Of a stretch of 64,000 nucleotides of DNA, positions 1 through 64,000 are shown one piece after another. Position 1 is the first letter of the stretch. The number at the start of each line of letters is the position of its first letter. The translations under genes were made by a program, and so were the position numbers. The notes beneath the pieces were generated by a model. The model was not told the DNA's origin and ran no database searches. It saw nothing but the letters and a program-made list of their open reading frames with translations. The stretch lies in contig NZ_CP048117.1 in assembly GCF_000469135.2 (NCBI RefSeq), forward strand, positions 1,277,501-1,341,500. Direction: 5' to 3'. The stretch is from Bacillus sp. SB49 (GTDB lineage: Bacteria; Bacillota; Bacilli; Bacillales; Halobacillaceae).

Positions 1-903
1 GGGGAGATAAGAACGTATCAGTACCATAGTGTGATCGACGGGATACGTACGACTCCGGCTGGGACGATCGAGATCCGTCTTGATGAAGCAGGGAGGCTCG
101 TGTTCTTCACCATACACGGACGGTTCCCGCAAAAGGAAGAGGCGGACGTGGAGTCCTTCGCCCTCACGACGGAAAAGGTGAAAGAGATTGTCATGGAGCA
201 GCTGCAGCTGTTGGAATTCCCGGTGATGGAAAAGGAATGTTTCGTCTCTGCGTTTGCACTCGAAGAAATCTATGTGACCAATGACGGCAGGGAAACGCTT
301 CCTTTTCAGCTCTTTTGGTCGGAGCAGAGGGTGGAACGGGACGAGATTTTGACTTACTCTTCTCCTCTTCGGGGGACGGTGGAAACGCAGGAAATCGATC
401 TATCCGAAGAAGTGAGCCTGGAGCAGTTGGAAAAACAGGAGCCCCACCCGGACCTTGAGCCGCTGGAACCGGGTACGGTTGATCGGGTCGATAAGGCGAT
501 TGTGCGCTTCCTGCGGATGAATCATCCGGAAGACAGTGGGAAATGGCGCTGGAAGAACGTCTGTCGGGACCATGGTTATGTCGTCGCAGAGCTGGAGGAA
601 GTGGAAAAGACGAGGACCGTTTTCCAAAGGAAGCTGAAGCTGTTCTTAAGCAAGGATGGTGGAGAGGTTCTTACCCATATCGACACGGGCGCATTTCTGG
701 AGATGTTCGAGGCGTTCGAAGCGGCCGACACGGCGAAGTACACTAAAACAGAGGCGTATGAGCTCCTGAAAGATAAGCTGAAGCTCCGTCCGACGTATGT
801 GCTGGACAGGACGACCGGCAGATACTGCCTTTGCGGACTGCTTGACTGTGATGATGCTGTATTGAGTCACTCGGGGGAAATCGTGCCGCTCGCGGATTTA
901 TAA
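1..903 (+). CDS. Hypothetical protein, 5' end outside the window
   Basis: The frame is open from the first base of the window to the TAA at 901-903, about 300 codons. A GTG at 31 could be read as a start, but it has no ribosome binding site and coding-like sequence precedes it, so the gene most likely begins to the left. The protein is acidic and soluble, with no signal peptide or membrane segment in the visible part. A beta-rich start, reminiscent of PepSY or YcdB/YcdC-type repeats, is followed by a charged middle and a C-terminal stretch with several cysteines. I do not recognise the family. It ends at a terminator shared with the convergent transglutaminase-like gene. Confidence 0.7.
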   Translation, partial: GEIRTYQYHSVIDGIRTTPAGTIEIRLDEAGRLVFFTIHGRFPQKEEADVESFALTTEKVKEIVMEQLQLLEFPVMEKECFVSAFALEEIYVTNDGRETLPFQLFWSEQRVERDEILTYSSPLRGTVETQEIDLSEEVSLEQLEKQEPHPDLEPLEPGTVDRVDKAIVRFLRMNHPEDSGKWRWKNVCRDHGYVVAELEEVEKTRTVFQRKLKLFLSKDGGEVLTHIDTGAFLEMFEAFEAADTAKYTKTEAYELLKDKLKLRPTYVLDRTTGRYCLCGLLDCDDAVLSHSGEIVPLADL

Positions 904-923
904 AGCAACCTTCTTACAGAAAG

Positions 924-966
924 AAAAAAACACCCCTACCGGATTTGGATGGGGTGTTTCTTTTAT
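924..966. terminator. Bidirectional rho-independent terminator
   Basis: ACACCCC at 930-936 pairs with GGGGTGT at 951-957. An A-run on the left and a T-run on the right let it work for both convergent genes, ending at 903 (plus) and 967 (minus). Confidence 0.75.
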
Positions 967-2145
967 TCAATACACTAACCCGACGGCAGAGAATACGAAT
1001 AACAAACAAAGGACGAGAATCGGCAGGTTGTATTCTTTTCTGATGATGGTAAGCAGGGCGAATATACCAAGGGAAATCGTCGACAGGGCACTCGCTGCGT
1101 AACTTGCAGAGACGGCGACGGAAAACCAATCCATTAAAATGGTTGCATAGACGAGCAGAACACCAATGACGAAGGAATATTTTTTCATAAGCAGGGTGGT
1201 ACGGTCGACTGCTTTTGCCGGTTTAATAGTCACATTCCCCAGGAGATCGCGATTACTGATTTTCGTATATTCTTCATTCAGTCTCGGGTAAATCGGCTGC
1301 ATATAAGGTGCTTTATTCTGAATCGAATCGAATCCCCAGGCGAGGCGTGTATCTCCAATCATATAGGTGGAGCTGTCTGTCGGCGGATCGACGGATGAGT
1401 AAGAGGGGGTAAGCTCCCGTTCCGGGTCGATGGAAAATACGACACGGTTTCCTTCTATACCTTCTTCGTATTTCTTTTTATTAGAGAAGACTCCGTACTT
1501 GATGGTCGCTCCGATATTGCGAAGTGGATGCCGGAAAAAGGTCCACATGGCGATGCTTACGTCCATGGGTGTCCATCCCTTCCCTTCAAGGAAAACCTCA
1601 TTCCAGGCGTGCGGTTCATTCTTCCCCATCCAAGCCCCGACGAGCACTCTTGCCGGGATGCCCAAGGAACGGCAGTAGGAAGCGAGAAGCGCAGAAAGCT
1701 CTCCGCAGTCTCCTTTTTTTGAAGCTTTACAGTAGTGAACCCCCCGTTTGTTGAATTTCGTTGAGTATTTATAATGGTCACGGATGTGTCGGAAAAGAAG
1801 GCGTACTTTCGCATGATCGTCGACGGCGTCACGGACGATTTGTTGTGCTTCTTGCAGCGTCTCCTCATCAACCGGTATGAGAGAGGAGCTTCTGAGGAAG
1901 AAGGCTTTTTCTTCTGCGCTTTTTCCTACCGGGTCCCAATAACCTGCCTCCGCCTTCATGGAAAGCTGTGTATTTCCATCCAAGTGGAAGAAATAGAGAT
2001 CCCCTAAGAAAGGATGGCTGGTACGGCGCGTGGGAGAAGCGCCGGGGAACGTGACATTCCGGCAATCGTCCGTCACAGAAAGCCAAACGTCGATTCCTTT
2101 GCTGCTTCTATTCTCGTATAAGAATTCGAATGTTTTTCGTTTCAT
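967..2145 (-). CDS. Transglutaminase-like domain protein with C-terminal membrane segments
   Basis: A 392-residue protein. Residues about 95-200 form a transglutaminase-like core with a likely Cys-His-Asp triad: Cys147 in KKGDCGELSA, His179 in EPHAWNEV and Asp195 in TPMDVS. This fold includes protein cross-linking enzymes and many bacterial cysteine peptidases; the substrate here is unknown. From about residue 320 to the end there are three or four hydrophobic helices, so the catalytic domain is membrane-tethered. The ATG overlaps the stop of the HTTM gene by four bases (ATGA) and has its own GGGAG site, so the two are translationally coupled. It is the last gene of a three-gene operon with the DUF5819 and HTTM genes. 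Confidence 0.8.
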   Translation of the reverse strand: MKRKTFEFLYENRSSKGIDVWLSVTDDCRNVTFPGASPTRRTSHPFLGDLYFFHLDGNTQLSMKAEAGYWDPVGKSAEEKAFFLRSSSLIPVDEETLQEAQQIVRDAVDDHAKVRLLFRHIRDHYKYSTKFNKRGVHYCKASKKGDCGELSALLASYCRSLGIPARVLVGAWMGKNEPHAWNEVFLEGKGWTPMDVSIAMWTFFRHPLRNIGATIKYGVFSNKKKYEEGIEGNRVVFSIDPERELTPSYSSVDPPTDSSTYMIGDTRLAWGFDSIQNKAPYMQPIYPRLNEEYTKISNRDLLGNVTIKPAKAVDRTTLLMKKYSFVIGVLLVYATILMDWFSVAVSASYAASALSTISLGIFALLTIIRKEYNLPILVLCLLFVFSAVGLVY

Positions 2146-3077
2146 GAAGCATTGCTCCCTTTTACGGATATTTTCTCAGGCAGCTTCTCCCGGAACCGCT
2201 TCATCCATGTCCAAGCCCGTTGATATTCCTTGTTGTTCAAAAGCAGGAAGTCCAGTCCTATCATGATGGCTGAGAAAGTGATCAGTCCCATGACGATGGC
2301 AATTCCGATATGGAACGCTATGATTCCTGCGATGATGATATACTTCGCATATTTGTTGAACAGGGCGAGTGGAAATGCCAATTTGATCAGGATGGAAGCA
2401 TAGGTGAAGAATACGATGAAATACGTATTGCTTGTGAGAACGCCTTCCCAAAATTCGGAAGAGTATTGTTCTACCTGCAGAATATAGTAGAGCGCGGTTC
2501 CACTGTTCCACCGTTCGCCCATGATCTGATAGATTCCCGAAGTGAAATACATGATGGACAATTGGATGACGACGAAAGCAAGCCCGAAATTATGGATGAT
2601 GGCAAACGTATCTTTCCATCGATCCAGGAACTTCGGCCGTCTAAGGAACGTAACGGAGAAGTACGCCGTAACATTCATAAACAGCATATAGAAAAGACAC
2701 AAGTACAGGATGTTATCGCCGCCGTCGCTGATGAACGCATTTCGGTTAATGAGTGAAAAGGTGAACAGGAAATTCATGATTTGTGTGAATTTGCCACCGG
2801 TCCCGATCATGAACAAGAAAGAGAAAATCAAACCTGCATGAAACATGACCTCGAAATAGGCGGCACTGTCAGACAAGCCGTAAACCGAAAAAGGGAGCCG
2901 GTAGATCGTATTGTAAATATCGTTCGAAATGACGCCGCTGTCCGCCCAGTAGAAGTGTCTTAATGGATAGTTGATGACATAGTTGTAAACCAGGATCGCA
3001 CCGAGGACGATCCTTGTCACACTCGCTCCGATTAAATGCTTAGGGGAGGTGAACCAGTCGATTATTCTATTCAGCAT
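2142..3077 (-). CDS. HTTM domain membrane protein (vitamin K-dependent gamma-carboxylase-like)
   Basis: A 311-residue polytopic membrane protein with many hydrophobic helices. The N-terminal pattern (about 20 residues, then a TRIVLGAILVYNYV helix, then an H-F-Y-W loop) and internal segments match the HTTM family, named for similarity to the membrane half of vitamin K-dependent gamma-carboxylase. I assign the ATG at 3077 because GGGAG lies eight bases upstream; a longer version from 3131 lacks a site. No enzymatic activity can be claimed. It sits 14 bases after the DUF5819 gene and overlaps the transglutaminase gene, and HTTM with DUF5819 is a pairing I recall from other Bacillaceae. Confidence 0.8.
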   Translation of the reverse strand: MLNRIIDWFTSPKHLIGASVTRIVLGAILVYNYVINYPLRHFYWADSGVISNDIYNTIYRLPFSVYGLSDSAAYFEVMFHAGLIFSFLFMIGTGGKFTQIMNFLFTFSLINRNAFISDGGDNILYLCLFYMLFMNVTAYFSVTFLRRPKFLDRWKDTFAIIHNFGLAFVVIQLSIMYFTSGIYQIMGERWNSGTALYYILQVEQYSSEFWEGVLTSNTYFIVFFTYASILIKLAFPLALFNKYAKYIIIAGIIAFHIGIAIVMGLITFSAIMIGLDFLLLNNKEYQRAWTWMKRFREKLPEKISVKGSNAS

Positions 3078-3091
3078 GTAGAGGGCTCCCT

Positions 3092-3742
3092 TCAGACGTC
3101 GTATGAATCCACATAGAAATAATCTCTCCATTCAAAATCGATGTACTGTGCTTCCCGTTTATAATCAGGATTGTTTCGCTCGGAATAAGGAACAGGAGAG
3201 ACCTCCATGATCCGGACATTCACTTCCTTCACTTCCCCGGCATCCGTCAACAGCGGAATGGAGGAGTTGGCAAAACGGTACAGGGCGTCGATTTGTTCGC
3301 TGCGCTGTTGTTCAATGACCTCTTCATTTACGACATCGGTCGCTTCTTCTTCCCCGGTTTTCTTCCTGTAGGCCATGACGAGGTCATTAGGTCGGTAAAT
3401 GCTGAAGAAAATCCCGGAAGGTACCCTCGCTGCGCGGTTAATGGCACTGAACCGGTTCTGTTGATTGGAATCGAGAATCGGGGTGGAGATATCGTTCCAA
3501 TCCGATTCTTCTCCACTTTCCGTCCGGTATTTGACGAGGATCTTATGATTCTTCGATATAGGCTCCGGGGCAAATAAGTTCCAGTTTTGATAGAACAGCG
3601 GATCTTTATACTGGTTGATGGCTTCCCTGTGGGTGACGGAAACAGGGTTGTTCGGCCCGACGGAAAGACCGAGCATCGTAAAGTGGAAAACTAGAAAGAT
3701 CGTTCCGGCTAGGATAAGTACGAGGTGCCCTGGCTTGTTCAT
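3092..3742 (-). CDS. DUF5819 family protein
   Basis: A 216-residue protein with one N-terminal transmembrane helix (about residues 5-27), then an extracytoplasmic domain carrying YQNWNLFAPEP, which I recall as characteristic of DUF5819. The start at 3742 is set by AAAGGAGG just upstream. It is the first gene of the minus-strand operon leading into the HTTM and transglutaminase-like genes, so the three products probably act together at the membrane. Function unknown. The upstream intergenic space is only about 50 bases and is shared with a divergent small membrane gene. Confidence 0.75.
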   Translation of the reverse strand: MNKPGHLVLILAGTIFLVFHFTMLGLSVGPNNPVSVTHREAINQYKDPLFYQNWNLFAPEPISKNHKILVKYRTESGEESDWNDISTPILDSNQQNRFSAINRAARVPSGIFFSIYRPNDLVMAYRKKTGEEEATDVVNEEVIEQQRSEQIDALYRFANSSIPLLTDAGEVKEVNVRIMEVSPVPYSERNNPDYKREAQYIDFEWRDYFYVDSYDV

Positions 3743-3792
3743 GACGGCCTCCTTTATGTTATGGTAATGATTGACAAAGGTAACGAGAGAGG

Positions 3793-4146
3793 ATGACGAC
3801 ATTGAAAAAGTTCTCCTATGCCGCTTTGATTGCTGCGTCCGTTTTGAATATGCTGATTGCAGGCGCTACGTTAGCCGGATTGTTCTTAGTGGACACTCGT
3901 AACGGATTGAACGGGACAGAGTATTGGCTGGTCGGTAACCAGGCGTTTTTAGTAGCTACGCTGCTTGTGTTCATCGGGACGCTTGTACTCTTTTATCTTT
4001 TAGCGAAAGGACGGCCTGAAAAAAGAATTGCACCCTGGTTCATCGCCGCCGGACTTTTACTGATCCTCACATCATTGGGATCCAGCTGGGTGACAAGTGC
4101 GCTTTTCTTTTTCGGCGGGTGGACAATTGGATCATCCGGGGAATGA
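3793..4146 (+). CDS. Small integral membrane protein, unknown function
   Basis: About 117 residues with three or four hydrophobic helices separated by short charged loops and no recognisable domain. ATG at 3793 is given, but GAGAGG at 3787-3792 is better placed for the in-frame TTG at 3802, so the first three residues may not be translated. It is divergent from the DUF5819-HTTM operon and appears monocistronic. Confidence 0.6.
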   Translation: MTTLKKFSYAALIAASVLNMLIAGATLAGLFLVDTRNGLNGTEYWLVGNQAFLVATLLVFIGTLVLFYLLAKGRPEKRIAPWFIAAGLLLILTSLGSSWVTSALFFFGGWTIGSSGE

Positions 4147-4274
4147 TGCGGGCTTCCTATGTATCTTTATGTTCCGCTTTCTCCGACCTTTTAAACCCAA
4201 GAATACTATAATTTGACATATAGACGGATGCATGAGAAGCTGTTAATTGTAAAAATACACCAAGGAGGAATTGC

Positions 4275-4595
4275 ATGAAGTATAAGAAATTCGGAGCTAT
4301 TGCACTAGCTGGGACTGTTGTATTAGGATCATTGGGAATGTCATCGTCTTTAGCCGCTTCGAATGAAGTAAGTCCGGAAGAGCAGAAGAAAGTCACAGGA
4401 GAAAATGCGGAAACCGTAGAGCCTGAAGCAGTACCAGCCATCGTCGGAACGGCGTTTCTGACAGGTGCAGCGGGTGCAGCAGGTGCGAAGGTCGGGGATG
4501 CTGTCGCTGACTTCGCTGTAGACAAGCTCAACGGTCACGAAAATGTTGACCCTGCTATTAAGGAAGATGCAAACCTTGATGTCATTTTTGACTGA
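4275..4595 (+). CDS. Small secreted protein with an Ala/Gly-rich segment
   Basis: A 106-residue protein with a clear Sec signal peptide: Lys-rich start, hydrophobic core, and likely cleavage after Ala-Ala-Ser near residue 30. The mature part has an acidic stretch, then a helix of small residues (TGAAGAAGAKVGDAVAD) with glycine-zipper-like spacing, and an acidic tail. AAGGAGG precedes the ATG and a good terminator follows. I do not recognise the family. Small exported proteins with such helices include some bacteriocins and membrane-interacting peptides, but there is no leader-processing or immunity gene beside it, so that is only a possibility. Confidence 0.6.
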   Translation: MKYKKFGAIALAGTVVLGSLGMSSSLAASNEVSPEEQKKVTGENAETVEPEAVPAIVGTAFLTGAAGAAGAKVGDAVADFAVDKLNGHENVDPAIKEDANLDVIFD

Positions 4596-4636
4596 AATAC
4601 GAGCGATTAAGTAGAGATGATAATAGATAGAAAGAT

Positions 4637-4666
4637 AGCCTGGCCCTGTTGGGTCAGGCTTTTTTT
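4637..4666 (+). terminator. Rho-independent terminator of the small secreted protein gene
   Basis: AGCCTGGCCC pairs with GGGTCAGGCT around a TGTT loop, with one mismatch, followed by seven T. Confidence 0.8.
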
Positions 4667-4705
4667 ATGTATCGGGTGTCGTAGACAAGAGGACGGAAGC
4701 AGTCT

Positions 4706-4888
4706 TTATTCGCGTCTGTGCCTGGAGGCATATCTATTCCAAAGGTGGTAGCTGATCCAGAAAGCAAGAACGATGAGGAAGGAGTATTCTCGATAATCCT
4801 CCGGGAGTGTAAGGTAGGTGAGGACGGCGGCAAGGAGGAAGGGCGGCAGTAAAATCCAATATCGTTCTCGGTTTGTCCGTTTCTTCAT
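4706..4888 (-). CDS. Small two-helix membrane protein
   Basis: Sixty residues: a basic N-terminus, two hydrophobic helices (about 11-28 and 35-50) and a basic C-terminus. GGGAGG lies seven to eight bases before the ATG. No family recognised. It stands alone on the minus strand between the small secreted protein gene and fbp. Confidence 0.55.
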   Translation of the reverse strand: MKKRTNRERYWILLPPFLLAAVLTYLTLPEDYREYSFLIVLAFWISYHLWNRYASRHRRE

Positions 4889-5004
4889 AAAAGTCCTCCC
4901 GACTTTTGTATCTTTCCTTTATGGAAGCGTATCATATCGACGGAAATTTTGGAAGGAGATGCCATCTATAAGCCTTTCCGGCCTCTGCGGCTTCAAAAAT
5001 ATGT

Positions 5005-5010
5005 TATGAT
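5005..5010 (+). promoter_or_regulatory. Candidate extended -10 promoter of fbp
   Basis: TGTTATGAT at 5002-5010 fits an extended -10 element (TGN-TATGAT). No convincing -35 lies 17 bases upstream. It would give a leader of about 85 bases before the TTG start. Confidence 0.35.
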
Positions 5011-5101
5011 TTAAATGGATTCCAGTTGGTTAAACACTAAGTAATCCTGGAAGTAAGGGATTAGATAGATAGGGATAGATTCAGAAAGGGGATACATAGT
5101 C

Positions 5102-7033
5102 TTGAACGCGAAATATTTGGATTTACTTGCTCAGAAATACGATTGTGAAGAGAAAGTAGTGACAGAGATCATCAACTTGAAAGCGATCCTCAATCTGCCG
5201 AAAGGGACCGAGCACTTCGTCAGCGATCTGCACGGGGAATACCAGTCCTTCCAGCACGTGCTTCGGAACGGCTCCGGACGTGTGCGGGAGAAGATCATGG
5301 ACTTGTTTGCCGACGATCTTACAGAAGAAGAGATCAACGAGTTCGCTGCCCTGGTCTACTATCCGGAAGAAAAAATCAAGATCATCAAGAACGGCTTTGG
5401 TAACAAGGAAGAGCTCAATCAATGGTATGCAGTCATTATCGACCGGATGCTGAAACTGATTTCCTATGCCTCTTCCAAATACACACGGAAGAAACTCCGC
5501 AAGGCCCTTCCGCAGCAGTTCGACTACATCGTCGAAGAACTGCTGTACAAAACGGAAGACTACTACAATAAAGAAGATTACTATAATAAAATCGTCCAGC
5601 AGGTCATTTCGCTCGGTCAGGCGGACAAGTTGATCATCGGGCTTGCCTATACGACTCAGCAGCTCGTCGTGGACCACCTGCACGTCGTTGGGGACATTTA
5701 CGATCGTGGGCCGGAACCGGATAAAATCATGGAGACGCTCATCAACTACCACTCGGTCGATATCCAGTGGGGAAACCATGACGTCTTATGGATCGGTGCC
5801 TTCGCCGGTTCCAAAGTCTGCCTTGCCAACATCATCCGTATCTGTGCTCGCTATAACAACCTCGATATCATCGAAGACGTTTACGGAATCAACCTGCGGC
5901 CGCTGCAGAACCTCGCGGATAAATACTATGACGAAAATGCTGCGTTCCGTCCGAAAGTGCAGACCGATTCCAAGCTTTCGGATGATGAGATCGCACAAAT
6001 CACGAAGATCCACCAGGCGATCGCCATGATCCAGTTCAAGCTGGAGAGTCCGATCATCAAGCGCCGTCCGTATTTCAATATGTCGAACAGGCTTCTTCTT
6101 GAACAGATGGATTTGGAGAACGAAGAGCTGACCATCAACGGCCAAGCCTATCCACTGGAGAATACTTGTTTTTCAACGGTCGACCCTGAAGATCCTGCCC
6201 GCCTCCTTGAAGAGGAGCAGGAAGTGATCGACAAGCTGTTGTTCTCCGTCCAGCATTCGGAGAAATTGGCCCGACACATGAAATTCCTCATGAAGAAGGG
6301 GAACCTGTATTTGAAATATAACGGAAACCTTCTGATTCACGGATGCATTCCGCTGGATGAAGACGGCAACCTGGAGAAAATGACGATAGAAGATCAGACG
6401 TACGGCGGCCGCGAGCTTCTCGATAAATTCGAGTATTATCTGCGTCATTCCTTCGCACATCCGGAGGAAACCGACGATCTCGCAACAGACATGGTCTGGT
6501 ATCTATGGACAGGCGAATATTCGTCGCTCTTCGGGAAGCGGGCGATGACGACGTTTGAGCGGTATTTCATTAAAGATAAAGCGACACATAAAGAAGTGAA
6601 GAACCCGTACTATACGCTTCGTGAATACGAAGAGACCTGCCATACGATCCTTGAGGAGTTCGATTTGGATCCGGAGCACGGTCATATTATCAACGGCCAT
6701 ACGCCGATCAAGGAAATCGAAGGCGAGGATCCGATCAAAGCGAACGGCAGAATGGTCGTCATCGACGGCGGCTTCTCGAAAGCCTACCAGTCCACGACCG
6801 GAATTGCCGGGTATACGCTGTTGTACAATTCCTACGGCATGCAGCTCGTCGCCCACAAGCACTTCAATTCAAAAGAAGAAGTGCTGAGCAACGGGACGGA
6901 CGTGCTTTCCGTCAAGCGACTCGTCGACAAGGAGCTCGAACGGAAGAAGGTACTCGAGACCAATGTCGGGGAAGAGCTGCTTCAGGAGCTTCATATTTTG
7001 AACCGTCTCATGCAGGAACGTTATATGAATTAA
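5102..7033 (+). CDS. fbp: Fructose-1,6-bisphosphatase, class III
   Basis: A 643-residue protein, full length for the Firmicutes class III enzyme, which hydrolyses fructose-1,6-bisphosphate to fructose-6-phosphate in gluconeogenesis. Metallophosphoesterase signatures are visible: DLHGEYQSF near residue 43, [13 protein letters not shown] near residue 197 and GNHDVLW near residue 225, with a late NGHTPIKE segment. Start is TTG at 5102, preceded by AAAGGGG. It is monocistronic with a strong terminator. In Bacillus the enzyme is controlled mainly at protein level, so a plain promoter is expected. Confidence 0.95.
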
Positions 7034-7039
7034 ACAGAC

Positions 7040-7071
7040 CCTCCGGCGAATACTTGCCGGAGGCTTTTTTT
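7040..7071 (+). terminator. Terminator of fbp
   Basis: CCTCCGGC (7040-7047) pairs perfectly with GCCGGAGG (7056-7063), followed by CTTTTTTT. Confidence 0.9.
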
Positions 7072-7100
7072 GTGTTTGGAAAAGTTGCGGAAATATCCAT

Positions 7101-7129
7101 TGACTATCGAGGAGAATTCTTATATAAAG
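7101..7129 (+). promoter_or_regulatory. SigA-type promoter of the sodium channel gene
   Basis: TTGACT (7101-7106), 17-base spacer, TATAAA (7124-7129). Transcription would begin near 7136, about 50 bases before the GTG. Confidence 0.65.
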
Positions 7130-7187
7130 AAGACGATTGTAAAAAACATGACGCCTGGGTAAGGGTTTTTATACATAACGCAATCAG

Positions 7188-7973
7188 GTGGAAAGCGGGG
7201 AGTACATTATTCAGTTACAGCGAATCGTAGAAAGCAAAACGTTCACAAACTTCATTCTGGCGGTCATCCTTTTCAATGCCGTCCTGCTCGGTCTTGCGAC
7301 AGACGAGCGGATTTACGCATCCTATGAGAATATCTTCATTCTTCTCGATATCGTCATCCTGGCGATCTTCACCATTGAAATCCTGATGAAAATAGTGGTC
7401 TACCGTCTGCGTTTCTTCCGAGATGGGTGGAACATCTTCGACTTTGTCATCGTATTCGGCACGCTTATTTTATACAACAGCCACTTCATCGCTGTCCTGC
7501 GGATTCTCCGGGTTCTCCGGGTACTGCGGACGATTTCTGTCGTTCCATCGTTACGCAGGCTGACGACCGCACTGTTCATGGCCATTCCGGCGATTGGATC
7601 GGTGACGCTCTTAATGGGAATCATCTTTTACGTCTATGCCATCATCGGAACGAGCTTCTTCGGCGAACTTGCACCGGAATATTTCGGAGATGTCGGGTTA
7701 AGCACGCTGACGCTTTTCCAAGTGTTCACACTGGAGAGCTGGGCAAGCGGCGTCTTCCGGCCGATCTTTGCAGAAGTAACATGGTCCTGGCTGTATTTTG
7801 TTTCGTTCATTATCATTTCCGCTTTCATCATCCTCAACCTTATCGTCGGGGAAATCGTCAATAATGCCCAGCAGCTGTCTGAGCATGCCGAAGAGGAAAG
7901 CAGGGATATGGAACGGATCAAGCAGGATCTGCAGGAATTGAAGCAGATGGTGAGAGAAAATGGAAAACATTGA
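7188..7973 (+). CDS. NaChBac-like voltage-gated sodium channel
   Basis: 261 residues with one six-helix domain as in homotetrameric bacterial sodium channels. S4 carries arginines at every third position (105, 108, 111, 114). The pore has TLESWAS at 181-187, the filter that gives NaChBac its Na+ selectivity. S6 (about 205-228) is followed by an acidic coiled-coil tail of about 30 residues typical of tetramerisation. In alkaliphilic and marine Bacillaceae these channels serve pH homeostasis, motility and chemotaxis. The start is uncertain: GTG at 7188 has no ribosome site, whereas GCGGGGAG sits six bases before an in-frame ATT at 7209. Confidence 0.9.
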   Translation: MESGEYIIQLQRIVESKTFTNFILAVILFNAVLLGLATDERIYASYENIFILLDIVILAIFTIEILMKIVVYRLRFFRDGWNIFDFVIVFGTLILYNSHFIAVLRILRVLRVLRTISVVPSLRRLTTALFMAIPAIGSVTLLMGIIFYVYAIIGTSFFGELAPEYFGDVGLSTLTLFQVFTLESWASGVFRPIFAEVTWSWLYFVSFIIISAFIILNLIVGEIVNNAQQLSEHAEEESRDMERIKQDLQELKQMVRENGKH

Positions 7974-7977
7974 AAGG

Positions 7978-8004
7978 CTGAGGGATTTCCCCCTCGGCTT
8001 TTTT
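7978..8004 (+). terminator. Terminator of the sodium channel gene
   Basis: GCTGAGGG (7978-7985) pairs with CCCTCGGC (7991-7998), one G-T pair, followed by six T. Confidence 0.8.
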
Positions 8005-8140
8005 GTATGCCGCACGTAACAGGAGTTCTTGTGTAAGGGTGTAGAAGAGATTCAGGAAATTTATTGAAACGAGAGGCTGTTTTTGTCGTATAGTTGAGTA
8101 GAAGGTTCAGAGGAGAAAGGGGTGGCTTACGCTGAGGCAC

Positions 8141-8323
8141 TTGAAAGCATTTTTCGGTATCGATTTGATCGTCATTTTGTGGGCGGCTGTGATGGCGTAC
8201 GTCCGTTGGGATATCCCGCTGTATCTGTGTGCGGGGATCGCTCTGCTCGCGCTTTTGCTTACCTATACATTTGCGAAACAGTTGGATAAGAGATCAGCTG
8301 ACGTGGATGGGATAGAATCATGA
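8141..8323 (+). CDS. Small two-helix membrane protein
   Basis: Sixty residues from TTG at 8141 with two hydrophobic helices (about 7-21 and 26-42) and a polar tail. No family recognised. The start is weakly supported: AGGAGAAAGGGG lies over 20 bases upstream and only GAGG is adjacent, so an upstream CTG at 8132 or a leaderless variant is possible. It ends 13 bases before the GNAT gene, suggesting cotranscription. Confidence 0.5.
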   Translation: MKAFFGIDLIVILWAAVMAYVRWDIPLYLCAGIALLALLLTYTFAKQLDKRSADVDGIES

Positions 8324-8336
8324 AGGAGGATTTCTA

Positions 8337-8801
8337 ATGCTGTTATCTCCAATGAGGAACGAAGAGTTTCACCAATACCGAGAGCTGTCTGTACGGGAAT
8401 ATGCAGAGGAAAAGGTGCGTGCGGGGAATTGGAAGGAAGAAGAGGCGCTGGAGAAGTCGGAGGAGCAATTCTGTCAGCTGCTTCCGGACGGCGTGAATAC
8501 GGTGGATCATTACCTGTTCACCATGCAGGAGGACGGGGAAGCGGTCGGAGTGATCTGGCTTTACAGGCAGACACCTGAGAAAGGGTTCATCTACGACATT
8601 AAAGTGGACGAGAGTAAACGCGGGTTGGGTCACGGAGAGCGGGCGATGCGTGCGTTGGAAACAGAAGCAGAGAAGCTCGGGCTGGCAACGATCGGGTTGC
8701 ACGTGTTCGGACACAACAAAATCGCCCGGCGCTTATATGATAAGCTCGGCTACATAGAAACAAATATTTCCATGGAGAAGAAGCTGCCACGAGATTCCTA
8801 A
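8337..8801 (+). CDS. GNAT family N-acetyltransferase (YycN-like)
   Basis: 154 residues. The C-terminal half has the GNAT core: a beta strand with FIYDIKVDESKRGLGHGERAM (acetyl-CoA pyrophosphate loop R-G-L-G-H-G), a helix, then LHVFGHNKIARRLYDKLGY. The N-terminal region resembles the YycN subgroup, whose acceptor substrate is not known. AAGGAGG precedes the ATG. It is likely cotranscribed with the small membrane gene before it. Confidence 0.85.
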   Translation: MLLSPMRNEEFHQYRELSVREYAEEKVRAGNWKEEEALEKSEEQFCQLLPDGVNTVDHYLFTMQEDGEAVGVIWLYRQTPEKGFIYDIKVDESKRGLGHGERAMRALETEAEKLGLATIGLHVFGHNKIARRLYDKLGYIETNISMEKKLPRDS

Positions 8802-8819
8802 AAAGGAGAGGGAGTTCGA

Positions 8820-9081
8820 ATGGAAAACCGGAAAGCCGTTCATCGAATGGTTTTCGATTATGGAAGCGGTCGTACGGATCGTTGGCGTTTGTTACATGTT
8901 TTTGATATTCACTCGACCGGAAATGCCGGGAGAAGGTTTTGTGCTGGCAGCCATCCTGCTGCTTTTAACGGGTGTCCGGGTGTTTAGGGCTATGGCAGAA
9001 GGGCGGAGGAAGTCGGCTGTGGCTGGATCAGGGTTTGTACTTTTCGTTGCACTGGTCCTTGTCATCGCTGTTTATTTGTAG
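8820..9081 (+). pseudogene. Small membrane protein gene with apparent 5' frameshift
   Basis: A strong ribosome site (AAAAGGAGAGGGAG) precedes ATG at 8820, but that frame gives a non-hydrophobic, short product. The frame running to 9081 encodes a plausible three-helix membrane protein of 73 residues from ATG 8860, which has no ribosome site. Removing one A from AAAA at 8824-8827 joins the ATG at 8820 to that frame, giving about 86 residues. It could be a recent inactivation, a sequencing error, or a real gene using the weak start at 8860. No family recognised. Confidence 0.45.
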
Positions 9082-9101
9082 AGAAGGAAGTGGAGTTCAT
9101 A

Positions 9102-9752
9102 ATGGTAAGATATGTCCTGCAGGCGTTGAATTACGGGAAGGTGGAAACGTTGACCTATGGCGGAAAAACGTTTGAATCCGCCATCAGGAAAGCGGCAGCG
9201 GAAGCTCCGGTCTACCTGACAAAGGTCGGTTTGGCCGGTGATGAACAGGCGTATAAAGATCATGGTGGAGAAGACAAAGCGCTCTGCCTTTATCCTTATG
9301 ATTACTATCCTTATTGGAAGGATATCGTCAAGGATCCTCCAGAGACAGCGCTGTTCGGAGAAAACTTGACTTGTGTCGGATTGACCGAAGAGAAGGGACA
9401 TGTCGGAGACGTCTATGCATTCGGGGAAGCTGTCATCCAAATATCCGAACCGAGAAATCCTTGTTATAAGCTGGCGGCAAAGTATGCGGTGCCTGATATG
9501 GTGCTCCGCATGAGGGATACCGGTTTTACAGGCTTTCTCTTCCGTGTGCTGAAAGAGGGGGATGTTTCCAGTGAGGACGTCTTACTTTTGATGGAAAAAG
9601 GGGACGTTTCGATTGCGGAAGTGAACGAAGTGAAATTTCACGACCGTTATAATAAAGAGAAGCTGAAGAGAGTCCTCGCATCCGAAGCGTTGGCGGAGAG
9701 TACGAAAGCCCCGCTCCGTAAGCAGTTAAAGAAGGCGGAAAGCATGGCCTGA
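9102..9752 (+). CDS. MOSC domain protein (YiiM-like)
   Basis: 216 residues from ATG at 9102, chosen because GGAG lies six bases upstream; a GTG at 9090 is an alternative. The DHGGEDKALCLYPYDYYPYW segment, FGENLTCVG, and SEPRNPCYKL with a conserved cysteine are typical of YiiM-type MOSC proteins, related to the C-terminal domain of molybdenum cofactor sulfurase. In E. coli YiiM and YcbX act in detoxification of N-hydroxylated compounds with molybdenum cofactor. No cofactor biosynthesis genes are nearby. It ends at a terminator shared with the convergent glpP-like gene. Confidence 0.85.
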   Translation: MVRYVLQALNYGKVETLTYGGKTFESAIRKAAAEAPVYLTKVGLAGDEQAYKDHGGEDKALCLYPYDYYPYWKDIVKDPPETALFGENLTCVGLTEEKGHVGDVYAFGEAVIQISEPRNPCYKLAAKYAVPDMVLRMRDTGFTGFLFRVLKEGDVSSEDVLLLMEKGDVSIAEVNEVKFHDRYNKEKLKRVLASEALAESTKAPLRKQLKKAESMA

Positions 9753-9901
9753 TGGAGGGGAAGGGTTGTGGAGAGAGATTTTTTATGAAGGTGGAAAATC
9801 GGAATTCCGGCCTGCACGAACCATTGGCTGCGATAGAAGAAGTGCATTTTAGCGGCTGTAGTATTTCCCGAGAAATGATTGGAATTCTCCCCGCTGAGAA
9901 T

Positions 9902-9941
9902 AAAGAAGAGAGCTGTTTGCGAACAGCTCTCTTCTTTGTTC
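9902..9941. terminator. Bidirectional terminator between MOSC and glpP-like genes
   Basis: AAAGAAGAGAGCTGTT pairs perfectly with AACAGCTCTCTTCTTT around TGCG. The A-rich and T-rich arms serve both strands. Confidence 0.85.
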
Positions 9942-10508
9942 TTACATATACCAGACTTCATTATTCGTCGATGATATGGCGACGGCGCCTGCTTTGATCG
10001 CTTCTACGACATCTTCTTTCTCGCATACAAGGCCACTGGCGATAATGGGGATATGTACTTTGTCTTTAACCCAGCCGATTGCTTTCGGCATCATGCCGGG
10101 GAGGATTTCTATGAAGTGGGGGGAGGAGTTTGCAATCTGCTTATCGATGCTTTTAAAGGAAATGGAATCGACAAGAAAGAATCGGTGAACCGTATAAAAA
10201 CCGTAATTTTTGGCGGCGCGGACCATTTGTGCTTTCGTTGATATGATCCCGTCTGCCTGGGTGTTTTCTTTTAGGAACTGCAGGGAAACTTCTTTATTCG
10301 ATGTACCTTCCAGCAGGTCGATGTGCACGAAAGCAAGCTTCCCGTGGGTTTTCACTTTCTCTACAATCTCACCTACATTGATGATGTCACTATTCAGGAT
10401 GAATATAATTGTACAATCCGTCTGGATCGCTTCTTCTAATCCTTTGTCATCTTTTACAGCTGCGATGACTGGATTTTCTTCCAGCGCTTCTTCGACATGA
10501 TCTCTCAT
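9942..10508 (-). CDS. GlpP/YgcP-type RNA-binding transcription antiterminator
   Basis: 188 residues covering the whole glycerol-3-phosphate-responsive antiterminator family, a small alpha/beta barrel; GLVCEKEDVVEAIKAGAVAISST at the C-terminus is typical. In Bacillus subtilis GlpP binds leader mRNA of glp genes in response to glycerol-3-phosphate. E. coli YgcP is the same family and lies beside relatives of the divergent operon here, so this may answer to a different ligand. I assign ATG at 10508, with AAGGAG at the right distance; GTG at 10526 is the alternative. It is divergent from the SDR-kinase-oxidase-transporter operon, whose leader carries a terminator. Candidate promoter on this strand: TTTACT-N16-TATAAT (plus coordinates 10568-10541). 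Confidence 0.85.
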   Translation of the reverse strand: MRDHVEEALEENPVIAAVKDDKGLEEAIQTDCTIIFILNSDIINVGEIVEKVKTHGKLAFVHIDLLEGTSNKEVSLQFLKENTQADGIISTKAQMVRAAKNYGFYTVHRFFLVDSISFKSIDKQIANSSPHFIEILPGMMPKAIGWVKDKVHIPIIASGLVCEKEDVVEAIKAGAVAISSTNNEVWYM

Positions 10509-10605
10509 AATAGTCTCCTTATCCACATATTTCTCTTTTTATTATATACAAATACTAGTTTAAGTAAAAGGGGAGGGCTCCTTGGGAAGGGAATCATGTC
10601 CGAAT

Positions 10606-10634
10606 TTGACAGTCTGTGTAACTATGCCTATACT
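10606..10634 (+). promoter_or_regulatory. Near-consensus SigA promoter of the SDR-kinase-oxidase-BCCT operon
   Basis: TTGACA (10606-10611), 17-base spacer, TATACT (10629-10634). Transcription would begin near 10641, giving a leader of about 105 bases that contains a full terminator. Confidence 0.8.
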
Positions 10635-10660
10635 TATAGACAGTTAGAGTTACTAGAGCC

Positions 10661-10713
10661 GAGAGAAAAGTAACTTCCTCCTTGGGGGAAGTATGCTTTT
10701 CTCTCTTTTTTTT
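10661..10713 (+). terminator. Leader terminator, likely antitermination target
   Basis: GAGAGAAAAG (10661-10670) pairs with CTTTTCTCTC (10696-10705) and inner ACTTCC pairs with GGAAGT, followed by eight T. It lies between the promoter and the first gene, so most transcripts would end here unless termination is overridden. The adjacent GlpP/YgcP-type protein is the obvious candidate. The RNA-binding site is not established. Confidence 0.8.
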
Positions 10714-10745
10714 GCTCGAAAACTGCTCAGGAAGGAGTGGAAGAT

Positions 10746-11522
10746 ATGGACATGACCGATTTTTCGATGGATTTCTTTTCCTTGAAGGGAAAGACAGCCA
10801 TCGTCACCGGTGGAAATACAGGCTTGGGTCGTGCATTTTCTCTTGCCCTGGCGAAAGCAGGGGCGGACCTTTTTATTCCGAGTCTTACAGAAGACGATGG
10901 AACGACGAGGCAACTTATTGAACAGACCGGAGCCAAGATGGAGTTCATGGAAGTGAACTTGACGGAAGACGGTGCCGCTAAAAGGATCGTCGACCGCTGT
11001 CTGGAAACGATGGGCGCGCTTGATATCGTCGTCAACAGTGCCGGGATGAATACCGTAGCAGAATTTAACGAGTTCGGACGGGACAAATGGGATCCGTTGA
11101 TGCAGGTGAATTTAACGGCAGCGTTCGAAATGAGTCACGAGGCTGCGAAAGTGATGATTCCGAAGCGTCAAGGGAAGATCATCAACATCTGTTCGGTGTT
11201 TTCCTACCACGGAGGACAGGGTTCTCCTGCCTACACGGCGAGTAAGCACGGTATTGCCGGACTTACAAAGGCGTATTGCGATGAACTGGCTCAGTACAAT
11301 ATCCAAGTGAACGGGATCGCTCCCGGTTACTATGCCACAGATATAACGGAAAACACACGCAATGACCCGGCAGCCAACCAGAAAGTGTTGGATCACACAC
11401 CTGCCAGCCGCTGGGGCGAACCGGCTGATTTGATGGGAGCGACCGTCTTTCTGGCAAGCCGGGCTGCCGACTACGTCAATGGACACATCATGGCAGTGGA
11501 CGGAGGATACCTTGTCCGCTGA
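10746..11522 (+). CDS. SDR family oxidoreductase (KduD/YgcW-like)
   Basis: 258 residues from ATG at 10746 (AAGGAG eight bases upstream; GTG at 10737 also in frame). The Rossmann glycine motif TGGNTGLG, NSAG after strand 4, the catalytic Ser of ICSVFSY, and YTASK are all present, as is the C-terminal ASRAADYVNGHIMAVDGG of classical SDRs. It resembles 2-deoxy-D-gluconate 3-dehydrogenase (KduD) and E. coli YgcW. It is first in an operon with an FGGY kinase, an FAD oxidoreductase and a BCCT transporter, so it probably oxidises or reduces a polyol or sugar-acid hydroxyl. The substrate is unknown. Confidence 0.85.
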   Translation: MDMTDFSMDFFSLKGKTAIVTGGNTGLGRAFSLALAKAGADLFIPSLTEDDGTTRQLIEQTGAKMEFMEVNLTEDGAAKRIVDRCLETMGALDIVVNSAGMNTVAEFNEFGRDKWDPLMQVNLTAAFEMSHEAAKVMIPKRQGKIINICSVFSYHGGQGSPAYTASKHGIAGLTKAYCDELAQYNIQVNGIAPGYYATDITENTRNDPAANQKVLDHTPASRWGEPADLMGATVFLASRAADYVNGHIMAVDGGYLVR

Positions 11523-11548
11523 TTAGGGAGAAAGGAGCTGGGGGCGAA

Positions 11549-12991
11549 ATGACGGAACGCTACATAATTGGAGTCGACGGAGGATCACAGAGTACGAAGG
11601 TGGTGATCTACGACTTGAAAGGAAACCCGGTCAGCCGGGGAGTACAGCCGCTGAAGCAGGTGGATACTCCCGAACCCGGGCAGGTGGAGCATCCGGGAGA
11701 TGATCTTTGGGACTCCCTTGCTGCTGCATCGAAAAAGGCGATGGATCAGTTCTCCGGTGACAGGGAAGCTATCGTCGGAGTCGGGTTGTGCACGATCCGC
11801 TTCGTCCGCTGTCTGTTGAAAGCAGACGGATGCCTTGCTTCCCCAGCCCAAAGCTGGATGGATGAGAGGGTCTCCAAACCATATGAACAGGAAGATTCGG
11901 AAGTTTCCTACGTCACGACATCCTCTGGTTATCTCACGCATCGGCTGACTGGAGAGAAAAAGGATTCTGCAGGGAATTACCAGGGCCAGTGGCCGATAGA
12001 TACAGATACGTGGGGGTGGAGTGAAGAGGATTCCTTGTATGAGCAATACAACCTGTCGAAAGACATGCTCTTTGACCTCTACCCTCCTGGAACCATCCTC
12101 GGCCATATCACGGAGGAGGCGTCTTTGGCTACCGGCATTCCGAAGGGGCTTCCGGTCGTTGCAACCGCCAATGATAAAGCGGTGGAAGCGCTTGGTGCGG
12201 GCATCCGCACACAAGAGACGGCACTGATTTCCCTGGGAACGTACATAGCGGGGATGGTGCACGGCGGTAGGCAGAATGTGAAGGAAGCAGAGAATTACTG
12301 GACGAACTTTTCTGCTGTACCGCAGGAGTATCTCTACGAAAGTGGAGGAATCCGGCGGGGAATGTGGACCGTCAGCTGGTTCAAAGAGCTGCTTGGTGAA
12401 GACCTCGTGAAAAAAGCGGAAGCGTCGGGGGTTTCACCGGAGGATTACTTAAACGCGGAAGCGGATTCCCGTGTCCCGCCGGGAAGTGACGGACTCCTTA
12501 CCGTTCTCGACTGGCTGGCTCCTGCGGGGCAGCCGTATAAGAAAGGCATGATGATCGGCTTCGACGTCCGTCATACAGGTGCCCATATGTACCGGTCGAT
12601 TCTTGAAGGGATCGCCCTTACGATGAAAGCCCACATGGATGCTATGTACGCGGAGATGGGAGAACGGCTGGAACGTATCATCCTTACGGGCGGGGGCTCC
12701 AACGGGGACTTGATGATGCAGATTTTTGCCGACGTGTTCGGTGTACCGGCAGACAGGAATGTGATCAACGGTTCCGCCAGCCTCGGGTCAGCGATTAATA
12801 CATCCGTTGCGCTGGGGATCTACGAGAACTACGACCAGGCGATAACGGAGATGGTGAAGGTCAAAGACAGTTTTTCGCCGGACATGGACACGCACGATTT
12901 TTATACGCGGTTTAATGAAGAAGTGTACCAGCAAATAACGGCACATACAGACCCGGTTTTGAAGCAGGCGCATGCCTTTTTCAACCGGTAA
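11549..12991 (+). CDS. FGGY family carbohydrate kinase (YgcE-like)
   Basis: 480 residues, full length. The N-terminal phosphate motif GVDGGSQSTKVVIYD, ATANDKAVEALGAG mid-protein, and LERIILTGGGSNGDLMMQIFADVFG near the C-terminus are FGGY hallmarks. The family phosphorylates glycerol, xylulose, gluconate, ribulose and similar compounds; this branch most resembles E. coli YgcE, which lacks a firm substrate. AAAGGAG precedes the ATG, 26 bases after the SDR gene. With the dehydrogenase and the FAD oxidoreductase it forms a three-enzyme pathway for an imported polyol-like compound. Confidence 0.85.
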   Translation: MTERYIIGVDGGSQSTKVVIYDLKGNPVSRGVQPLKQVDTPEPGQVEHPGDDLWDSLAAASKKAMDQFSGDREAIVGVGLCTIRFVRCLLKADGCLASPAQSWMDERVSKPYEQEDSEVSYVTTSSGYLTHRLTGEKKDSAGNYQGQWPIDTDTWGWSEEDSLYEQYNLSKDMLFDLYPPGTILGHITEEASLATGIPKGLPVVATANDKAVEALGAGIRTQETALISLGTYIAGMVHGGRQNVKEAENYWTNFSAVPQEYLYESGGIRRGMWTVSWFKELLGEDLVKKAEASGVSPEDYLNAEADSRVPPGSDGLLTVLDWLAPAGQPYKKGMMIGFDVRHTGAHMYRSILEGIALTMKAHMDAMYAEMGERLERIILTGGGSNGDLMMQIFADVFGVPADRNVINGSASLGSAINTSVALGIYENYDQAITEMVKVKDSFSPDMDTHDFYTRFNEEVYQQITAHTDPVLKQAHAFFNR

Positions 12992-13042
12992 GAAGCTGCC
13001 GTTTTCTATAAATCTATCAATTTAAGATGAGGAGTTTTAACT

Positions 13043-14488
13043 ATGGCATTGACAAGAGAACAGATTGTAAAGGACATCCAGGCATTTATTGCAGAAGACA
13101 GGGTCATTACAGAAGAAGAAGTGTTGAAAGAAAACAGTGTGGACCGTTTCCGTAAATATGAAACGATTCACGGGATCTACACGCAGCCGCTTCCTGCTGC
13201 TGTCGTCAAAGTGAAAGATGAGCAGGAAGTATCCGATCTCCTTCGTTATATGAATGACAACGGTATTAACGCTGTACCTCGTACCGGCGGTTCTGCTACG
13301 GAAGGTGGTCTGGAGACGGCTGTGGAGAATTCCATCGTCATCGATGGATCAGGAATGGATGAGATTGTAAGCATCGATCCGTACGATATGCTGGCGACCG
13401 TCAAATGCGGCGTTCCATTAGAAGTGTTGGAGGATAAGCTTAGGGAACAAGGGTTGACGACGGGCCACTCTCCGCAGTCGAAGCCGCTCGCTCAAATGGG
13501 CGGACTGGTAGCGACGCGTAGTATCGGCCAGCTTTCTACTTTGTACGGTGGCATTGAAGACATGGTGATCGGTCTGGAAGCGGTATTTCCGAATGGCGAA
13601 GTGACAAAAATCAGAAACATCCCGCGTCGCGCGGCAGGACCTGATATTCGTCATGTCATCATCGGCAACGAAGGAGCCCTTTGCTACATTACGGAAGTGA
13701 CCGTGAAGGTCTTCAAGTATCAGCCGGATAACAACCGCTACTTCGGGTACTTATTGGATGATATGAAGAAAGGATTTGAAATTCTACGGGAAGTGATGGT
13801 GCAGGGGTACCGTCCGTCTGTGGCCCGGCTGTACGATCCGGAAGATGGAGCGGATCATTTTGATTTCTCGAAAGGTAAATGTGTCCTTATCTTCATGGCG
13901 GAAGGTCCGAAGGCTTTGGCAGAAGTGACGGGAGCAGCTATTGAAGAAATCGTCAGCGAGCACGGGCCGGCGGAACAAGTGGAAAGCCGTTTGATTCAGA
14001 ACTGGTTCGAGAACCTGAACTGGGACCCGGCAAAAGTGCTGGAAGAGAGAAAAGAAATCAAAGAGACGAACAATATCGGATTTACGACAGAAGTATCAGG
14101 GACATGGGGCGTCATTCATGATATTTATGAGCGGTGCATCAAACGCGTGCGGGAAGAGATTCCTCACATTACTATGCTCGGCGGTCACTCCTCGCACAGT
14201 TACATGAACGGTACGAATATGTATTTCGTTTATTATTACGACCTTGTTGACATTAAGCCGGAAGAAGAAATCACCAAATATCATTATCCGATCAACAAGA
14301 TCATTGTAGAAGAAACGATCAAGGCGGGCGGTTCCATGGTCCACCACCATGGTGTCGGAAAGCACAGAACCCCATGGATCAAAGAGGAATATGGTTCTTC
14401 CTATTATATTTTGGAAACGCTCAAGCAGGCATTTGACCCGAAAGGCATCATGAATAAAGGGACAATCTTCCCGAAAGAAGATAAGTAA
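13043..14488 (+). CDS. FAD-binding oxidoreductase (GlcD/YgcU-like)
   Basis: 481 residues. Residues about 45-225 form an FAD-binding type 4 (PCMH/VAO) domain: PRTGGSATEGGLE is the pyrophosphate loop, followed by GHSPQSKPLAQMGGLVATRSIGQLSTLYGG. The C-terminal half matches the FAD-linked oxidase cap of glycolate/D-lactate oxidases, ending in AFDPKGIMNKGTIFP. Closest in memory is E. coli YgcU, related to alkylglycerone-phosphate synthase and GlcD. It likely oxidises a 2-hydroxy acid or hydroxyphosphate made by the two upstream enzymes. GAGGAG precedes the ATG. Confidence 0.85.
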   Translation: MALTREQIVKDIQAFIAEDRVITEEEVLKENSVDRFRKYETIHGIYTQPLPAAVVKVKDEQEVSDLLRYMNDNGINAVPRTGGSATEGGLETAVENSIVIDGSGMDEIVSIDPYDMLATVKCGVPLEVLEDKLREQGLTTGHSPQSKPLAQMGGLVATRSIGQLSTLYGGIEDMVIGLEAVFPNGEVTKIRNIPRRAAGPDIRHVIIGNEGALCYITEVTVKVFKYQPDNNRYFGYLLDDMKKGFEILREVMVQGYRPSVARLYDPEDGADHFDFSKGKCVLIFMAEGPKALAEVTGAAIEEIVSEHGPAEQVESRLIQNWFENLNWDPAKVLEERKEIKETNNIGFTTEVSGTWGVIHDIYERCIKRVREEIPHITMLGGHSSHSYMNGTNMYFVYYYDLVDIKPEEEITKYHYPINKIIVEETIKAGGSMVHHHGVGKHRTPWIKEEYGSSYYILETLKQAFDPKGIMNKGTIFPKEDK

Positions 14489-14515
14489 ATGCTTCTTCTC
14501 TAAATGTAGTCGACT

Positions 14516-14543
14516 GCCGGACCGGAATAAGAACCGGTCCGGC
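14516..14543 (+). other. Intercistronic hairpin before the BCCT gene
   Basis: GCCGGACCGG (14516-14525) pairs perfectly with CCGGTCCGGC (14534-14543) around an 8-base loop. No T-run follows directly, so it is more likely an mRNA-stabilising or processing element, or a weak attenuator, than a full terminator. Confidence 0.6.
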
Positions 14544-14627
14544 GGTGTCTGCATTTTTATAATGACGAAACGGCAGAGGGAAGTCTGCTGAAACATAGAA
14601 AACCTGTTGAAAACAAGGAGGAAAAAT

Positions 14628-16172
14628 ATGAGTAGCAAAAAAAGGGTGCGGATTCGTCCGCTGGTATTTTTGCCAGCCTTTGTATTACTCTTACTTACGA
14701 TTATATTAAACTTTGTCAGCTATGATTGGTTTTTACACGTTACGACCGTCGCCAAAAACTTCATGACGCAGGAGCTCGGCTGGGTGTACAGTCTTGCAGG
14801 CGTCGCTTGTGTTATCCTGATTATCTTCGCGTACTTCTCTCCACTTGGAAACGTGAAGATCGGGGGAGCAGAGGCGAAGCCTTTACTTAGAAAGAAAACA
14901 TGGTTTGCCATCACGTTGACAACGACGATCGCTGCCGGAATTTTGTTTTGGGGAACAGCAGAGCCGATTTCTCACTTCACCTCTCCTCCACAATCGCTTG
15001 GGATTGAGCCGATGTCTGCGGAGGCGGCCATTTTTGCAATGGAAACGCTCTATCTGCACTGGACATTCATCCCGTATGCGTTCTATTCCATCCCTACCAT
15101 CGTGTTTGCCTTCGCTTATTACAACATGAAGCGCTCCTTTAGTGTAGGCTCGCAAATTTCGCCGGCTCTCAGGAATTACAATCAAGATAAAATCAACACG
15201 GTCGTCGATGCGGTGATCCTTTTTGCAGTAGCCGCGGCCATTGCTTCCTCCTTCGGTACGTCCGTAATGAATATGGGCGGAGGAATCAACTCGCTGTTCG
15301 GCATTGATAATGATAAATCGCTCTGGGTCGTCATCACCATCATCGGGACCATTGCCTTCATCGTCTCTTCCAGTACGGGTCTGATGAAGGGAATCCGGGT
15401 GCTGGCTGACTTTAATATCTACTTGTACTACATCATCATAGCTGCGCTGATTATTCTCGGTCCGACCGTCTTCATGTTCAGTATGGGAACGGAAAGCTTT
15501 GGAGGGTTCCTGTCGAACTTCTTTGATAAAGCACTGTTCACCGGAGAAACAGCGAACGACGATTGGGCAAGCGGCTGGACGACCTTCTATTGGTCGAACT
15601 GGATGGCCTGGGCTCCTGTAACAGCTGTTTTCCTGGCAAGGATCGCCTACGGATATACGGTCAAAGAAGTCATAATGATGAACTTCGTCATCCCCGGCTT
15701 TTTCAGTGTCCTATGGATGACGGTGCTGGGTGGAACCGCCCTTAATTTCCAAATGACGGGGAAGGTTGATCTGGCGGAAGTGATTGCTGAACAGGGAACA
15801 GGGGCAGCCGGTTACGCTGTTTTAAGTGAGCTGCCGTTTGCAAGTGTTCTGATTATCATCTACCTGCTTGCTGTCATGATTTCATTTGTCACGGCAACAG
15901 ATTCGACGACGAATGCGATGGCAAGCATCAGTTCCACCGGGATAACCGAGGGGTCCCAGGAAGCTCCTGTCTTCATCAAAGTGACGTGGGGTGTGATTGT
16001 AGGTGCTGTTGCGCTGATTTTCATTTCCACCCTTGGGTTGGACGGGATTCGGACGCTTTCTTATCTGGGTGGGTTTCCGGCTCTCTTCCTCGGTGTATTG
16101 AGCTTGATTTCGTTAATGGTCATTATGAAAAATCCGAAGAAATTTGATCGTCATTCTTCAGATAGACAATAA
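14628..16172 (+). CDS. BCCT family transporter, variant binding site
   Basis: 514 residues with about 12 helices of the betaine/choline/carnitine transporter fold (LeuT-like, Na+- or H+-coupled or exchanger). FWGTAEPISH and WAPVTAVFLARIAYGYTVKE are BCCT motifs. The usual substrate-box tryptophans are only partly kept: the HWTFIPYAFY stretch has Tyr where many members have a second Trp, and YWSNWMAWAP has Asn in the Trp pair. The ligand may therefore not be a standard betaine. ATG at 14628 follows AAGGAGG. It closes the SDR-kinase-oxidase operon, so it probably imports that pathway's substrate rather than an osmoprotectant. Confidence 0.85.
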   Translation: MSSKKRVRIRPLVFLPAFVLLLLTIILNFVSYDWFLHVTTVAKNFMTQELGWVYSLAGVACVILIIFAYFSPLGNVKIGGAEAKPLLRKKTWFAITLTTTIAAGILFWGTAEPISHFTSPPQSLGIEPMSAEAAIFAMETLYLHWTFIPYAFYSIPTIVFAFAYYNMKRSFSVGSQISPALRNYNQDKINTVVDAVILFAVAAAIASSFGTSVMNMGGGINSLFGIDNDKSLWVVITIIGTIAFIVSSSTGLMKGIRVLADFNIYLYYIIIAALIILGPTVFMFSMGTESFGGFLSNFFDKALFTGETANDDWASGWTTFYWSNWMAWAPVTAVFLARIAYGYTVKEVIMMNFVIPGFFSVLWMTVLGGTALNFQMTGKVDLAEVIAEQGTGAAGYAVLSELPFASVLIIIYLLAVMISFVTATDSTTNAMASISSTGITEGSQEAPVFIKVTWGVIVGAVALIFISTLGLDGIRTLSYLGGFPALFLGVLSLISLMVIMKNPKKFDRHSSDRQ

Positions 16173-16178
16173 AGGGAA

Positions 16179-16206
16179 AAGCCGGCAGATTGCCGGCTTT
16201 TTTTTA
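16179..16206 (+). terminator. Terminator of the SDR-kinase-oxidase-BCCT operon
   Basis: AAGCCGGCA pairs with TGCCGGCTT, followed by eight T. Confidence 0.85.
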
Positions 16207-16668
16207 ATGAAAAGGCTTAGTTAAAGTTTGTTGTTGATATTTGAACAATTAGAACAAGTGTCCTTGGTTCAAGCGTCTATATCTAATGGGAAAGTCTTTT
16301 TAAATTGTTCAAAAAACCCTGTATAGGCTAGCAAAGAGTTTTGTATTAGTCATTGGTACTTCGTTCGTTATATTGGGTGCTTGGGTGATATAAGCGTTAC
16401 GGTTACCTCGGATTCATATCGTACGTAAACGGGGGCAATAGCTGAAAATTATATAGTTAATCTTCAGCTATTTCTTTTATTCAAGAACGCAGTTGTCTAG
16501 AAGACAAAATTTCGAAGTATTTTTAAAAAGGTACTCTTTATCCATTGTGTTGAAAATGAATTGTTAAATATATACATAGACATTTAGATAAGGTGTTGAG
16601 GTTGCTAATTCACGTGGTTTAAAACTATAGAACAAAAAGCTCTCACTTTTGGCGGTTTTTTATTTGTT
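16207..16668. other. AT-rich gene-poor stretch with a decayed gene end
   Basis: No convincing gene. It is visibly more AT-rich than the flanks. A hydrophobic stretch can be read near 16325-16393 in one plus frame, ending in TAA, without a start. A hairpin AATAGCTGA/TCAGCTATT with a trailing CTTTT (about 16437-16480) looks like the terminator of a lost gene. This is the left part of an island that runs to about 18.7 kb. Confidence 0.5.
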
Positions 16669-17166
16669 TTAATTTGTGAACTTAATATCTTGATCAATGT
16701 CTACTAATGAATAGGTTATAGTAGAACTATTTAATTCAATTTCCTCATCATTTACTTCATCTAGCTTATCTAAACTCAAATCATTAAAATCTTTTTCATT
16801 AATATACCCATAAACTAATTTTGTTGAGTCATCGATTTCGATATAGTCGGAAGAATATACTTCTCCTGTAGACGCCAAGTGTGCTGTTCCTTTAGAATAC
16901 TCCCAATTTCCATTGTTACTTTCCTGGAAAATTGATAAGCCAACTCCCTGGTTGTTTTCGCTATCTTCTAAAATATAAAAAACTAGTTTTCCAAACTCTT
17001 CATCTTGTTCTGCAATAATTTCTTCAAAGTGTTCTTGTTTTTCTTCTATCTGTTGTTCAAGGTTATAACTTTCCCCGGAATTTGCTTCTGAACAACCTAC
17101 GATTAATGTAGTCAATACAAGGAGCGAGAAAACCTTCAAATAAGATGATTTTTGTTTTACAAACAA
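16669..17166 (-). CDS. Putative lipoprotein, unknown function
   Basis: 165 residues from TTG at 17166, chosen because GGGGTGG lies five bases upstream. A signal peptide ends in the lipobox L-I-V-G-C, so the mature protein should be lipid-anchored on the outer face of the membrane. The remainder is acidic, starting with a Glu/Gln-rich helix and then a beta-rich domain. No family recognised. It lies in the AT-rich island beside another TTG-started exported protein on the same strand, both AT-rich in codon choice, which suggests recent acquisition. Confidence 0.65.
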   Translation of the reverse strand: MFVKQKSSYLKVFSLLVLTTLIVGCSEANSGESYNLEQQIEEKQEHFEEIIAEQDEEFGKLVFYILEDSENNQGVGLSIFQESNNGNWEYSKGTAHLASTGEVYSSDYIEIDDSTKLVYGYINEKDFNDLSLDKLDEVNDEEIELNSSTITYSLVDIDQDIKFTN

Positions 17167-17276
17167 AATATCCACCCCAAACAAATATGATTATTATACA
17201 TTTTAACAAATGTTAAAGGTGCATTCCTAATATATATAAGAGTAGGAATTTCCTACCGACTTTATAACCTGATTCT

Positions 17277-17936
17277 TTAGTATGTTCTTTCAGTAAAGCC
17301 TTCGGCAATATCTTTTCTAGCAAAATATGAGCCGCCTGTTCCACCAGATACACTAAATCCAGCTGCTTCAAACCCTGCGGATGCTTCATAAGTAGTTTCT
17401 ACTTCAATTGTTGCAGCTCCCGTTACCTCGATTTCAGTTGTAGGAAAAGAACCAGTTGTTGATATAGCATCAGATGTTCTATTGACTAGCTGGTGATTTC
17501 CACTAGATGTTTGCCAGAAAGTATCTCTTACTTCATTAATTTGTCTAAAGGAACCTGATCCTTCTATTACAAGGCGTGCGCTCAAAGTACTTTCTAAATC
17601 ATTATCTATTCGTGATTCGCTGACAGTTAAAAATGTATCTTGGGCACTAACCTCTTGTGTAGATAGAGGTATTTCTTCTTTAACAGTGAAGGTTTTTAAT
17701 AATTCATTAGTCTCCTTATCATAGATGAATAACTTTTCCTTTAAAGGCTCCTCAACTTTCTCAATACTCACCTCAGACTTCTTATACGGAATTACTACAT
17801 TAAGTCCCATTAAGTTTTCAGTATATTCATCAGAATTATCTGTTGTACTAATCGATGCAGATGCTGAAGTTCCAAAGCTAATCAATGCAAAAAATAAAAC
17901 AATGAAAAATACGGGTAACAAAAACATTTTCTTCAA
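17277..17936 (-). CDS. Secreted protein, unknown function
   Basis: 219 residues from TTG at 17936, with GAGGGGTGAT upstream. Residues 1-26 form a Sec signal peptide ending near T-S-A-S-A-S. The mature region begins Ser/Thr-rich, has a central charged part, and ends in a Gly/Ser/Thr-rich beta-like domain (about residues 150-210) with no cysteines. I do not recognise the family. It lies about 110 bases upstream of the lipoprotein gene on the same strand and may be cotranscribed. Confidence 0.6.
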   Translation of the reverse strand: MKKMFLLPVFFIVLFFALISFGTSASASISTTDNSDEYTENLMGLNVVIPYKKSEVSIEKVEEPLKEKLFIYDKETNELLKTFTVKEEIPLSTQEVSAQDTFLTVSESRIDNDLESTLSARLVIEGSGSFRQINEVRDTFWQTSSGNHQLVNRTSDAISTTGSFPTTEIEVTGAATIEVETTYEASAGFEAAGFSVSGGTGGSYFARKDIAEGFTERTY

Positions 17937-18002
17937 AATATAATCACCCCTCATTTGGTATATATTGTATGTAACCTTTTTGTAATAAAATAAACATAAC
18001 AT

Positions 18003-18744
18003 TACGATTTAATTTAATAAGGAGTCAAATGGAACGAGGGAAAAGTTACCTGTTATTTATGCTTGAGGATCTATTGCAACTTGGGGGGCAAGTTGCAGGA
18101 AAATAAGAGACTATTCTACTGCTTTTGGTAATTTTTATGATAACGGATATACTGGATACGATTTTAAGGCTGAAACAAACAAATTTAGCTAGAGATAAAA
18201 AGTAATTCTTATACAAAGAGAATATTTATGATTAATAAAGTTTACTTTAGTAGTAGTTTTATTAGCATTACTAATTACAGTAGGTGTAGGGCAAGCCGAT
18301 ATTCCTGATTATGAGAACTTCAATAATACGATGGGTTGTTTTAACAGTAGTGGCTACACTACTGTTAACTCTGGTTTAGCGTTTACAGGGACTTAACTAA
18401 ACCAGAATAAATGGTGTTAATTATTGTCGTTTACTGCTGTATTTCTTGTCATTCAGTGGTAAAAAGTACGTCAAGGTTGTTATATTTCCTTAGCTGCAAT
18501 TAGTAGTAGAATTCTACTGATTATCTCAGTAATTTTATATTTTGTTTGGTGGTTTACACATTGATTTAATATAGTTAATTAGCACATAGCTCTATGTGAA
18601 AACAACTCGATACGGAGTGTTAAATTGGAAGTTTCTTATTTGTAATAATATCAACACTAAATTTTAACAGGGGCAATGAATTTAGAATATTTTGAAACAT
18701 CTAATATACTCAAACGTATACAAAATATAAAGGGGGGGATGATG
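18003..18744. other. AT-rich stretch with remnants of small exported or membrane proteins
   Basis: No intact gene above about 40 codons with a ribosome site. Three readable pieces remain: a Tyr/Gly/Asn-rich tail without a start at about 18072-18190; a frameshifted signal-peptide gene at 18228-18396 (separate entry); and a hydrophobic tail ending in TGA at about 18564, also without a start. Together they look like a decayed cluster of small exported peptides. Confidence 0.45.
18228..18396 (+). pseudogene. Frameshifted gene for a small secreted peptide
   Basis: ATG at 18228 opens a frame whose first four codons look like a signal-peptide start (M-I-N-K) but soon derail. A one-base shift at 18240 enters a frame encoding a long hydrophobic Val/Leu-rich core, V-G-Q-A-D as likely cleavage region, and about 30 mature residues rich in Asn, Ser, Thr and Gly, ending in TAA at 18396. 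AAAGAG precedes the ATG. The mature peptide would be about 3 kDa with one cysteine. Family unknown. Confidence 0.4.
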
Positions 18745-19065
18745 ATGAAGCATGTGTTTTGGTCTTCAGCGACAATCGTGGCTATAGCGGCGGCCAACTG
18801 GCTTATTGCCGCCTTCTTGGGAGGAACGGTGATGGATTATGCCTTCCTTACCGGTTTAGCGGCGGCTACCACCGTTGGCTTTTTTAATTCTTCCGGGGGA
18901 TTTGCATCGGATGCCATCCGTCTGAGTGCCCAGGCACAGACGGGCATCAAAGTGGAGAAGGATAAGCAGACCTTCCGGCCGACGGTCGTTTTTTATACGG
19001 CTGTCGTTTATACGATCGTCGCTCTTATCGCCACGATCATTTATTACAAGGATTATTTCCTGTGA
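18745..19065 (+). CDS. Small membrane protein, unknown function
   Basis: 106 residues from ATG at 18745, the third of three in-frame ATGs after AAAGGGGGGG and the one with proper spacing. Three hydrophobic helices are predicted by eye (about 4-24, 29-48 and 82-102) with a polar, Gln/Lys-containing loop between the second and third. No family recognised, although the ATT/GFFNSSGGFASD loop looks conserved in style. The nucleotidyltransferase gene starts four bases before its stop, so the two are coupled. Confidence 0.6.
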   Translation: MKHVFWSSATIVAIAAANWLIAAFLGGTVMDYAFLTGLAAATTVGFFNSSGGFASDAIRLSAQAQTGIKVEKDKQTFRPTVVFYTAVVYTIVALIATIIYYKDYFL

Positions 19066-19847
19066 GGGGAGCGGATCTGGTAAAGAAAGCAGAGGCGCAG
19101 GCCGCGTTTTACGCGGAAAATCCGAAGGTGGAGGTGATCTTTCTTGCGGGATCGGTCGCGCGCGGATGGGATGATGCGTTTTCGGACATTGAATTGCACA
19201 TCCTTTGGAAAGCGCCGCCGACGGAGGAGGATCGAATCGGCCCGGTTTCTGAGGTGGGTGGATCGATTCTGAGCTTCGAACCATATGAAGACGAAGAATG
19301 GTCGGAAGCCTACACCGACGAGTCGGGGCTGAAGTTTGAAATCAGCAGTTTCCTTACGGAGACAGTGGAACGGTACATAACAGACGTCGTCGAAGACGGA
19401 GAGTTCGATTATGATAAACAGTGCATCCTGTCTTCCATTCAGGATGGAAAGATTCTTTATGGAAAAGCGCAGGGGCAACGGATGAAAACAAGGACGGATG
19501 CTTATCCGGATGTGCTCGCAGCGAAGATGATTTCTGAAAACCTCGAGCTGACGAATCGCTGGAGCAACCGACAGGCGCTGAAGGCCCGCGGGGACTGGTT
19601 GATGTTTTATGATCTTGTGACGTTTGTCCAGAAAAAGTTGATGGGCGTATTGTTCGGCATGAACCGGATGTATGTCCAGCATCCTTCTTTCAAGTGGATG
19701 GTATGGAACATAGACAGAATGGAAGAAAAGCCGGAGCGTTTTGGCGAGCGGATGTCCACCCTTATCTCTAAAGATCCCGCGGATACGCTCGCTGACTTGG
19801 AAGCGTTGGTGGAAGAGGTGCGGGCCTTGGTATCGAAGCGCGGTTGA
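19062..19847 (+). CDS. Nucleotidyltransferase-like domain protein
   Basis: 261 residues from GTG at 19062, overlapping the previous gene by four bases. The N-terminus has the nucleotidyltransferase core: helix, strand VIFLAGSVARGWDDAFSDIELHI with the G-S motif and two acidic residues, as in aminoglycoside and minimal nucleotidyltransferases. A third acidic residue would lie in the KFEIS strand. The C-terminal two thirds is helical and resembles DUF4037-like proteins. Possible roles include nucleotidylation of a small molecule or protein; no substrate can be assigned. A terminator follows. Confidence 0.75.
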   Translation: MRGADLVKKAEAQAAFYAENPKVEVIFLAGSVARGWDDAFSDIELHILWKAPPTEEDRIGPVSEVGGSILSFEPYEDEEWSEAYTDESGLKFEISSFLTETVERYITDVVEDGEFDYDKQCILSSIQDGKILYGKAQGQRMKTRTDAYPDVLAAKMISENLELTNRWSNRQALKARGDWLMFYDLVTFVQKKLMGVLFGMNRMYVQHPSFKWMVWNIDRMEEKPERFGERMSTLISKDPADTLADLEALVEEVRALVSKRG

Positions 19848-19854
19848 CAGGTAT

Positions 19855-19891
19855 TAAAAAACCAGCGGAGCTCTATGCTCCGCTGGTTTTA
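19855..19891 (+). terminator. Terminator of the nucleotidyltransferase-like gene
   Basis: AAACCAGCGGAGC pairs with GCTCCGCTGGTTT around TCTAT, followed by T-rich sequence. Confidence 0.85.
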
Positions 19892-19910
19892 TCTATATTC
19901 TCAAAAAGTA

Positions 19911-19939
19911 TTGCATTGGGAAGAAAGGTATGGTAAATT
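19911..19939 (+). promoter_or_regulatory. Candidate promoter of helD
   Basis: TTGCAT (19911-19916), 17-base spacer, TAAATT (19934-19939) preceded by TGG as an extended -10. Confidence 0.5.
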
Positions 19940-20050
19940 TAATCAGTGACTCTATTTTAACTATTGAACATATGTATCCATTATAAATTATAACTTAAAA
20001 AGGGCGCGGAGTCAATAGCGGATGCGTTTTTTTCTAAAGGAGGACTTATT

Positions 20051-22393
20051 TTGGGCGACGAAATACAGAAAGAACAGAGATATTTGGATATGGTGATGGC
20101 AGATATCGCAAGGCAGATCGGCGTATTGGAAGCGGACGCCGCCAAGCGGAAAGAAGAAGTGATCCATATCCGTAAGCACTTTTGGGATGATCTGAAAATC
20201 AACATGGATACGTTCGACGACTATCTGGAAACGATCATCGGGATGAGACAGCAGGCGCAGGATCTGTCGGTCAGTCAGGGAACGCACAGACAGGCCTTCC
20301 ACCGCTTGGAAAGGCTGAAGCGGGTGGAAGAAGTTCCGTATTTCGGCCGGATCGATTTCAGAGAAGAGGGTCAGGAGGAAGCGGAGTCTGTTCATATCGG
20401 GATATCGACGATTACGGATGAAGCCGATGAATCGATTCTCATCTATGACTGGCGGGCCCCGATTTCAAGTGTCTATTATGACTATGCGCCGGGCCCTGCC
20501 GCCTATCACACACCGGAGGGCCGCATTCACGGGGAGCTTGAAAAAAAGTGGCAGTACAACATTAAGAATGGTGTCATTGAGTCCATGTTTGATACGAGTG
20601 TGACCATCGGGGATGAAATACTTCAGGGAGTTCTTGGCCAGGGTTCCAACAAACACATGCAGAGCATCGTTGCAACCATCCAGAAAGAGCAGAACAAGAT
20701 CATCCGGCATGTGAAAGGGAAACTCCTGATGGTGCACGGCGCAGCGGGCAGCGGCAAGACGTCGGCAGCGCTCCAGCGAATCGCTTATTTCCTGTATAAA
20801 TTCCGGGAAAACTTGAGAGCGGATCAAATCATCCTTTTTTCTCCTAATGCTATGTTCTCCAATTACGTCTCCCACGTCCTGCCGGAATTAGGGGAAGAAA
20901 ATATGGAGCAGGAAACATTCCAGGACTATTTGGAGTACCGGCTCGAGGATTCCTTCTCCGTGGAAGGTCCTTACGAGCAGCTGGAGTACATGCTGGAATG
21001 CACGGACGACCCTGATTACGGCGTAAGAAGGGCAAGTGCTCAATTTAAAGCCTCCTCCGTTTTCTTTGAAGGGATGAAAACATACCGCGACATGCTGGAG
21101 TCCTCCGGCATGATTTTCCGTGGGCTGAAGTTTCGCGGAAAATCGCTGGTCAAAGCAGCGGATATCGCCGAGCGCTTTTATACGGAGGATACAAACCTCC
21201 GTTTCAACAACAGGATCGAGAAGCTGAAGGACTGGCTTCTCGAGATGATCGACCGGATCGAGGTTGGGGAACTGGAAAAGTCGTGGGTCCAGGAAGAAAT
21301 CGAGCTGCTCAGTAAAGATGATCTCCAGAAGGTATATACTCGTCTGGATAAGGAAAAAGAATACGAAGACGGCACTTATAAATTTTATGAAAAAGAACAG
21401 GAAGTCCTTTCCCGCTTGATCGTCCGTAGAAGGTTGAAGCCGCTCCGCCGAAAGATCGAGGCGCTTCAGTTCATCCATATCAAGAACTTGTATCGCCAGA
21501 TCTTTGATGAATCTCTCCATGACAAGTTGTGGGGCGACAGTCGTATACCTGATGAGTGGTCCCGTATTTGTGAAATGACGAAGGAGGCGTTGAAGGAAGG
21601 GAAGCTGTATCAGGAAGATGCGACGCCTTACCTTCTTTTGAAGGAGCTTATTCAAGGCTTCCAGTCGAATAACGCCATCAAATATGTGCTGATCGATGAA
21701 GCGCAGGACTATTCGGTGTTCCAATTCGAGTTCATCAAACGATTGTTCCCGAGAGCCCGCATGACGGTGTTGGGAGATTTCAATCAGGCGATATTCGCCC
21801 ACGCGGACCAATCGGTGAACTTTGATTTTCTGAGTGGATTGTACGGGCCAGAGGAAACAGAAAGCATTACGCTGGATCGAAGCTACCGGTCGACGAAGCA
21901 GATCATTGAATTTACAAGAGAGCTTGTGCCGGAAGGGGAACAGATCAAGGCGTTTGAGCGGGAAGGAGAAAAGCCGAAGCTGACCACGCTTGATACCCGG
22001 GAAGAGCTGCATGCAGAGATCGTGTCCCGGGTCGCTGCGTTGAAACAGGAAGGCCACTATACGATCGCCATCATTTGTAAATCGGCTCGGGAAAGCGCGG
22101 ATGCCTTTGAGGGACTAGGGGCAGTCGACGACCTTAAGCTCGTTAAGAAAAGCACGGACGAATACGAGCAGGGTGTGGTCGTCCTTCCGTCCTATCTTGC
22201 AAAAGGGATCGAATTCGATGCGGTCCTTATTTATGATGCGTCGGATCGGGTCTATGGAGAAGAGCACCTGCGCCGGCTGTTTTATACCGCCTGTACGCGT
22301 GCGATGCACACGCTTTACCTGTACAGTGTCGGGGAGCCGACGCGTCTGTTGAACGGAGTATCTCTTGGCACGGTTCTCGCTGTGTCGAAGTGA
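20051..22393 (+). CDS. helD: HelD-type RNA polymerase-associated UvrD-like helicase
   Basis: 780 residues, matching Bacillus HelD in length and order: an N-terminal coiled coil (about 1-90) that probes RNA polymerase channels, Walker A GAAGSGKT at 230-237, a long helical insertion (about 290-560), LIDEAQDYSVFQ as Walker B, then UvrD-like motifs including SYRSTKQI and the C-terminal VLIYDASD and FYTACTRAMH. HelD pulls stalled RNA polymerase off DNA. TTG at 20051 follows AAAGGAGG. It is monocistronic with its own promoter and terminator. Confidence 0.9.
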   Translation: MGDEIQKEQRYLDMVMADIARQIGVLEADAAKRKEEVIHIRKHFWDDLKINMDTFDDYLETIIGMRQQAQDLSVSQGTHRQAFHRLERLKRVEEVPYFGRIDFREEGQEEAESVHIGISTITDEADESILIYDWRAPISSVYYDYAPGPAAYHTPEGRIHGELEKKWQYNIKNGVIESMFDTSVTIGDEILQGVLGQGSNKHMQSIVATIQKEQNKIIRHVKGKLLMVHGAAGSGKTSAALQRIAYFLYKFRENLRADQIILFSPNAMFSNYVSHVLPELGEENMEQETFQDYLEYRLEDSFSVEGPYEQLEYMLECTDDPDYGVRRASAQFKASSVFFEGMKTYRDMLESSGMIFRGLKFRGKSLVKAADIAERFYTEDTNLRFNNRIEKLKDWLLEMIDRIEVGELEKSWVQEEIELLSKDDLQKVYTRLDKEKEYEDGTYKFYEKEQEVLSRLIVRRRLKPLRRKIEALQFIHIKNLYRQIFDESLHDKLWGDSRIPDEWSRICEMTKEALKEGKLYQEDATPYLLLKELIQGFQSNNAIKYVLIDEAQDYSVFQFEFIKRLFPRARMTVLGDFNQAIFAHADQSVNFDFLSGLYGPEETESITLDRSYRSTKQIIEFTRELVPEGEQIKAFEREGEKPKLTTLDTREELHAEIVSRVAALKQEGHYTIAIICKSARESADAFEGLGAVDDLKLVKKSTDEYEQGVVVLPSYLAKGIEFDAVLIYDASDRVYGEEHLRRLFYTACTRAMHTLYLYSVGEPTRLLNGVSLGTVLAVSK

Positions 22394-22415
22394 AACGGAG
22401 ATCTATGATAATGGT

Positions 22416-22447
22416 AAAAAAGCTTATCCTGATGGGTAAGCTTTTTT
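22416..22447 (+). terminator. Terminator of helD
   Basis: AAAAAGCTTATCC pairs with GGGTAAGCTTTTT with one mismatch, around TGAT, ending in a T-run. Confidence 0.8.
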
Positions 22448-22552
22448 GCTGTCTCAAAGGAAGAGGGCTCCTTTCCATTGTTAAATATGTTAAAAAAATG
22501 AAATAAATGATAAATTGTTAATAGACAGGATTCATAAAGGGAGAGGGTTCAG

Positions 22553-23131
22553 ATGAAGACGGTGCTCGTGTTTGTTACAGATGGTTATGCGGATTGGGAA
22601 GTGGGCTACATAACGGCGGAGTTGAATAAGCCGGGAACGGGGTACAGTATCGAAACGATGGGCATTGATAAGGAACCCAAAGTGTCGATGGGCGGTATGA
22701 CGGTGCTGCCCGATTATCAGTTGGGTGAACGCTTGGACCCATCTCCTGCTATGGTCATATTTCCGGGCGGGACGGGATGGAGAGAAGAGAAAAACCAGCA
22801 GGCGGAAGCGCTCGTACGGAGTTGTTTGGACCTGGATGTACCGGTAGCGGCCATCTGTGATGCAGCGACGTTCCTCGGCAGGCATGGGTTCCTTGATAAT
22901 CGGAAGCATACCGGTAACTCATTGGCATATTTGAAGGAAGGGGCGGCTGCTTATGAGGGAGACTCCTTGTATATAGAGGCGCAGTCTGTTCGCAGCAGCG
23001 GTTTGATCACGGCTAACGGCAGTGCGGCGCTGGAATTTTCGCGGGATATTCTTACGGAATTGAACGTAATGGATGAGCGCGGTCGCGAGGAATGGTACGG
23101 CTTCTTTAAAGAAGGATTCCTGTCAAATTGA
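22553..23131 (+). CDS. DJ-1/PfpI family type 1 glutamine amidotransferase-like protein
   Basis: 192 residues with the DJ-1/PfpI fold: an N-terminal strand with FVTDGYADWEVGY, VIFPGGTGW before the nucleophile elbow, and AAICDAATFLGR with Cys102 as the probable nucleophile. Members act as glyoxalases, deglycases or chaperones, or are uncharacterised; this branch resembles Bacillus YdeA-like proteins. Ribosome site GGGAGAGG. It is followed closely by a 55-codon gene and probably heads a short operon. Confidence 0.85.
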   Translation: MKTVLVFVTDGYADWEVGYITAELNKPGTGYSIETMGIDKEPKVSMGGMTVLPDYQLGERLDPSPAMVIFPGGTGWREEKNQQAEALVRSCLDLDVPVAAICDAATFLGRHGFLDNRKHTGNSLAYLKEGAAAYEGDSLYIEAQSVRSSGLITANGSAALEFSRDILTELNVMDERGREEWYGFFKEGFLSN

Positions 23132-23143
23132 GGGGGAAGTGAG

Positions 23144-23311
23144 ATGAATAGGAAAAGTAAATGGAAACGGAAGAAAGCAAGGAAGTCTGATTCCGGCGAC
23201 TGGCTGGATATTCTGTTATTCATCCCTGAATTGCTGCTGCTTCCGTTCCGACTCCTTCTTTGGATGCTCCGAATGGCCGGGAAGGCGCTCCATTCTTTAT
23301 TCGACTGGTGA
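23144..23311 (+). CDS. Small basic amphipathic protein (55 residues)
   Basis: ATG at 23144 follows GGGGGAAGTGAG. The product begins with a run of Lys and Arg, then a Leu-rich hydrophobic or amphipathic helix (D-I-L-L-F-I-P-E-L-L-L-L-P-F) and an aromatic end. It could be peripheral or single-pass in the membrane. No family recognised. Tight spacing between the DJ-1-like gene and the next gene supports it being real. Confidence 0.55.
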   Translation: MNRKSKWKRKKARKSDSGDWLDILLFIPELLLLPFRLLLWMLRMAGKALHSLFDW

Positions 23312-23324
23312 TGGAGGTGGGAAC

Positions 23325-23612
23325 ATGATGGATGATTTGCAGGCTTTTCTCGAGTCGGAAATTACTGATCAGGAGTACTATGAAGGCATTCTTGCCTTTA
23401 TCCAATCTCCCAATATAAGGAGCGGGGAATATGAATGCAATACCTTCATTGTGAGGAAGATTAATCGCTCCAGCTTTCTCATTTATGAGGAGTTCGAGGT
23501 GGACGGACGTGTAATAACGCAGGGGGAAACAGCGTCTTCTCATGACAATCTAGTGAAACAAATGCAGGAATGCGCGCAAAAACAGGGGTTTACCCTCTGT
23601 CATTATCCATAA
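23325..23612 (+). CDS. Hypothetical small soluble protein
   Basis: 95 residues, acidic, no signal or membrane segment. GGAGGTGGGAAC precedes the ATG pair at 23325. It has a helical start and a beta-strand middle (ECNTFIVRKINRSSFLIYEEFEV). Family not recognised. It lies 13 bases after the 55-codon gene and about 20 bases before a GNAT gene, in one apparent transcription unit. Confidence 0.6.
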   Translation: MMDDLQAFLESEITDQEYYEGILAFIQSPNIRSGEYECNTFIVRKINRSSFLIYEEFEVDGRVITQGETASSHDNLVKQMQECAQKQGFTLCHYP

Positions 23613-23631
23613 TCGGGAAGGAGGAGGAGAA

Positions 23632-24048
23632 TTGAGAATCATAGAAGAAGAAAAACTGGAGGATTATGTAAGGGAGAAAGTCATCGAACATAACATGCGT
23701 ATGCTGCCGGATGAGCTTAAGACGCCGAATGAAGATATCAGTTTCCTGTTGAAAGAGGACGACGATACGATCGTCGGAGGAATTACGGCGAACATGTTCT
23801 GGCATCACATGCATATTGAATTCTTCTGGGTGGAGGAAACATTAAGAGGAAAAGGATATGGAAGTGCGCTGCTTGAAAAAATGGAAACGGCCGCCCGCGA
23901 AAAAGGATGCCGCTTCATCCATTTGGATACGTTCAGCTTCCAGGCACCGGACTTTTATAAGCGGCATGGATTCGAGGTGTTCGGAACACTGGAGGATCAC
24001 CCGGAGGGATTCGCGCAGTATTACATGGTCAAACGGTTCGACCGTTGA
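23632..24048 (+). CDS. GNAT family N-acetyltransferase
   Basis: 138 residues from TTG at 23632, preceded by GGAGGAGGAG. The acetyl-CoA loop is RGKGYGSALL (about residues 76-85) after the strand IEFFWVEE; the C-terminal HLDTFSFQAPDFYKRHGFEVFG matches GNAT motif B. Acceptor substrate unknown. It lies between the hypothetical small gene and an NTF2-like gene. Confidence 0.85.
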   Translation: MRIIEEEKLEDYVREKVIEHNMRMLPDELKTPNEDISFLLKEDDDTIVGGITANMFWHHMHIEFFWVEETLRGKGYGSALLEKMETAAREKGCRFIHLDTFSFQAPDFYKRHGFEVFGTLEDHPEGFAQYYMVKRFDR

Positions 24049-24075
24049 AGATTATTCATAGAAAGGAGCATATCT

Positions 24076-24453
24076 ATGGAAAAAATAGAAAAAGTACTGG
24101 ACGCGTATTTTTCTGCTTGGAATGAGGGATTTGCTACGAAGGAGGCTGCGGGCATACGAGCGTTTATGTCCAGGGATTTCGTCGGTTATTGGTCCCGGTC
24201 GGATATTCTGCAGCCGGATCCATATTTCTACGACTATGACTTGGAAGCTGTCTTGAAGCAGATGGATGAGGCGGAGAAGACTTTTGAAATCGCTTCTATA
24301 GGGGAGAGGAAGGACGGGCAGGAGAAGATCGTGCTCGGGAGGGAGACCAACGTCATCCAGGGAACCGCCTTTTCTGCACAGTGTATGTTCGTTTGGAGGA
24401 AAGAAGCGGATGATTGGAAACTCGTGAAGGAATACATAGAACTGGAAAGATAG
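24076..24453 (+). CDS. NTF2-like / SnoaL-like protein
   Basis: 125 residues, with the pattern of the NTF2-like cone fold: an N-terminal helix with YFSAWNEGF, FMSRDFVGYWSR, then curved strands ending VWRKEADDWKLVKEYIEL. Such proteins bind small ligands or act as isomerases and hydrolases; this one is uncharacterised. AAAGGAGC precedes the ATG. It is 27 bases after the GNAT gene. Confidence 0.7.
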   Translation: MEKIEKVLDAYFSAWNEGFATKEAAGIRAFMSRDFVGYWSRSDILQPDPYFYDYDLEAVLKQMDEAEKTFEIASIGERKDGQEKIVLGRETNVIQGTAFSAQCMFVWRKEADDWKLVKEYIELER

Positions 24454-24527
24454 GAAGTAAAATTGGGTTGTTCAGACTTGGGGGTTTCCGAGTTTTTTCT
24501 GTGGTGGATGAGAGGAGAGAAAAGGGT

Positions 24528-25166
24528 ATGAAAGTGGATAAGAGGGAAGTAGAAATAAGAGGGAGAAAGCTCGCTTACACATATATTCAAAATCAATCCG
24601 ACACCGTCTGCTTCATGCTGTCCGGATCCAGTTACACCTATGACAAACCGCTGTTTTACTACGCGACGATGGGCATGCTTGAGAAGCGTACCGATATCGT
24701 CCATATTCATTACGATTACATGGATGAGAGGCTTGATTTATATGATGACAAGTTTTCGGCATTGGTTTCAGAAGACGTCGATGCGGTAATCCGTGCTGTA
24801 TTATTCGGTCGGACCTACTCACGTATGGTGGTGGTGGCGAAATCGCTCGGCACACTTGCTTTAGGGCGCAGGATGTTTGATGATTATCCCGATGCTTACT
24901 TCGTCATCTTGACGCCGCTGCTTAAGAAAGATTCTCTGGCAGCAACACTTGCAGGCGTATCCAACAAGATACTTATCATCATAGGAGACAAGGATCATCA
25001 TTATATGGAAGAAACGGTGAAACGGGTAATGAAGGGAGAGGCAAAAGTCACTACTATTCAAGAGGCGGACCATTCGCTCGAGGCTGTCCCGTTGGACCCC
25101 TTCAGGTCTCTGACCATCATGCATCAAGTCATCACGGAAATCACGTCGTTTCTTTATGATGAATGA
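24528..25166 (+). CDS. Alpha/beta hydrolase
   Basis: 212 residues from ATG at 24528, preceded by GAGAGGAGAG. The core fold shows CFMLSGSSY (oxyanion-hole strand), VVVAKSLGTLALGR with Ser as nucleophile in a relaxed A-K-S-L-G elbow, LIIIGDKDHHY with the acid, and EADHSLE with the catalytic His. It belongs to the small alpha/beta hydrolases with unknown substrate. Confidence 0.75.
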   Translation: MKVDKREVEIRGRKLAYTYIQNQSDTVCFMLSGSSYTYDKPLFYYATMGMLEKRTDIVHIHYDYMDERLDLYDDKFSALVSEDVDAVIRAVLFGRTYSRMVVVAKSLGTLALGRRMFDDYPDAYFVILTPLLKKDSLAATLAGVSNKILIIIGDKDHHYMEETVKRVMKGEAKVTTIQEADHSLEAVPLDPFRSLTIMHQVITEITSFLYDE

Positions 25167-25234
25167 TACCGTTCTTCTGAACCGTTGAGCAAGCGAATAT
25201 ACATGGACGGATAAAAGAAGGAAGGACTGATTTC

Positions 25235-25633
25235 ATGCCATCCTCCCTATGTGATCATTTCGCTGAGCTGGTAAACGGCAGGAGCCGCTTGGAACACGGG
25301 ACCTGTACCGTATCGCTGCATCGGACTTTCCAGGCCGTGGTTAAAGGCCGTCCTAGTCGGGCGGTCGTCCCTGTCGGTCTTTCTTTTGAATCCCTTGATA
25401 CGAATGGAAGAGCTTTGTGTCTTGCAGAAGTAGCGGTATTAGAAGAGGAAATACCGGGCTTTATGCGTGCCGTTGTCCAGCAGGGACTGGTTGTGGGCGC
25501 GCTTCATAATCATTGGCTGTATATGAATCCGATTGTCATGTATATGCACATCCAATCAGTGGAACCGCCGCTTGATTTCGCCGGTAAAATGGCGCGGGCG
25601 TTTTCATCGTTAAGCAGTTATCCCGTCCCTTGA
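25235..25633 (+). CDS. DUF1259 (LppY/LpqO-like) single-domain protein
   Basis: 132 residues. The segment VVGALHNHWLYMNPIVMYMHIQSVEPP is the hallmark of DUF1259 (H-x-H pattern). Most DUF1259 proteins I recall are secreted with two such domains and around 270 residues; this has one domain, no signal peptide and no internal repeat. GGAAGGACTG lies ahead of the ATG. Function unknown; the histidines suggest metal binding. Confidence 0.7.
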   Translation: MPSSLCDHFAELVNGRSRLEHGTCTVSLHRTFQAVVKGRPSRAVVPVGLSFESLDTNGRALCLAEVAVLEEEIPGFMRAVVQQGLVVGALHNHWLYMNPIVMYMHIQSVEPPLDFAGKMARAFSSLSSYPVP

Positions 25634-25666
25634 TTAGAAAGAGAACAACAATAAAGGAGGCAGCAT

Positions 25667-26389
25667 ATGTTTTTGAAAGAAATCCGTCTCCTGCGAGAGA
25701 AGATCGAATCCTATGAAGCTTATCCTTTTTCCATACCCGCCATCCGGAGACTTGACCATCTCGATCTGAAAAGCCGTGTGACATTCTTCGTCGGGGAGAA
25801 CGGATCCGGAAAATCGACGCTGCTGGAAGCCGTCGCCGATATGTGCGGCTTTCACACCGCCGGCGGCGGGCGCAATAACACGTATGATGTTCATGCTGCA
25901 GCGTCTGACCTCGGTGACTATATCAGGCTTTCGTGGATGCCGAAAGTGTCCAGGGGCTTCTTCCTACGAGCGGAATCTTTCTACAACTTCGCTACTCATA
26001 TCGAGGAAGTGGGGGCGCTCGGAGGCTACGGCGGCCGCTCCCTTCACAAGCAGTCCCACGGGGAATCGTTTCTTTCTCTGTTTACGAACCGCTTCCAAGG
26101 GAAGGCGGTTTACTTGCTGGATGAACCGGAAGCGGCCTTGTCCCCGCAGCGTCAGCTCTCTTCTTTGAAGATTCTCCATGACTTGGAGACAGAAGGGGAC
26201 AGCCAGTTTCTCATCGCCACCCATTCCCCGATCCTGCTGGGCTACCCGAATGCGGATATCCTCTCGTTCGACGGCGGGAAAATCGAACGGATCTCTTATG
26301 AAGAAACGGATCACTATCAAATAACGAGGGCTTTCCTTGAAAATAAAGAGCGTATCCTTGATGAACTGTTCCGGGAAGAAGAGGGATAG
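25667..26389 (+). CDS. AAA family ATPase (ABC-like P-loop protein)
   Basis: 240 residues: Walker A GENGSGKST (about 45-53), a signature-like SHGESFLSLF (about 128-137), Walker B VYLLDEPEAALSP and H-loop IATHSP. This set defines the stand-alone ABC-like ATPases with an RecF/SMC-type head but no long coiled coil. They lack transmembrane partners and are often of unknown role. AAGGAGG precedes the ATG. The downstream membrane gene starts two bases after the stop and may be coupled to it. Confidence 0.8.
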   Translation: MFLKEIRLLREKIESYEAYPFSIPAIRRLDHLDLKSRVTFFVGENGSGKSTLLEAVADMCGFHTAGGGRNNTYDVHAAASDLGDYIRLSWMPKVSRGFFLRAESFYNFATHIEEVGALGGYGGRSLHKQSHGESFLSLFTNRFQGKAVYLLDEPEAALSPQRQLSSLKILHDLETEGDSQFLIATHSPILLGYPNADILSFDGGKIERISYEETDHYQITRAFLENKERILDELFREEEG

Positions 26390-26391
26390 GT

Positions 26392-26745
26392 ATGGATATT
26401 CTTTTGTTTTTTATCAGCGCCGGTCTGTTTATGTATCTGTTGGATAAATACCTCCACCGGTGGTTAGGAGTAAACAAGGTTGACCTGTCAACGACGAAAG
26501 CGTGGAGAGTGGAGCGGTGGGGAAGTCGTCTATTCTTCATCCTCTTTCTCCTCCTGTTATGGAGCATAGATCGGACCGTTGAGAACGGGTTTTGGTTATT
26601 TATCAGTGGGATTGTTGCTTTTAACAGTTTCCATGCTCTGCTTGAGTGGATGTATATTAAGAACTCCAGGCAGTTTGTCGTAACGCTCCTGCTTATGGTG
26701 TCTGTCCTCCTTCTTTTACTCGCAGGGCATTATGTCATTCTCTGA
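26392..26745 (+). CDS. DUF4181-like membrane protein
   Basis: 117 residues with four hydrophobic helices (about 2-18, 45-60, 65-85 and 95-115). The KVWRVERWGSR-like stretch after the first helix matches my memory of DUF4181 (K-x-x-W/V-x-x-WG-R). Function unknown. It follows the ATPase gene by two bases, with GAGGGATAGG as ribosome site overlapping that gene's end. Confidence 0.6.
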   Translation: MDILLFFISAGLFMYLLDKYLHRWLGVNKVDLSTTKAWRVERWGSRLFFILFLLLLWSIDRTVENGFWLFISGIVAFNSFHALLEWMYIKNSRQFVVTLLLMVSVLLLLLAGHYVIL

Positions 26746-26799
26746 GAACGGTCGAGGAGATGGTCCGTTTGCTAGAACCTTTTTATGAAGGAGGATACG

Positions 26800-27291
26800 A
26801 TGATAGATACAGAAAATGTAAAAATCATGGAAATAGAAAGCCGGTATGAAAGAGAAGCGAAACGGGTGATCCTTGCCGGCATGGAAGAGTATTTCGGCTT
26901 TATCGACCATTCACTGAATCCTGATTTGGATGATATTCTATTGAGCTATCAAAAGGTGGGCAGTAAATTTCTTATCGCCGTCTTTGAAGCCCGGGTGATT
27001 GCGACGGCAGCTGTAGTGAAAGAGGACAACGGTACGGCAAGGCTCGTGCGTATGTCTGTCGTGAAGGAATTCAGGCGGTCCGGGATAGGAAGAAGGATGC
27101 TGCGCTCTATGGAAAGGTATGCGTTTCAAACCGGGTACAGGAAGCTGGTGCTGGAAACCCATCGGGAATGGGAACAGGCTATCCGGTTTTATATCGATAA
27201 TGGCTATGAAATGTACGTGGATGATGGACAGAGGGCTCACATGTGGAAGGATGTAATCACCAATTCCTGTTCGCCGGAGGACTTCTCCTGA
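26800..27291 (+). CDS. GNAT family N-acetyltransferase
   Basis: 163 residues from ATG at 26800, picked because AAGGAGG lies five bases upstream; an ATG at 26785 overlaps that site. Motif A is RSGIGRRMLRSME after LVRMSVVKEFR; motif B is KLVLETHREWEQAIRFYIDNGYE. Acceptor unknown. It is one of five GNAT genes in the window. Confidence 0.85.
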   Translation: MIDTENVKIMEIESRYEREAKRVILAGMEEYFGFIDHSLNPDLDDILLSYQKVGSKFLIAVFEARVIATAAVVKEDNGTARLVRMSVVKEFRRSGIGRRMLRSMERYAFQTGYRKLVLETHREWEQAIRFYIDNGYEMYVDDGQRAHMWKDVITNSCSPEDFS

Positions 27292-27340
27292 CCATTGTAG
27301 AAATATGTAAGGAGAGATGTCGGAAAGCGGAGGGATACGG

Positions 27341-27424
27341 ATGAGTTTTTGGACATGGTTTGCCATTTGCCTTGCATTGTTCAGTGGTATTTTTGCGGCG
27401 AATTCCAAGAAGAAAGATCAGTGA
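27341..27424 (+). CDS. 27-residue single-helix membrane peptide
   Basis: ATG at 27341 with GGAGGG six bases upstream. The peptide has an aromatic start, one hydrophobic helix (I-C-L-A-L-F-S-G-I-F-A-A) and a KKKDQ tail. Such mini membrane proteins are common in Bacillaceae but this one is unassigned. An in-frame ATG at 27318 has weaker spacing. Confidence 0.45.
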   Translation: MSFWTWFAICLALFSGIFAANSKKKDQ

Positions 27425-27481
27425 GGGGCGGGCTGTTCATTTTTTGTAAGTATTGGTTTAAATAGAGGATGCTCCCTTTCC

Positions 27482-27811
27482 TTAATTTATTCGTTGAACA
27501 GCACTTTTCTCTTCGTCTTTCCAGGAATACAGCACCTGTTCTCCATTCTTTTTATTGACAGCTACATCATAGTTGAACGGGGGAATGCCGGCTTTCGCTT
27601 TTATGACAGTAATTTCATCAATTGCTTCTTTCGCAAGGCCACTGTCTTCGTTTGTAATTTCCCACATAACAGCAGCTAAGAGTTCTTCTCTATCATGTAG
27701 CTCCTGTTGGGAATAGTTTTGTAACATCTGATACATGGAGAAAATAGATAGACAAACAAGGGCGGCCGCTAGTATGAAAATGGTCCATTTACTTTTTTTT
27801 CCTTTTAACAT
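27482..27811 (-). CDS. Single-pass membrane protein, unknown function
   Basis: 109 residues from ATG at 27811 (TAAGGAGACTACT upstream; the frame extends to 27862 without a better start). A basic N-terminus and one helix (about 9-29) anchor an extracytoplasmic domain with an acidic helix and a short beta-rich end. Family not recognised. It is alone on the minus strand between two plus-strand genes. Confidence 0.55.
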   Translation of the reverse strand: MLKGKKSKWTIFILAAALVCLSIFSMYQMLQNYSQQELHDREELLAAVMWEITNEDSGLAKEAIDEITVIKAKAGIPPFNYDVAVNKKNGEQVLYSWKDEEKSAVQRIN

Positions 27812-27961
27812 AGTAGTCTCCTTAATGGTTTTTTTGGTTATCACAAAATATGGGAAGGTCATTTCGTGAATGGTATGTAAAATTATGTATTACATTCTAT
27901 CATGAAAATTATTCTTTATAAATCTCTCATTGGAAAATGAGGATTGAAATGAGGTGAGGAA

Positions 27962-28717
27962 ATGTTCGGATTTTACAACTCTTTATCTGCAGAAGTGTAT
28001 GACCTGGATAAACCGATCGGCCATTCCTTCGGGGATATCGAATTTTATTTGGACCATCTGGGCGGGGTGAACGGCAGACTATTGGAGCCTGCCGTCGGCA
28101 CCGGCCGGCTGTTGATTCCGCTGCTTGAAAATGGATATGACGTGGACGGGTTCGATTTGTCTCCGGACATGCTCGCTGTCTGCCGTAACAACTGCCGGCA
28201 GAGCGGGGTTGCTCCAAAGCTTTTCGAAGCGAATATGACCGACTTCGACCTGGGTGAGGAATACGGAGCGATCGTAGTACCGACCGGGACGTTCCTTTTG
28301 ATTCATGAACGGGAGAAGTCGATCGCGGCCCTCCGGCAGTTTCATCATCATTTGAAAACAGGAGGAAAACTGCTCCTCGATGTCTTTCTGGAGACGGATA
28401 TCCAACTCGGGAAGGTGTCTGTGAAGCAGTGGGACTGCCCGAACGGGGATACGATTACGCTGGAAGCGAAGCAGGTGGAAGTGGATTACATCCATCAGTA
28501 TGTCGTTTCGCATCATCGGTATGAGCGGTGGAGAAATGGGAAGCTGATGGAAAGTGAACAGGAGCGTTTTCCGACCCGGTGGTACGGAGTGGAGGAATTC
28601 TCTCTGGTTCTGCAAGCGTGCGGGTTTGAGGTGAAAGAGATATCTGCGGATTATAAGCGCGGAGTGTATCCGTCAAAGTCCGATCAGGTCATCACATTTG
28701 AAGCAGTGAAAAAATAA
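27962..28717 (+). CDS. Class I SAM-dependent methyltransferase
   Basis: 251 residues. Motif I is LEPAVGTGRLLIPLL (residues about 41-55), followed by an acidic residue at the end of strand 2 (VDGFDLSPDML), then ANMTDFDLGEEYGAIVVPTGTFLLI for motifs II and III. The C-terminal half is beta-rich, typical of small-molecule methyltransferases. The substrate cannot be read. GAGGTGAGG precedes the ATG. Confidence 0.85.
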   Translation: MFGFYNSLSAEVYDLDKPIGHSFGDIEFYLDHLGGVNGRLLEPAVGTGRLLIPLLENGYDVDGFDLSPDMLAVCRNNCRQSGVAPKLFEANMTDFDLGEEYGAIVVPTGTFLLIHEREKSIAALRQFHHHLKTGGKLLLDVFLETDIQLGKVSVKQWDCPNGDTITLEAKQVEVDYIHQYVVSHHRYERWRNGKLMESEQERFPTRWYGVEEFSLVLQACGFEVKEISADYKRGVYPSKSDQVITFEAVKK

Positions 28718-28755
28718 AACAGGCAGAGGAGCGGATGTGCTCCTTCTGCCTGTTT
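28717..28755. terminator. Bidirectional terminator between methyltransferase and dsbA-like genes
   Basis: AAACAGGCAGAGGAGC pairs with GCTCCTTCTGCCTGTTT with one bulge; A and T runs flank both sides. Confidence 0.8.
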
Positions 28756-28758
28756 CGA

Positions 28759-29427
28759 TTATTCTCCCTGTGCTTCCTCAACAGCCTGTACGAAATCTTC
28801 ATGCGTGCTTCCTTCAAAGCGCTCGCCGTCAATGAACAGCGCAGGAGTGCTGGTGACGCCCCACTCTTTCACCAGATCCAAGTCGCGCTCGACGGCATCT
28901 TCTCCTTCGCCGTTCTGGTACGCTTCCAGTACGGTTTGTGCTTCTTCCTCGCTTGCGATGCTTTCCAGCGTCTCTACGAGGTAGTCTTCCGTATAGACTT
29001 CTTCCTGCTCTTCACCAGGGTTCTGTTTTTCATACAATAGGTCATGGAATTCCCAGAACGTATCATTTCCAAGTTCCTGATAAACGACTTCGGCGAATTC
29101 AGCCGACCGTTTGGAATCCTCGTGGATGAACGGGTAGTTGACGAAATAGAACTTCGCTTTTCCTGTCTCGATGAGGTCTTTATCGATCAATGGGTACGTA
29201 TTTGCGGTAAAGTCTTTGCAGTACGGGCACTTATAGTCGCCGAACTCGACGATCTTCACTTCTGCATCCTCATCTCCAAGATAAGGCTGTCCTTCATAGG
29301 TGTCTGCGGATGGTGCATCCCCGGAGCCTGTATCATCATCGGAATTCGTTGCTGCATAGACCCCGATGATTCCTGCGATGACTACGATGCCGAGAAAAAC
29401 CAACATCCATATCCATGGCTTCTTCAT
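28759..29427 (-). CDS. bdbD: DsbA-family thiol-disulfide oxidoreductase (BdbD-like)
   Basis: 222 residues: an N-terminal membrane anchor (about 5-25), an acidic Asp/Ser linker, then a thioredoxin fold with an inserted helical domain. The active site is C-P-Y-C at 67-70 within FGDYKCPYCKDF, and the cis-proline loop is TSTPALF. BdbD is the extracytoplasmic oxidant that introduces disulfides, normally re-oxidised by a BdbC-type quinone partner; no bdbC lies next to it. A perfect BlaI-type palindrome 130 bases upstream sits in the likely promoter region, so it may belong to the neighbouring BlaI regulon. Confidence 0.85.
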   Translation of the reverse strand: MKKPWIWMLVFLGIVVIAGIIGVYAATNSDDDTGSGDAPSADTYEGQPYLGDEDAEVKIVEFGDYKCPYCKDFTANTYPLIDKDLIETGKAKFYFVNYPFIHEDSKRSAEFAEVVYQELGNDTFWEFHDLLYEKQNPGEEQEEVYTEDYLVETLESIASEEEAQTVLEAYQNGEGEDAVERDLDLVKEWGVTSTPALFIDGERFEGSTHEDFVQAVEEAQGE

Positions 29428-29556
29428 GAGTTGTCCTCCTGTCCTTCGTGGAAACGTATGATCGGTCAGGGATTCTGCTGTTGTACTTGTTCCCCTTATC
29501 GATCGTGTGGAAGCTTCTTCTTCCTCTAAAAAAGAGTGGAAAGTTCCTTCACCAAG

Positions 29557-29575
29557 ACACTACATGATGTAGTGT
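29557..29575. promoter_or_regulatory. BlaI-type operator facing the bdbD-like gene
   Basis: ACACTACATGATGTAGTGT is a perfect 19-base palindrome (9+1+9). On the minus strand TTGACT (plus 29584-29579) lies 17 bases before a TAGTGT inside the palindrome, so the operator would block a bdbD promoter. TACA/TGTA half-sites match BlaI/MecI operators. Confidence 0.7.
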
Positions 29576-29602
29576 GAAAAGTCAAAGGGGAAAATTCGCG
29601 TC

Positions 29603-29631
29603 TTGACGGGGAGGGAAGTCTACACTACAAT
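29603..29631 (+). promoter_or_regulatory. SigA-type promoter of the blaI-like operon
   Basis: TTGACG (29603-29608), 17-base spacer, TACAAT (29626-29631). The -10 box lies inside the operator at 29624-29638. Confidence 0.8.
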
Positions 29632-29638
29632 CTGTAGT
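29624..29638. promoter_or_regulatory. BlaI-type operator overlapping the blaI promoter
   Basis: ACTACA-ATC-TGTAGT, a perfect inverted repeat with 3-base spacer and the same half-sites as the other two operators. It covers the -10 box, implying autorepression. Confidence 0.75.
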
Positions 29639-29652
29639 TGAGAGGTGTAGAG

Positions 29653-30066
29653 ATGAAAATTCAACCGTTCAAAACAAATGAAAAAGGGCTGAACCGTTTC
29701 TTTGGACCGCTGGAAGCGCGTGTAATGGATGTGCTTTGGAACGGATCTGAAATGTCGATCAAAGCTGTCAAAGAAAGACTCGATCACGAGCAGGAGGCGA
29801 AGTTCAATACGGTCATGACCGTGATGAACCGTCTCGTTGATAAAGGTGTGCTTACAAAGCGGATAGAGAAGCGGAAATCGTTATATACTCCTGTCCTTAC
29901 AAGAGAGGAATTCCTGAACGATCAATCGAAAGAGCTGACCAAAGGAATCATGGATGAATTCGGTTCGCTTGCCGTCAATCACATGCTGGATGCCTTGGAG
30001 GAAGCGGACCCCGGCTTGCTTGAGAAGCTGGAGAAGAAGGTGCAGCAGCTGAATAAGGAGAAGTAG
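29653..30066 (+). CDS. BlaI/MecI/CopY family transcriptional repressor
   Basis: 137 residues from ATG at 29653 (GAGAGGTGTAGAG upstream). The N-terminal winged helix is evident: LEARVMDVLWNGSEMSIKAVKERL, FNTVMTVMNRLVDKGVLTKR as recognition helix and RKSLYTPVL as wing. The C-terminal helices mediate dimerisation, and cleavage there inactivates the repressor in known systems. It is followed one base later by an M56 peptidase gene. Three palindromic operators around the cluster share its expected TACA/TGTA half-sites. There is no beta-lactamase or mecA-like gene here. Confidence 0.9.
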   Translation: MKIQPFKTNEKGLNRFFGPLEARVMDVLWNGSEMSIKAVKERLDHEQEAKFNTVMTVMNRLVDKGVLTKRIEKRKSLYTPVLTREEFLNDQSKELTKGIMDEFGSLAVNHMLDALEEADPGLLEKLEKKVQQLNKEK

Positions 30067-30067
30067 A

Positions 30068-30916
30068 ATGAAAATCAGGGAGCTCAAGTTTCTTTTTATC
30101 CTGTCGTTTCTGTTGATCAGTGCGGTCATTGCTCAGATGTCATGGTACGGCTTCTATGTGGTGACGAGCCATAATTTATTTTTAAACATCGCAAAAGTCT
30201 GTCACAACTGGCTGCAGGCCATCGACGTGTCGCCACTGAATGCTCTTCTCCAGCTGCTTGCGATCTCGACAATTGTACTTTTTCTGATCCAAATCGGAAG
30301 GCAGTTCCGGCTCCATCACCGGTTTCACCGGAGGATGGAAGCCCTGCGTGATGAACCGTTGACTACCGAGGTCAGAGAGAAGACCGGCTTTGGGAACAAG
30401 AACCTGATCGTTGTCCAAAGTGACGAGTGGATGGCGCTCACATGCGGGTTCCTGAAACCGAAAATCATTCTCTCGTCCGAAATGGTAGCAGGTTTGGAGA
30501 AGGATGAACTTCGTGCGGTCGTTTATCATGAAGGGTATCACCAAAGATATTTCGATCCGTTGAAGAAATTACTCATCCAGACCCTTACCGCAGCATTCTG
30601 GTATATTCCGATACTAAAGTGGGTGGCGGAACAATATCATGTCTGTAAGGAGCTGGCAGCCGATCAATATTCGATTGACCAGATGGACAATGATTTGTAT
30701 CTGAGTGCCGCGCTCTTGAAGCTCGTCAGGAATGGACAAGGAAAAGCGGCGCATTCGTTCGCTGTTTCTTTTGCCGATACCGCGGTCAATTATAGGATCC
30801 AGCAGCTGGTTAAGCCGGACGAGCAGGTCAAAGTAGCGGTTCCATTAGGATCAGCACTGTTATCTTTCATCATCTTTTTAGGGATGACGGGGATGTTCAT
30901 CATCGCCCTTCCCTAA
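30068..30916 (+). CDS. M56 family membrane metallopeptidase (short BlaR1-like)
   Basis: 282 residues with about four helices (near 7-24, 60-76, 172-190 and 260-280). The cytoplasmic zinc motif is H154-E-G-Y-H158 in VVYHEGYHQR, with a downstream Glu in KELAADQYS as third ligand. BlaR1/MecR1 use this domain to trigger repressor cleavage, but they also carry a penicillin-sensing C-terminal domain that is absent here: the protein stops right after the last helix. The signal must therefore be sensed by the membrane part or a partner. It directly follows the blaI-like gene. Confidence 0.85.
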   Translation: MKIRELKFLFILSFLLISAVIAQMSWYGFYVVTSHNLFLNIAKVCHNWLQAIDVSPLNALLQLLAISTIVLFLIQIGRQFRLHHRFHRRMEALRDEPLTTEVREKTGFGNKNLIVVQSDEWMALTCGFLKPKIILSSEMVAGLEKDELRAVVYHEGYHQRYFDPLKKLLIQTLTAAFWYIPILKWVAEQYHVCKELAADQYSIDQMDNDLYLSAALLKLVRNGQGKAAHSFAVSFADTAVNYRIQQLVKPDEQVKVAVPLGSALLSFIIFLGMTGMFIIALP

Positions 30917-30933
30917 AAATTTTTAAATCAAAG

Positions 30934-30950
30934 CACTACATAGTGTAGTG
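30934..30950. promoter_or_regulatory. BlaI-type operator upstream of doxX
   Basis: CACTACA-TAG-TGTAGTG, a perfect inverted repeat 20 bases before the doxX start, with the same half-sites as the operators at 29557 and 29624. It implies a separate repressed promoter or a roadblock within the cluster. Confidence 0.7.
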
Positions 30951-30969
30951 TATCAAGGAGGAAATAATA

Positions 30970-31368
30970 ATGAAGACAACGACAAGTATGACTATTTTAC
31001 GGGTGGTTCTGGGAATCATATTCCTCGTCCACGGAGCACAGAAGTTTTCCGGAGGAATATCCAACACAGCAGGTTTCTTTGACAGTCTCGGCATTCCCGG
31101 GGTGATGGCGTATGCCGTCGCCGTCATTGAGCTTCTGGGAGGGGCGCTGATGATTCTCGGGCTCGCTACCCGTGTCATCGCCGGCTTGTTCATGATCGTT
31201 ATGCTAGGGGCGATCTTCACTGTTAAAATCGGTCAAGGCTTCGTCGGTGGAGTCGAGTTCGATCTTGCTCTTCTGAGTATGTCCATCGCACTCCTTATCG
31301 GAGGCAGCGGTCCGCTCGCATTGGATAGCCGCTTCACAGGCAAAACATCAGAAAAGGCTGTATCCTAA
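30970..31368 (+). CDS. DoxX family membrane protein
   Basis: 132 residues with four helices. LRVVLGIIFLVHGAQKFSGG at the start and GALMILGLATRVIAGLFMIVMLGA in the middle are typical of DoxX. Family members associate with thiosulfate:quinone oxidation in archaea and with redox or detoxification complexes in bacteria, for example with SodA and SseA in mycobacteria. AAGGAGG precedes the ATG and a BlaI-type operator lies just upstream. Together with the DsbA-like gene this suggests a redox or thiol stress theme. Confidence 0.85.
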   Translation: MKTTTSMTILRVVLGIIFLVHGAQKFSGGISNTAGFFDSLGIPGVMAYAVAVIELLGGALMILGLATRVIAGLFMIVMLGAIFTVKIGQGFVGGVEFDLALLSMSIALLIGGSGPLALDSRFTGKTSEKAVS

Positions 31369-31500
31369 AATAAACGCAGGGTTGTCTCTTAATTGGAGGC
31401 GATCCTGTTTTTTTATCCAAACGAGAATAGAAGGAATCACTGCGGAGATTCTTGAATGGTATAGAGAGAAGGTCATTGTATAGTGGAAGGAAGTGACGTA

Positions 31501-32655
31501 GTGGAACCGTTGGGCTACTTTGTGACAGCTCTGCTGTATGCGTCGGGTGTCTGTTTTGCGGTCGTACCAAGAAAGTGGGCGCTGCCTTTTCGGTCGCCGG
31601 GGAAGTATCTGCTGATGTTTACCGAGCTATCTTTTCATCTGCTGTTGTTCTTGTTTTTATCCACCTTTCTTGCTGTAATCGAAGGGGATTTGAATTCGGT
31701 TCTCGGCCCCGTATCCTTGGTGATCATGGCTGCATCTGCTGCGGCCGTCCTATGGGGCATCTCAAAAAGTTTAAAAACAGCGTCCATCCTCCGGCATGCT
31801 TTTGATGAACACCTTGAAGGATGGCGCCGAACCGGTGCGCAAGCCGGCATCAGGCACAGTTTTTCCGTCCGTGCATTCCTCGGTCCTTTCCGGATATGGA
31901 GAGGAGTGAAGAGGACCCGCAATATTGCTTATGCGGATAAGGGTTCACGCAACCGCATGGATCTGTACCGGCACAAACGTTGTCCGGATCGAGCTCCTGT
32001 TTTGATTCACCTGCATGGAGGCGGTTTCGTCAGCGGGAAGAAAAGCACCCAATCGCTGCCGATGATCCAGCACTTTGTAAAGCGTGGATGGGTCTGCATC
32101 AGTGCGAACTACAGGCTTCTTCCCAATGCGGAGTTCCCGGAACCGCTCATCGATGTGAAGAAGCTGATTGCCTGGGTGCGCAGGCATGCCGGCACGTACA
32201 ATATAGACCCTGATAAGATTTTCCTAGCAGGGAATTCGGCAGGCGGTCATTTGGCCACGATGGCCGCACTGACAGTCAATGATCCTGTGTACCAGCCGGG
32301 TTTTGAAGAAGCGGACACAACGATCGCCGCAGCCATCTCCTTCTACGGGTATTATGGAAGAATGGAGATGGAGAAGGAACTTTCTTCTCCTCTGAATCAT
32401 GATGCGAAGGACGCTCCTCCCTTCTTTCTTGTGCACGGGGACCGGGATACGTACGTGAGCCAAAAAGGGGCGAAGCGTCTTTCTCAGCACATCGCCGGGT
32501 CCTCTGTACATCCGGTTGTTTATGTAGAATTGCCGGGTGCGGAGCATAACTTCGACTTGTTCCACTCGATTCGTGCCGAGAGTATCAGTAGAGGGGCGGC
32601 AGTGTTTGCGGAGTGGGTGATCAACAGGAAGCGTGACAAATCTGCAGAGGTTTAA
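31501..32655 (+). CDS. Membrane-anchored alpha/beta hydrolase (HSL-type esterase)
   Basis: 384 residues from GTG at 31501 (GGAAGGAAG upstream; GTG at 31483 is possible). Residues 1-90 hold three hydrophobic helices. The catalytic domain from about 140 is of the hormone-sensitive lipase type: HLHGGGFVSGKKS (oxyanion H-G-G-G), LAGNSAGGHLAT with nucleophilic Ser, VHGDRDTYVS with Asp, and GAEHNFDLF with His. It probably hydrolyses short-chain carboxyl esters at the membrane. It follows doxX by about 130 bases. Confidence 0.8.
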   Translation: MEPLGYFVTALLYASGVCFAVVPRKWALPFRSPGKYLLMFTELSFHLLLFLFLSTFLAVIEGDLNSVLGPVSLVIMAASAAAVLWGISKSLKTASILRHAFDEHLEGWRRTGAQAGIRHSFSVRAFLGPFRIWRGVKRTRNIAYADKGSRNRMDLYRHKRCPDRAPVLIHLHGGGFVSGKKSTQSLPMIQHFVKRGWVCISANYRLLPNAEFPEPLIDVKKLIAWVRRHAGTYNIDPDKIFLAGNSAGGHLATMAALTVNDPVYQPGFEEADTTIAAAISFYGYYGRMEMEKELSSPLNHDAKDAPPFFLVHGDRDTYVSQKGAKRLSQHIAGSSVHPVVYVELPGAEHNFDLFHSIRAESISRGAAVFAEWVINRKRDKSAEV

Positions 32656-32879
32656 GGGGGCGGGATGGAGGGGTAGATGATAATCAACGGCCGAGAGGGA
32701 ATCCTTTCCAATTCTGTGCTGGTAAAAACGGGCTGTTTTTATTACGTGGGAAGGCAGAAAGATCAAAACCCTCACAGGCAGGGATGCGGAATAGTTTATA
32801 AACAAGGTCGAACGAACAGCTGAGGACAACGAAACGCAGGTATGGTTGGCAAAAGGGGCAGGGAATTTCATAAGAGGGA

Positions 32880-33434
32880 ATGAACGATAGGATGAATGGC
32901 ATATTTTCTGATGTGAAAAGAAATATAGACAGGAAAAATAAGCTTCTATTTACTAGAAATAGTCCTTCTTTACAGCCATTAAGAGATCGCATGGCCATAC
33001 AGCCGCGCAGAACGCTTGTGATGTGGGCGTTGGAGAGTGCCCGTGTTCCTCTCTTACGCCTGCAGGATCGATACCCGGAGGAAGAGAGGCCGAGGATCTG
33101 TCTGGAGCGCTGCGATGAATGGGCGCGGGGAGCTGTCAAGATGCCGGAAGCAAAGAGAGCCATCCTGGATGCGCATGCCGCTTCCAAAGAAATAGCGGAT
33201 CCTGCGTATGCCGCTCTATGTCAAGCTGTCGGCCATGCTGGAGCAACTGTGCACGTAGGAACCCATGCATTAGGGTTACCGATTTATGAGTTAACAGCTC
33301 TGGTCTATGAATATGGCAGGATGGATTTTACAAGCCATGCAAGGAAAAGAATCAAGGAGTACCATCACCGGCTGGATTATTGGATAGAGCATACGGATAC
33401 GTGTGACCGGGAATGGGCGGAATTTCTACAATGA
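32880..33434 (+). CDS. Imm5-like putative immunity protein
   Basis: 184 helical residues. I recognise the pattern of an Imm5-like family: SLQPLRDRMAIQPRRTLVMWAL, ICLERCDEWARGAVKMPEAKRAILDAHA, and AVGHAGATVHVGTHALGLPIYELTA. Its members were named as possible immunity proteins of polymorphic toxin systems. No toxin, WXG or LXG gene is near, so it is an orphan here and the immunity role is unproven. The ribosome site is weak (AAGAGGGAATG). Confidence 0.7.
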   Translation: MNDRMNGIFSDVKRNIDRKNKLLFTRNSPSLQPLRDRMAIQPRRTLVMWALESARVPLLRLQDRYPEEERPRICLERCDEWARGAVKMPEAKRAILDAHAASKEIADPAYAALCQAVGHAGATVHVGTHALGLPIYELTALVYEYGRMDFTSHARKRIKEYHHRLDYWIEHTDTCDREWAEFLQ

Positions 33435-33560
33435 AAAAGGACCCGGGATCGCTTTAATCCGGGCACACAACCGGCATATCAAGCATAGCTTTTGTTAAGG
33501 GAGGATGGTCTCCTAAACGGAGGAGGTCGTCTTCCTTTGTGATAGAAAGGAGTGGACGGT

Positions 33561-33869
33561 GTGCGTTTCATCGGAATAGGTTTGATCGGTACCCTTCTGG
33601 CTCTTATTTATGGTTTTTTCACGCAGCGTTGGGAAACGACAGTGCAGATCATCGGCTGGTTCGCGCTGGTGCCTCTTCTGCTTGCCGGTCTGCTTGCGGG
33701 GGTGTTCGTCAGCGGGGATCGGAACAGAGCGAATTATCATTCCGGGGACAAGGAGACGAGGAAGGCAAGGGGCAGCTGGACGGTACGCTTCCTGCTGATC
33801 GGGGCACCGAATGCCGTCTGTGTGCTCCTCTTCGTTGTTATCGCTGTCGTCCAGAGCGGCGGTTTTTAA
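33561..33869 (+). CDS. DUF5316-like small membrane protein
   Basis: 102 residues from GTG at 33561, with AAAGGAG eight bases upstream (GTG 33552 overlaps that site). Three helices (about 3-19, 30-48 and 76-97) and a charged central loop G-D-R-N-R-A-N-Y-H-S-G-D agree with DUF5316 as I remember it. Function unknown. It ends at a terminator shared with the convergent spo0M gene. Confidence 0.6.
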   Translation: MRFIGIGLIGTLLALIYGFFTQRWETTVQIIGWFALVPLLLAGLLAGVFVSGDRNRANYHSGDKETRKARGSWTVRFLLIGAPNAVCVLLFVVIAVVQSGGF

Positions 33870-33880
33870 AAGGATAGGAA

Positions 33881-33913
33881 AACGTCTGAGAATGGCTTCT
33901 CAGACGTTTTTTT
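33881..33913. terminator. Bidirectional terminator (DUF5316-like / spo0M)
   Basis: AACGTCTGAGAA pairs perfectly with TTCTCAGACGTT around TGGC, followed by T-rich sequence. Confidence 0.85.
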
Positions 33914-33923
33914 ATGGGAAGTA

Positions 33924-34682
33924 TTATTGTTTAAGGGGGTCGATGGATGTCCTCAGTTTACCGGCTATCGCTGTCGTTCCTTCTTGAAGTTCTTGCTCGT
34001 CAAAGGATACTTTCACGATACTCTCGTCCATCTCCAACGCTTCTGAGAACAGCCCTTTAAGCCCCCTGGCCCGGCGGTCCACTTCCAGCATGACGTCCAG
34101 TTTATTTTCGTTCAGGAAGAAGATGACCTCCAATTCGTCCAGGTAGCTGCGGTATTCCCCGTTAGGAACGAACTCGAATTCCTGAACGTACCCGTGGCGT
34201 TTCGATACCTCCATATCCACTTTCCTAATGTGAAAGCCGATGGATTCGAGTGCTTCGATCACTTTCTGGATGGACGGATGCGGAGCGATCTTAATCGGAT
34301 CCCTGTCACCCGGGTCCAGTGCCATCGGAATATCCAGTCCCGTTTCAAACCAGATCGGCAGGCGGCCGTGGGAAGCGGGAGCGTGAAATGGCATTTGTAT
34401 GACGAACGGTATTTCTTTCGTTTCGCCTGCCCCGATCGTTTCGTTGTCTGCAATCAAGTATTTCTCGAGCGCCACTTTTTCTTTCACTTTCTTTTCATCT
34501 ACTTCGCGCACCGCTTCGGTCATCAGAAACATATGGATGGAATCGATCGACTGCTCGACATCTCCTCCTTTAATGACGACTCTCCCACGCACGTCCTCCC
34601 CGGGAACGAATTGGTTCTTTTCCAGTTGGGTATCCACTTTCGCAGCACCGACGCCGACACTTGCCAGGAATTTCTTAAACAT
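33924..34682 (-). CDS. spo0M: Sporulation-control protein Spo0M
   Basis: 252 residues, the usual length. MFKKFLASVGVGAAKVDTQL is the family start, followed by two arrestin-like beta-sandwich halves (about 20-125 and 130-235). In Bacillus subtilis Spo0M affects sporulation efficiency and is controlled by sigma-H and sigma-W. AGGAGGAG precedes the ATG at 34682. It is monocistronic and divergent from the PadR-linked ABC operon. Its presence supports a spore-forming host. Confidence 0.9.
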   Translation of the reverse strand: MFKKFLASVGVGAAKVDTQLEKNQFVPGEDVRGRVVIKGGDVEQSIDSIHMFLMTEAVREVDEKKVKEKVALEKYLIADNETIGAGETKEIPFVIQMPFHAPASHGRLPIWFETGLDIPMALDPGDRDPIKIAPHPSIQKVIEALESIGFHIRKVDMEVSKRHGYVQEFEFVPNGEYRSYLDELEVIFFLNENKLDVMLEVDRRARGLKGLFSEALEMDESIVKVSFDEQELQEGTTAIAGKLRTSIDPLKQ

Positions 34683-34764
34683 AGGGCCTCTCCTCCTCTT
34701 TTTTATACCTACGTCCGGACGACCCAAAAGGGTTCAAAATTTAACAGAAAACTAATTTGTGTGC

Positions 34765-34775
34765 ATACTTAGTAT
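34765..34775. promoter_or_regulatory. Palindromic operator, copy 1 (likely PadR site)
   Basis: ATACT-T-AGTAT, a perfect palindrome overlapping TATAAT at 34773-34778. It lies 112 bases before the ABC ATPase gene and about 80 bases upstream of spo0M on the other strand. Confidence 0.55.
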
Positions 34776-34838
34776 AATGATTTATTTCTTTGTTTGTCTC
34801 ATTTAGATAATTATTCTGGGATTATTTCTACCCTTTTA

Positions 34839-34855
34839 TATATACTTAGTATATA
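34839..34855. promoter_or_regulatory. Palindromic operator, copy 2, over the ABC operon -10 box
   Basis: TATATACT-T-AGTATATA is a perfect 17-base palindrome with the same ATACTTAGTAT core as copy 1, overlapping TATAAT at 34852-34857. Transcription from there would reach the ABC gene at 34888. The PadR protein encoded at the end of this operon is the probable ligand. Confidence 0.65.
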
Positions 34856-34887
34856 ATGAGCGTAGATAAAGATGGGAGGGATTGTTA

Positions 34888-35607
34888 ATGATTACAGTTA
34901 ATGGTTTGACGAAAGACTTTATCCAGGGTAGGCAGCGTGTAGACGTGTTGAAAGGCATCGATTTGTCAGTGCAGGAAGGAGAATTCGTCGCGATCATGGG
35001 GCCGAGCGGGTCGGGGAAGAGTACGCTTCTGCAGCTGTTGGGAGGGCTGGATGCGCCTACAGACGGAGAGATGCATGTGAAGGGGCGTCCGCTGCATGAC
35101 ATGAAGGAGAAGGAAAGGACGATCTTCAGGAGAAAAGAATTAGGGTTTGTCTTTCAAAATTATCAACTGCTCCCGACCTTGACGGTGGAGGAGAACGTCG
35201 CGTTTCCGCTCCATGCAGATGGGAAGCTGACGAGAGAAAAGAAGGAATACGTCCATGAGCTGCTTCAATCGGTAGGGTTGGAGGGACTGCATAAGAAACG
35301 GGCCAACCTTTTGAGCGGAGGGCAGCAGCAGCGGGTCGCCATTGCACGTGCACTTGTCAATGACCCGGCTGTCCTGCTGGCGGATGAGCCGACCGGGAAT
35401 TTGGACAGACAAAAGGCGGAAGAGATTCTCGTGTTGTTTTCCAAATTCCACCGCGAACAGAAACAAACGATCGTCATGGTGACCCATGATATCTTTGCGG
35501 CGGGTTTTGCGGATCGAATCGTTCTTTTCCGTGACGGGGTCGTCGATCAGGTCATATCCAGGAAGGATCGGGACTATGCTAAATACTTGGCTGATTTCAT
35601 GGCGTAA
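34888..35607 (+). CDS. ABC transporter ATP-binding protein (MacB/LolD type)
   Basis: 239 residues with Walker A GPSGSGKST (about 38-46), Q-loop FQNYQLLP, signature LSGGQQQRVAIARAL, Walker B VLLADEPTGNLD and the H-loop THD. The TGNLD version marks the MacB/LolD/FtsE group that works with FtsX-domain permeases, which export or sense peptides and lipids rather than import. ATG at 34888 follows GGGAGGG. Its 3' end overlaps the permease gene by 32 bases. Confidence 0.9.
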   Translation: MITVNGLTKDFIQGRQRVDVLKGIDLSVQEGEFVAIMGPSGSGKSTLLQLLGGLDAPTDGEMHVKGRPLHDMKEKERTIFRRKELGFVFQNYQLLPTLTVEENVAFPLHADGKLTREKKEYVHELLQSVGLEGLHKKRANLLSGGQQQRVAIARALVNDPAVLLADEPTGNLDRQKAEEILVLFSKFHREQKQTIVMVTHDIFAAGFADRIVLFRDGVVDQVISRKDRDYAKYLADFMA

Positions 35608-38035
35608 TACGACGTCGAACAAGAAGCGCTTTTTCTTTACCCTGCTTGCGATTATCGTTGGAACGATGATGTTGACGGCAATGTTGATCGCGAATGAAAC
35701 GACGGAAGACGTCTTTGACTATTACGAAGATATGTATGTAGCGGATGCGGACTATTGGGTGCTGAGCGAAGGGGAGACGTATCCGGAATCCACGATCGCT
35801 CCAATGGAGAATGATCCGGCTGTTACAGAGACGCTGCATGCACTTGATAAGCAGACCTTCTTCGAATTGGAAGAACGTACTCTTAATGAGAGGTCTGTCC
35901 GGATTACCGGCGTCGATGATCAAAAGAGTTCTCTTTTGAAGATTCCTGTAATAGAGGGGGAGCTCGATAATGAGGGGATCGTCCTTCCGGAACCGGTTGC
36001 AGCCCTGCTGGATAAGGAAGTCGGCGATACCGTCCGCTTCACAGGCATGGGAGAGGCGAAAGTGTCTGCCATTACGGAATATACCCAGCTGCTCTCCAGT
36101 CCAAGTGACTGGGAAGGGGCGGAATCTAGCAGCTTCCGCGTCATGGCTCCACTTGACCTGTTAAGAGAGTGGACCGGGGAGGAAGATGCGCTGTCCTATG
36201 TGCGTTTTCAAACAGATGGGGATGGGGAAGCGCTGTTCCGGAAATGGCAGGAGAAATTCCAGGGGACGGGCGCCTATATCGAACCTGTCGTCGCCGATGA
36301 TCTGCAGAGTAATGACATCGGAGGGCTGTACACCTTCTTCTATATCATTGCAGCACTTGCCATATTTATCAGCGGATTCATCGTGTTCAATATGATTTAT
36401 ACGAGCGTGATTGAGCGGAAGAAAGAATTCGCCATTATGAAGAGCCTTGGTTACACGAAGGGTTCTGTTTCCAAACTGGTTCTTATTGAAATGGTGCTTC
36501 TCGCTTTAATCGGTTCCTTCGTCGGGGTACCGCTTGGTATTTGGATGGGGGATGCATTCATGGGGGCGCTTCTGCAAGTATTCCAATTCGATATGGTTTA
36601 CACGTTGAATTGGAAGGGGCCTGTTTTGACCGCCTTCCTGCTCAGTCTCTGCTATCCTGTGTTGTTTTCTCTTTTTCCCATCTATCACGCGGGGAAGGTT
36701 TCTATTTTATTGGCGTTGAAGGAAGCAGGTGTCAAACAGCCTTTATCAACAAGCTATGTAGGAAGAGGGCTCGCAGGACTTGTGCTTATTTGCTGTGTTT
36801 TCATCGATCATCCAATTTCCTACGCGGCGGGAATTGCAGGTGTCCTTCTCTTGTTCCCGCTTTTGTTAGCGGGGATAGGGAAACTGACGGCCCCTTTATT
36901 CCGGTCATTTTTTCACTATCCGGGTGTAGTGGCTGTCAGGAATCTGTATCAGCAGATAAACAGAAACGCCAATACCGCTGCGATCCTCGCTGTTGGAGTA
37001 GCAATCATTTTGTTACTTAGTGCCGTAATTGAAACAGCGCCGGAAGGTTATGAAAAAGAAATTACGAGTACGTACGGCGGGGATATGAGAATCACTTCAG
37101 AGGCTCCGTGGACGCAGGATGATGTGGATAAACTGCTTACGTACAAGGAAATTACGGATGTAGAGCCTTTGTCGGAAGCTGCTCCGATTACATGGGAAAC
37201 CGTGGGAGGAGAGAGGCGGCAGTTTTCGGTGCTTTCTGTGAGGGAGGAAGGCCCCGTCTTATTTGAAGAAAAGGGGACAGAAGACACCTATGCCTCCCTG
37301 GAAAAGGAATCTACGATTGCGCTTGGTGAACGGGCCTTTGATGAATGGGGCGGGGAGATCGGGGATTCCATCTTGATGAACACTCCGAACGGAGAGCAGC
37401 AGTACAAAGTGGTCGACGTCGTGAAAACCTCCCATCATGCCGGCTATACAGCTTTCATGAAGGAGGAGAACCTGGCGGATGAATTCGGTTGGAGCCAAAG
37501 CTATGATATGCTGTTAACGGTAACGAACAACGCCGACCAGGCGCTGCGCAATCAATTGTGGCAGGATTTCGGTGAGCATCTGTCCAAAGTGCAGACAGCA
37601 GAGGAAGAAATTCAGTCCACCACTTCCGCTATTACAGGGATGAATGAATTGATCCTGTTATTGATGGTCATCATCATTGCCTTATCAAGTGTCGGTACCG
37701 CCAATACGCTGTTGATGAATACGTACGAGCGCAGGTTTGAGATCGGAACGATGCGAGCGCTCGGTTTTACGAAAAAGCAGGTGAAGACGATGATTCTGTC
37801 CGAAGGGCTCCTCATCGGCTTATCGGGTGTAGCAGGCGGTTTATTGTCTGGGGTGCTTTTCATCTATGCGACGAGTAAATCCGAACTGATGGAAGGGTTT
37901 ATGACGTTCCGCCTCCCTGTACCGACGATGATGGTGGCGCTGGCTGCCGGAATTGTCTTAAGTATAGGCGCGGCGTGGATTTCAAGCCGTTCGGCAAGTA
38001 AAATCGATGTACAGGCATCACTTAAAGAAGGTTGA
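35576..38035 (+). CDS. ABC transporter permease with two FtsX domains
   Basis: 819 residues from ATG at 35576 (AGGAAGGATC upstream), inside the ATPase gene. Layout: helix 1 (about 15-38), a large extracytoplasmic domain (40-245), an FtsX block of three helices (about 255-370), additional helices (410-460), a second extracytoplasmic domain (490-675) and a final FtsX block (690-810). This two-lobed form resembles permeases for peptide antibiotic or cell-envelope stress transport. A PadR regulator gene follows four bases later. Confidence 0.85.
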   Translation: MLNTWLISWRNTTSNKKRFFFTLLAIIVGTMMLTAMLIANETTEDVFDYYEDMYVADADYWVLSEGETYPESTIAPMENDPAVTETLHALDKQTFFELEERTLNERSVRITGVDDQKSSLLKIPVIEGELDNEGIVLPEPVAALLDKEVGDTVRFTGMGEAKVSAITEYTQLLSSPSDWEGAESSSFRVMAPLDLLREWTGEEDALSYVRFQTDGDGEALFRKWQEKFQGTGAYIEPVVADDLQSNDIGGLYTFFYIIAALAIFISGFIVFNMIYTSVIERKKEFAIMKSLGYTKGSVSKLVLIEMVLLALIGSFVGVPLGIWMGDAFMGALLQVFQFDMVYTLNWKGPVLTAFLLSLCYPVLFSLFPIYHAGKVSILLALKEAGVKQPLSTSYVGRGLAGLVLICCVFIDHPISYAAGIAGVLLLFPLLLAGIGKLTAPLFRSFFHYPGVVAVRNLYQQINRNANTAAILAVGVAIILLLSAVIETAPEGYEKEITSTYGGDMRITSEAPWTQDDVDKLLTYKEITDVEPLSEAAPITWETVGGERRQFSVLSVREEGPVLFEEKGTEDTYASLEKESTIALGERAFDEWGGEIGDSILMNTPNGEQQYKVVDVVKTSHHAGYTAFMKEENLADEFGWSQSYDMLLTVTNNADQALRNQLWQDFGEHLSKVQTAEEEIQSTTSAITGMNELILLLMVIIIALSSVGTANTLLMNTYERRFEIGTMRALGFTKKQVKTMILSEGLLIGLSGVAGGLLSGVLFIYATSKSELMEGFMTFRLPVPTMMVALAAGIVLSIGAAWISSRSASKIDVQASLKEG

Positions 38036-38039
38036 TACA

Positions 38040-38543
38040 TTGTCCGTTAAATATGGAATTTTAACTTTGTTATATGTAGAGAGACATCATGGCTACGAAT
38101 TGAAGCTGGAGATGGACTCCCTTCTTGGTATGAAGGGAAAAGTCAATCCAGGACAGATTTACACGACGCTCGACCGTTTGATCCGGGACGAATTGGTATC
38201 GTCTCCGGGCTTGGATGATCAGGACAGGAAGCTGTTCGAATTGGAGCAGAAGGGGAAGGACCAGGTGGAAAAGTGGCTGCTGGAACCGGTGCCTTATCAT
38301 TCGACGAAGGACGACTTCTTTTTTAAATGGAACTGCTCCCGCAGAATCGGTTTTCAGGACGAAGATAAAATGCTCCAGAATCAGAAGGAAGTGATCCTTG
38401 AAGGGGTCATGGAACTGACGTCCGCGAAGACGGAAGCCCTTATGAAGGGAGACGAGAATACGTACCTATGGATGAGCGGGCTGCTGCTGCACCTGGAGGC
38501 GGACTTGAACTGGATCATGCAGGTGGAAAACAGGATACGATAA
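38040..38543 (+). CDS. PadR family transcriptional regulator
   Basis: 167 residues from TTG at 38040 with AAAGAAGG upstream. The winged helix is clear: LSVKYGILTLLYVERHHGYELKLEMD, then VNPGQIYTTLDRLIRDELVSS, and KLFELEQKGKDQVEKWL. The C-terminal helical half (about 90-167) dimerises. PadR proteins commonly repress adjacent ABC exporters and release DNA on drug binding. It is last in the ABC operon, and two palindromes at 34765 and 34839 are the likely targets. Confidence 0.9.
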   Translation: MSVKYGILTLLYVERHHGYELKLEMDSLLGMKGKVNPGQIYTTLDRLIRDELVSSPGLDDQDRKLFELEQKGKDQVEKWLLEPVPYHSTKDDFFFKWNCSRRIGFQDEDKMLQNQKEVILEGVMELTSAKTEALMKGDENTYLWMSGLLLHLEADLNWIMQVENRIR

Positions 38544-38551
38544 CGATTCAG

Positions 38552-38588
38552 GCAGGGGATCCCGAGAAAGGGTCCCCTGCTTTTTTTT
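38552..38588 (+). terminator. Terminator of the ABC-PadR operon
   Basis: GCAGGGGATCCC pairs with GGGTCCCCTGC with one mismatch or bulge, followed by eight T. Confidence 0.85.
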
Positions 38589-38668
38589 ACTATTCCATTA
38601 GACACCGTACCATGCTACATTGGATAAAGGTGGAATATTGAAAATTCTAAAAAGGTGGTCGTGAACGA

Positions 38669-39484
38669 ATGCTTGCAACGATGTATAAACGGAGGGAGAA
38701 ACTGGCCGCCCTGCTGTCCGTCATTCTTTTGGCCGTGCTCTCTGTCTATGTGTTATGGAGACCGCCGGGAACAGCGGAGCAGTGGCTGAATATTGCTGTG
38801 TTTGCGCTCCCACTTCTATTCATGGGCAGTATGGTGGTTTCCAGCAGACAGAAATATAACAAAGTAAAGAAAGTGGAGGTACCGGAATCGAATAATTCTC
38901 TTTCAGAGGTGGATCATCTTGTGCTGAAAGGAGATGCTGGATGGTTCCCCCGCCTGCTCATCTTCGAAAAGAACGGCGCTTATCTGGGCGGATGGAAGCT
39001 AGACAAAGCCGCCTGGTGGGTTCGCCCTCTGATCCTCTATCGAAAATCGGTGCTGTCATTCTTTCCGACGACATTCGGATTTTACTCCAACACAGGGGAA
39101 CGAATCCTCTCCTGGAGTCGAAAAGGGTTTAAAGATACGGTCGTAACGATTTACGACCGGGATGGGGAAACGCTCGGGTCTTACATACAGAAAGAATTCA
39201 AAAGCCTTGTCCATATTAAGGGGGAGCTCAGGGGAACCGATGGAAACAAACTTCTGTCTGTTCAGGTGTCCGGGTTTTCCGGTGATTTCAACCTGGTGGA
39301 CGAAGAAGGGCGGTGTTGGGCGGACTTTTATAACGGCAGGTTCCCGCATGAATATACGGAACTGTTTCGGGATATCGATAATGATATCGTCGGACTCTCC
39401 GGACAGCTTCGGGAGGACGAGAAGCAGCTGGTGATCGGTGCTGTCTGCTTCCTTTTCATGGAGCGTCAGCTGAGAAACCGGTAG
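38669..39484 (+). CDS. Membrane protein with a tubby/LURP-like domain, unknown function
   Basis: 271 residues. Two N-terminal helices (about 13-30 and 39-58) are followed by a beta-rich domain of about 190 residues with repeated strand-turn patterns such as HLVLKGDAGWFPRLLIFEKNG and VVTIYDRDGETLGSYIQKE. These resemble the LURP-one/scramblase/tubby C-terminal fold, though I am unsure. AAAGGTGG precedes the ATG at a somewhat long distance. It appears monocistronic. Confidence 0.55.
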   Translation: MLATMYKRREKLAALLSVILLAVLSVYVLWRPPGTAEQWLNIAVFALPLLFMGSMVVSSRQKYNKVKKVEVPESNNSLSEVDHLVLKGDAGWFPRLLIFEKNGAYLGGWKLDKAAWWVRPLILYRKSVLSFFPTTFGFYSNTGERILSWSRKGFKDTVVTIYDRDGETLGSYIQKEFKSLVHIKGELRGTDGNKLLSVQVSGFSGDFNLVDEEGRCWADFYNGRFPHEYTELFRDIDNDIVGLSGQLREDEKQLVIGAVCFLFMERQLRNR

Positions 39485-39488
39485 TGGA

Positions 39489-39782
39489 TCAACGAAGATC
39501 TTTTGGGTAATATTTGGGCTTGAACAGCAGGCCGCCTGCCATGATGATCAGTCCATTGAAGAAGAGGACCATCGCGCCGATCGCTCCGAAGACGTGTTCC
39601 GCTCCGTCAAGGTCGCGGGTGACAAAAAGAGCGAGCGCCGCCCGGATAAGAAAGTAGAATACAGCAGCGCCTGCTGTGGACAGAAGGGCTCCGGTGATCA
39701 GCCAGCTTTTCTTATTCCTTTTCACAAAAGTGGCTACGGCTGTGTTCAATAGAATGAGAATGACGATCAGAATTGTAATCAT
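39489..39782 (-). CDS. Small membrane protein with three helices
   Basis: 97 residues with hydrophobic helices at about 2-18, 26-52 and 64-85 and a basic C-terminus. AGAAAGGAAAAAG precedes the ATG. Family not recognised. It converges on the tubby-like gene with five bases between stops and is divergent from the P-loop kinase gene. Confidence 0.55.
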   Translation of the reverse strand: MITILIVILILLNTAVATFVKRNKKSWLITGALLSTAGAAVFYFLIRAALALFVTRDLDGAEHVFGAIGAMVLFFNGLIIMAGGLLFKPKYYPKDLR

Positions 39783-39837
39783 AGACTTTTTCCTTTCTGT
39801 AAAGAGTCTGGGAATCTAGTGGGTGGAGAGATGCAGA

Positions 39838-40377
39838 ATGGATGACGCTACAAAGAAGATCAGGATTATCGGCTCGGTGGCAAGCGGGAAGACGACGCTT
39901 GCTAAAGAACTTTCCGAATATTTACATATTCCCTATATTGAAATGGATAATCTTGTATGGGACAGAGGGAGCGGGACAGACCGCCGGCGTACACCGGAAG
40001 AGAGGGATGCTTGCCTTCACCAAGTTCTGGTGGAAGATCAGTGGATCCTCGAGGGGGTGCACCGAGGGGACTGGACGGAGGATACGTTCTTCGAAGCGGA
40101 TGTCGTCCTTATGCTGGATCCGCCATACATGCTTAGAACCTGGCGGATTATCCGCCGTTTCTTCCGTCAGAAAGCAGGCTTGGAATCAGCCAATTATCGT
40201 CCCTCTCTGAAAATTTTCCTGCGGATGTTTCGTTGGAACAGACATTTCGAAAAGGTGGAGAAACGGAAGTTCCTGCAGTCAGAAGCCGGGTTGCTTCCGA
40301 AGACGAAACGGGTGACGCGATGGAGCGGCGATCTTGAAAACCTGGACAGTCTGGTGCGCAGGAGGGATATGGGATGA
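39838..40377 (+). CDS. P-loop nucleoside/nucleotide kinase-like protein (FlaR-like)
   Basis: 179 residues from ATG at 39838. Walker A GSVASGKTTLAKEL (about 12-25) is followed by IPYIEMDNLVWD, WILEGVHRG and VVLMLDPPYMLRTWRIIRRFF. This order matches the adenylate-kinase-like group often labelled DNA topology modulation protein FlaR, whose real role is unclear. The next gene starts inside its stop (ATGA), so the two are translationally coupled. Confidence 0.75.
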   Translation: MDDATKKIRIIGSVASGKTTLAKELSEYLHIPYIEMDNLVWDRGSGTDRRRTPEERDACLHQVLVEDQWILEGVHRGDWTEDTFFEADVVLMLDPPYMLRTWRIIRRFFRQKAGLESANYRPSLKIFLRMFRWNRHFEKVEKRKFLQSEAGLLPKTKRVTRWSGDLENLDSLVRRRDMG

Positions 40378-40898
40378 AGCATGACGTACGCCGGTGGACG
40401 ATCCGGTCGGTCGAAGTGGCGGATGCGGGAGAGTTGTCTGCCTTACGTTATCAGATAGATGGGGAGACGGAATACCTCGATCGGGAACAGGGGGAAGCGT
40501 TCCTTGATGAGACAGGCTTCCGTAAGTTGATTGAGAAGGATGCAGAAGCGGAGAACCGTTTGTTTCTTGTTGCAGAATCAGAAGGGAAACTGGTCGGTTT
40601 TGCACGGTGTGAAGGGATGGATTTAAAAAGGAAAGCCCATCAGGCGGAGTTCGGTGTTGCCGTAAAAAAGGAATACTGGGGATGTGGGATTGGGAGGGGC
40701 CTTCTTGAATCAGCTGTTGCCTGGGCGGACAGGAGCGGGATTGTTAAACTTACGCTGAGTGTCCTTGCAGCCAATCAAAAAGCAGTGGAGCTGTATAAGC
40801 AATATGGTTTTGTAGAAGAAGGCCGGCTGCGGGCAGATAAACGTCTCGCAGACGGCTATTACGATACGCTTCTGATGGCAAGGTTTCATTCCTTTTAA
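40374..40898 (+). CDS. GNAT family N-acetyltransferase
   Basis: 174 residues. Motif A: VKKEYWGCGIGRGLLESAVAWA; motif B: KLTLSVLAANQKAVELYKQYGFVEEGRLRAD, the pattern of RimI/SpeG-like and diamine-type acetyltransferases. AGGAGGGATATGGG precedes the ATG, which overlaps the kinase-like gene by four bases. Confidence 0.85.
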   Translation: MKHDVRRWTIRSVEVADAGELSALRYQIDGETEYLDREQGEAFLDETGFRKLIEKDAEAENRLFLVAESEGKLVGFARCEGMDLKRKAHQAEFGVAVKKEYWGCGIGRGLLESAVAWADRSGIVKLTLSVLAANQKAVELYKQYGFVEEGRLRADKRLADGYYDTLLMARFHSF

Positions 40899-40934
40899 TA
40901 CTTAGTAAAACACAGAGAAAGAGGAGAAGGAAAG

Positions 40935-41750
40935 ATGGCGTTCATCACAGCGAAAGTCTTGTATATTTCCTTGTTCATTTTAATTATTCATACGATCGAG
41001 ACCCTTGCCTATGCAGTCCGGCTGTCAGGGGCGCGGGTCGGGATGATCGCGGCGGCCCTGTCTTTGTTCAATCTGATGGTCATCGTGTCACGGATGGCGA
41101 ACATGCTCCAACAGCCTTTTACCGGAAGTCTGGTGGATAAGGCTCCGGACGGGAACGCGCTTGGTTTTATCGAAGATCAATTCCGTGTCATCATCGGAGC
41201 GTCAACGCTAGGTACCCTGCTTGGCATTATTCTGCTGCCGACATTCATCGCCCTGTTCTCGCGGGCAATCATTCAGCTGTCGAAGCAGGGAGGCTCGGTG
41301 CCGTCTTTGATCAAACTGCTTCTCACCCCGCAGTACATCAAGTGCGGTCTTCATTTGATGCATATACCGAAGCGCTCTTATTTGAAAGGGGTATCGTTTA
41401 CAAGGATACCGAAACGCTTGTTCTTCATCAACATGGTTGTCACAGCCGTCTATACTATCGGCGTGCTGTCTGCTCTATACGCTTCGCTGCTTGTCCCTGA
41501 CCGATCCAATACCGCAGTGATGGCTTCCGGGATGATCAACGGGATCGCGACGATTCTGCTTGCCGTTTTCGTCGATCCGAAGATTTCCGTCATGGCGGAT
41601 GACGTCATTCATAAGCGCGGGGATTACAGCCGATTAAAAAGCGTCTCGCTGATGATGATCACCTCCCGGCTTCTGGGAACGCTGCTTGCCCAACTGCTGT
41701 TTATACCGGGCGCTTATTATATCGGTTGGTTCACTAAATTCTTAGTATAA
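40935..41750 (+). CDS. amj: Amj-type lipid II flippase
   Basis: 271 residues with about six to seven helices, the size of Bacillus subtilis Amj (YdaH), the alternative to MurJ for flipping lipid II across the membrane. Recognisable stretches are IHTIETLAYAVRLSGARVG, RMANMLQQPFTGSLVD and MITSRLLGTLLAQLLFIPGA. In B. subtilis it is induced by envelope stress through an ECF sigma factor. Here an imperfect copy of the PadR-type palindrome (TACTTAGTA, 40899-40907) lies 28 bases before its start. GAGGAGAAGGAA precedes the ATG. Confidence 0.85.
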   Translation: MAFITAKVLYISLFILIIHTIETLAYAVRLSGARVGMIAAALSLFNLMVIVSRMANMLQQPFTGSLVDKAPDGNALGFIEDQFRVIIGASTLGTLLGIILLPTFIALFSRAIIQLSKQGGSVPSLIKLLLTPQYIKCGLHLMHIPKRSYLKGVSFTRIPKRLFFINMVVTAVYTIGVLSALYASLLVPDRSNTAVMASGMINGIATILLAVFVDPKISVMADDVIHKRGDYSRLKSVSLMMITSRLLGTLLAQLLFIPGAYYIGWFTKFLV

Positions 41751-41768
41751 AGAAAAGGGGATTAGAAA

Positions 41769-42434
41769 ATGGAAAAATCCGTGATTTTTGACATGGATGG
41801 AACCTTGTTTCAAACGAATCTGGTATTGGAATCAGCACTGGATGATGCTTTCGACTACTTGAGGAATTCCGGAAAATGGGAAGGACAAACACCGATTGAG
41901 CTGTATCGGGAAATCATGGGTGTGCCGCTTCCTGAAGTATGGAAAGCCCTGATGCCGGATCATTCCGAAGAGGACAGACGTTTGACGGATGCTTTCTTTC
42001 TTGCCAGGCTCCTTCACCACATCAAAGAAGGGAACGGGGCCCTTTACCCTCATGCTGGAGAGACGCTGCGTTTGCTGAAGGAGAAAGGCTGCCGTTTATT
42101 CATAGCCAGCAACGGTCTGATCGACTACCTTCAGGCAATTGTTCGCTGTTACAGTTTGGATGAATGGGTGACGGAGACGTTCAGCATTGAACAAATCGAT
42201 TCTCTCGATAAGGCAGACCTGGTAAAGGAAATCGTGAACAAATACGATTTAAAGGACGCAGTAGTCGTCGGTGATCGTCTCTCCGATATTCGGGCGGCAG
42301 AGACAAACGGGTTGGTTTCTGTCGGCTGCCGTTTTGACTTTGCCAAGGAAGAAGAACTTGCCGAAGCGGATTATATCATTAATGAATTACAGGATCTGCT
42401 GCCCGTCGTTATGCAGACGGTAAGCGTGGAATAG
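41769..42434 (+). CDS. HAD family hydrolase
   Basis: 221 residues with all four HAD motifs: DMDGTLF (nucleophile Asp at about residue 8), LFIASNG (motif II), Lys168-region DLVKEIV (motif III) and VVVGDRLSDIRAA (motif IV). The small helical cap places it in subfamily I with nucleotidases, phosphoglycolate phosphatases and PpaX-like enzymes; the substrate cannot be told. AAAGGGG precedes the ATG and it follows amj by 18 bases. Confidence 0.85.
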   Translation: MEKSVIFDMDGTLFQTNLVLESALDDAFDYLRNSGKWEGQTPIELYREIMGVPLPEVWKALMPDHSEEDRRLTDAFFLARLLHHIKEGNGALYPHAGETLRLLKEKGCRLFIASNGLIDYLQAIVRCYSLDEWVTETFSIEQIDSLDKADLVKEIVNKYDLKDAVVVGDRLSDIRAAETNGLVSVGCRFDFAKEEELAEADYIINELQDLLPVVMQTVSVE

Positions 42435-42445
42435 GGGGAGGACAA

Positions 42446-42946
42446 ATGGATCAATACCAAACGGAACGATTGACGATGATGGTTTTTACTTTGGATATGA
42501 TGAACGCTGCTCTTGAGAGTAACACCCAGCTTAAGGAAGCATCGGGCTGTGAGGTTCCGGAGAATTATCCGATGGAATTGTACAAGCAGATGCTGCCGTA
42601 CAAAATCGAACGATTTCACGAACATCCGGAAGAGAATCTATGGGAAGGTCTCATCATTCATACAGAATCGAACACAATCATCGGAGATATGGGCTTCAAA
42701 GGCGGCCCCGATGAGAATGGGGAAATGGACATCGGCTACAGCATCCTTCCAGAATATCGCGGAAACGGCTATGCTTCGGAGATGGCGTCGTCGATCGTCC
42801 TCTGGGGGTTAAAGCAGCCGGGTGTAAAGAAAATCACGGCGTCATGCTCGACCGGAAATCAAGCATCGATCCGGGTGCTTGAGAAAGCCGGATTCCAGCG
42901 GACCGGCGAGTCGGACGGGGAATGGTATTGGCAGCTGGAAGCGTGA
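42446..42946 (+). CDS. GNAT family N-acetyltransferase (RimJ-like)
   Basis: 166 residues. DIGYSILPEYRGNGYASEMASSIVLWGL is motif A of RimJ/RimL-type enzymes and ASCSTGNQASIRVLEKAGFQRTGE is motif B. N-terminal TERLTMMVF is also typical. Acceptor unknown. GGGGGAGG precedes the ATG, 11 bases after the HAD gene. Confidence 0.85.
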   Translation: MDQYQTERLTMMVFTLDMMNAALESNTQLKEASGCEVPENYPMELYKQMLPYKIERFHEHPEENLWEGLIIHTESNTIIGDMGFKGGPDENGEMDIGYSILPEYRGNGYASEMASSIVLWGLKQPGVKKITASCSTGNQASIRVLEKAGFQRTGESDGEWYWQLEA

Positions 42947-42957
42947 GTACAGGTAGG

Positions 42958-43027
42958 ATCGTGTCCATTCCCGGACCACGCTTTTTCTATAAACGCATCA
43001 TCCGCATACTTTTATGCGGATTTTTTT
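42958..43027 (+). terminator. Two tandem terminators after the GNAT gene
   Basis: The first (42958-42986) pairs CGTGTCC with GGACCACG imperfectly before CTTTTT. The second (43000-43027) pairs ATCCGCATA with TATGCGGAT perfectly before seven T. Confidence 0.75.
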
Positions 43028-43099
43028 CATTTTATAGACACCTCCCTTAGTCCTTCTTTCGATTATTAGGATAGAACACTTAAATCGGAGGAATGACGA

Positions 43100-43924
43100 A
43101 TGATGATGAACTGGGTCCGCAAGCATCAAACATTTCAATCGAAGGCGGAGTTGGACAAGCACGTAAGAAGCTTCTTGTATAGAAGAAAGGCCGCTTTGTC
43201 GGAGGGGACGCTTGAGGTGCTGACGTTCCTTTGGCGGCACGCCGTGAAGTTTCCAGGCGTCGCTTTCCCTAAAAGGCAGACCGTCGTAAAAAGCACCGGC
43301 CTGAGTGAGAGCACAGTCGTAAGGGCACTCCGGCGGCTCGTCCAGGAAGGCCTGATTGAAAAAGTAAGGACGACGAAACCGAACGGTCGGCAGGGCGTGA
43401 ATCTGATCGTTTTCCTTCCACAGGACACGGGTTCCCTTCCCGTTGATGACACCCCTCGCGACACCCTTCCTGACACCCCTCAAAAATCAGAGAAACCTTT
43501 CCAACTCTGCTCGGAAGCATCATTTTCCCAACCGGAAACAAAGGAGAAACAAAGAAAAGCTTCTCTTAGTAAATCAGTACCCCTCGACGCATCCTACCTT
43601 CCCTCTTTCATACCGAATCGCTTCATTCAAACAACAATACCCTTTTTACAGACAGATAAGATCCTTGATGCATGGCGCACGGTAGAAAATGCCTATAAAC
43701 AGTCAGATTTGATGATGCCGTTGGAAGCTTATGAAGACTTGTACATCCAAACTTTCAAACAGGGCGTGTACGCGTGGAAAAAGGGAAGAATACGGACAGA
43801 GCTGCTACGCTATTATTACGGGGGGCTTGTGCGGACGTTTGAAATACAGGCAAGGAAAGAGGCTTTTCAGCGGCAGGAATCCCTCCTTTATTATGACTGG
43901 CTCCAAGTGAATGAAAGCGTGTGA
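43100..43924 (+). CDS. Helix-turn-helix DNA-binding protein
   Basis: 274 residues. Residues about 35-100 form a winged helix: LTFLWRHAVKFPGVAFPKRQTVVKSTGLSESTVVRALRRLVQEGLIEKVR, similar to the plasmid replication-initiator and GntR-like HTH. A polar linker with several Thr-Pro repeats (130-165) leads to a helical C-terminus. Such proteins are often annotated simply as HTH proteins in Bacillaceae; a mobile or replication origin is possible but no other such genes are present. GGAGG lies eight bases before ATG 43100. Confidence 0.7.
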   Translation: MMMNWVRKHQTFQSKAELDKHVRSFLYRRKAALSEGTLEVLTFLWRHAVKFPGVAFPKRQTVVKSTGLSESTVVRALRRLVQEGLIEKVRTTKPNGRQGVNLIVFLPQDTGSLPVDDTPRDTLPDTPQKSEKPFQLCSEASFSQPETKEKQRKASLSKSVPLDASYLPSFIPNRFIQTTIPFLQTDKILDAWRTVENAYKQSDLMMPLEAYEDLYIQTFKQGVYAWKKGRIRTELLRYYYGGLVRTFEIQARKEAFQRQESLLYYDWLQVNESV

Positions 43925-43931
43925 AAGGTTA

Positions 43932-43960
43932 TTGACAGAAAATTGAGCATAGATTATGAT
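43932..43960 (+). promoter_or_regulatory. SigA promoter of the iron-siderophore uptake genes
   Basis: TTGACA (43932-43937), 17-base spacer, TATGAT (43955-43960). The start point would fall near 43967, immediately before or within the Fur box. Confidence 0.8.
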
Positions 43961-43969
43961 AGATGTTAT

Positions 43970-43988
43970 GAGAATGAGAATCTTTATC
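43970..43988 (+). promoter_or_regulatory. Fur box
   Basis: GAGAATGAGAATCTTTATC matches the 19-base Fur consensus (GATAATGATAATCATTATC) at 16 positions. Its position over the transcription start predicts repression by Fur with iron. Confidence 0.8.
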
Positions 43989-44016
43989 ATTTACATAATT
44001 CGAAAGGGTGTTGAAC

Positions 44017-45009
44017 GTGAAGAAAGTTTGGTTGTTTGCGTTAATGTTAGGGTTGGTGCTGCTTGCTGCCTGTGGTGGTCAGGAAGAAAGCGAAGACAGC
44101 TCGGATAGTCAAAGCGGAGAAGGAACCGATTCCCGCTCCGTAACGATTGAAGATGCTACAGGGGAGAAGACGATCGAAGGAACACCTGAGAAAGTCGTCG
44201 TTCTCGAGTGGACGTATGCAGAAAATATGCAGGCGCTCGGCATGGAGCCTGTCGGTGTAGCCGGATTGAGTGATTACGGGGACTGGGTCAATGTCGGTAT
44301 CCCTTTCAGTGACTCCGTCGAAGACGTCGGTACGCGCCAGGAACCGAACCTCGAGGCGATCTCCCGCTTGAACCCTGATTTGATCATCGGGGTCGATTTC
44401 CGTCATGAAGCGATCAAAGAGGATTTGGAGAAGATTGCTCCGACGGTATTGTTCGCTCCATATTCTGAAGAAGCCTCCAAAGATCAGTTCCAGAACATGA
44501 AGGATGAATTTGCAGCCATGGCTAAAATCCTGGATAAAGAAGAAAAAGCGGATGAAGTCATCCAGGACATGGAACAGACATTTGAGGAACAGGCCAAGCG
44601 TCTCGAGGATAGCGGCAAGGATGGGATGAATTATGTGCTGACTCAGGCATTCACCGCTCAAAACACACCGACACTCCGCTTGTTCAAAGACAACTCGATG
44701 GCCGCTCAAATTATGAACCAGATGGGCATGAAGAACGATTACGAATCGGAGAATCTGGAAGTTTACGGCTACACGGAAACAACGGTTGAAGCCTTGCAAA
44801 ACTATCAGGATTCGAACTTCTTCTATATCGTGCAGGAAGAAGACAATATCTTCACGAACCAGCTGGAAGGAAACCCGGTATGGGACGGTCTCGGCTTCGT
44901 TAAAGAAGACCGGACGTATCAACTACCCGGTGATGCGTGGACGTTCGGTGGACCATTGTCCGCAGAGGTACTCGCTGAGCAGGTAGCGGATGCCGCTCTG
45001 GAAGAGTAG
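44017..45009 (+). CDS. Iron-siderophore ABC transporter substrate-binding lipoprotein
   Basis: 330 residues from GTG at 44017 (TTG 44008 is an alternative). The lipobox is L-L-A-A-C at about 15-19, followed by an acidic Ser/Glu linker. The rest is a periplasmic-binding type III fold: VVVLEWTYAENMQALGMEPVG, NLEAISRLNPDLIIG and a C-terminal GDAWTFGGPLSAEVLAEQV. It binds a ferric siderophore outside the membrane, probably hydroxamate or citrate type. Transcribed from a Fur-controlled promoter with the fused permease. Confidence 0.9.
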   Translation: MKKVWLFALMLGLVLLAACGGQEESEDSSDSQSGEGTDSRSVTIEDATGEKTIEGTPEKVVVLEWTYAENMQALGMEPVGVAGLSDYGDWVNVGIPFSDSVEDVGTRQEPNLEAISRLNPDLIIGVDFRHEAIKEDLEKIAPTVLFAPYSEEASKDQFQNMKDEFAAMAKILDKEEKADEVIQDMEQTFEEQAKRLEDSGKDGMNYVLTQAFTAQNTPTLRLFKDNSMAAQIMNQMGMKNDYESENLEVYGYTETTVEALQNYQDSNFFYIVQEEDNIFTNQLEGNPVWDGLGFVKEDRTYQLPGDAWTFGGPLSAEVLAEQVADAALEE

Positions 45010-45027
45010 AAAAGGGCGTGAATACGG

Positions 45028-47055
45028 ATGAACGCTAAGCTTAAGAACACAATAGTTGCGGTCCTCACCTTCGGAGGTGGGACCGCGCTGTTGTGTCTTT
45101 TAACATTTATACATATCAATCAAGGGAATGTTTCGATTCCCTTATCAACAGTGATCGATGCGGTCTTCCGTCCGGAGGATACGCTTGAGCATCATACCGT
45201 CCGTACGCTTCGGATGCCGCGGGCGGTCATGGGGATACTTGCGGGCGGAGCACTTGCTGTGTCCGGAGTGATCCTCCAGACGGTTACGAAAAATCCGCTG
45301 TCTTCTGCAAGTACGCTTGGTATCCATTCCGGTACGTATTTCGCTGTCGTCGTCTCCACGATCTTCTTCCCGTCCGTCATGTTCGGGAATGGAATTCTGA
45401 CGGCTTTCCTCGGCGGAATCCTTACTTTCCTGTTCGTGTACGTGCTGTCTGGCGGCAGCGATGCGACGCCGGTCCGAATGGTTCTCGCCGGAATGATTGT
45501 CACGTTCCTGTTCTCCTCCCTGACTTCTGTCCTGCAAATCTTCTTCGAGAACGAAACACAGGGGCTGTTCTTGTGGGGGGCCGGTACGCTGATCCAAAAT
45601 GACTGGAGCGGCGTCCGCTTTTCCCTGCCGCTGATTGCCTTCGGCCTGACTGCTGCTTTAGTGTTTGCCGGGAAGCTCGACACGCTCACCCTGGGGGACG
45701 ATGTGGCGACAGCCCTTGGACAAAATGTGCGGACGGTGAAGTTGGTTACAGTACTCGCTGCAGTTCTTTTGACTAGTGTAACGGTCAGCATCGTCGGTCC
45801 GATCGGATTCGTCGGCCTCGTAGCTCCGCATCTGATCAAGCTGCTCGGCTATCGTTCCCATGTGCTCCTGCTGCTCGGTTCGTTTCTATGGGGAGCGAAT
45901 GTGCTGCTGCTTGCCGATGTGCTTGCACGCGTCATCGATCCATCCTTCAATGAACTTCCTGTCGGTGCCATTACGGCGTTGATCGGGTCGCCGTGGCTGA
46001 TCTGGCTTGTCCTGCGTATGAAGCAGTCCGGAAATAAACAGGAGACGGGAGCGCTGCTTGCCGGGAAACACTCGGTTAAATGGCCGCTGAAGAAAATGCT
46101 CCCTGTCCTCGTCATCGTCATTCTTCTGACCGTGCTCGTCAGCCTCGCTTCCGGGAACTACGGCTTCGAACCGCTCGTCACTTATCAGGCGTTCTTCGGG
46201 GAAGGGAATACGTTCCTGCAGAGCCTCATCATTGATTTAAGGCTGCCCCGGGCACTTGTCGCTCTCTTCAGCGGCGCGGTGCTTGCGGTCAGCGGGCTCA
46301 TTTTTCAAGGGGTGATGCGGAATCCTCTTGCGGACCCGTCTGTCATCGGGATTACTTCCGGCGCCGGCGTCGGTGCCCTGTTCACGATGTATGTGTTCAG
46401 CGTGTCGGCCATTTGGATTCCAGTCGGAGCGATGGTCGGTGCCTTTGTTTTCTTCTTAATTGTCATGACGCTCGGTGCGAAGGCGGAGTTTCAGCCGACG
46501 GTGCTCGCTCTTCTCGGTATCGGGATGTCCGCATTCGGTTCGGCCCTGATCCAAATCCTTGTCGTGCAGGCGGATCTGGGTGTCGCCTCCGCCTTGACGT
46601 GGCTGTCCGGAACGACCTATGCAAAAGGGTGGTCGGACTTGATTCAGTACTTGATCTGGCCGGTACTCCTGTTCGTGCCGCTTCTCCTTTTCTATATGAA
46701 AACGCTCGATGTGCTGGCGCTTGGCGATGATACGGCAAAAGGCCTCGGGCTGCATGTCCGCTCGATCCGCTTTCAAATGGCTTTCATTGCGACACTGCTT
46801 GCGGCCTCGAGCGTCGCAGCTGTCGGTGCCATCGGCTTCGTCGGACTGATTGCACCACATGTAGCACGCCTGCTTGTCGGCAGCGTCAACCAAAAGCTGC
46901 TGCCGGTGACGATGCTCATTGGCGGCGCTCTGCTTGTCATTGCGGATCTTTTCAGCCGGACGCTACTTGCGCCGAATGAGATTCCGTCCGGCATTCTCGT
47001 CGCTCTGATCGGGGCACCTTATTTTCTATGGTTGATGAAACGCCGCACCGCTTAA
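45028..47055 (+). CDS. Fused FecCD-type siderophore permease (FhuB-like)
   Basis: 675 residues made of two FecCD domains (about 1-335 and 345-675), each with about ten helices, like E. coli FhuB. Both halves show paired landmarks: LRMPRAVMGILAGGALAVSG and LRLPRALVALFSGAVLAVSG; GDDVATALGQNVR and GDDTAKGLGLHVR; VGPIGFVGLVAPHL and VGAIGFVGLIAPHV. Most Bacillus systems use two separate permease genes. No ATPase gene follows, so the ATPase (FhuC/YusV type) must be encoded elsewhere. It lies 18 bases after the binding-protein gene. Confidence 0.9.
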   Translation: MNAKLKNTIVAVLTFGGGTALLCLLTFIHINQGNVSIPLSTVIDAVFRPEDTLEHHTVRTLRMPRAVMGILAGGALAVSGVILQTVTKNPLSSASTLGIHSGTYFAVVVSTIFFPSVMFGNGILTAFLGGILTFLFVYVLSGGSDATPVRMVLAGMIVTFLFSSLTSVLQIFFENETQGLFLWGAGTLIQNDWSGVRFSLPLIAFGLTAALVFAGKLDTLTLGDDVATALGQNVRTVKLVTVLAAVLLTSVTVSIVGPIGFVGLVAPHLIKLLGYRSHVLLLLGSFLWGANVLLLADVLARVIDPSFNELPVGAITALIGSPWLIWLVLRMKQSGNKQETGALLAGKHSVKWPLKKMLPVLVIVILLTVLVSLASGNYGFEPLVTYQAFFGEGNTFLQSLIIDLRLPRALVALFSGAVLAVSGLIFQGVMRNPLADPSVIGITSGAGVGALFTMYVFSVSAIWIPVGAMVGAFVFFLIVMTLGAKAEFQPTVLALLGIGMSAFGSALIQILVVQADLGVASALTWLSGTTYAKGWSDLIQYLIWPVLLFVPLLLFYMKTLDVLALGDDTAKGLGLHVRSIRFQMAFIATLLAASSVAAVGAIGFVGLIAPHVARLLVGSVNQKLLPVTMLIGGALLVIADLFSRTLLAPNEIPSGILVALIGAPYFLWLMKRRTA

Positions 47056-47064
47056 CAAATATGC

Positions 47065-47070
47065 TATGAT
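47065..47070 (+). promoter_or_regulatory. Candidate extended -10 promoter of dapF
   Basis: TGCTATGAT (47062-47070) is an extended -10 element without a clear -35 box; it would start transcripts about 25 bases before the dapF ATG. Confidence 0.4.
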
Positions 47071-47100
47071 AGGAAAAAAACAACAGGGGAGAGAACCAAC

Positions 47101-48069
47101 ATGCGCATTCCATTCATTAAATGCCACGGGTCGGGAAACGATTTTATCCTGATCGATGAAATAGAACATGACTTTGCATTCACAGAGGACGATAGAAGAG
47201 AGCTGTCTTTGCTTTTATGCGACCGCGAGCGTGGGATCGGCTCTGACGGAATTCTGTTCGTCCTGCCGAGTAAAAAAGCAGAAGGACGGATGCGGATGTT
47301 CAACTCAGACGGAACAGAAGCAGAGATGTGCGGCAACGGTCTCCGATGTGTCGCCCGTCATATGATCGACAAGATCGGCCGCGAGGATATCGCTATTGAA
47401 ACAGAGAAAGCCGTTCTTCCTGTCAGGAAAGTCAAAGAAATCTACCCGGATATCGATACGTATTCCGTTATGATCGAACCGGTTTCCTTTGATCCGGCCA
47501 GCCTGCCGATACGCACAGAAGGATCGGAAGCGGTGGATATAAAGATTCCGGAGCTTTCGGATATTCGCACGTTCACTGCTTTGAGCGTCCCGAATCCGCA
47601 TATTGTAACCCTTGTCGACCGTGTGGAGGAGGAAGAAATCCTGGCAGTTGGCAGGAAGGCGAATGATCTTCCGGAGGTATTTCCGAACGGGGTAAACGTA
47701 AGTTTTGTTCAGGTGCTTGAGAAGAACAAAATATTCGTTCGTACCTATGAGCGTGGTGTCGGCTTGACGAATGCCTGTGGAACAGCCATGTCCGCTTCTT
47801 CTCTGGTGTCGACCATCCTTGGACCGAACGATCTTGATACGCCGATTGTCGTCATTAACAAAGGCGGAATGGTCAACTGCGTCGTGGAGAAGAAGGAAGG
47901 GCGTTTCTCCATCCAGCTGCGCGGGAATGGAACGAATGTGTACGAAGCGGCTGTCGAGGTGGATTTACAATCAGCTGCGTTCACCGTTTCCGAGAAGGAA
48001 TATTTTGAAGAAGAGAATGCGTTGTACGAAAAACTGGAAGCTTTCGCTGCTTCTGAAATTGGAGGCTGA
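47101..48069 (+). CDS. dapF: Diaminopimelate epimerase
   Basis: 322 residues. The enzyme interconverts LL- and meso-diaminopimelate for lysine and peptidoglycan synthesis. The two active-site cysteines are in [18 protein letters not shown] (near residue 79) and [12 protein letters not shown] (near residue 224), the two symmetrical halves of the fold. Typical enzymes have about 275-285 residues; here about 35 extra residues, Glu-rich and helical, follow the usual end. AGGGGAGAG precedes the ATG. The following YjbQ-like gene is five bases downstream. Confidence 0.9.
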
Positions 48070-48074
48070 TTGCT

Positions 48075-48470
48075 GTGATGAAGACGTTCCATGTAAAAAC
48101 CGATCATCACGATCAAATGATCGATGTGACGGCTCAAGTGGAAGATTGGATTCAGGAACAGGGAGTGAAGGACGGCATCGTCGTCGTTTCCTCCCTTCAC
48201 ACGACGGCGGGACTTACCGTCAACGAAAATGCCGACCCGGATGTGAAGACGGATATGCTCCGTCGTTTCCGTGAAGTGTATCCCTGGGAACATCCCGAGG
48301 ACCGGCATATGGAGGGAAACACGGCTTCTCACATGAAGGTGAGCACCATCGGTCATGCCCAAACGCTGATCATTGACGGCGGGCGGCTTGTACTCGGGAC
48401 GTGGCAGGGCTTGTATTTCTGTGAGTTCGACGGTCCGAGACAACGGAAAATCGTAGCGAAGCTGTTATAG
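48075..48470 (+). CDS. YjbQ family protein (UPF0047)
   Basis: 131 residues. [30 protein letters not shown] is the family signature, with His and Asn residues clustered for metal binding, followed by EGNTASHMK and [17 protein letters not shown]. coli YjbQ can complement thiamin-phosphate synthase loss, so the family is sometimes labelled secondary thiamine-phosphate synthase, but the native role is unsettled. GTG at 48075 has better spacing to GGAGG than ATG at 48078. It is cotranscribed with dapF. Confidence 0.85.
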
Positions 48471-48475
48471 GGAAA

Positions 48476-48501
48476 AGAGGCGGATGACGCCTCTTTTTTT
48501 T
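48476..48501 (+). terminator. Terminator of dapF-yjbQ
   Basis: AGAGGCG pairs with CGCCTCT around GATGA, followed by eight T. Confidence 0.85.
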
Positions 48502-48569
48502 GTGGAAAAAGCGGGACAGGTGGGGACTAAGGATAGGTCGAAAAACCTGTCTTTCTTGGCGGGTGAACA

Positions 48570-48578
48570 TGGTATAAT
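48570..48578 (+). promoter_or_regulatory. Extended -10 promoter of the holin-like toxin gene
   Basis: TGG-TATAAT at 48570-48578 is a consensus extended -10. Transcription from about 48585 gives a leader of about 65 bases before the toxin ATG. Confidence 0.6.
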
Positions 48579-48651
48579 TTGTATAGGGTAGTTGTTCGTT
48601 CCAACTGAATAGGGTGTCGGCTAATCCCCATGTCGAAGGCTGGAGGGGGTG

Positions 48652-48756
48652 ATGCCTCTGAGTATGTATGAATCGTTGATGGTGATGATCGCCTTCAGTT
48701 CCCTTACTGTATCGATCCTCGGTTTAGTCGTAGCGATTTTTCGCATAAAAAAATAG
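48652..48756 (+). CDS. Holin-like type I toxin peptide (34 residues)
   Basis: ATG at 48652, with TGGAGGGGGTG upstream, encodes 34 residues: M-Y-E-S-L-M-V-M near the start, one hydrophobic helix, and an R-I-K-K end. This is the pattern of the 'putative holin-like toxin' family of Firmicutes: short membrane peptides acting as type I toxins, related in design to TxpA, BsrG and Fst. The stop codon lies inside an inverted repeat that also ends an antisense RNA from the other strand. The gene is short and easily missed in annotation. Confidence 0.75.
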   Translation: MPLSMYESLMVMIAFSSLTVSILGLVVAIFRIKK

Positions 48757-48898
48757 ACTCCCTATTCTGACGTGAATGCGGGTGAGTCTATTTTTCTTCA
48801 TGTAGGCTGCGCCCCTTTTGGACGACAGCTATCCGGGGAGGTCGCAGTGCCAGCTGCGGCCTCTTTCTTCATGTGTACCCTTTATCTACCATTATCAT
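48747..48898 (-). ncRNA. Candidate antisense antitoxin RNA
   Basis: On the minus strand an extended -10 box (TGG-TATGAT, plus 48902-48894) would start an RNA near 48887. It runs about 140 bases, carries a hairpin (GAGG(C)CGCAG with CTGCG(A)CCTC, plus 48839-48863) and ends at AATAGACTC/GAGTCTATT followed by seven T near 48747. Its 3' part is complementary to the toxin gene's 3' end and terminator. This convergent arrangement is that of TxpA/RatA- and BsrG/SR4-type systems. Confidence 0.6.
48749..48794. terminator. Bidirectional terminator shared by toxin mRNA and antisense RNA
   Basis: AAATAGACTC (48752-48760 region) pairs with GAGTCTATTT (48783-48792 region), with A and T runs outside both arms. 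Confidence 0.75.
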
Positions 48899-48902
48899 AC
48901 CA
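48894..48902 (-). promoter_or_regulatory. Extended -10 promoter of the antisense RNA
   Basis: Reading the minus strand, TGG-TATGAT. No good -35 box 17 bases upstream. Confidence 0.45.
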
Positions 48903-48939
48903 CATTTCTCAATAAAAGGGCGCTTTTTTCCTTTTGAAA

Positions 48940-48986
48940 ATAAAACGAACGCATCCTATTCCTATGCAGGAAAGGATGCGTTCGTT
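48940..48986 (-). terminator. Terminator of the YeeE/YedE gene
   Basis: AACGAACGCATCCT pairs perfectly with AGGATGCGTTCGTT; on the minus strand the hairpin is followed by TTTTATTTT. Confidence 0.75.
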
Positions 48987-49005
48987 CTTTTATAGGACTG
49001 TCCGA

Positions 49006-50244
49006 TCAGCAGATGGAATCTTTCGGACTCGGATTCTTCAATCCGAACATCGGTCGGATGAACAGCGCCAGGTACGTACCAAGCAGAGCCATGATCATCC
49101 ATACCCATCCATGCAGACTGAAGGAGGCGATTCCTCCGAAGTAAGCACCGATGTTACAACCGAAGGCAAGGCGTGCGCCGTAGCCCATGGCGATGCCTCC
49201 GAAGATGGAAGCCGTCGCAATACCGGGCTTGATTTTACCTGGTTTGAAGTTTCCTTGGAAGCTCGCTGCGATGAACGCGCCAAGGATGATGCCGAAGTTC
49301 ATGACACTTGTGGAATCGGCAAGGACAGATTGGTTCAGTGGTGCAGGGTTATCCGCCCAGTACGTCCAGCTTGCGACGTCCACGCCGAACATCTGAATGA
49401 ATTTGGAACCCCACAGCGCGAAAGCGGAGGTGATGCCCCAAGGATTGCCGCGTACCGTCAGTGTGAGTGCGTTGAGCAGGGCAAGCAGTACGGCAGCGAC
49501 GAGCAGCGGCCATGCCCCGCGCCATAATTTCTTAAAGCCTGTCGTTGTCTTCAGCGGCGCCATTTTCGGTGGGTTCTTCTTTTTGGCGATTTTAACGGTT
49601 GCGCCGTAAATCCCTAGGAAAATAAGCATCTGCAGCACCCAACCGCCAAAATAACCGAAGCCGGTTGATTCCGCGAGGGAAATCGCCGGAAGGGATGGTG
49701 TTTCCCGCCAGAAACCGATGTGATAGGCACCTAGAACGGAACCGGCAATGAAACCGAGCAGCGTCAGAACCATGGACGATTTCCCGCCTCCGACCGTATA
49801 TAACGTTCCGGACGCACAGCCGGATCCAAGCTGCATCCCGATTCCGAAAAGGAACGAACCGAAGATGACGCTGATCCCGACGGGGGATACATACCCTTGC
49901 GGGGTCGTCCCTGTGAAACTGAAGCCGGTAGAGAGAATGATAGCGAAAAGTGTTGTAGCTACGGCGAGCATCAGCATATGTGCCTGCAGCCCCTGTACAT
50001 TTCCGACAGAAGCGAGTCTGCGGAAGGCCGATGTGAAACCGAAACGTGCATGGAGCAGCACGAGTCCGAGCGCGATTCCGATGAGGAAAAGCACCCCTTG
50101 TGTCATAGTCGTGGCCGCTGTGATAGCAATCAGCAGAATAATGGATACGATGACGCCGATCCATACGAACGGTTTCTGCACTGGGTCAAGCGGAGCGACG
50201 ACGGTCGTACGTCTGTTGTCTTGGTGGACAGCTTCTTGCTGCAT
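49006..50244 (-). CDS. YeeE/YedE family transporter (TsuA-like)
   Basis: 412 residues with about nine to ten helices. Two cysteine motifs mark the family: LGSGCASGTLYTVGGG (near residue 143) and ARLAFGCNIGAYFGGI (near residue 365). In TsuA these cysteines pass thiosulfate through the membrane, so uptake of thiosulfate or a related sulfur compound is likely; selenium-linked relatives exist. TTAGGAGG precedes the ATG. No TusA/SirA-like or rhodanese gene is adjacent. Confidence 0.85.
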   Translation of the reverse strand: MQQEAVHQDNRRTTVVAPLDPVQKPFVWIGVIVSIILLIAITAATTMTQGVLFLIGIALGLVLLHARFGFTSAFRRLASVGNVQGLQAHMLMLAVATTLFAIILSTGFSFTGTTPQGYVSPVGISVIFGSFLFGIGMQLGSGCASGTLYTVGGGKSSMVLTLLGFIAGSVLGAYHIGFWRETPSLPAISLAESTGFGYFGGWVLQMLIFLGIYGATVKIAKKKNPPKMAPLKTTTGFKKLWRGAWPLLVAAVLLALLNALTLTVRGNPWGITSAFALWGSKFIQMFGVDVASWTYWADNPAPLNQSVLADSTSVMNFGIILGAFIAASFQGNFKPGKIKPGIATASIFGGIAMGYGARLAFGCNIGAYFGGIASFSLHGWVWMIMALLGTYLALFIRPMFGLKNPSPKDSIC

Positions 50245-50950
50245 TTATAAAAACCTCCTAATACTCATTTGTTTACTCGGTATTAACTTTTTCTCATTTT
50301 AAGTGATGGTGTTCTTTTTGTAAACAAACATGCATACATTGGTTGTACAGAGGGGACAAGTACCTGATTTACAAGGATTTTACATTCGGCCGTCCCGCAG
50401 AATGGTAGAATGGAAGTGTAGACAGGCTTTGTTAATAATAATGGGAGGGATGTCTTATACCTGTCGTCGTTCGCTCTTATGTCACTCGTCGGTTTTTCGT
50501 CGTTCACTTGAATGCAATTCGAAGAACCTCTTGGCATACATCCGGCGCACCTCCCCCGTGTAAGAAATATATGTAAGAAAGCCCTGTATTCTTTATGAAT
50601 GCAGGGCTTGCGTTCTTTGTAGGGCACGACTGCCCGAAGGGAGGAGCGCTTAGCGTGAGTTTCCTTTCGGCTTACGTCCACAGCAGGGTTTTCTTTTCGG
50701 CTGACTTTGTTGATTTCCGCGGCTTCCCATATAGAATCCCTCCTCTCAACATTGAGATAATCCATTGTATGCAGGCCGCAGGTCAGAGGGGTGTTCGCTT
50801 TTCCCGCTTTTTGTGAAAAAAATTACTTTCTACCTTGAAAAAAAGGCCTAAAGAACGTTTACAGAACTGTATACAGGCGTGCTATAATGTTTGTTAGCAT
50901 GGAACTCGTTCCATTATTATGTAAGATTGATAGAGGAGGAGGACGGGACT
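50245..50950. other. Intergenic stretch of about 700 bases with no convincing gene
   Basis: Frames of 60-160 codons exist on both strands but lack family features and good start contexts. Visible structure: a perfect-armed hairpin AAGCCCTG-T-ATTC/GAAT-G-CAGGGCTT at 50579-50609 without a T-run; an AGGAGG-like site before a 19-codon minus-strand peptide (about 50543-50487); and the promoter of the zinc-ribbon gene at the right end. A small RNA cannot be excluded. Confidence 0.4.
50858..50888 (+). promoter_or_regulatory. Promoter of the zinc-ribbon/protease operon
   Basis: TATAAT at 50883-50888 preceded by TGC (extended -10), with TTTACA at 50858-50863 as a -35 at a long 19-base spacing. Confidence 0.6.
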
Positions 50951-52120
50951 GTGAAAGAATGTCCTCAATGTAAACAGGAAATGACGGAAAACTCCCGGTA
51001 CTGCTCCCACTGCGGAGCTGCGTTGAATCAAGACGGGGAGTCTCCACTAATAAATAATTCTAACAAAAATAAGAAGAGATCGTGGTTGCCCGTTGTCACA
51101 CCAGCGGTTGTTCTGGTCGTGATTGGGGTAGCCCTTTATTTTGTATATGAACAGGAAAAGCATGTGAATGAAGAGGTGGCCGCATGGAAGAAGAAGGCCG
51201 AGAATGTTGCATTGGACGGGGAGTATCGTCAGGCGGAAACGCTGCTCTCGAAAGCGATCGATCAGCGTCCGGGTAATGAATCGTTGAAAGCAGAACTGAA
51301 GGAAGTACAGGTAGCGGTAGGTCTCGATAAGAAGTTAACGGAAGCGGAGAAGCAGATAGAGAAGGAAGACCTGGCGAAAGCGAAGAAGAGGCTCTCTGCG
51401 ATCCAGGAGAAGATCCAACAAAACCAGAGCAGGGTCATCCTTACCCTTGTACCGAGATTAAATGAATTGAATTCCACCATTACGCTTCAGGAAGTAAATA
51501 AGGAACTGGCGAAGCTTTCCAGCGTCGATGAGCTGGCGGCTAAATTGAATACGCTGTCGGATTTGAATTTGGAAGAGACGGCAAAGGTGAGAGAGAAAAT
51601 CTTCGAGAAGATCGTTAACCGATCGACGAAAGAAGCGGAAGCCGCCATGAAAGAAAAGCAGTACACCGAAGCGATTGCATTGATCGACCAGGGGTTGCAG
51701 TATGTGTCCAATGATGACCAGCTGATCCAGCTGAAGGAACGGATCCAGAAGGAAAAAGAGGCCTTCGAGCAGGCAGAGCAGCAACGGTTGGAGCAGGCGA
51801 TGCAGCAGGCGGCGGAAGATGAACTTGTCAACCAGACGGAAGCGTTGAAAGTGTTGAGCTTCGACATTACAAAGGATGAGTTCGGGGATTACAAGGTGAA
51901 AGGCCAGCTGGAGAGTGTGGCCACCCAGATCATCAGTACCGTTACGGTAAAGTATGACATTCTCGATAAAGACGGGAAAGTCGTCCGTTCTGAATCTGCG
52001 AAAGTGTATCCGACGTATATAAATCCGGGTACAAAAGGCAGCTTCGAAAAGGTATATTACGAGCTTGAAGAAGGCGAATACTCTGTCAACATGACAGAGA
52101 TGGAATGGATGGTAGAATAG
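50951..52120 (+). CDS. Zinc-ribbon membrane protein with helical repeats
   Basis: 389 residues from GTG at 50951 (GAGGAGGAC upstream). An N-terminal zinc ribbon has C-x2-C at residues 4-7 and C-x2-C at 18-21. A transmembrane helix follows (about 44-62). Outside lie TPR-like or coiled-coil Glu/Lys-rich helices (about 70-310), then a beta-sandwich of about 75 residues with TVKYDILDKDGKVVRSE, as in FxLYD-like domains. The combination recalls TcaA/YvbJ-type proteins. It ends 11 bases before the protease gene and probably scaffolds or senses envelope signals with it. Confidence 0.75.
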   Translation: MKECPQCKQEMTENSRYCSHCGAALNQDGESPLINNSNKNKKRSWLPVVTPAVVLVVIGVALYFVYEQEKHVNEEVAAWKKKAENVALDGEYRQAETLLSKAIDQRPGNESLKAELKEVQVAVGLDKKLTEAEKQIEKEDLAKAKKRLSAIQEKIQQNQSRVILTLVPRLNELNSTITLQEVNKELAKLSSVDELAAKLNTLSDLNLEETAKVREKIFEKIVNRSTKEAEAAMKEKQYTEAIALIDQGLQYVSNDDQLIQLKERIQKEKEAFEQAEQQRLEQAMQQAAEDELVNQTEALKVLSFDITKDEFGDYKVKGQLESVATQIISTVTVKYDILDKDGKVVRSESAKVYPTYINPGTKGSFEKVYYELEEGEYSVNMTEMEWMVE

Positions 52121-52131
52121 GAGGATAGCAG

Positions 52132-53328
52132 ATGAATCGCGCATGGATCATCAGCATCGCTGTTTCCCTCATATTGATAGGGGGCGGCGCTGCGGGCGTT
52201 TTCTACATCATGAAATCTGTGCCTGGACAAATGACTGTGCAGGCTGTGCTTAGTGCGCCCCCGGAAGAAGATGCAGAGAAAACGCAGGTACCGAAAGATA
52301 CGCAGCAAATTATATTCGAATCACAAAAGCTTGTCGTCCAGGTAGAATTGGAGGACGGGACGATCGGGTCCGGTTTCCTTTACAACGATAAAGGAGACAT
52401 TCTGACCAACGCCCACGTCGTCGCCAATGCGAAAGATGTGAGTGTCATAACCGCCGACTCGAAGAGCATGCCCGGGGAAGTGATCGGCATCAGCAGAGAT
52501 ACGGATATCGCGGTTGTCCGTGTTCCGGGATTGAAAGGGAAAGAGCCGCTTCCGATCCGCAGGGAAGACTCTGCTAAACTGTTGGATGAGGTGCTGGCTC
52601 TCGGAAGCCCGCTTGGGTTGCAGAATACCGTGACGCGCGGAGAAATCAGCGGGCTGGATCGTACCCTCGACATCGACCCGTTCCGCTATGAGAACATGTA
52701 TCAGATCTCTGCACCGATCGAAAGAGGGAACAGCGGTGGTCCGCTGTTGGACAGGACGACGGGTGACGTCATCGGTATCAATTCAGCAAAGCTGGATGAA
52801 GAGACGATCGGCTTCAGTATTCCGATTGCGGACGTACTGCCTATGGTCGAGCGCTGGAGTGAGTCTCCGATGAAGTCCCTGCCGGAATTTCCGGAATTCA
52901 GTGACCAGACCCCTTCCCCTGTCACCGGCACGGATGCGGAACAGGCGAGTTACCTCGTCCAATATTTCTATGACAGCATCAATCAAGGCGATTTCGTAAC
53001 CGCTTTTTCTCTGTTAAGCAGCAGTTGGCAGGAGAAAGCATCCTTTGAGGAGTTTCGTTCCACATACCATGACATCCTGAACGTTCAAGTGGACAACGTC
53101 GTCGCTGATCCGAAAGAGGGTTCCGTGGAAGTGACAGCCTTCCTGACAACCGAGGAGACAGTCGACGGAGATGTGGTGACGAAAAAATATAAAGTCGTCT
53201 ACCCTGTCGTATCGGAAAATCGCGCTGTTAAAATCGGCGAAGGCAGCGTGCAGGAGCTGAAGGCGGAAGACGAAGAAGCAGAAGATTCTAAAGAGAAAAA
53301 AGATGGCGAAAAAGAAGAAGCAGCGTAA
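52132..53328 (+). CDS. Membrane-anchored trypsin-like serine protease (HtrA-like, no PDZ)
   Basis: 398 residues. One N-terminal anchor (about 5-28) is followed by an S1C-type protease domain: His95 in LTNAHVV, Asp125 in RDTDIAVVRV and Ser in ERGNSGGPL (near residue 204). HtrA/DegP proteins normally carry a PDZ domain; here an NTF2-like domain of about 110 residues takes its place, followed by a Glu/Lys-rich tail of about 30 residues. AGGAGG precedes the ATG. Its own terminator begins right after the stop and has been split by an IS element. Confidence 0.85.
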   Translation: MNRAWIISIAVSLILIGGGAAGVFYIMKSVPGQMTVQAVLSAPPEEDAEKTQVPKDTQQIIFESQKLVVQVELEDGTIGSGFLYNDKGDILTNAHVVANAKDVSVITADSKSMPGEVIGISRDTDIAVVRVPGLKGKEPLPIRREDSAKLLDEVLALGSPLGLQNTVTRGEISGLDRTLDIDPFRYENMYQISAPIERGNSGGPLLDRTTGDVIGINSAKLDEETIGFSIPIADVLPMVERWSESPMKSLPEFPEFSDQTPSPVTGTDAEQASYLVQYFYDSINQGDFVTAFSLLSSSWQEKASFEEFRSTYHDILNVQVDNVVADPKEGSVEVTAFLTTEETVDGDVVTKKYKVVYPVVSENRAVKIGEGSVQELKAEDEEAEDSKEKKDGEKEEAA

Positions 53329-53345
53329 AAAAAACCTCTCCCGTT
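53327..53345 (+). terminator. Left half of an IS-interrupted terminator (right half 54836-54853)
   Basis: A-run and CCTCTCCC (53335-53342) plus GTT lie left of the IS; GTT, T and GGGAGAGG (54840-54847) with six T lie right. Without the IS and one GTT copy the sequence is CCTCTCCC-GTTT-GGGAGAGG-TTTTTT, a perfect terminator with a 4-base loop. Confidence 0.9.
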
Positions 53346-53351
53346 TGAACT

Positions 53352-53402
53352 ATAACCCGAATAATGGACACTTATAAAAAAGTGCCCCGTTATTCGGGTT
53401 AT
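53352..53402 (+). repeat. Long inverted repeat at the left end of the IS
   Basis: ATAACCCGAATAA (53352-53364) pairs with TTATTCGGGTTAT (53390-53402), and inner CACTT pairs with AAGTG. In RNA it would form a long stem just inside the left end, which could block readthrough from the host gene into the transposase. Confidence 0.75.
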
Positions 53403-53463
53403 TTCTGTTTCAAGGAAGGAAACCCGTTTATAATCAAAATAAATATATGAACGGAGTGTGACT

Positions 53464-53895
53464 ATGAGTAAACATCTTTATTCAAATACGGAAATGAAAC
53501 AATTAGAGGACAATCCGAATGTCGTAAAGGTATCGGAACGTTCTATCACATACCATCCTTTATTTAAGAAAGCTGCAATTCAGGAATATCAGAATGGAAA
53601 CTTTCCATCTCAAATATTTGAAGAGCACGGATTTGATTTAGTAGTGATTGGGAAGGATCAACCCAGAAGATGCTTAAAGCGCTGGCGTAACACATTTGAA
53701 AAGTACGGAGAACTTGGTCTGGAGGGAGACCGTCGTGGAAAAGGAAGTAAAGGTCGACCTTCTTCAAAGAAGATGTCTGCGGAAGAAAAACTTGAGAAAG
53801 CGGAAGCTCGTATTAAGTACTTAGAGGCTGAAAATGATTTTTTAAAAAAGCTAGACAAACTCGAAAGGCAGGCGTTGAAGAAGAAACGAAAATAA
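53464..53895 (+). CDS. IS3-family OrfA (transposase N-terminal part)
   Basis: 143 residues from ATG at 53464 (GGAG seven bases upstream; GTG 53458 possible). It has a helix-turn-helix (SITYHPLFKKAAIQEYQNGNFPSQIFEEHGFD and RCLKRWRNTFEKYGELGLEGD) and a leucine-zipper-like end (AEEKLEKAEARIKYLEAENDFL). A-AAA-AAG at 53844-53850 in frame allows a -1 shift into orfB. Confidence 0.88.
   Translation: MSKHLYSNTEMKQLEDNPNVVKVSERSITYHPLFKKAAIQEYQNGNFPSQIFEEHGFDLVVIGKDQPRRCLKRWRNTFEKYGELGLEGDRRGKGSKGRPSSKKMSAEEKLEKAEARIKYLEAENDFLKKLDKLERQALKKKRK
53844..53850 (+). other. Programmed -1 frameshift site of the IS transposase
   Basis: A-AAA-AAG is a classic slippery heptamer placed in frame near the end of orfA. 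After a -1 shift translation continues without a stop through 54794, giving a fused protein of about 443 residues. Confidence 0.8.
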
Positions 53896-53954
53896 CTCCA
53901 TCAGAAGTCTATCAGCTTATTTATGAAACAATCCATAATTACTCCTTAAGGAGT

Positions 53955-54794
53955 ATGGTCTCTTATTTATGTGAATTCACAGGAGTAAGTCGAAGTGGAT
54001 ATTATGCGTGGATAAATAGTGATTCCAAAAGACAAGTGAAAAATCAGAAAGACGAAAAGGATATACAAATTATTCAAGTTATCTTCTCACAAAACCATGA
54101 GAAAGTAGGAGCTCTGCAAATTAAGTTGATTCTCGAAAATGATTATGGGGTCATCATGAATCATAAAAAAATTCGAAGATTAATGAAGAAATTTGATCTT
54201 TCGGCAAAGATCAGACAGGCTAAACCATACAAACAAATGTTGAAAGCCACTCAAGAGCATCGTACGTGCCCAAACCATCTTAACCGAGAGTTCACACAAC
54301 TAGAACCCGGAAAAGTCTTTTTGACTGATATCACTTACACGTATTTTGGGAAAGGTCAAAAAGCATATCTTTCTTGCGTGAAAGATAGTACAACAAAGGA
54401 AATTGTAGCTCACCATATATCTACTTCCCTAGGGATGGATATTGTTTACCGAACGTTAGAGAAACTTCAAGACACCGTAAAATCTTTCCATCCAGAAGCA
54501 ATGATTCATTCGGATCAAGGGTTTCATTACACTCACCCCAAATTCCAATCTAGAGTGAGAGAAGCTGGCCTTCGTCAGTCCATGTCCCGAAAAGGTAACT
54601 GTTGGGATAATGCACCTATGGAATCATTCTTTGGTCATTTAAAGGATATGGTGGATCACCAATCATGTGAAAGCTTAAGCCAACTTAAAGAAGAAATTAA
54701 CCAGTATATAGCAAAATATAATAATAAAAGATATCAGTGGAATTTAAATAAGATGACCCCGGTGCAATACCGAGATCATCTCCTAGCCGCCTAA
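53955..54794 (+). CDS. IS3-family OrfB (rve-type integrase domain)
   Basis: 279 residues from ATG at 53955, though the natural product is the OrfAB fusion entering this frame at 53850. It has the HTH_21 region (VGALQIKLILENDYGVIMNHKKIRRLMKK) and the DDE catalytic core: Asp in FLTDITYTYF, Asp in IHSDQGFHYT and Glu in NAPMESFFGHLK. Intact to the C-terminal RYQWNLNKMTPVQYRDHL. Confidence 0.9.
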   Translation: MVSYLCEFTGVSRSGYYAWINSDSKRQVKNQKDEKDIQIIQVIFSQNHEKVGALQIKLILENDYGVIMNHKKIRRLMKKFDLSAKIRQAKPYKQMLKATQEHRTCPNHLNREFTQLEPGKVFLTDITYTYFGKGQKAYLSCVKDSTTKEIVAHHISTSLGMDIVYRTLEKLQDTVKSFHPEAMIHSDQGFHYTHPKFQSRVREAGLRQSMSRKGNCWDNAPMESFFGHLKDMVDHQSCESLSQLKEEINQYIAKYNNKRYQWNLNKMTPVQYRDHLLAA

Positions 54795-54853
54795 GGTTCT
54801 TTTTATAAACTGTCCGAATTATAGGTTACAGTTCAGTTTGGGAGAGGTTTTTT

Positions 54854-55265
54854 ATTATGCAACAGCATTCTAATGGAGCACCACCGAAGTATCTTTATCT
54901 GTATCCTACCTGGAATTAGATAACGGAGAGAATATTATTTCCAAGTGTTGAAACCTACATGGAATCTTGTTTCCATGTACGGGAATAGTTATCTTGAAAC
55001 GGTACTAACTCCAAATATATCGAAACGGAGCCTTCCACAATAAGTGGCAATTCTTTAATGGGAATAGGACGGGGACTATAGGTAAGATATTCTTTCTAGC
55101 TCGTTTCATTAGATAAATGTGTTACCTCCAGTTACTGTCCCAAGCGCTTTTCTTGATAGCCTGAAAAAAGCCTTCCCGTTAGAGAAAGCTTTTAATTGTT
55201 TTATCTACATAGGATGGATTTTCTTCGTTGAAAGGTCCCTGATACGCCGCAATCTTTTTCAGGCA
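54854..55265. other. AT-rich intergenic stretch after the IS
   Basis: No supported gene. A 20-codon frame starts at ATG 54857 without a ribosome site. A 62-codon frame at 55119 runs into the reverse of the amine oxidase gene and looks like chance. No hairpin with a T-run is clear. It may be decayed sequence. Confidence 0.4.
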
Positions 55266-56735
55266 TCAGGAACGATGATGGATTTCATTCGCGGCGCGGA
55301 TGCCTGATTCCACCGCCCCTTCGATCCAGCCGTGGAAGGAGGAGGTGTGCTCGCCGGCGAAGTGGATCCGGCCCTCCGGCTTGGTGATCACGTCTCCGAG
55401 GTCACGGCTTTGTCCGGGGGTGAATAAGGTGAAACATCCGGCGGAGAATGGGTTCCTGGTCCAGTTGTAAACGACGGTCTGCATGTAGGTTTCATAGACG
55501 ACAGGACCATAAATCAAATAAAGGTTCTCCAGCACCTCTTTGACAATCTGGTCTTTCGTCAGACTGTTCCAGAGCATGGCATTTTGTCCCCATGAATAAC
55601 TAGCCAGAAGGACGGCAGGCCCATCTTTTCCCTGCCCGTGGCTAGGTAGATACATAAACCGGATGGGCAGGTCGGAGGTGACGTTGCCGATGGGATACTC
55701 TTCCCAGAACGGACGGCTGAACTCCATTCCGATTTTGACAGCCGGGACGTTGATGATTTCCTGAATGGCCTCCCTTTTCTTGAAGGAGATCGAGTCATGA
55801 GGATACACATCGACGAATTGGAAGGTGGTGAAAGGGATGGTCGTCAAGACGTAATCTCCCTCCCAAACCCTTTGGGCGTTCGTTTGTGTATCAACGGTAT
55901 AGACGTTCACTTTATCCGGGAACTGGACAATCCGCTCTACACGCTGGTTCAAATGAATGTCGGATGCGAGGTATGGATAGAAGGAATAAGGAAGGCGGTC
56001 GTTGCCGCCTTCGATTTCGACGAACGTCGTCCCTTCGTTGAAAATCGGATAGGTGATGTCGGTCAAGATGTCGAGAAACGCAAATTCCGGAAACCCTTCA
56101 ATTCCGAGCAGCACTTTAATTTTGCGGACGGCGTCTGAAGAGAGCGACGGGCCAAGAGGATTCTCACGCAGGTATTCTCCCATCGAATAAGAGGAGAATT
56201 GTTTGCGCAGCTTCTCCTGTTCTTCCTCCGTGCTGTTCTCATATATCGAAAAAAAGGTCCCGACAGCTTCCACAAACAATTCCTGTGCGGTTTTTCCTTT
56301 TTCCTCTTCATTGACAGGGTAGTCGAGGATATCCGGGTTTTCTTCATACGCTTTCTTGTATACTTTCTTCCCGTTCACCATCAGAACATCGGTGTCTCTT
56401 GTATTGGCGAACGGCTGGGTTGGAAGCCCGAACCCTTTGATATATTCCTGGACGAGCAGATGGTTGGAAGGGATGCGCATGGCACCGACGTCGAGGTAGT
56501 TCCCTTGTGAAAACGGCTCCCTGACAGTATGAACACGTCCTCCCAGCCGATTGTTCCCTTCCAGGATCGTCACGTCGTGGGAGGCGCTCTTCAACAGCGC
56601 CGCAGCTACGAGCCCGGCCATCCCTCCACCGATGATGATGACCTTCTTTTTGTTTTCCGCGGACGGAAGTCCCTGCCGGATGATGTTCAGGAAATCTTCC
56701 GGGTAGGACAGCTCTTCAGGTTTCCTCGTGTGCAT
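55266..56735 (-). CDS. Flavin monoamine oxidase family protein
   Basis: 489 residues from ATG at 56735 (GAGGGGGTG upstream). The FAD dinucleotide motif is VIIIGGGMAGLVAAALL, followed by EGNNRLGGRVHT (the second FAD motif), and near the C-terminus GRIHFAGEHTSSFHGWIEGAVESGIRAA. This is the amine oxidase / L-amino acid oxidase / polyamine oxidase fold. There is no signal peptide, so it is probably cytoplasmic. The amine substrate cannot be read; no partner gene is adjacent. Confidence 0.85.
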   Translation of the reverse strand: MHTRKPEELSYPEDFLNIIRQGLPSAENKKKVIIIGGGMAGLVAAALLKSASHDVTILEGNNRLGGRVHTVREPFSQGNYLDVGAMRIPSNHLLVQEYIKGFGLPTQPFANTRDTDVLMVNGKKVYKKAYEENPDILDYPVNEEEKGKTAQELFVEAVGTFFSIYENSTEEEQEKLRKQFSSYSMGEYLRENPLGPSLSSDAVRKIKVLLGIEGFPEFAFLDILTDITYPIFNEGTTFVEIEGGNDRLPYSFYPYLASDIHLNQRVERIVQFPDKVNVYTVDTQTNAQRVWEGDYVLTTIPFTTFQFVDVYPHDSISFKKREAIQEIINVPAVKIGMEFSRPFWEEYPIGNVTSDLPIRFMYLPSHGQGKDGPAVLLASYSWGQNAMLWNSLTKDQIVKEVLENLYLIYGPVVYETYMQTVVYNWTRNPFSAGCFTLFTPGQSRDLGDVITKPEGRIHFAGEHTSSFHGWIEGAVESGIRAANEIHHRS

Positions 56736-56857
56736 GAAAACACCCCCTCTTACTATATATTCCAATTGAATGCCGTCCATTATGAGATTTTGTTCCCTTT
56801 TCCAGGCATAATCCGTAAAGCCGCGACATCGAATGAAAAAAAGGGGAGGAATGGAAC

Positions 56858-57493
56858 ATGAGGCATGGAGAAGGGCGAATCATGAAGGTGACCGGAAGCG
56901 GGACAGTCGACGTCATTCCGGACAGAGCCGTATTAGAGGTCGGTGTCGTGACAGAGAAAGAGAGCCTGGAGCAGGCACAGAAAGAAAATGCCGCTGTCAC
57001 GGAGAGAGTGAAGCGGCAGCTGATGCAGGCGGGTGTTCCGGAAGAAGCGGTCCAAACATCGCAATATACGATATTTCCGGAATATGACTACGTGGACGGG
57101 AGCCAGGTCTTTCGGGGGTATCAGGTGACCCATCTCCTTCAAATTACGATCGACCAGGTGGAACGGACCGGTTATTTAATCGATACCGCTGTCGCCAATG
57201 GGGCCAACCGTGTTTCCAGCATTACATTCACCATCAGGAATCCGGAACAGGCTTATCAACAGGCATTGACTAAAGCCCTGGCCGGTGCCGTTACCCATGC
57301 CGGGACAATGGCAGAGGCGATGGCTGTGCAGCTTGACCCGACACCGGTCCGTATGACGGAAATCAGGAGTGGAACCGAGCCCGTGCAGCCGTTCCAGAAG
57401 ACGCAGATGCTCCAAGGTTCCGCCACACCGATTCAGCCGGGAACGATCGAAACATCCGCAGCCGTGGAGGTGTGGTTTCAATATTTGCCTTGA
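56858..57493 (+). CDS. SIMPL domain protein (DUF541)
   Basis: 211 residues. VTGSGTVDVIPDRAVLEVGVVTE is the SIMPL start, followed by QTSQYTIFPEYDY and FRGYQVTHLLQITI, all classic for DUF541. Most members are secreted; this one has no signal peptide, so it may be cytoplasmic or exported otherwise. Functions in other bacteria are vague (stress, signalling; B. subtilis YlbP-like relatives are uncharacterised). GGGGAGG precedes the ATG and a strong terminator follows. Confidence 0.85.
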   Translation: MRHGEGRIMKVTGSGTVDVIPDRAVLEVGVVTEKESLEQAQKENAAVTERVKRQLMQAGVPEEAVQTSQYTIFPEYDYVDGSQVFRGYQVTHLLQITIDQVERTGYLIDTAVANGANRVSSITFTIRNPEQAYQQALTKALAGAVTHAGTMAEAMAVQLDPTPVRMTEIRSGTEPVQPFQKTQMLQGSATPIQPGTIETSAAVEVWFQYLP

Positions 57494-57494
57494 T

Positions 57495-57521
57495 CCCCAC
57501 AGGTGCCTGTGGGTTTTTTTG
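57495..57521 (+). terminator. Terminator of the SIMPL gene
   Basis: CCCACAGG pairs with CCTGTGGG around TG, followed by seven T. Confidence 0.85.
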
Positions 57522-57652
57522 CGTACAGCGGACATAGCAGATTCTGAAAAAGGACAATCTATGCAAAAGGTTCAAAAGAAACAAGATAATTTTTTCGAGG
57601 AAAAGGTACGTTTTTTACATAGGCGCATAAAATATAACTGAAACAAAAAAAG

Positions 57653-57681
57653 TTGCACTAAGGAAAAACTTCGAGTAAAAT
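57653..57681 (+). promoter_or_regulatory. SigA-type promoter of zupT
   Basis: TTGCAC (57653-57658), 17-base spacer, TAAAAT (57676-57681). The start would be near 57688. Confidence 0.7.
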
Positions 57682-57717
57682 GTCGATTAGATAGTACGAG
57701 ATAGAAGGAGAGGTAGT

Positions 57718-58527
57718 ATGGAAAATGTATTATTAGCCTTCGGGCTCACATTATTTGCAGGATTGGCGACCGGGATCGGCAGCGTGCTCGCCTTTTTCAC
57801 TTCCACGACAAACACAAGGTTCCTATCGCTGGCACTCGGGTTCTCGGCAGGGGTGATGATCTATGTGTCGATGGTGGAAATTTTCTTTAAAGCACAGGAT
57901 TCGCTGACGAGTGCGCTCGGTGAAGTCCCTGGGAAGTGGTCGACGGTCGGTGCCTTCTTCGGCGGAATGCTCGTCATTGCTCTGATTGACCGCTTGATTC
58001 CGAAAGCCGGAAATCCGCACGAAGTGAAGAAAGTCGAAGATATGAAGAGCGGCGGTGCTTCCGCTGTCCATGATCCGGCTCTTCTGAAGATGGGAACTTT
58101 CACGGCACTAGCTATAGCGATTCACAACTTTCCGGAAGGGATTGCCACGTTCACAGCCGCGCTTAATGATCCGACGCTTGGGATTGCGATTGCCGCAGCC
58201 ATAGCAATCCACAACATCCCGGAGGGAATCGCGGTGTCCGTTCCCATTTACTTCGCAACTGGAGATAAGAAGAAGGCGTTCAAGCTTTCCTTCTTAAGCG
58301 GGTTATCTGAGCCGCTTGGTGCTATTCTCGCCTTTCTGATTCTCATGCCGTTTCTGAATGATGTCATGTTCGGAGTGTTGTTCGCCGGTGTTGCCGGAAT
58401 CATGGTCTTCATTTCCCTTGATGAACTGCTTCCGGCTTCGAGACGGTACGGGGAAGCACACTTATCCATTTACGGTGTCGTAGCCGGTATGGCTGTGATG
58501 GCGCTCAGCTTATTGCTATTCATCTGA
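57718..58527 (+). CDS. zupT: ZIP family zinc transporter ZupT
   Basis: 269 residues with eight helices. The two metal-coordinating motifs are [10 protein letters not shown] (helix 4) and [10 protein letters not shown] (helix 5), as in E. coli ZupT, which imports Zn2+ and other divalent metals. [21 protein letters not shown] near the C-terminus is also typical. GGAGAGG precedes the ATG. It has its own promoter and terminator. No zinc-repressor operator was recognised upstream. Confidence 0.9.
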
Positions 58528-58539
58528 ATTTTACTCATC

Positions 58540-58577
58540 GAAAAAACCCTTCCACTATATAGGTGGAAGGGTTTTTT
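58540..58577. terminator. Bidirectional terminator of zupT and the YgjP-like gene
   Basis: AAAAACCCTTCCAC pairs with GTGGAAGGGTTTTT around a TATATAG loop, with T and A runs outside. Confidence 0.85.
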
Positions 58578-58580
58578 ATG

Positions 58581-59180
58581 TCAGTATGCTTTTTCTTCGA
58601 TCAGGTCCTGGATCGTCCGGGCGGTCGTTTCTTTCGGGCGATGGACGAGCCGCCAGTTCAATTGAATGCCGTCCTTATGCTTACGTCCCAAACGGATGTG
58701 GTCCTCTTCGATGGATACAGAGGTTTCCTCTGCAAGGGAGGCGAGCTTATCGGCAGCCTTTTGTTTAAACCATGCCTTTGTCTGCTCCCGCCAGGCTTCC
58801 TGACGCTTCTCTTCGTTCCACTCCTGTGGGAAATGGAAGGCGAACCCTCCTTTACGGAAGGCGAAGGAAGCCTCGGTCGAGTCCGGCTCCGGGTGGATCT
58901 TCAGCTTATAGGAGCGGCCAAGGTAGGGAATCCGCTGTTCCTCTTCGTTAAAATCAACGGCATCGAGGATGTACAAGTCTTCATGGGTGCCGCACCAACG
59001 ATCGATGATCCAGCCGGCTTTTTTCTCGACGAAAGCGCGGATCCGTGCTTCTTCCTTATTGGAAGCAGCCGTCACCTGTACGCCGTTCAAATCGTCCATA
59101 TAAATTTTGATAAACGGGACATCCGGTTTTTTATGTAGGTCATAGTGTATTTCTTTGTCATCATATACAATGGTCTGCAT
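58581..59180 (-). CDS. YgjP-like metallopeptidase family protein lacking HExxH
   Basis: 199 residues from ATG at 59180 (AAAGGAGAG upstream). The N-terminal beta-rich part (IPYLGRSYKLKI) and the central helix (WREQTKAWFKQKAADKLASLAE) followed by IRLGRKHKDGIQLNWRLVHRP match the YgjP/DUF45 family up to the NWRL block. In typical members this is followed by YVVVHELAH and the rest of a zincin site. Here the protein goes on only 20 residues without H-E-x-x-H. It is either a truncated, inactive relative or a distinct regulatory branch. Confidence 0.7.
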   Translation of the reverse strand: MQTIVYDDKEIHYDLHKKPDVPFIKIYMDDLNGVQVTAASNKEEARIRAFVEKKAGWIIDRWCGTHEDLYILDAVDFNEEEQRIPYLGRSYKLKIHPEPDSTEASFAFRKGGFAFHFPQEWNEEKRQEAWREQTKAWFKQKAADKLASLAEETSVSIEEDHIRLGRKHKDGIQLNWRLVHRPKETTARTIQDLIEEKAY

Positions 59181-59480
59181 GAGTATTCTCTCCTTTATTC
59201 TATTAACCAGTTTAATGGAGACGGAAGATTCCGTCAAAAGTCCAAGATTGAGATAAAAGTGTTACAAATTTATTAATAAATGGAAGTAAATAGCATGTAA
59301 ACGCTTGATTGTAACAAAAAGTTAACAAAGATGCGCCTGTTAATGTGAAATATTTGTGAAAGGGAGGTGAAATTCTACAAAATCTGATATAATCATTCAA
59401 GCCCTAGTAGTATGGATGAGAGTCATAGATGTCTCATTCTTGTACTTATAAATAATAGTCTGATAGGAGGGTTAAAACAA
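59181..59480 (+). promoter_or_regulatory. Upstream region of the qox operon
   Basis: About 300 bases without a gene. TGATATAAT at 59385-59393 (TGA-TATAAT) is an extended -10 about 90 bases before qoxA. A GGGAGGTGAAATT stretch at 59362 looks like a ribosome site but no start codon follows at the right distance. Confidence 0.45.
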
Positions 59481-60425
59481 ATGAAAGCTAAACATCTGCG
59501 TTCTAGATGGCTAGGACTACTTCCACTAAGCCTGGTATTGTTCCTGAGCGGCTGTGGGCAAATGACTGTGCTTAACCCGAAAGGTCCAGTGGCGGAAAGC
59601 CAGAAAGATCTAATCGTATATTCCTTATGGTTCATGCTTGGAATTGTCGTGGTTGTTTTTGCACTATTTGCGTATATGGTCATCAAGTACCGCGATCGTC
59701 CTGGTCGAGGCGATAAGGACTATGCTCCGAACCTTCACGGTAACACAGCTATTGAAGTTGTTTGGACAGTTATTCCGATCATTATCGTTACATTACTATC
59801 GATCCCGACGGTCACTACATTGTTCGACCTGGAGAAACCTCCAGAACCTGCTGCAGGAGAAGAGGCGAAAGAACCTCTGGTCGTTTATGCGACAGCAGCG
59901 GATTGGAAATGGTTCTTCAGTTATCCGGAACAGGACATTGAAACAGTGAACTACTTACACATTCCGACGGATCGTCCGATCGAATTCCGATTGACATCCG
60001 CAGACTCCATGTCCGCACTTTGGATCCCGGCACTCGGTGGTCAGAAGTACAACATGGCAGGAATGATGACGAAGCTTTATCTTCAGGCAGATGAAGAAGG
60101 GGTCTACGATGGACGTAACTCCAACTTCAACGGAGAAGGTTTCGCAGCACAGACGTTCAAAGTTCATGCGGAAAGCGAAGAGAACTTTAACAGCTGGGTC
60201 AGCGATATCCAGAACGAGTCTCCGGAACTTACACAGGATCAATACAATGATTTGGTCAAACCTGGTCTGACAGACAAATCATCTTATTCCTCTACGCACT
60301 TGGAATTTGTTGATCACGGTACACATGAAGGAGCGTCTTACGTCGTTGACAGATACTTCGATCTTTATGGAGAGAAGCTGCACTTAGGTAACGACGAGGT
60401 TGAAACACAAGAAACATTCGATTAA
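59481..60425 (+). CDS. qoxA: aa3-type menaquinol oxidase subunit II
   Basis: 314 residues from ATG at 59481 (AGGAGGG upstream). A lipobox, F-L-S-G-C (about 18-22), two helices (about 45-66 and 88-106) and a cupredoxin-like extracellular domain follow. There is no C-S-x-x-C-G-x-x-H CuA motif, so electrons come from quinol rather than cytochrome c. This is the aa3-600 type oxidase of Bacillaceae, a proton-pumping terminal oxidase. First gene of qoxABCD. Confidence 0.92.
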   Translation: MKAKHLRSRWLGLLPLSLVLFLSGCGQMTVLNPKGPVAESQKDLIVYSLWFMLGIVVVVFALFAYMVIKYRDRPGRGDKDYAPNLHGNTAIEVVWTVIPIIIVTLLSIPTVTTLFDLEKPPEPAAGEEAKEPLVVYATAADWKWFFSYPEQDIETVNYLHIPTDRPIEFRLTSADSMSALWIPALGGQKYNMAGMMTKLYLQADEEGVYDGRNSNFNGEGFAAQTFKVHAESEENFNSWVSDIQNESPELTQDQYNDLVKPGLTDKSSYSSTHLEFVDHGTHEGASYVVDRYFDLYGEKLHLGNDEVETQETFD

Positions 60426-60443
60426 GAAAGCAGGTGAGAGGAC

Positions 60444-62384
60444 ATGCACATTACTGATATATTAGTCACCGGCGAACCGCTTATTTACGGCGCTATGGTG
60501 TCGATTGCACTCGTTTCGATCGCAATCGTCTTCGTATTGACGTATTTCAAGAAATGGGGCTGGCTTTGGCGTGAATGGTTGACTACCGTCGACCATAAGA
60601 AAATCGGAATCATGTACATCCTGGCTGCACTGCTCATGTTATTCCGTGGTGGTGTCGACGCCTTAATGATGAGGATCCAGCTTGCTTTTCCAGGGCTTGG
60701 ATTCCTAGATTCCCAACACTATAATGAAATCTTTACGACACACGGTACGATCATGATCATCTTCATGGCGATGCCGTTCCTTATCGGTTTGATGAACATT
60801 ATCGTTCCATTGCAAATCGGAGCACGTGACTTCGCGTTCCCTTATTTGAACGCTGTCAGCTTCTGGTCGTTTGCATTCGGAGCTATTCTATTCAACATTT
60901 CCTTCGTCATCGGGGGATCACCGGACGCTGGTTGGACAAGTTACACACCGCTTGCAGGTGCGGCAATGAGTCCAGGACCGGGTCAGAACTTCTACTTGAT
61001 GGGCTTACAGCTCTCGGGTATCGGTACATTGGGTACCGGAATCAACTTGATGGTAACCATCCTTAAGATGCGTGCCCCTGGTATGAAACTGTTCCATATG
61101 CCGATCTTCACTTGGTCGACATTGGTTACATGTTTCATCATCGTGTTCGCATTCCCAATCCTTACAGTAGCGCTTGCGCTGCTTACAATCGACCGTATCT
61201 TCGGTGCTCAGTTCTTCACATTAACCGGAGAAGGACTGCCGATGATGTGGGCGAACTTATTCTGGATGTGGGGACACCCTGAGGTTTACATCGTTATTCT
61301 GCCGGCATTCGGTATCTTCTCCGAAGTCATTGCGGCTTTCGCGAAGAAACGATTGTTCGGTTACAACGCCATGGTTTGGTCCATGATCATTATTGCACTA
61401 CTAAGTTTCCTTGTTTGGGTACACCACTTCTTCACGATGGGAGCAGGCGCGTTCGTAAACTCCGTCTTCTCTGTATCGACGATGTTGATCGCTGTACCAA
61501 CAGGGGTTAAAATCTTTAACTGGCTTGCGACATTGTACAAGTCGAAAATCGAAATTACCGTACCGATGCTTTGGTCTCTATCCTTCATTCCGAGTTTCGT
61601 ACTCGGCGGGGTGACAGGGGTTATGCTCGGTATGGCAGCAGCGGACTACCAGTTCCATAACTCTTACTTCCTGATCGCGCACTTCCACTACGTGCTGATC
61701 GCCGGAACAGTCTTCGGTTGTTTCGCAGGTTTGACTTACTGGTATCCGAAGATGTTCGGTCACAAGATGAACGAACGTCTCGGGAAATGGGCATTCTGGT
61801 TGTTCTTTGCCGGCTTCCATGTCTGCTTCTTCCCGCAGTATTTCCTAGGTTTGGATGGAATGCCTCGTCGTTTGTTCATCACAAACGTAGTCGAGTGGCT
61901 TCCATTGAACGTCATCTCTACTGTCGGTGCATTTGGAATGGGACTTGGTTTCATCGTCTTCGTTTACAACGTTTACTACAGCTACCGCTATGCAGAACGT
62001 GAAACAAGCGGCGACTCCTGGGGCCATGGACGTACGCTTGAGTGGTCTACGACAACTCCTGTACCGTTCTATAACTTTGCTACCGTACCATACGTCGATC
62101 GTATCGACCCGTATGAGCGCATGAGAGAAGAAGGTCAAACGACATTCGACGAATCGAAATTGAAGCCGATCCACATGCCGAGTTACACCGGGCAGCCGAT
62201 CATCATGATGACATTCCTGTTCATCGGAAGCTTCGGTCTCGTCTTCGAGTGGATGCCTGTGGCGATCTTCGGTCTTGTTGGTGGTGTGATCATGATGATC
62301 ATCCGTTCCTTCGACTACGATGACGGTTACTATGTAAGCGTCGATGAAGTGAAACGCATCGAGCGAAAAGCGAGGGGGTTATGA
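60444..62384 (+). CDS. qoxB: aa3-type menaquinol oxidase subunit I
   Basis: 646 residues with about 14 helices. MWGHPEVYIVILPAFG carries the CuB histidine and the cross-linked Tyr, HHFF has the other CuB histidines, and HFHYVLIAG near residue 410 holds the heme a3 and heme a ligands. This is the catalytic subunit that reduces O2 to water and pumps protons. AGCAGGTGAGAGG precedes the ATG, 18 bases after qoxA. Confidence 0.95.
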   Translation: MHITDILVTGEPLIYGAMVSIALVSIAIVFVLTYFKKWGWLWREWLTTVDHKKIGIMYILAALLMLFRGGVDALMMRIQLAFPGLGFLDSQHYNEIFTTHGTIMIIFMAMPFLIGLMNIIVPLQIGARDFAFPYLNAVSFWSFAFGAILFNISFVIGGSPDAGWTSYTPLAGAAMSPGPGQNFYLMGLQLSGIGTLGTGINLMVTILKMRAPGMKLFHMPIFTWSTLVTCFIIVFAFPILTVALALLTIDRIFGAQFFTLTGEGLPMMWANLFWMWGHPEVYIVILPAFGIFSEVIAAFAKKRLFGYNAMVWSMIIIALLSFLVWVHHFFTMGAGAFVNSVFSVSTMLIAVPTGVKIFNWLATLYKSKIEITVPMLWSLSFIPSFVLGGVTGVMLGMAAADYQFHNSYFLIAHFHYVLIAGTVFGCFAGLTYWYPKMFGHKMNERLGKWAFWLFFAGFHVCFFPQYFLGLDGMPRRLFITNVVEWLPLNVISTVGAFGMGLGFIVFVYNVYYSYRYAERETSGDSWGHGRTLEWSTTTPVPFYNFATVPYVDRIDPYERMREEGQTTFDESKLKPIHMPSYTGQPIIMMTFLFIGSFGLVFEWMPVAIFGLVGGVIMMIIRSFDYDDGYYVSVDEVKRIERKARGL

Positions 62385-62385
62385 T

Positions 62386-62991
62386 ATGGCTGCAGAAGAA
62401 TTGAAAACAGGTCCATTAGAATACCGGACGCAAGAAGGACAGATGAGTATTCTCGGATTTTGGATTTTCCTTGGAGCCGAAGTCGTACTTTTCTCTACGC
62501 TGTTCGCAACGTATGCCGTCCTATTCGGCCGTACAGCTGATGCACCGACACCTGGTGAGTTGTTCGAGCCAGGCATCGTGTTAATCATGACGTTCCTGCT
62601 TTTGGTGAGTAGTTTCACGTGTGGACTTGCGATTCACCAAATGCGTAAAGGGAATGTCAAAGGCATGACGTTATGGATGATCATAACGCTTGCCCTTGGT
62701 TTAGGATTCCTTGGATTCGAAATCTTCGAGTTCTTCCATTATACGCACGAAGGCGCGACACTGCAGTCGGCTGCCTTCTGGTCAGCATTCTTCGTCCTTG
62801 CCGGAACCCACGGGCTTCACGTAACCCTTGGTATCGGATGGGCGATCGGACTTCTGATTCAACTAAGAAAACGCGGACTTACAACTAAGACAAGTCGAAA
62901 ATTCTTTATCGTCAGTTTGTACTGGCACTTCCTGGACGTTGTGTGGATCTTCATCTTCACAGCTGTCTATCTGATAGGGATGGTGGTCTAG
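62386..62991 (+). CDS. qoxC: aa3-type menaquinol oxidase subunit III
   Basis: 201 residues with five helices, the usual form of quinol oxidase subunit III. MSILGFWIFLGAEVVLFSTLFATYAV at the start and LYWHFLDVVWIFIFTAVYL at the end are diagnostic. It stabilises the catalytic core and lines the oxygen path. Its ATG is one base after the qoxB stop and the GGGGG site lies in the qoxB end, so translation is coupled. Confidence 0.93.
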   Translation: MAAEELKTGPLEYRTQEGQMSILGFWIFLGAEVVLFSTLFATYAVLFGRTADAPTPGELFEPGIVLIMTFLLLVSSFTCGLAIHQMRKGNVKGMTLWMIITLALGLGFLGFEIFEFFHYTHEGATLQSAAFWSAFFVLAGTHGLHVTLGIGWAIGLLIQLRKRGLTTKTSRKFFIVSLYWHFLDVVWIFIFTAVYLIGMVV

Positions 62992-63378
62992 ATGGCAGAT
63001 ACGTCAAAGAAAGTACCGACTAGTCACGTAATAGGATTCTTGTTATCCGTCGTTATGACGCTTGTCGCTGCTTGGGCAGCAATCAATTCCGACCTTCCAG
63101 TTGCAGTGATCATTTCAGGTATTCTGATTCTGGCGCTGCTTCAGGCTGGTGTTCAGTTGTTCATGTTCATGCACATCACAGAAAAGGGCAGCGGTGGCGG
63201 TCATGTTCCATGGAATATGATGTTCCACGGTTTCGCTCTTGCTGCGATTCTCGTAGCAGGTTCCTTATTCACGATGTCCTTCGGGTTCCAACACGGGGAA
63301 CACGGAGACCACGGGGACATGGAAAACATGAATCACGAGGAAATGAATATGGACAGTGGAGAACACAGCGGGCATTAA
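62992..63378 (+). CDS. qoxD: aa3-type menaquinol oxidase subunit IV
   Basis: 128 residues with three helices: HVIGFLLSVVMTLVAAWAAI, VAVIISGILILALLQAGVQLFMFMH and a third near 75-93, followed by a His/Glu/Met-rich tail of about 30 residues. That tail (HGEHGDHGDMENMNHEEMNMDS-like) is unusual in its histidine and methionine density and could bind metal. The ATG immediately follows the qoxC stop. Confidence 0.9.
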   Translation: MADTSKKVPTSHVIGFLLSVVMTLVAAWAAINSDLPVAVIISGILILALLQAGVQLFMFMHITEKGSGGGHVPWNMMFHGFALAAILVAGSLFTMSFGFQHGEHGDHGDMENMNHEEMNMDSGEHSGH

Positions 63379-63402
63379 TACATCAAACAGGGGGAGAAAG
63401 TA

Positions 63403-63630
63403 ATGGAACAGAAACAGCAGATGGACAATGAGCAGGCACCAATGATCGGAGGCTTGCAGTGGAAGCATATGATCGGGTTTGTTCTATGTGTCGTATTGGC
63501 GGCTTTCTCTCTTACAGGTGCGATGTATTCTCATTATGAACCGACTTTCGTTCTCTATATCCTGAGCGGTGTCGCTTTTGTTCAGGCGATGATTCAGCTG
63601 TTCAAAGCGCAGCCGATCGAGGATCAATAA
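63403..63630 (+). CDS. Small COX4-like membrane protein after qoxD
   Basis: 75 residues with two helices. KHMIGFVLCVVLAAFSLTGA and FVLYILSGVAFVQAMIQLFKA align by eye with helices 1 and 2 of QoxD (H-x-I-G-F-x-L-x-V-V and A-x-x-Q-A-x-x-Q-L-F). It therefore looks like a short paralogue of subunit IV without the third helix. GGGGGAGAAAG precedes the ATG, 24 bases after qoxD, and the operon terminator follows it. Role unknown; assembly or an accessory subunit is plausible. Confidence 0.7.
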   Translation: MEQKQQMDNEQAPMIGGLQWKHMIGFVLCVVLAAFSLTGAMYSHYEPTFVLYILSGVAFVQAMIQLFKAQPIEDQ

Positions 63631-63636
63631 CAGAAA

Positions 63637-63673
63637 GGCCTCTTCCTTAATAGTAAGGAAGAGGCTTTTTTTT
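63637..63673 (+). terminator. Terminator of the qox operon
   Basis: GCCTCTTCCTTA (63639-63650 region) pairs with TAAGGAAGAGGC around ATAG, followed by eight T. Confidence 0.9.
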
Positions 63674-63778
63674 ATGGAGAGGGGCGTGCTGCAAAAAAAG
63701 AACGCTTTTTGCGCGCGTCAGGCAGTCTTCTTGAAGCTTTCCTCTTCCAACTTTAATTCGCTTTTCTTTTTCTCCCAT

Positions 63779-63815
63779 AAAAGACCCCTTACCGGCAGGC
63801 GGTAAGGGGTCTTTT
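63779..63815 (-). terminator. Terminator of the right-edge minus-strand gene
   Basis: AAAAGACCCCTTACC (63779-63793) pairs perfectly with GGTAAGGGGTCTTTT (63801-63815), giving T-runs on both strands. Confidence 0.85.
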
Positions 63816-63827
63816 CACTTCGCTGAA

Positions 63828-64000
63828 TTATATTTTGTCCGGCGCTTCGATTTTCTCTTGAAGTGCCTGTTTGTAGATCGGGCCTTCTTTGACGGTTGCT
63901 ATGAAGAACATCACCCATCCGATATGTGTACCGATGAGGGCGAGGTAGAACATCGTCCATGTCGGTGAGAATGCGGTAGGTGTTGTATAAAGGAGTACTT
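63828..64000 (-). CDS. Membrane protein, 5' end outside the window
   Basis: Reading the minus strand from the window's right end, 57 codons are open before TAA at 63828-63830. They encode a hydrophobic helix (TMFYLALIGTHIGWVMFFIA), then a polar amphipathic C-terminus (TVKEGPIYKQALQEKIEAPDKI). A terminator follows 12 bases downstream. The rest of the gene lies outside, so the family cannot be named. Confidence 0.65.
   Translation of the reverse strand, partial: VLLYTTPTAFSPTWTMFYLALIGTHIGWVMFFIATVKEGPIYKQALQEKIEAPDKI

Follow-up and report, generated by a model that had tools for sequence, protein, structure and literature searches.

The window analysed here, a stretch of 64,000 nucleotides from Bacillus sp. 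SB49, carries a YgcP-type antiterminator gene divergent from genes for an SDR dehydrogenase, an FGGY kinase, a FAD enzyme and a BCCT transporter. A sequence-only reading of this DNA had described these five genes, with a promoter and a leader terminator, and we found all of them in place. The antiterminator gene (Pfam: PF04309) is located at 9942..10508 on the reverse strand and was assigned by profile match and by its relatives. Its product matches the Pfam model over the full length (profile positions 1-173 of 173, E-value 1.1e-65, 220.8 bits against a cut-off of 27). The open reading frame reaches 10526 with a GTG start, and the ATG at 10508 was preferred for its SD-like site and its fit to relatives of 188 amino acids.

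On the forward strand follow the SDR gene (10746..11522, open reading frame as listed from 10737), the FGGY kinase gene (11549..12991, profile match and identity), the FAD enzyme gene (13043..14488), with FAD_binding_4 and FAD-oxidase_C domains and an HHH motif at residues 434-436, and the BCCT gene (14628..16172, listed from 14607), whose product belongs to a cassette subfamily with the motif YWSNW. The probable starts at 10508, 10746 and 14628 rest on visual inspection of SD-like sites and on how long the relatives are. The antiterminator, SDR, kinase and FAD enzyme are orthologous to YgcP, YgcW, YgcE and YgcU of Escherichia coli with 58, 65, 55 and 67% identity, respectively, which bears out the relationship proposed earlier. 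A terminator-like hairpin with a T run was read from the sequence 3' of the transporter gene (16177..16205, forward strand). The program listing puts a hairpin at 16177-16201 on the other strand.

Two promoter-like sites, both consensus matches only, were found between the divergent genes: TTTACT-N16-TATAAT for the antiterminator gene (10541..10568, reverse strand) and TTGACA-N17-TATACT on the forward strand (10606..10634). The latter agrees with the consensus at 11 of 12 positions and ranks top of eight promoter-like sites, a class which is not enriched over shuffled sequences (8 observed, 11.2 expected).

Two alternative folds in the leader RNA

An intrinsic terminator (10661..10713, forward strand), with its stem at 10661-10705 and a U-tract of eight T at 10706-10713, precedes the SDR gene. 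Folding of the stretch 10658-10713 gave -28.1 kcal/mol (z = -5.6), which none of 200 shuffles equalled, confirming the hairpin noticed before. Upstream, folding and covariation identify an antiterminator stem-loop at 10647..10676 on the same strand, with arms at 10647-10654 and 10669-10676 and a loop at 10655-10668 (GAG-N4-GAG). The 5' arm of the terminator overlaps the 3' arm of this stem-loop, which folds at -5.9 kcal/mol; 46 of 200 shuffles are equally low, so that its energy alone is unremarkable.

In 37 leaders found by a sequence pattern, 98.1% of cells are paired in the antiterminator stem and 96.7% in the terminator. This first regular expression fixed most stem letters and the resulting conservation count is biased. 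For the covariation count to trust, we therefore rely on a broader collection of 120 hits, 116 of them distinct, obtained with a search model that excluded the antiterminator pairs; its sequences come from a model built on the regular expression set. Here the antiterminator stem is paired in 94.6% of cells, and both-sided changes are seen at four of seven pairs, chiefly between GC (79) and AU (33) and between UA (93) and CG (16). The 53 changed cells in this stem are reached by none of 500 shuffles, and slid versions of the stem give at most 12. The weak stem has the form RTTACT/AGTAAY and closes a loop with an invariant G-x-G and GAG; the loop positions G, G, G, A and G are invariant in all 120 hits.

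These comparisons show a leader with two predicted, mutually exclusive folds, a weak upstream stem-loop and a strong terminator, both conserved; as a target leader it combines a terminator with a rival fold further upstream, and both stems are paired and covary. It is not a chance hairpin, because the same element matches 120 times in 69 sources, sources picked since earlier searches had already found the element there. No Rfam family matched within the window at its gathering threshold. Rfam matches to the leaders were all sub-threshold, including SurA sRNA (E-value 3e-5), which spans the E. coli intergenic region with 25.9 bits against a cut-off of 100.

Distribution of the element, the antiterminator gene and the enzyme trio

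The element was found ahead of cassette operons from Bacillota to Enterobacteria. The sequence-only reading had named lack of conservation in relatives as evidence against itself; across 111 loci, the hairpin proves conserved and its presence follows that of the antiterminator gene. Both are present in 66 loci and both absent in 40, and only five loci are discordant (three with the element only, two with the gene only). The element was scored as present at 37 bits or more, so that L105 (31.9), L121 (31.1, just before its SDR gene) and L058 (26.2, before its OpuC genes) count as lacking it; L121 has the antiterminator gene, L105 and L058 do not. Duplicates (L038, L039, L042, L043, L045, L046 and L047) were dropped from these counts. 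L151 is labelled Planctomycetota and is probably a contaminant, its leaders having the scores of those of E. coli; it was kept among the 111 loci and left out of the 120 matches. The gene following the element, at 116 sites, is SDR in 57, YqcE in 38, BCCT in nine, FAD in six, an ABC permease in three, MTTB in two and another gene in one. This list omits the window's own site, L151, L190, L191 and L193.

The SDR, kinase and FAD genes are not scattered either: they stand together in all 34 fetched relative loci selected by their kinase and in 105 of the 111 non-redundant loci, and five of the six loci with an incomplete trio come from fragments of 3-12 kb. The conserved leader, its linkage to the antiterminator gene and the cohesion of the trio support the suggestion that this is a dedicated unit, probably controlled by antitermination. 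The genome of Bacillus sp. SB49 has a single strong element site (83.8 bits). The next best candidate (G000:C1:1365899, 31.5 bits) follows an unrelated gene and, by eye, resembles an ordinary terminator. A 44-bit hit in G572, before a Wzz (chain-length-determinant) gene and outside any cassette, was judged a chance match; the neighbouring open reading frames include no antiterminator gene.

In Bacillus subtilis, GlpP acts on the glpD and glpFK leaders, which likewise combine a PF04309 protein with a leader terminator, and passages in PMC9604022 and PMC7430163 describe its response to glycerol-3-phosphate. The regulator in the window might accordingly sense glycerol-3-phosphate itself, with the operon serving as a branch off glycerol metabolism that is cross-wired to GlpP. 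Besides the common Pfam family, this is favoured by the glpD leader of Bacillus sp. SB49, which has the same layout, with an analogous small stem, a GAG-N5-GAG loop and GGTC-GGAGATACGGAGA-GACC before its terminator, and which weakly matches the element model (21.5 bits, E-value 0.24). However, the stem sequences and target genes differ, the genome has no second strong element, and a separate GlpP-like protein, only 34% identical to the antiterminator in the window, adjoins glpF-glpK-glpD-like genes. We consider glycerol-3-phosphate an improbable signal for this operon.

The ygc cluster of E. coli K-12 carries the same element ahead of both divergent operons, ygcW and yqcE-ygcE. This finding, the alternative antiterminator stem and the alkyl-DHAP-synthase-like character of the FAD enzyme were not part of the sequence-only reading. 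Of 5426 complete E. coli genomes, 5018 have a match to the K-12 intergenic region with the two leaders, and in 4998 the match spans 80% or more of this region. The cluster, which also holds yqcE, ygcS, ygcQR and ygcNO, differs from the locus in the window in gene order, in having MFS transporters in place of BCCT, and in possessing ygcNO and the ETF-type ygcQR, which that locus lacks; within 20 kb around the locus in the window, no MFS transporter or ETF genes were detected at an E-value of 1e-25. YqcE is present in all 39 Enterobacteria loci and YgcS in 37, and a BCCT or OpuC gene in none, so that the substrate may differ there. To our knowledge the purpose of the ygc cluster is unexplained, and our literature search on the ygc genes returned incidental mentions only.

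Transporters, demethylation genes and the substrate class

The transporter matches the BCCT family (Pfam: PF02028) with 410.7 bits against a cut-off of 27. It could be assigned to no subfamily of known substrate (betaine, carnitine, choline), as it scores below the cut-offs of all five NCBIfam models matched (for example 334 against 650 for betaine). Its YWSNW motif is unlike that of the betaine-type paralogues of the same genome: three of the six other BCCT proteins have YWAWW, and none has Asn at that position. In sister loci, OpuC-type betaine ABC transporters stand where the BCCT gene would be. Among the 31 non-enterobacterial loci with an antiterminator gene, 15 have a BCCT gene, 13 an OpuC-type binding protein and 28 either, against a background expectation of about 5% per 20 kb, itself rough arithmetic from seven BCCT and two OpuAC places in the Bacillus sp. 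SB49 genome. The element itself also precedes BCCT genes and OpuC-type betaine ABC transporters.

In anaerobes, genes of a demethylation type accompany the cassette. Three MAGs (L103, L130 and L193) have an MTTB-PanB-OpuC operon preceded by the element. The distal end of this operon holds a proline-racemase-like gene in L103, L130 and L090; L090 and L193 are one and the same contig. In Desulfobacula (L110), genes for MTTB, corrinoid and pterin methyltransferase proteins are located upstream of the cassette and on its strand; in Geosporobacter (L204) and Sporomusa (L205) they are located downstream. In L090 and L148, the gene right after the cassette is an MTTB gene. Homologues of the genes for corrinoid-dependent glycine betaine demethylation (MtgB/MtgC/MtgA) and for OpuC or BCCT uptake are found beside the cassette in several anaerobes, and one operon of this type sits under the same RNA element. 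MTTB adjacency alone is weak evidence because such paralogues are abundant in these anaerobes: 11 of 14 genomes have 6-26 each (seven of the 14 were selected since MTTB was already known nearby), and MTTB is inside the fetched locus in only seven of 111 cases. No MTTB was found in the three halophiles searched that are close to Bacillus sp. SB49. Among the proteins scanned, those of the MTTB, corrinoid, aldehyde and Fe-alcohol dehydrogenase, proline-racemase-like and BCCT types do not reach the NCBIfam cut-off for any named substrate, the one exception being an Fe-alcohol dehydrogenase (L105) that passes the glycerol dehydrogenase subfamily cut-off; the pterin methyltransferase, PanB and Asp/Glu-racemase-like proteins pass their own.

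The cassette could instead degrade an ordinary sugar acid or polyol, with BCCT and OpuC genes nearby merely since halophiles and betaine-using anaerobes have many. The SDR is KduD- and gluconate-dehydrogenase-like, KduD and gluconate 5-dehydrogenase scoring best among the 25 NCBIfam models listed (none above cut-off), and the kinase is xylulokinase-like. The MFS transporters of E. coli and a sugar-isomerase-like TIM barrel gene in Desulfobacula (L110) fit such a substrate as well. So do 22 Bacillales loci in which the same trio has an RpiR-type gene, of a sugar-phosphate-sensing family, instead of the antiterminator gene; three of these 22 have a BCCT or OpuC gene. Yet 28 of the 31 non-enterobacterial antiterminator loci have such a transporter, and background abundance fails to explain the element standing ahead of BCCT, OpuC and MTTB operons, which makes this alternative rather unlikely. 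The earlier guess of a quaternary-amine polyol is strengthened, short of proof, because these operons follow the element, OpuC replaces BCCT and N-demethylation genes lie beside the cassette.

The FAD enzyme and a possible pathway

The closest solved relatives of the FAD enzyme are alkyl-DHAP synthases (AGPS/ADPS; E-value 4e-45), with which it shares the fold family by sequence and the HHH motif. H434-H436, R262 and Y394 are invariant in 12 sequences; R262 and Y394 align with R352 and Y508 of the Dictyostelium enzyme, residues named in PMC3509576. R447, the third residue important in the synthase, falls on L333, with no conserved Arg nearby in the 12 aligned sequences (the mapping and a numbering offset of 3 were worked out by hand). 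The FAD enzyme is also shorter and stands in no lipid context that we saw. It often lies near ETF genes (55 of 111 loci), which speak for an oxidation rather than a redox-neutral cleavage. The missing R447 equivalent and the nearby ETF genes weaken a plain redox-neutral alkyl-DHAP-synthase reading. A true synthase, in an operon that builds an ether product such as, possibly, a compatible solute, would fit these relatives, and SDR, kinase and synthase parallel steps of ether-lipid synthesis. But apart from the R447 position, the ETF genes suggest electron release, and an importer and an inducer-type leader suit catabolism, so that we regard ether synthesis as very unlikely. Our literature searches on bacterial or catabolic alkyl-DHAP synthase yielded nothing on this system.

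The explanation we favour, with a probability of roughly 0.6, is a YgcP-type antitermination operon for the import and breakdown of a phosphorylatable polyol with a methylated (quaternary) nitrogen. Without inducer, the terminator would form and transcription stop. Substrate entering via BCCT would be converted by the kinase to a phosphate ester, and this ester or a later phosphorylated intermediate may bind the GlpP-like protein. The protein would then grip the stem-loop by its GxG...GAG loop and block the terminator, allowing all four genes of the operon, from SDR to transporter, to be read. The SDR is predicted to oxidise a hydroxyl to a ketone and the kinase to phosphorylate the polyol end; the alkyl-DHAP-synthase-like enzyme might act at the carbon beside the ketone, freeing the amine-bearing part, which in anaerobes would be demethylated by MttB, corrinoid and pterin methyltransferases.

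A more specific and quite tentative possibility is that the regulon, under a cross-phylum antiterminator RNA also present in E. coli, degrades glyceryl-N,N,N-trimethylhomoserine via an ether split. This is the headgroup of DGTS, a betaine lipid of algae, fungi and phosphate-starved bacteria. SDR and kinase would convert the glycerol part to a 1-substituted DHAP, whose ether bond the FAD enzyme would split. In anaerobes, the released homoserine betaine would be demethylated by the MttB, corrinoid and pterin enzymes, racemase and octopine-dehydrogenase-like enzymes could give 4-hydroxy-2-oxobutanoate, and the PanB-like enzyme could split this into pyruvate and methylene-THF. Halophiles such as Bacillus sp. 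SB49 may retain the betaine as an osmolyte.

For the unexplained ygc cluster, these results offer a uniform and cheap test, as the two-leader region of K-12 should respond to YgcP. They also predict an RNA recognition rule for a second branch of GlpP-type antiterminators. Furthermore, they point to methylated polyols as a class for bacterial breakdown, which our literature search did not find described. If the DGTS reading is true, the cassette would provide the genes to recycle a lipid that is abundant and contains no phosphorus.

Cassette locus and E. coli counterpart

The genome consists of one contig of 3.77 Mb, in which the window covers 1277501-1341500. Within 9942-16205 a divergent antiterminator gene (Pfam: PF04309) is followed on the plus strand by genes for an SDR, an FGGY kinase, an FAD enzyme and a BCCT transporter. 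Both promoter hexamers and the terminator were recovered exactly at the positions given in the sequence-only reading. BLASTP identities to E. coli are 58% for ygcP, 65% for ygcW, 55% for ygcE and 67% for ygcU, and judged by these the window cassette is the E. coli ygc cassette with a different transporter. The second PF04309 protein of the genome is 34% identical to the window antiterminator, and its gene adjoins genes that were named glpF-, glpK- and glpD-like by eye. When named genomes were scanned with the FAD alignment (487 relatives, best 80 kept), the closest relatives among those 80 are from Halobacillus (87-88%), so the organism is probably near this genus. Two further features were noted by eye. 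Between the FAD and BCCT genes, at 14516-14545, lies a strong GC-rich inverted repeat, GCCGGACCGG...CCGGTCCGGC, which could partially uncouple transporter expression or stabilise the upstream mRNA, and at 7188-7973 a 261-aa protein resembles a bacterial voltage-gated ion channel.

Close relatives of the kinase were found in 8 of 44 genomes of the family (E <= 1e-60) and in 29 of 397 genomes of the order (1e-100), own genome counted in both. The enzyme genes stay together, as expected of the unit proposed earlier: all 34 relative loci fetched around kinase hits also have the SDR and FAD genes (a 35th fetched locus, the genome's own glp region, is outside this set). SDR, kinase and FAD enzyme were all detected in 105 of 111 non-redundant loci, and the six incomplete loci (L105, L106, L110, L118, L144 and L151) are, except for L105, on pieces of 3-12 kb.

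The best solved relatives of the FAD enzyme are alkyl-DHAP synthases. Three residues of the Dictyostelium synthase, R352, Y508 and R447, are described as catalytically important in the available part of one source (PMC3509576). When the numbering is shifted by 3, a value derived by hand, the first two correspond to the invariant R262 and Y394 of the FAD enzyme, whereas R447 corresponds to L333, a position without a conserved Arg in 12 relatives. Because of this difference the FAD enzyme is regarded as alkyl-DHAP-synthase-like and is not classed as an alkyl-DHAP synthase.

Two exclusive folds of the leader RNA

Sequence comparison establishes two exclusive RNA folds with covariation, a tie between the element and the antiterminator gene, and shared targets. 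The hairpin and U-tract of the window leader fold with -28.1 kcal/mol, and none of 200 shuffles folds as well. Leaders of relatives have a common design between promoter and SDR gene, in which an RTTACT arm, a loop nGAG-N(4-5)-GAGAAA and an AGTAAY arm are followed by a hairpin closed by GAGAAAAGT...GCTTTTCTC and a T run. The AGTAAY arm has two partners, one upstream (antiterminator, -5.9 kcal/mol) and one within the terminator (-28.1 kcal/mol). The antiterminator stem energy is no better than that of shuffles; so weak a stem needs help to win, which would be the expected job of the antiterminator protein.

In 37 pattern-found leaders 98.1% of the cells of the antiterminator stem and 96.7% of those of the terminator are paired. 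Since the pattern itself fixed most stem letters, we made a second count on the 120 hits (116 distinct) obtained with a covariance model containing terminator pairs only. In this set 94.6% of the antiterminator stem was paired. Both-sided changes occurred at 4 of 7 pairs, and the changed cells numbered 53, compared with 13.8 for shuffles (none of 500 reached 53) and at most 12 for slid versions. The number of pair types is not above shuffles (8 vs 8.1), and the outermost pair (columns 6-40) does not form in 31 of 116 sequences. All 120 hits have the loop letters G, G and GAG. The leader hairpin singled out in the sequence-only reading is thus conserved in relatives, in the 37 pattern-found leaders as well as in the 120 model hits.

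The own genome has one strong element site. A phylum search of 398 genomes (E <= 1e-4) found a site in four: the own genome, two genomes that have the cassette, and one whose site precedes a Wzz-type gene and was taken as a chance match. Another search covered 39 genomes, 36 reached via cassette loci and three via the phylum search, and gave hits in 23, with 35 of 36 hits on cassette contigs. For 15 of the 16 genomes without a hit, the fetched locus yielded no antiterminator gene; Schaalia (L114) is the exception. Across the 111 loci, gene and element occur together in 66 and neither occurs in 40; three have the element only (L102, L136, L151) and two the gene only (L114, L121), where hits under 37 bits (L105, L121, L058) were scored as absent.

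The next gene at 116 element sites is SDR in 57, YqcE in 38, BCCT in 9, FAD in 6, an ABC permease in 3, MTTB in 2 and another gene in 1. A third MTTB site is found in L193, whose MTTB is 83% identical to that of L103; the three MTTB-element genomes, all MAGs with the same operon, may represent a single evolutionary event. Three Clostridia-type loci (L081, L082, L086) have BCCT genes in both directions, each under its own element copy, with another copy preceding the FAD gene, which makes three elements per locus.

E. coli K-12 has two divergent copies of the element, one upstream of ygcW (53.8 bits) and one upstream of yqcE-ygcE (53.4 bits). Of 5426 complete E. coli genomes, 5018 have a match to this intergenic region. 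The ygcW-yqcE intergenic region of the K-12 locus (L073, 16305-16579) also has a sub-threshold Rfam SurA sRNA match (25.9 bits, cut-off 100, E 3e-5). On a contig labelled as a Planctomycetota MAG (L151), two leader elements at 158-442 have the same scores as those of K-12, so this contig probably stems from contamination or misbinning.

The available parts of two sources (PMC9604022; PMC7430163) describe GlpP, together with glycerol-3-phosphate, as acting on leader terminators, and its binding to the glpD leader was shown in work cited in the available part of a third (PMC3997798). The own glpD leader has a comparable small stem whose loop is GAG-N5-GAG, which suggests by analogy one recognition rule for the GlpP and YgcP-type branches. 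In the proposed mechanism the antiterminator protein would bind the leader loop, a phosphorylated compound would act as inducer, and SDR, kinase and FAD enzyme would carry out steps on the substrate.

Transporters and demethylation genes near the cassette

Outside the 39 enterobacterial-type loci there are 31 loci with the antiterminator gene, of which 15 have a BCCT gene, 13 an OpuC-type binding protein and three neither (L089, L135 and L190, the last on a 10.5-kb contig). The own genome has 7 BCCT and 2 OpuAC places, by simple arithmetic a chance of about 5% per 20 kb. BCCT or OpuC genes are found in 0 of 39 enterobacterial-type loci. Of the 22 Bacillales loci that carry an RpiR-type gene and lack the antiterminator gene, 3 have such genes, and for this reason we limit the betaine-type transporter claim to the antiterminator branch. 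The 22 Bacillales loci (among L044-L072) combine the trio with an RpiR-type SIS-domain gene, nine of them with a YqcE-like MFS transporter gene, and a repressor may have replaced antitermination in their regulation.

Among solved structures, the OpuC-type binding protein is closest to ProX and betaine/carnitine/choline-binding proteins, and the cassette BCCT to a trimethylamine transporter, DddT and BetP. Cassette BCCTs have a common motif YW[STCA]NW (YWAVW in L094), while the own genome's six other BCCT proteins have YWAWW in three cases and Asn at the motif position in none. Going by work on BetP, the motif positions would line the substrate cage.

ETF genes (YgcQ/R-like) are present in 55 of 111 loci, namely in 28 of 39 enterobacterial-type loci and 27 of the 47 that are neither enterobacterial-type nor RpiR, and none is found at the window locus. 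Upstream of the cassette and on its strand, Desulfobacula (L110) has genes for an MTTB (named from clustering with the MTTB of L148), a B12-binding corrinoid protein and a pterin methyltransferase. L148 has its MTTB 3' of the kinase, and L090 another 3' of ETF. Geosporobacter (L204) and Sporomusa (L205) have the cassette BCCT and a sigma-54 activator, with further genes downstream of both: corrinoid protein, pterin methyltransferase, octopine-dehydrogenase-like protein, MTTB and Asp/Glu-racemase-like protein. Sporomusa, whose corrinoid and pterin proteins were named from position and similarity only, additionally has PanB, two MTTB-like genes and a second BCCT. Among L193, L194, L204 and L205 the octopine-dehydrogenase-like protein shows 70-84% identity. 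Since the element was not found in L204-L206, the genes are linked there by position only. In L145 the SDR gene is directly preceded by OpuC, a GbsB-like Fe-alcohol dehydrogenase and a proline-racemase-like gene. A betaine-aldehyde-dehydrogenase-like gene is present in L143.

MTTB was found in 7 of 111 fetched loci. Its base rate is 6-26 genes per genome in 11 of 14 genomes searched, seven of which were picked since an MTTB nearby was already known, and it is absent from the three halophile genomes among the 14. In the other four MTTB genomes (L083, L085, L094, L145) it lies within about 15 kb of the cassette in two.

Candidate substrates

Titles and abstract openings of openly licensed literature on the ygc genes and the proposed pathway yielded no cassette function or leader description. 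The available part of one source (PMC10132767) describes the betaine lipid DGTS as a membrane lipid and its own BCCT-type transporter as usually nonspecific for osmolytes. Chemical reasoning from known structures makes the deacylated DGTS headgroup a conceivable, rather unlikely substrate. We presume that the main accessory gene types would find counterparts in this headgroup: a glycerol ether, a trimethylamine group, an alpha-amino-acid carbon and, for PanB, a 4-hydroxy-2-oxo acid. Choline- or carnitine-type polyols are alternative candidates. Our best guess, drawn from gene content, is an amine that is methylated, probably quaternary, and has a polyol part that can be phosphorylated, because two unrelated betaine-type transporter families would serve as importers, an MttB-type operon is under shared control and corrinoid demethylation genes accompany the cassette in three other genera.
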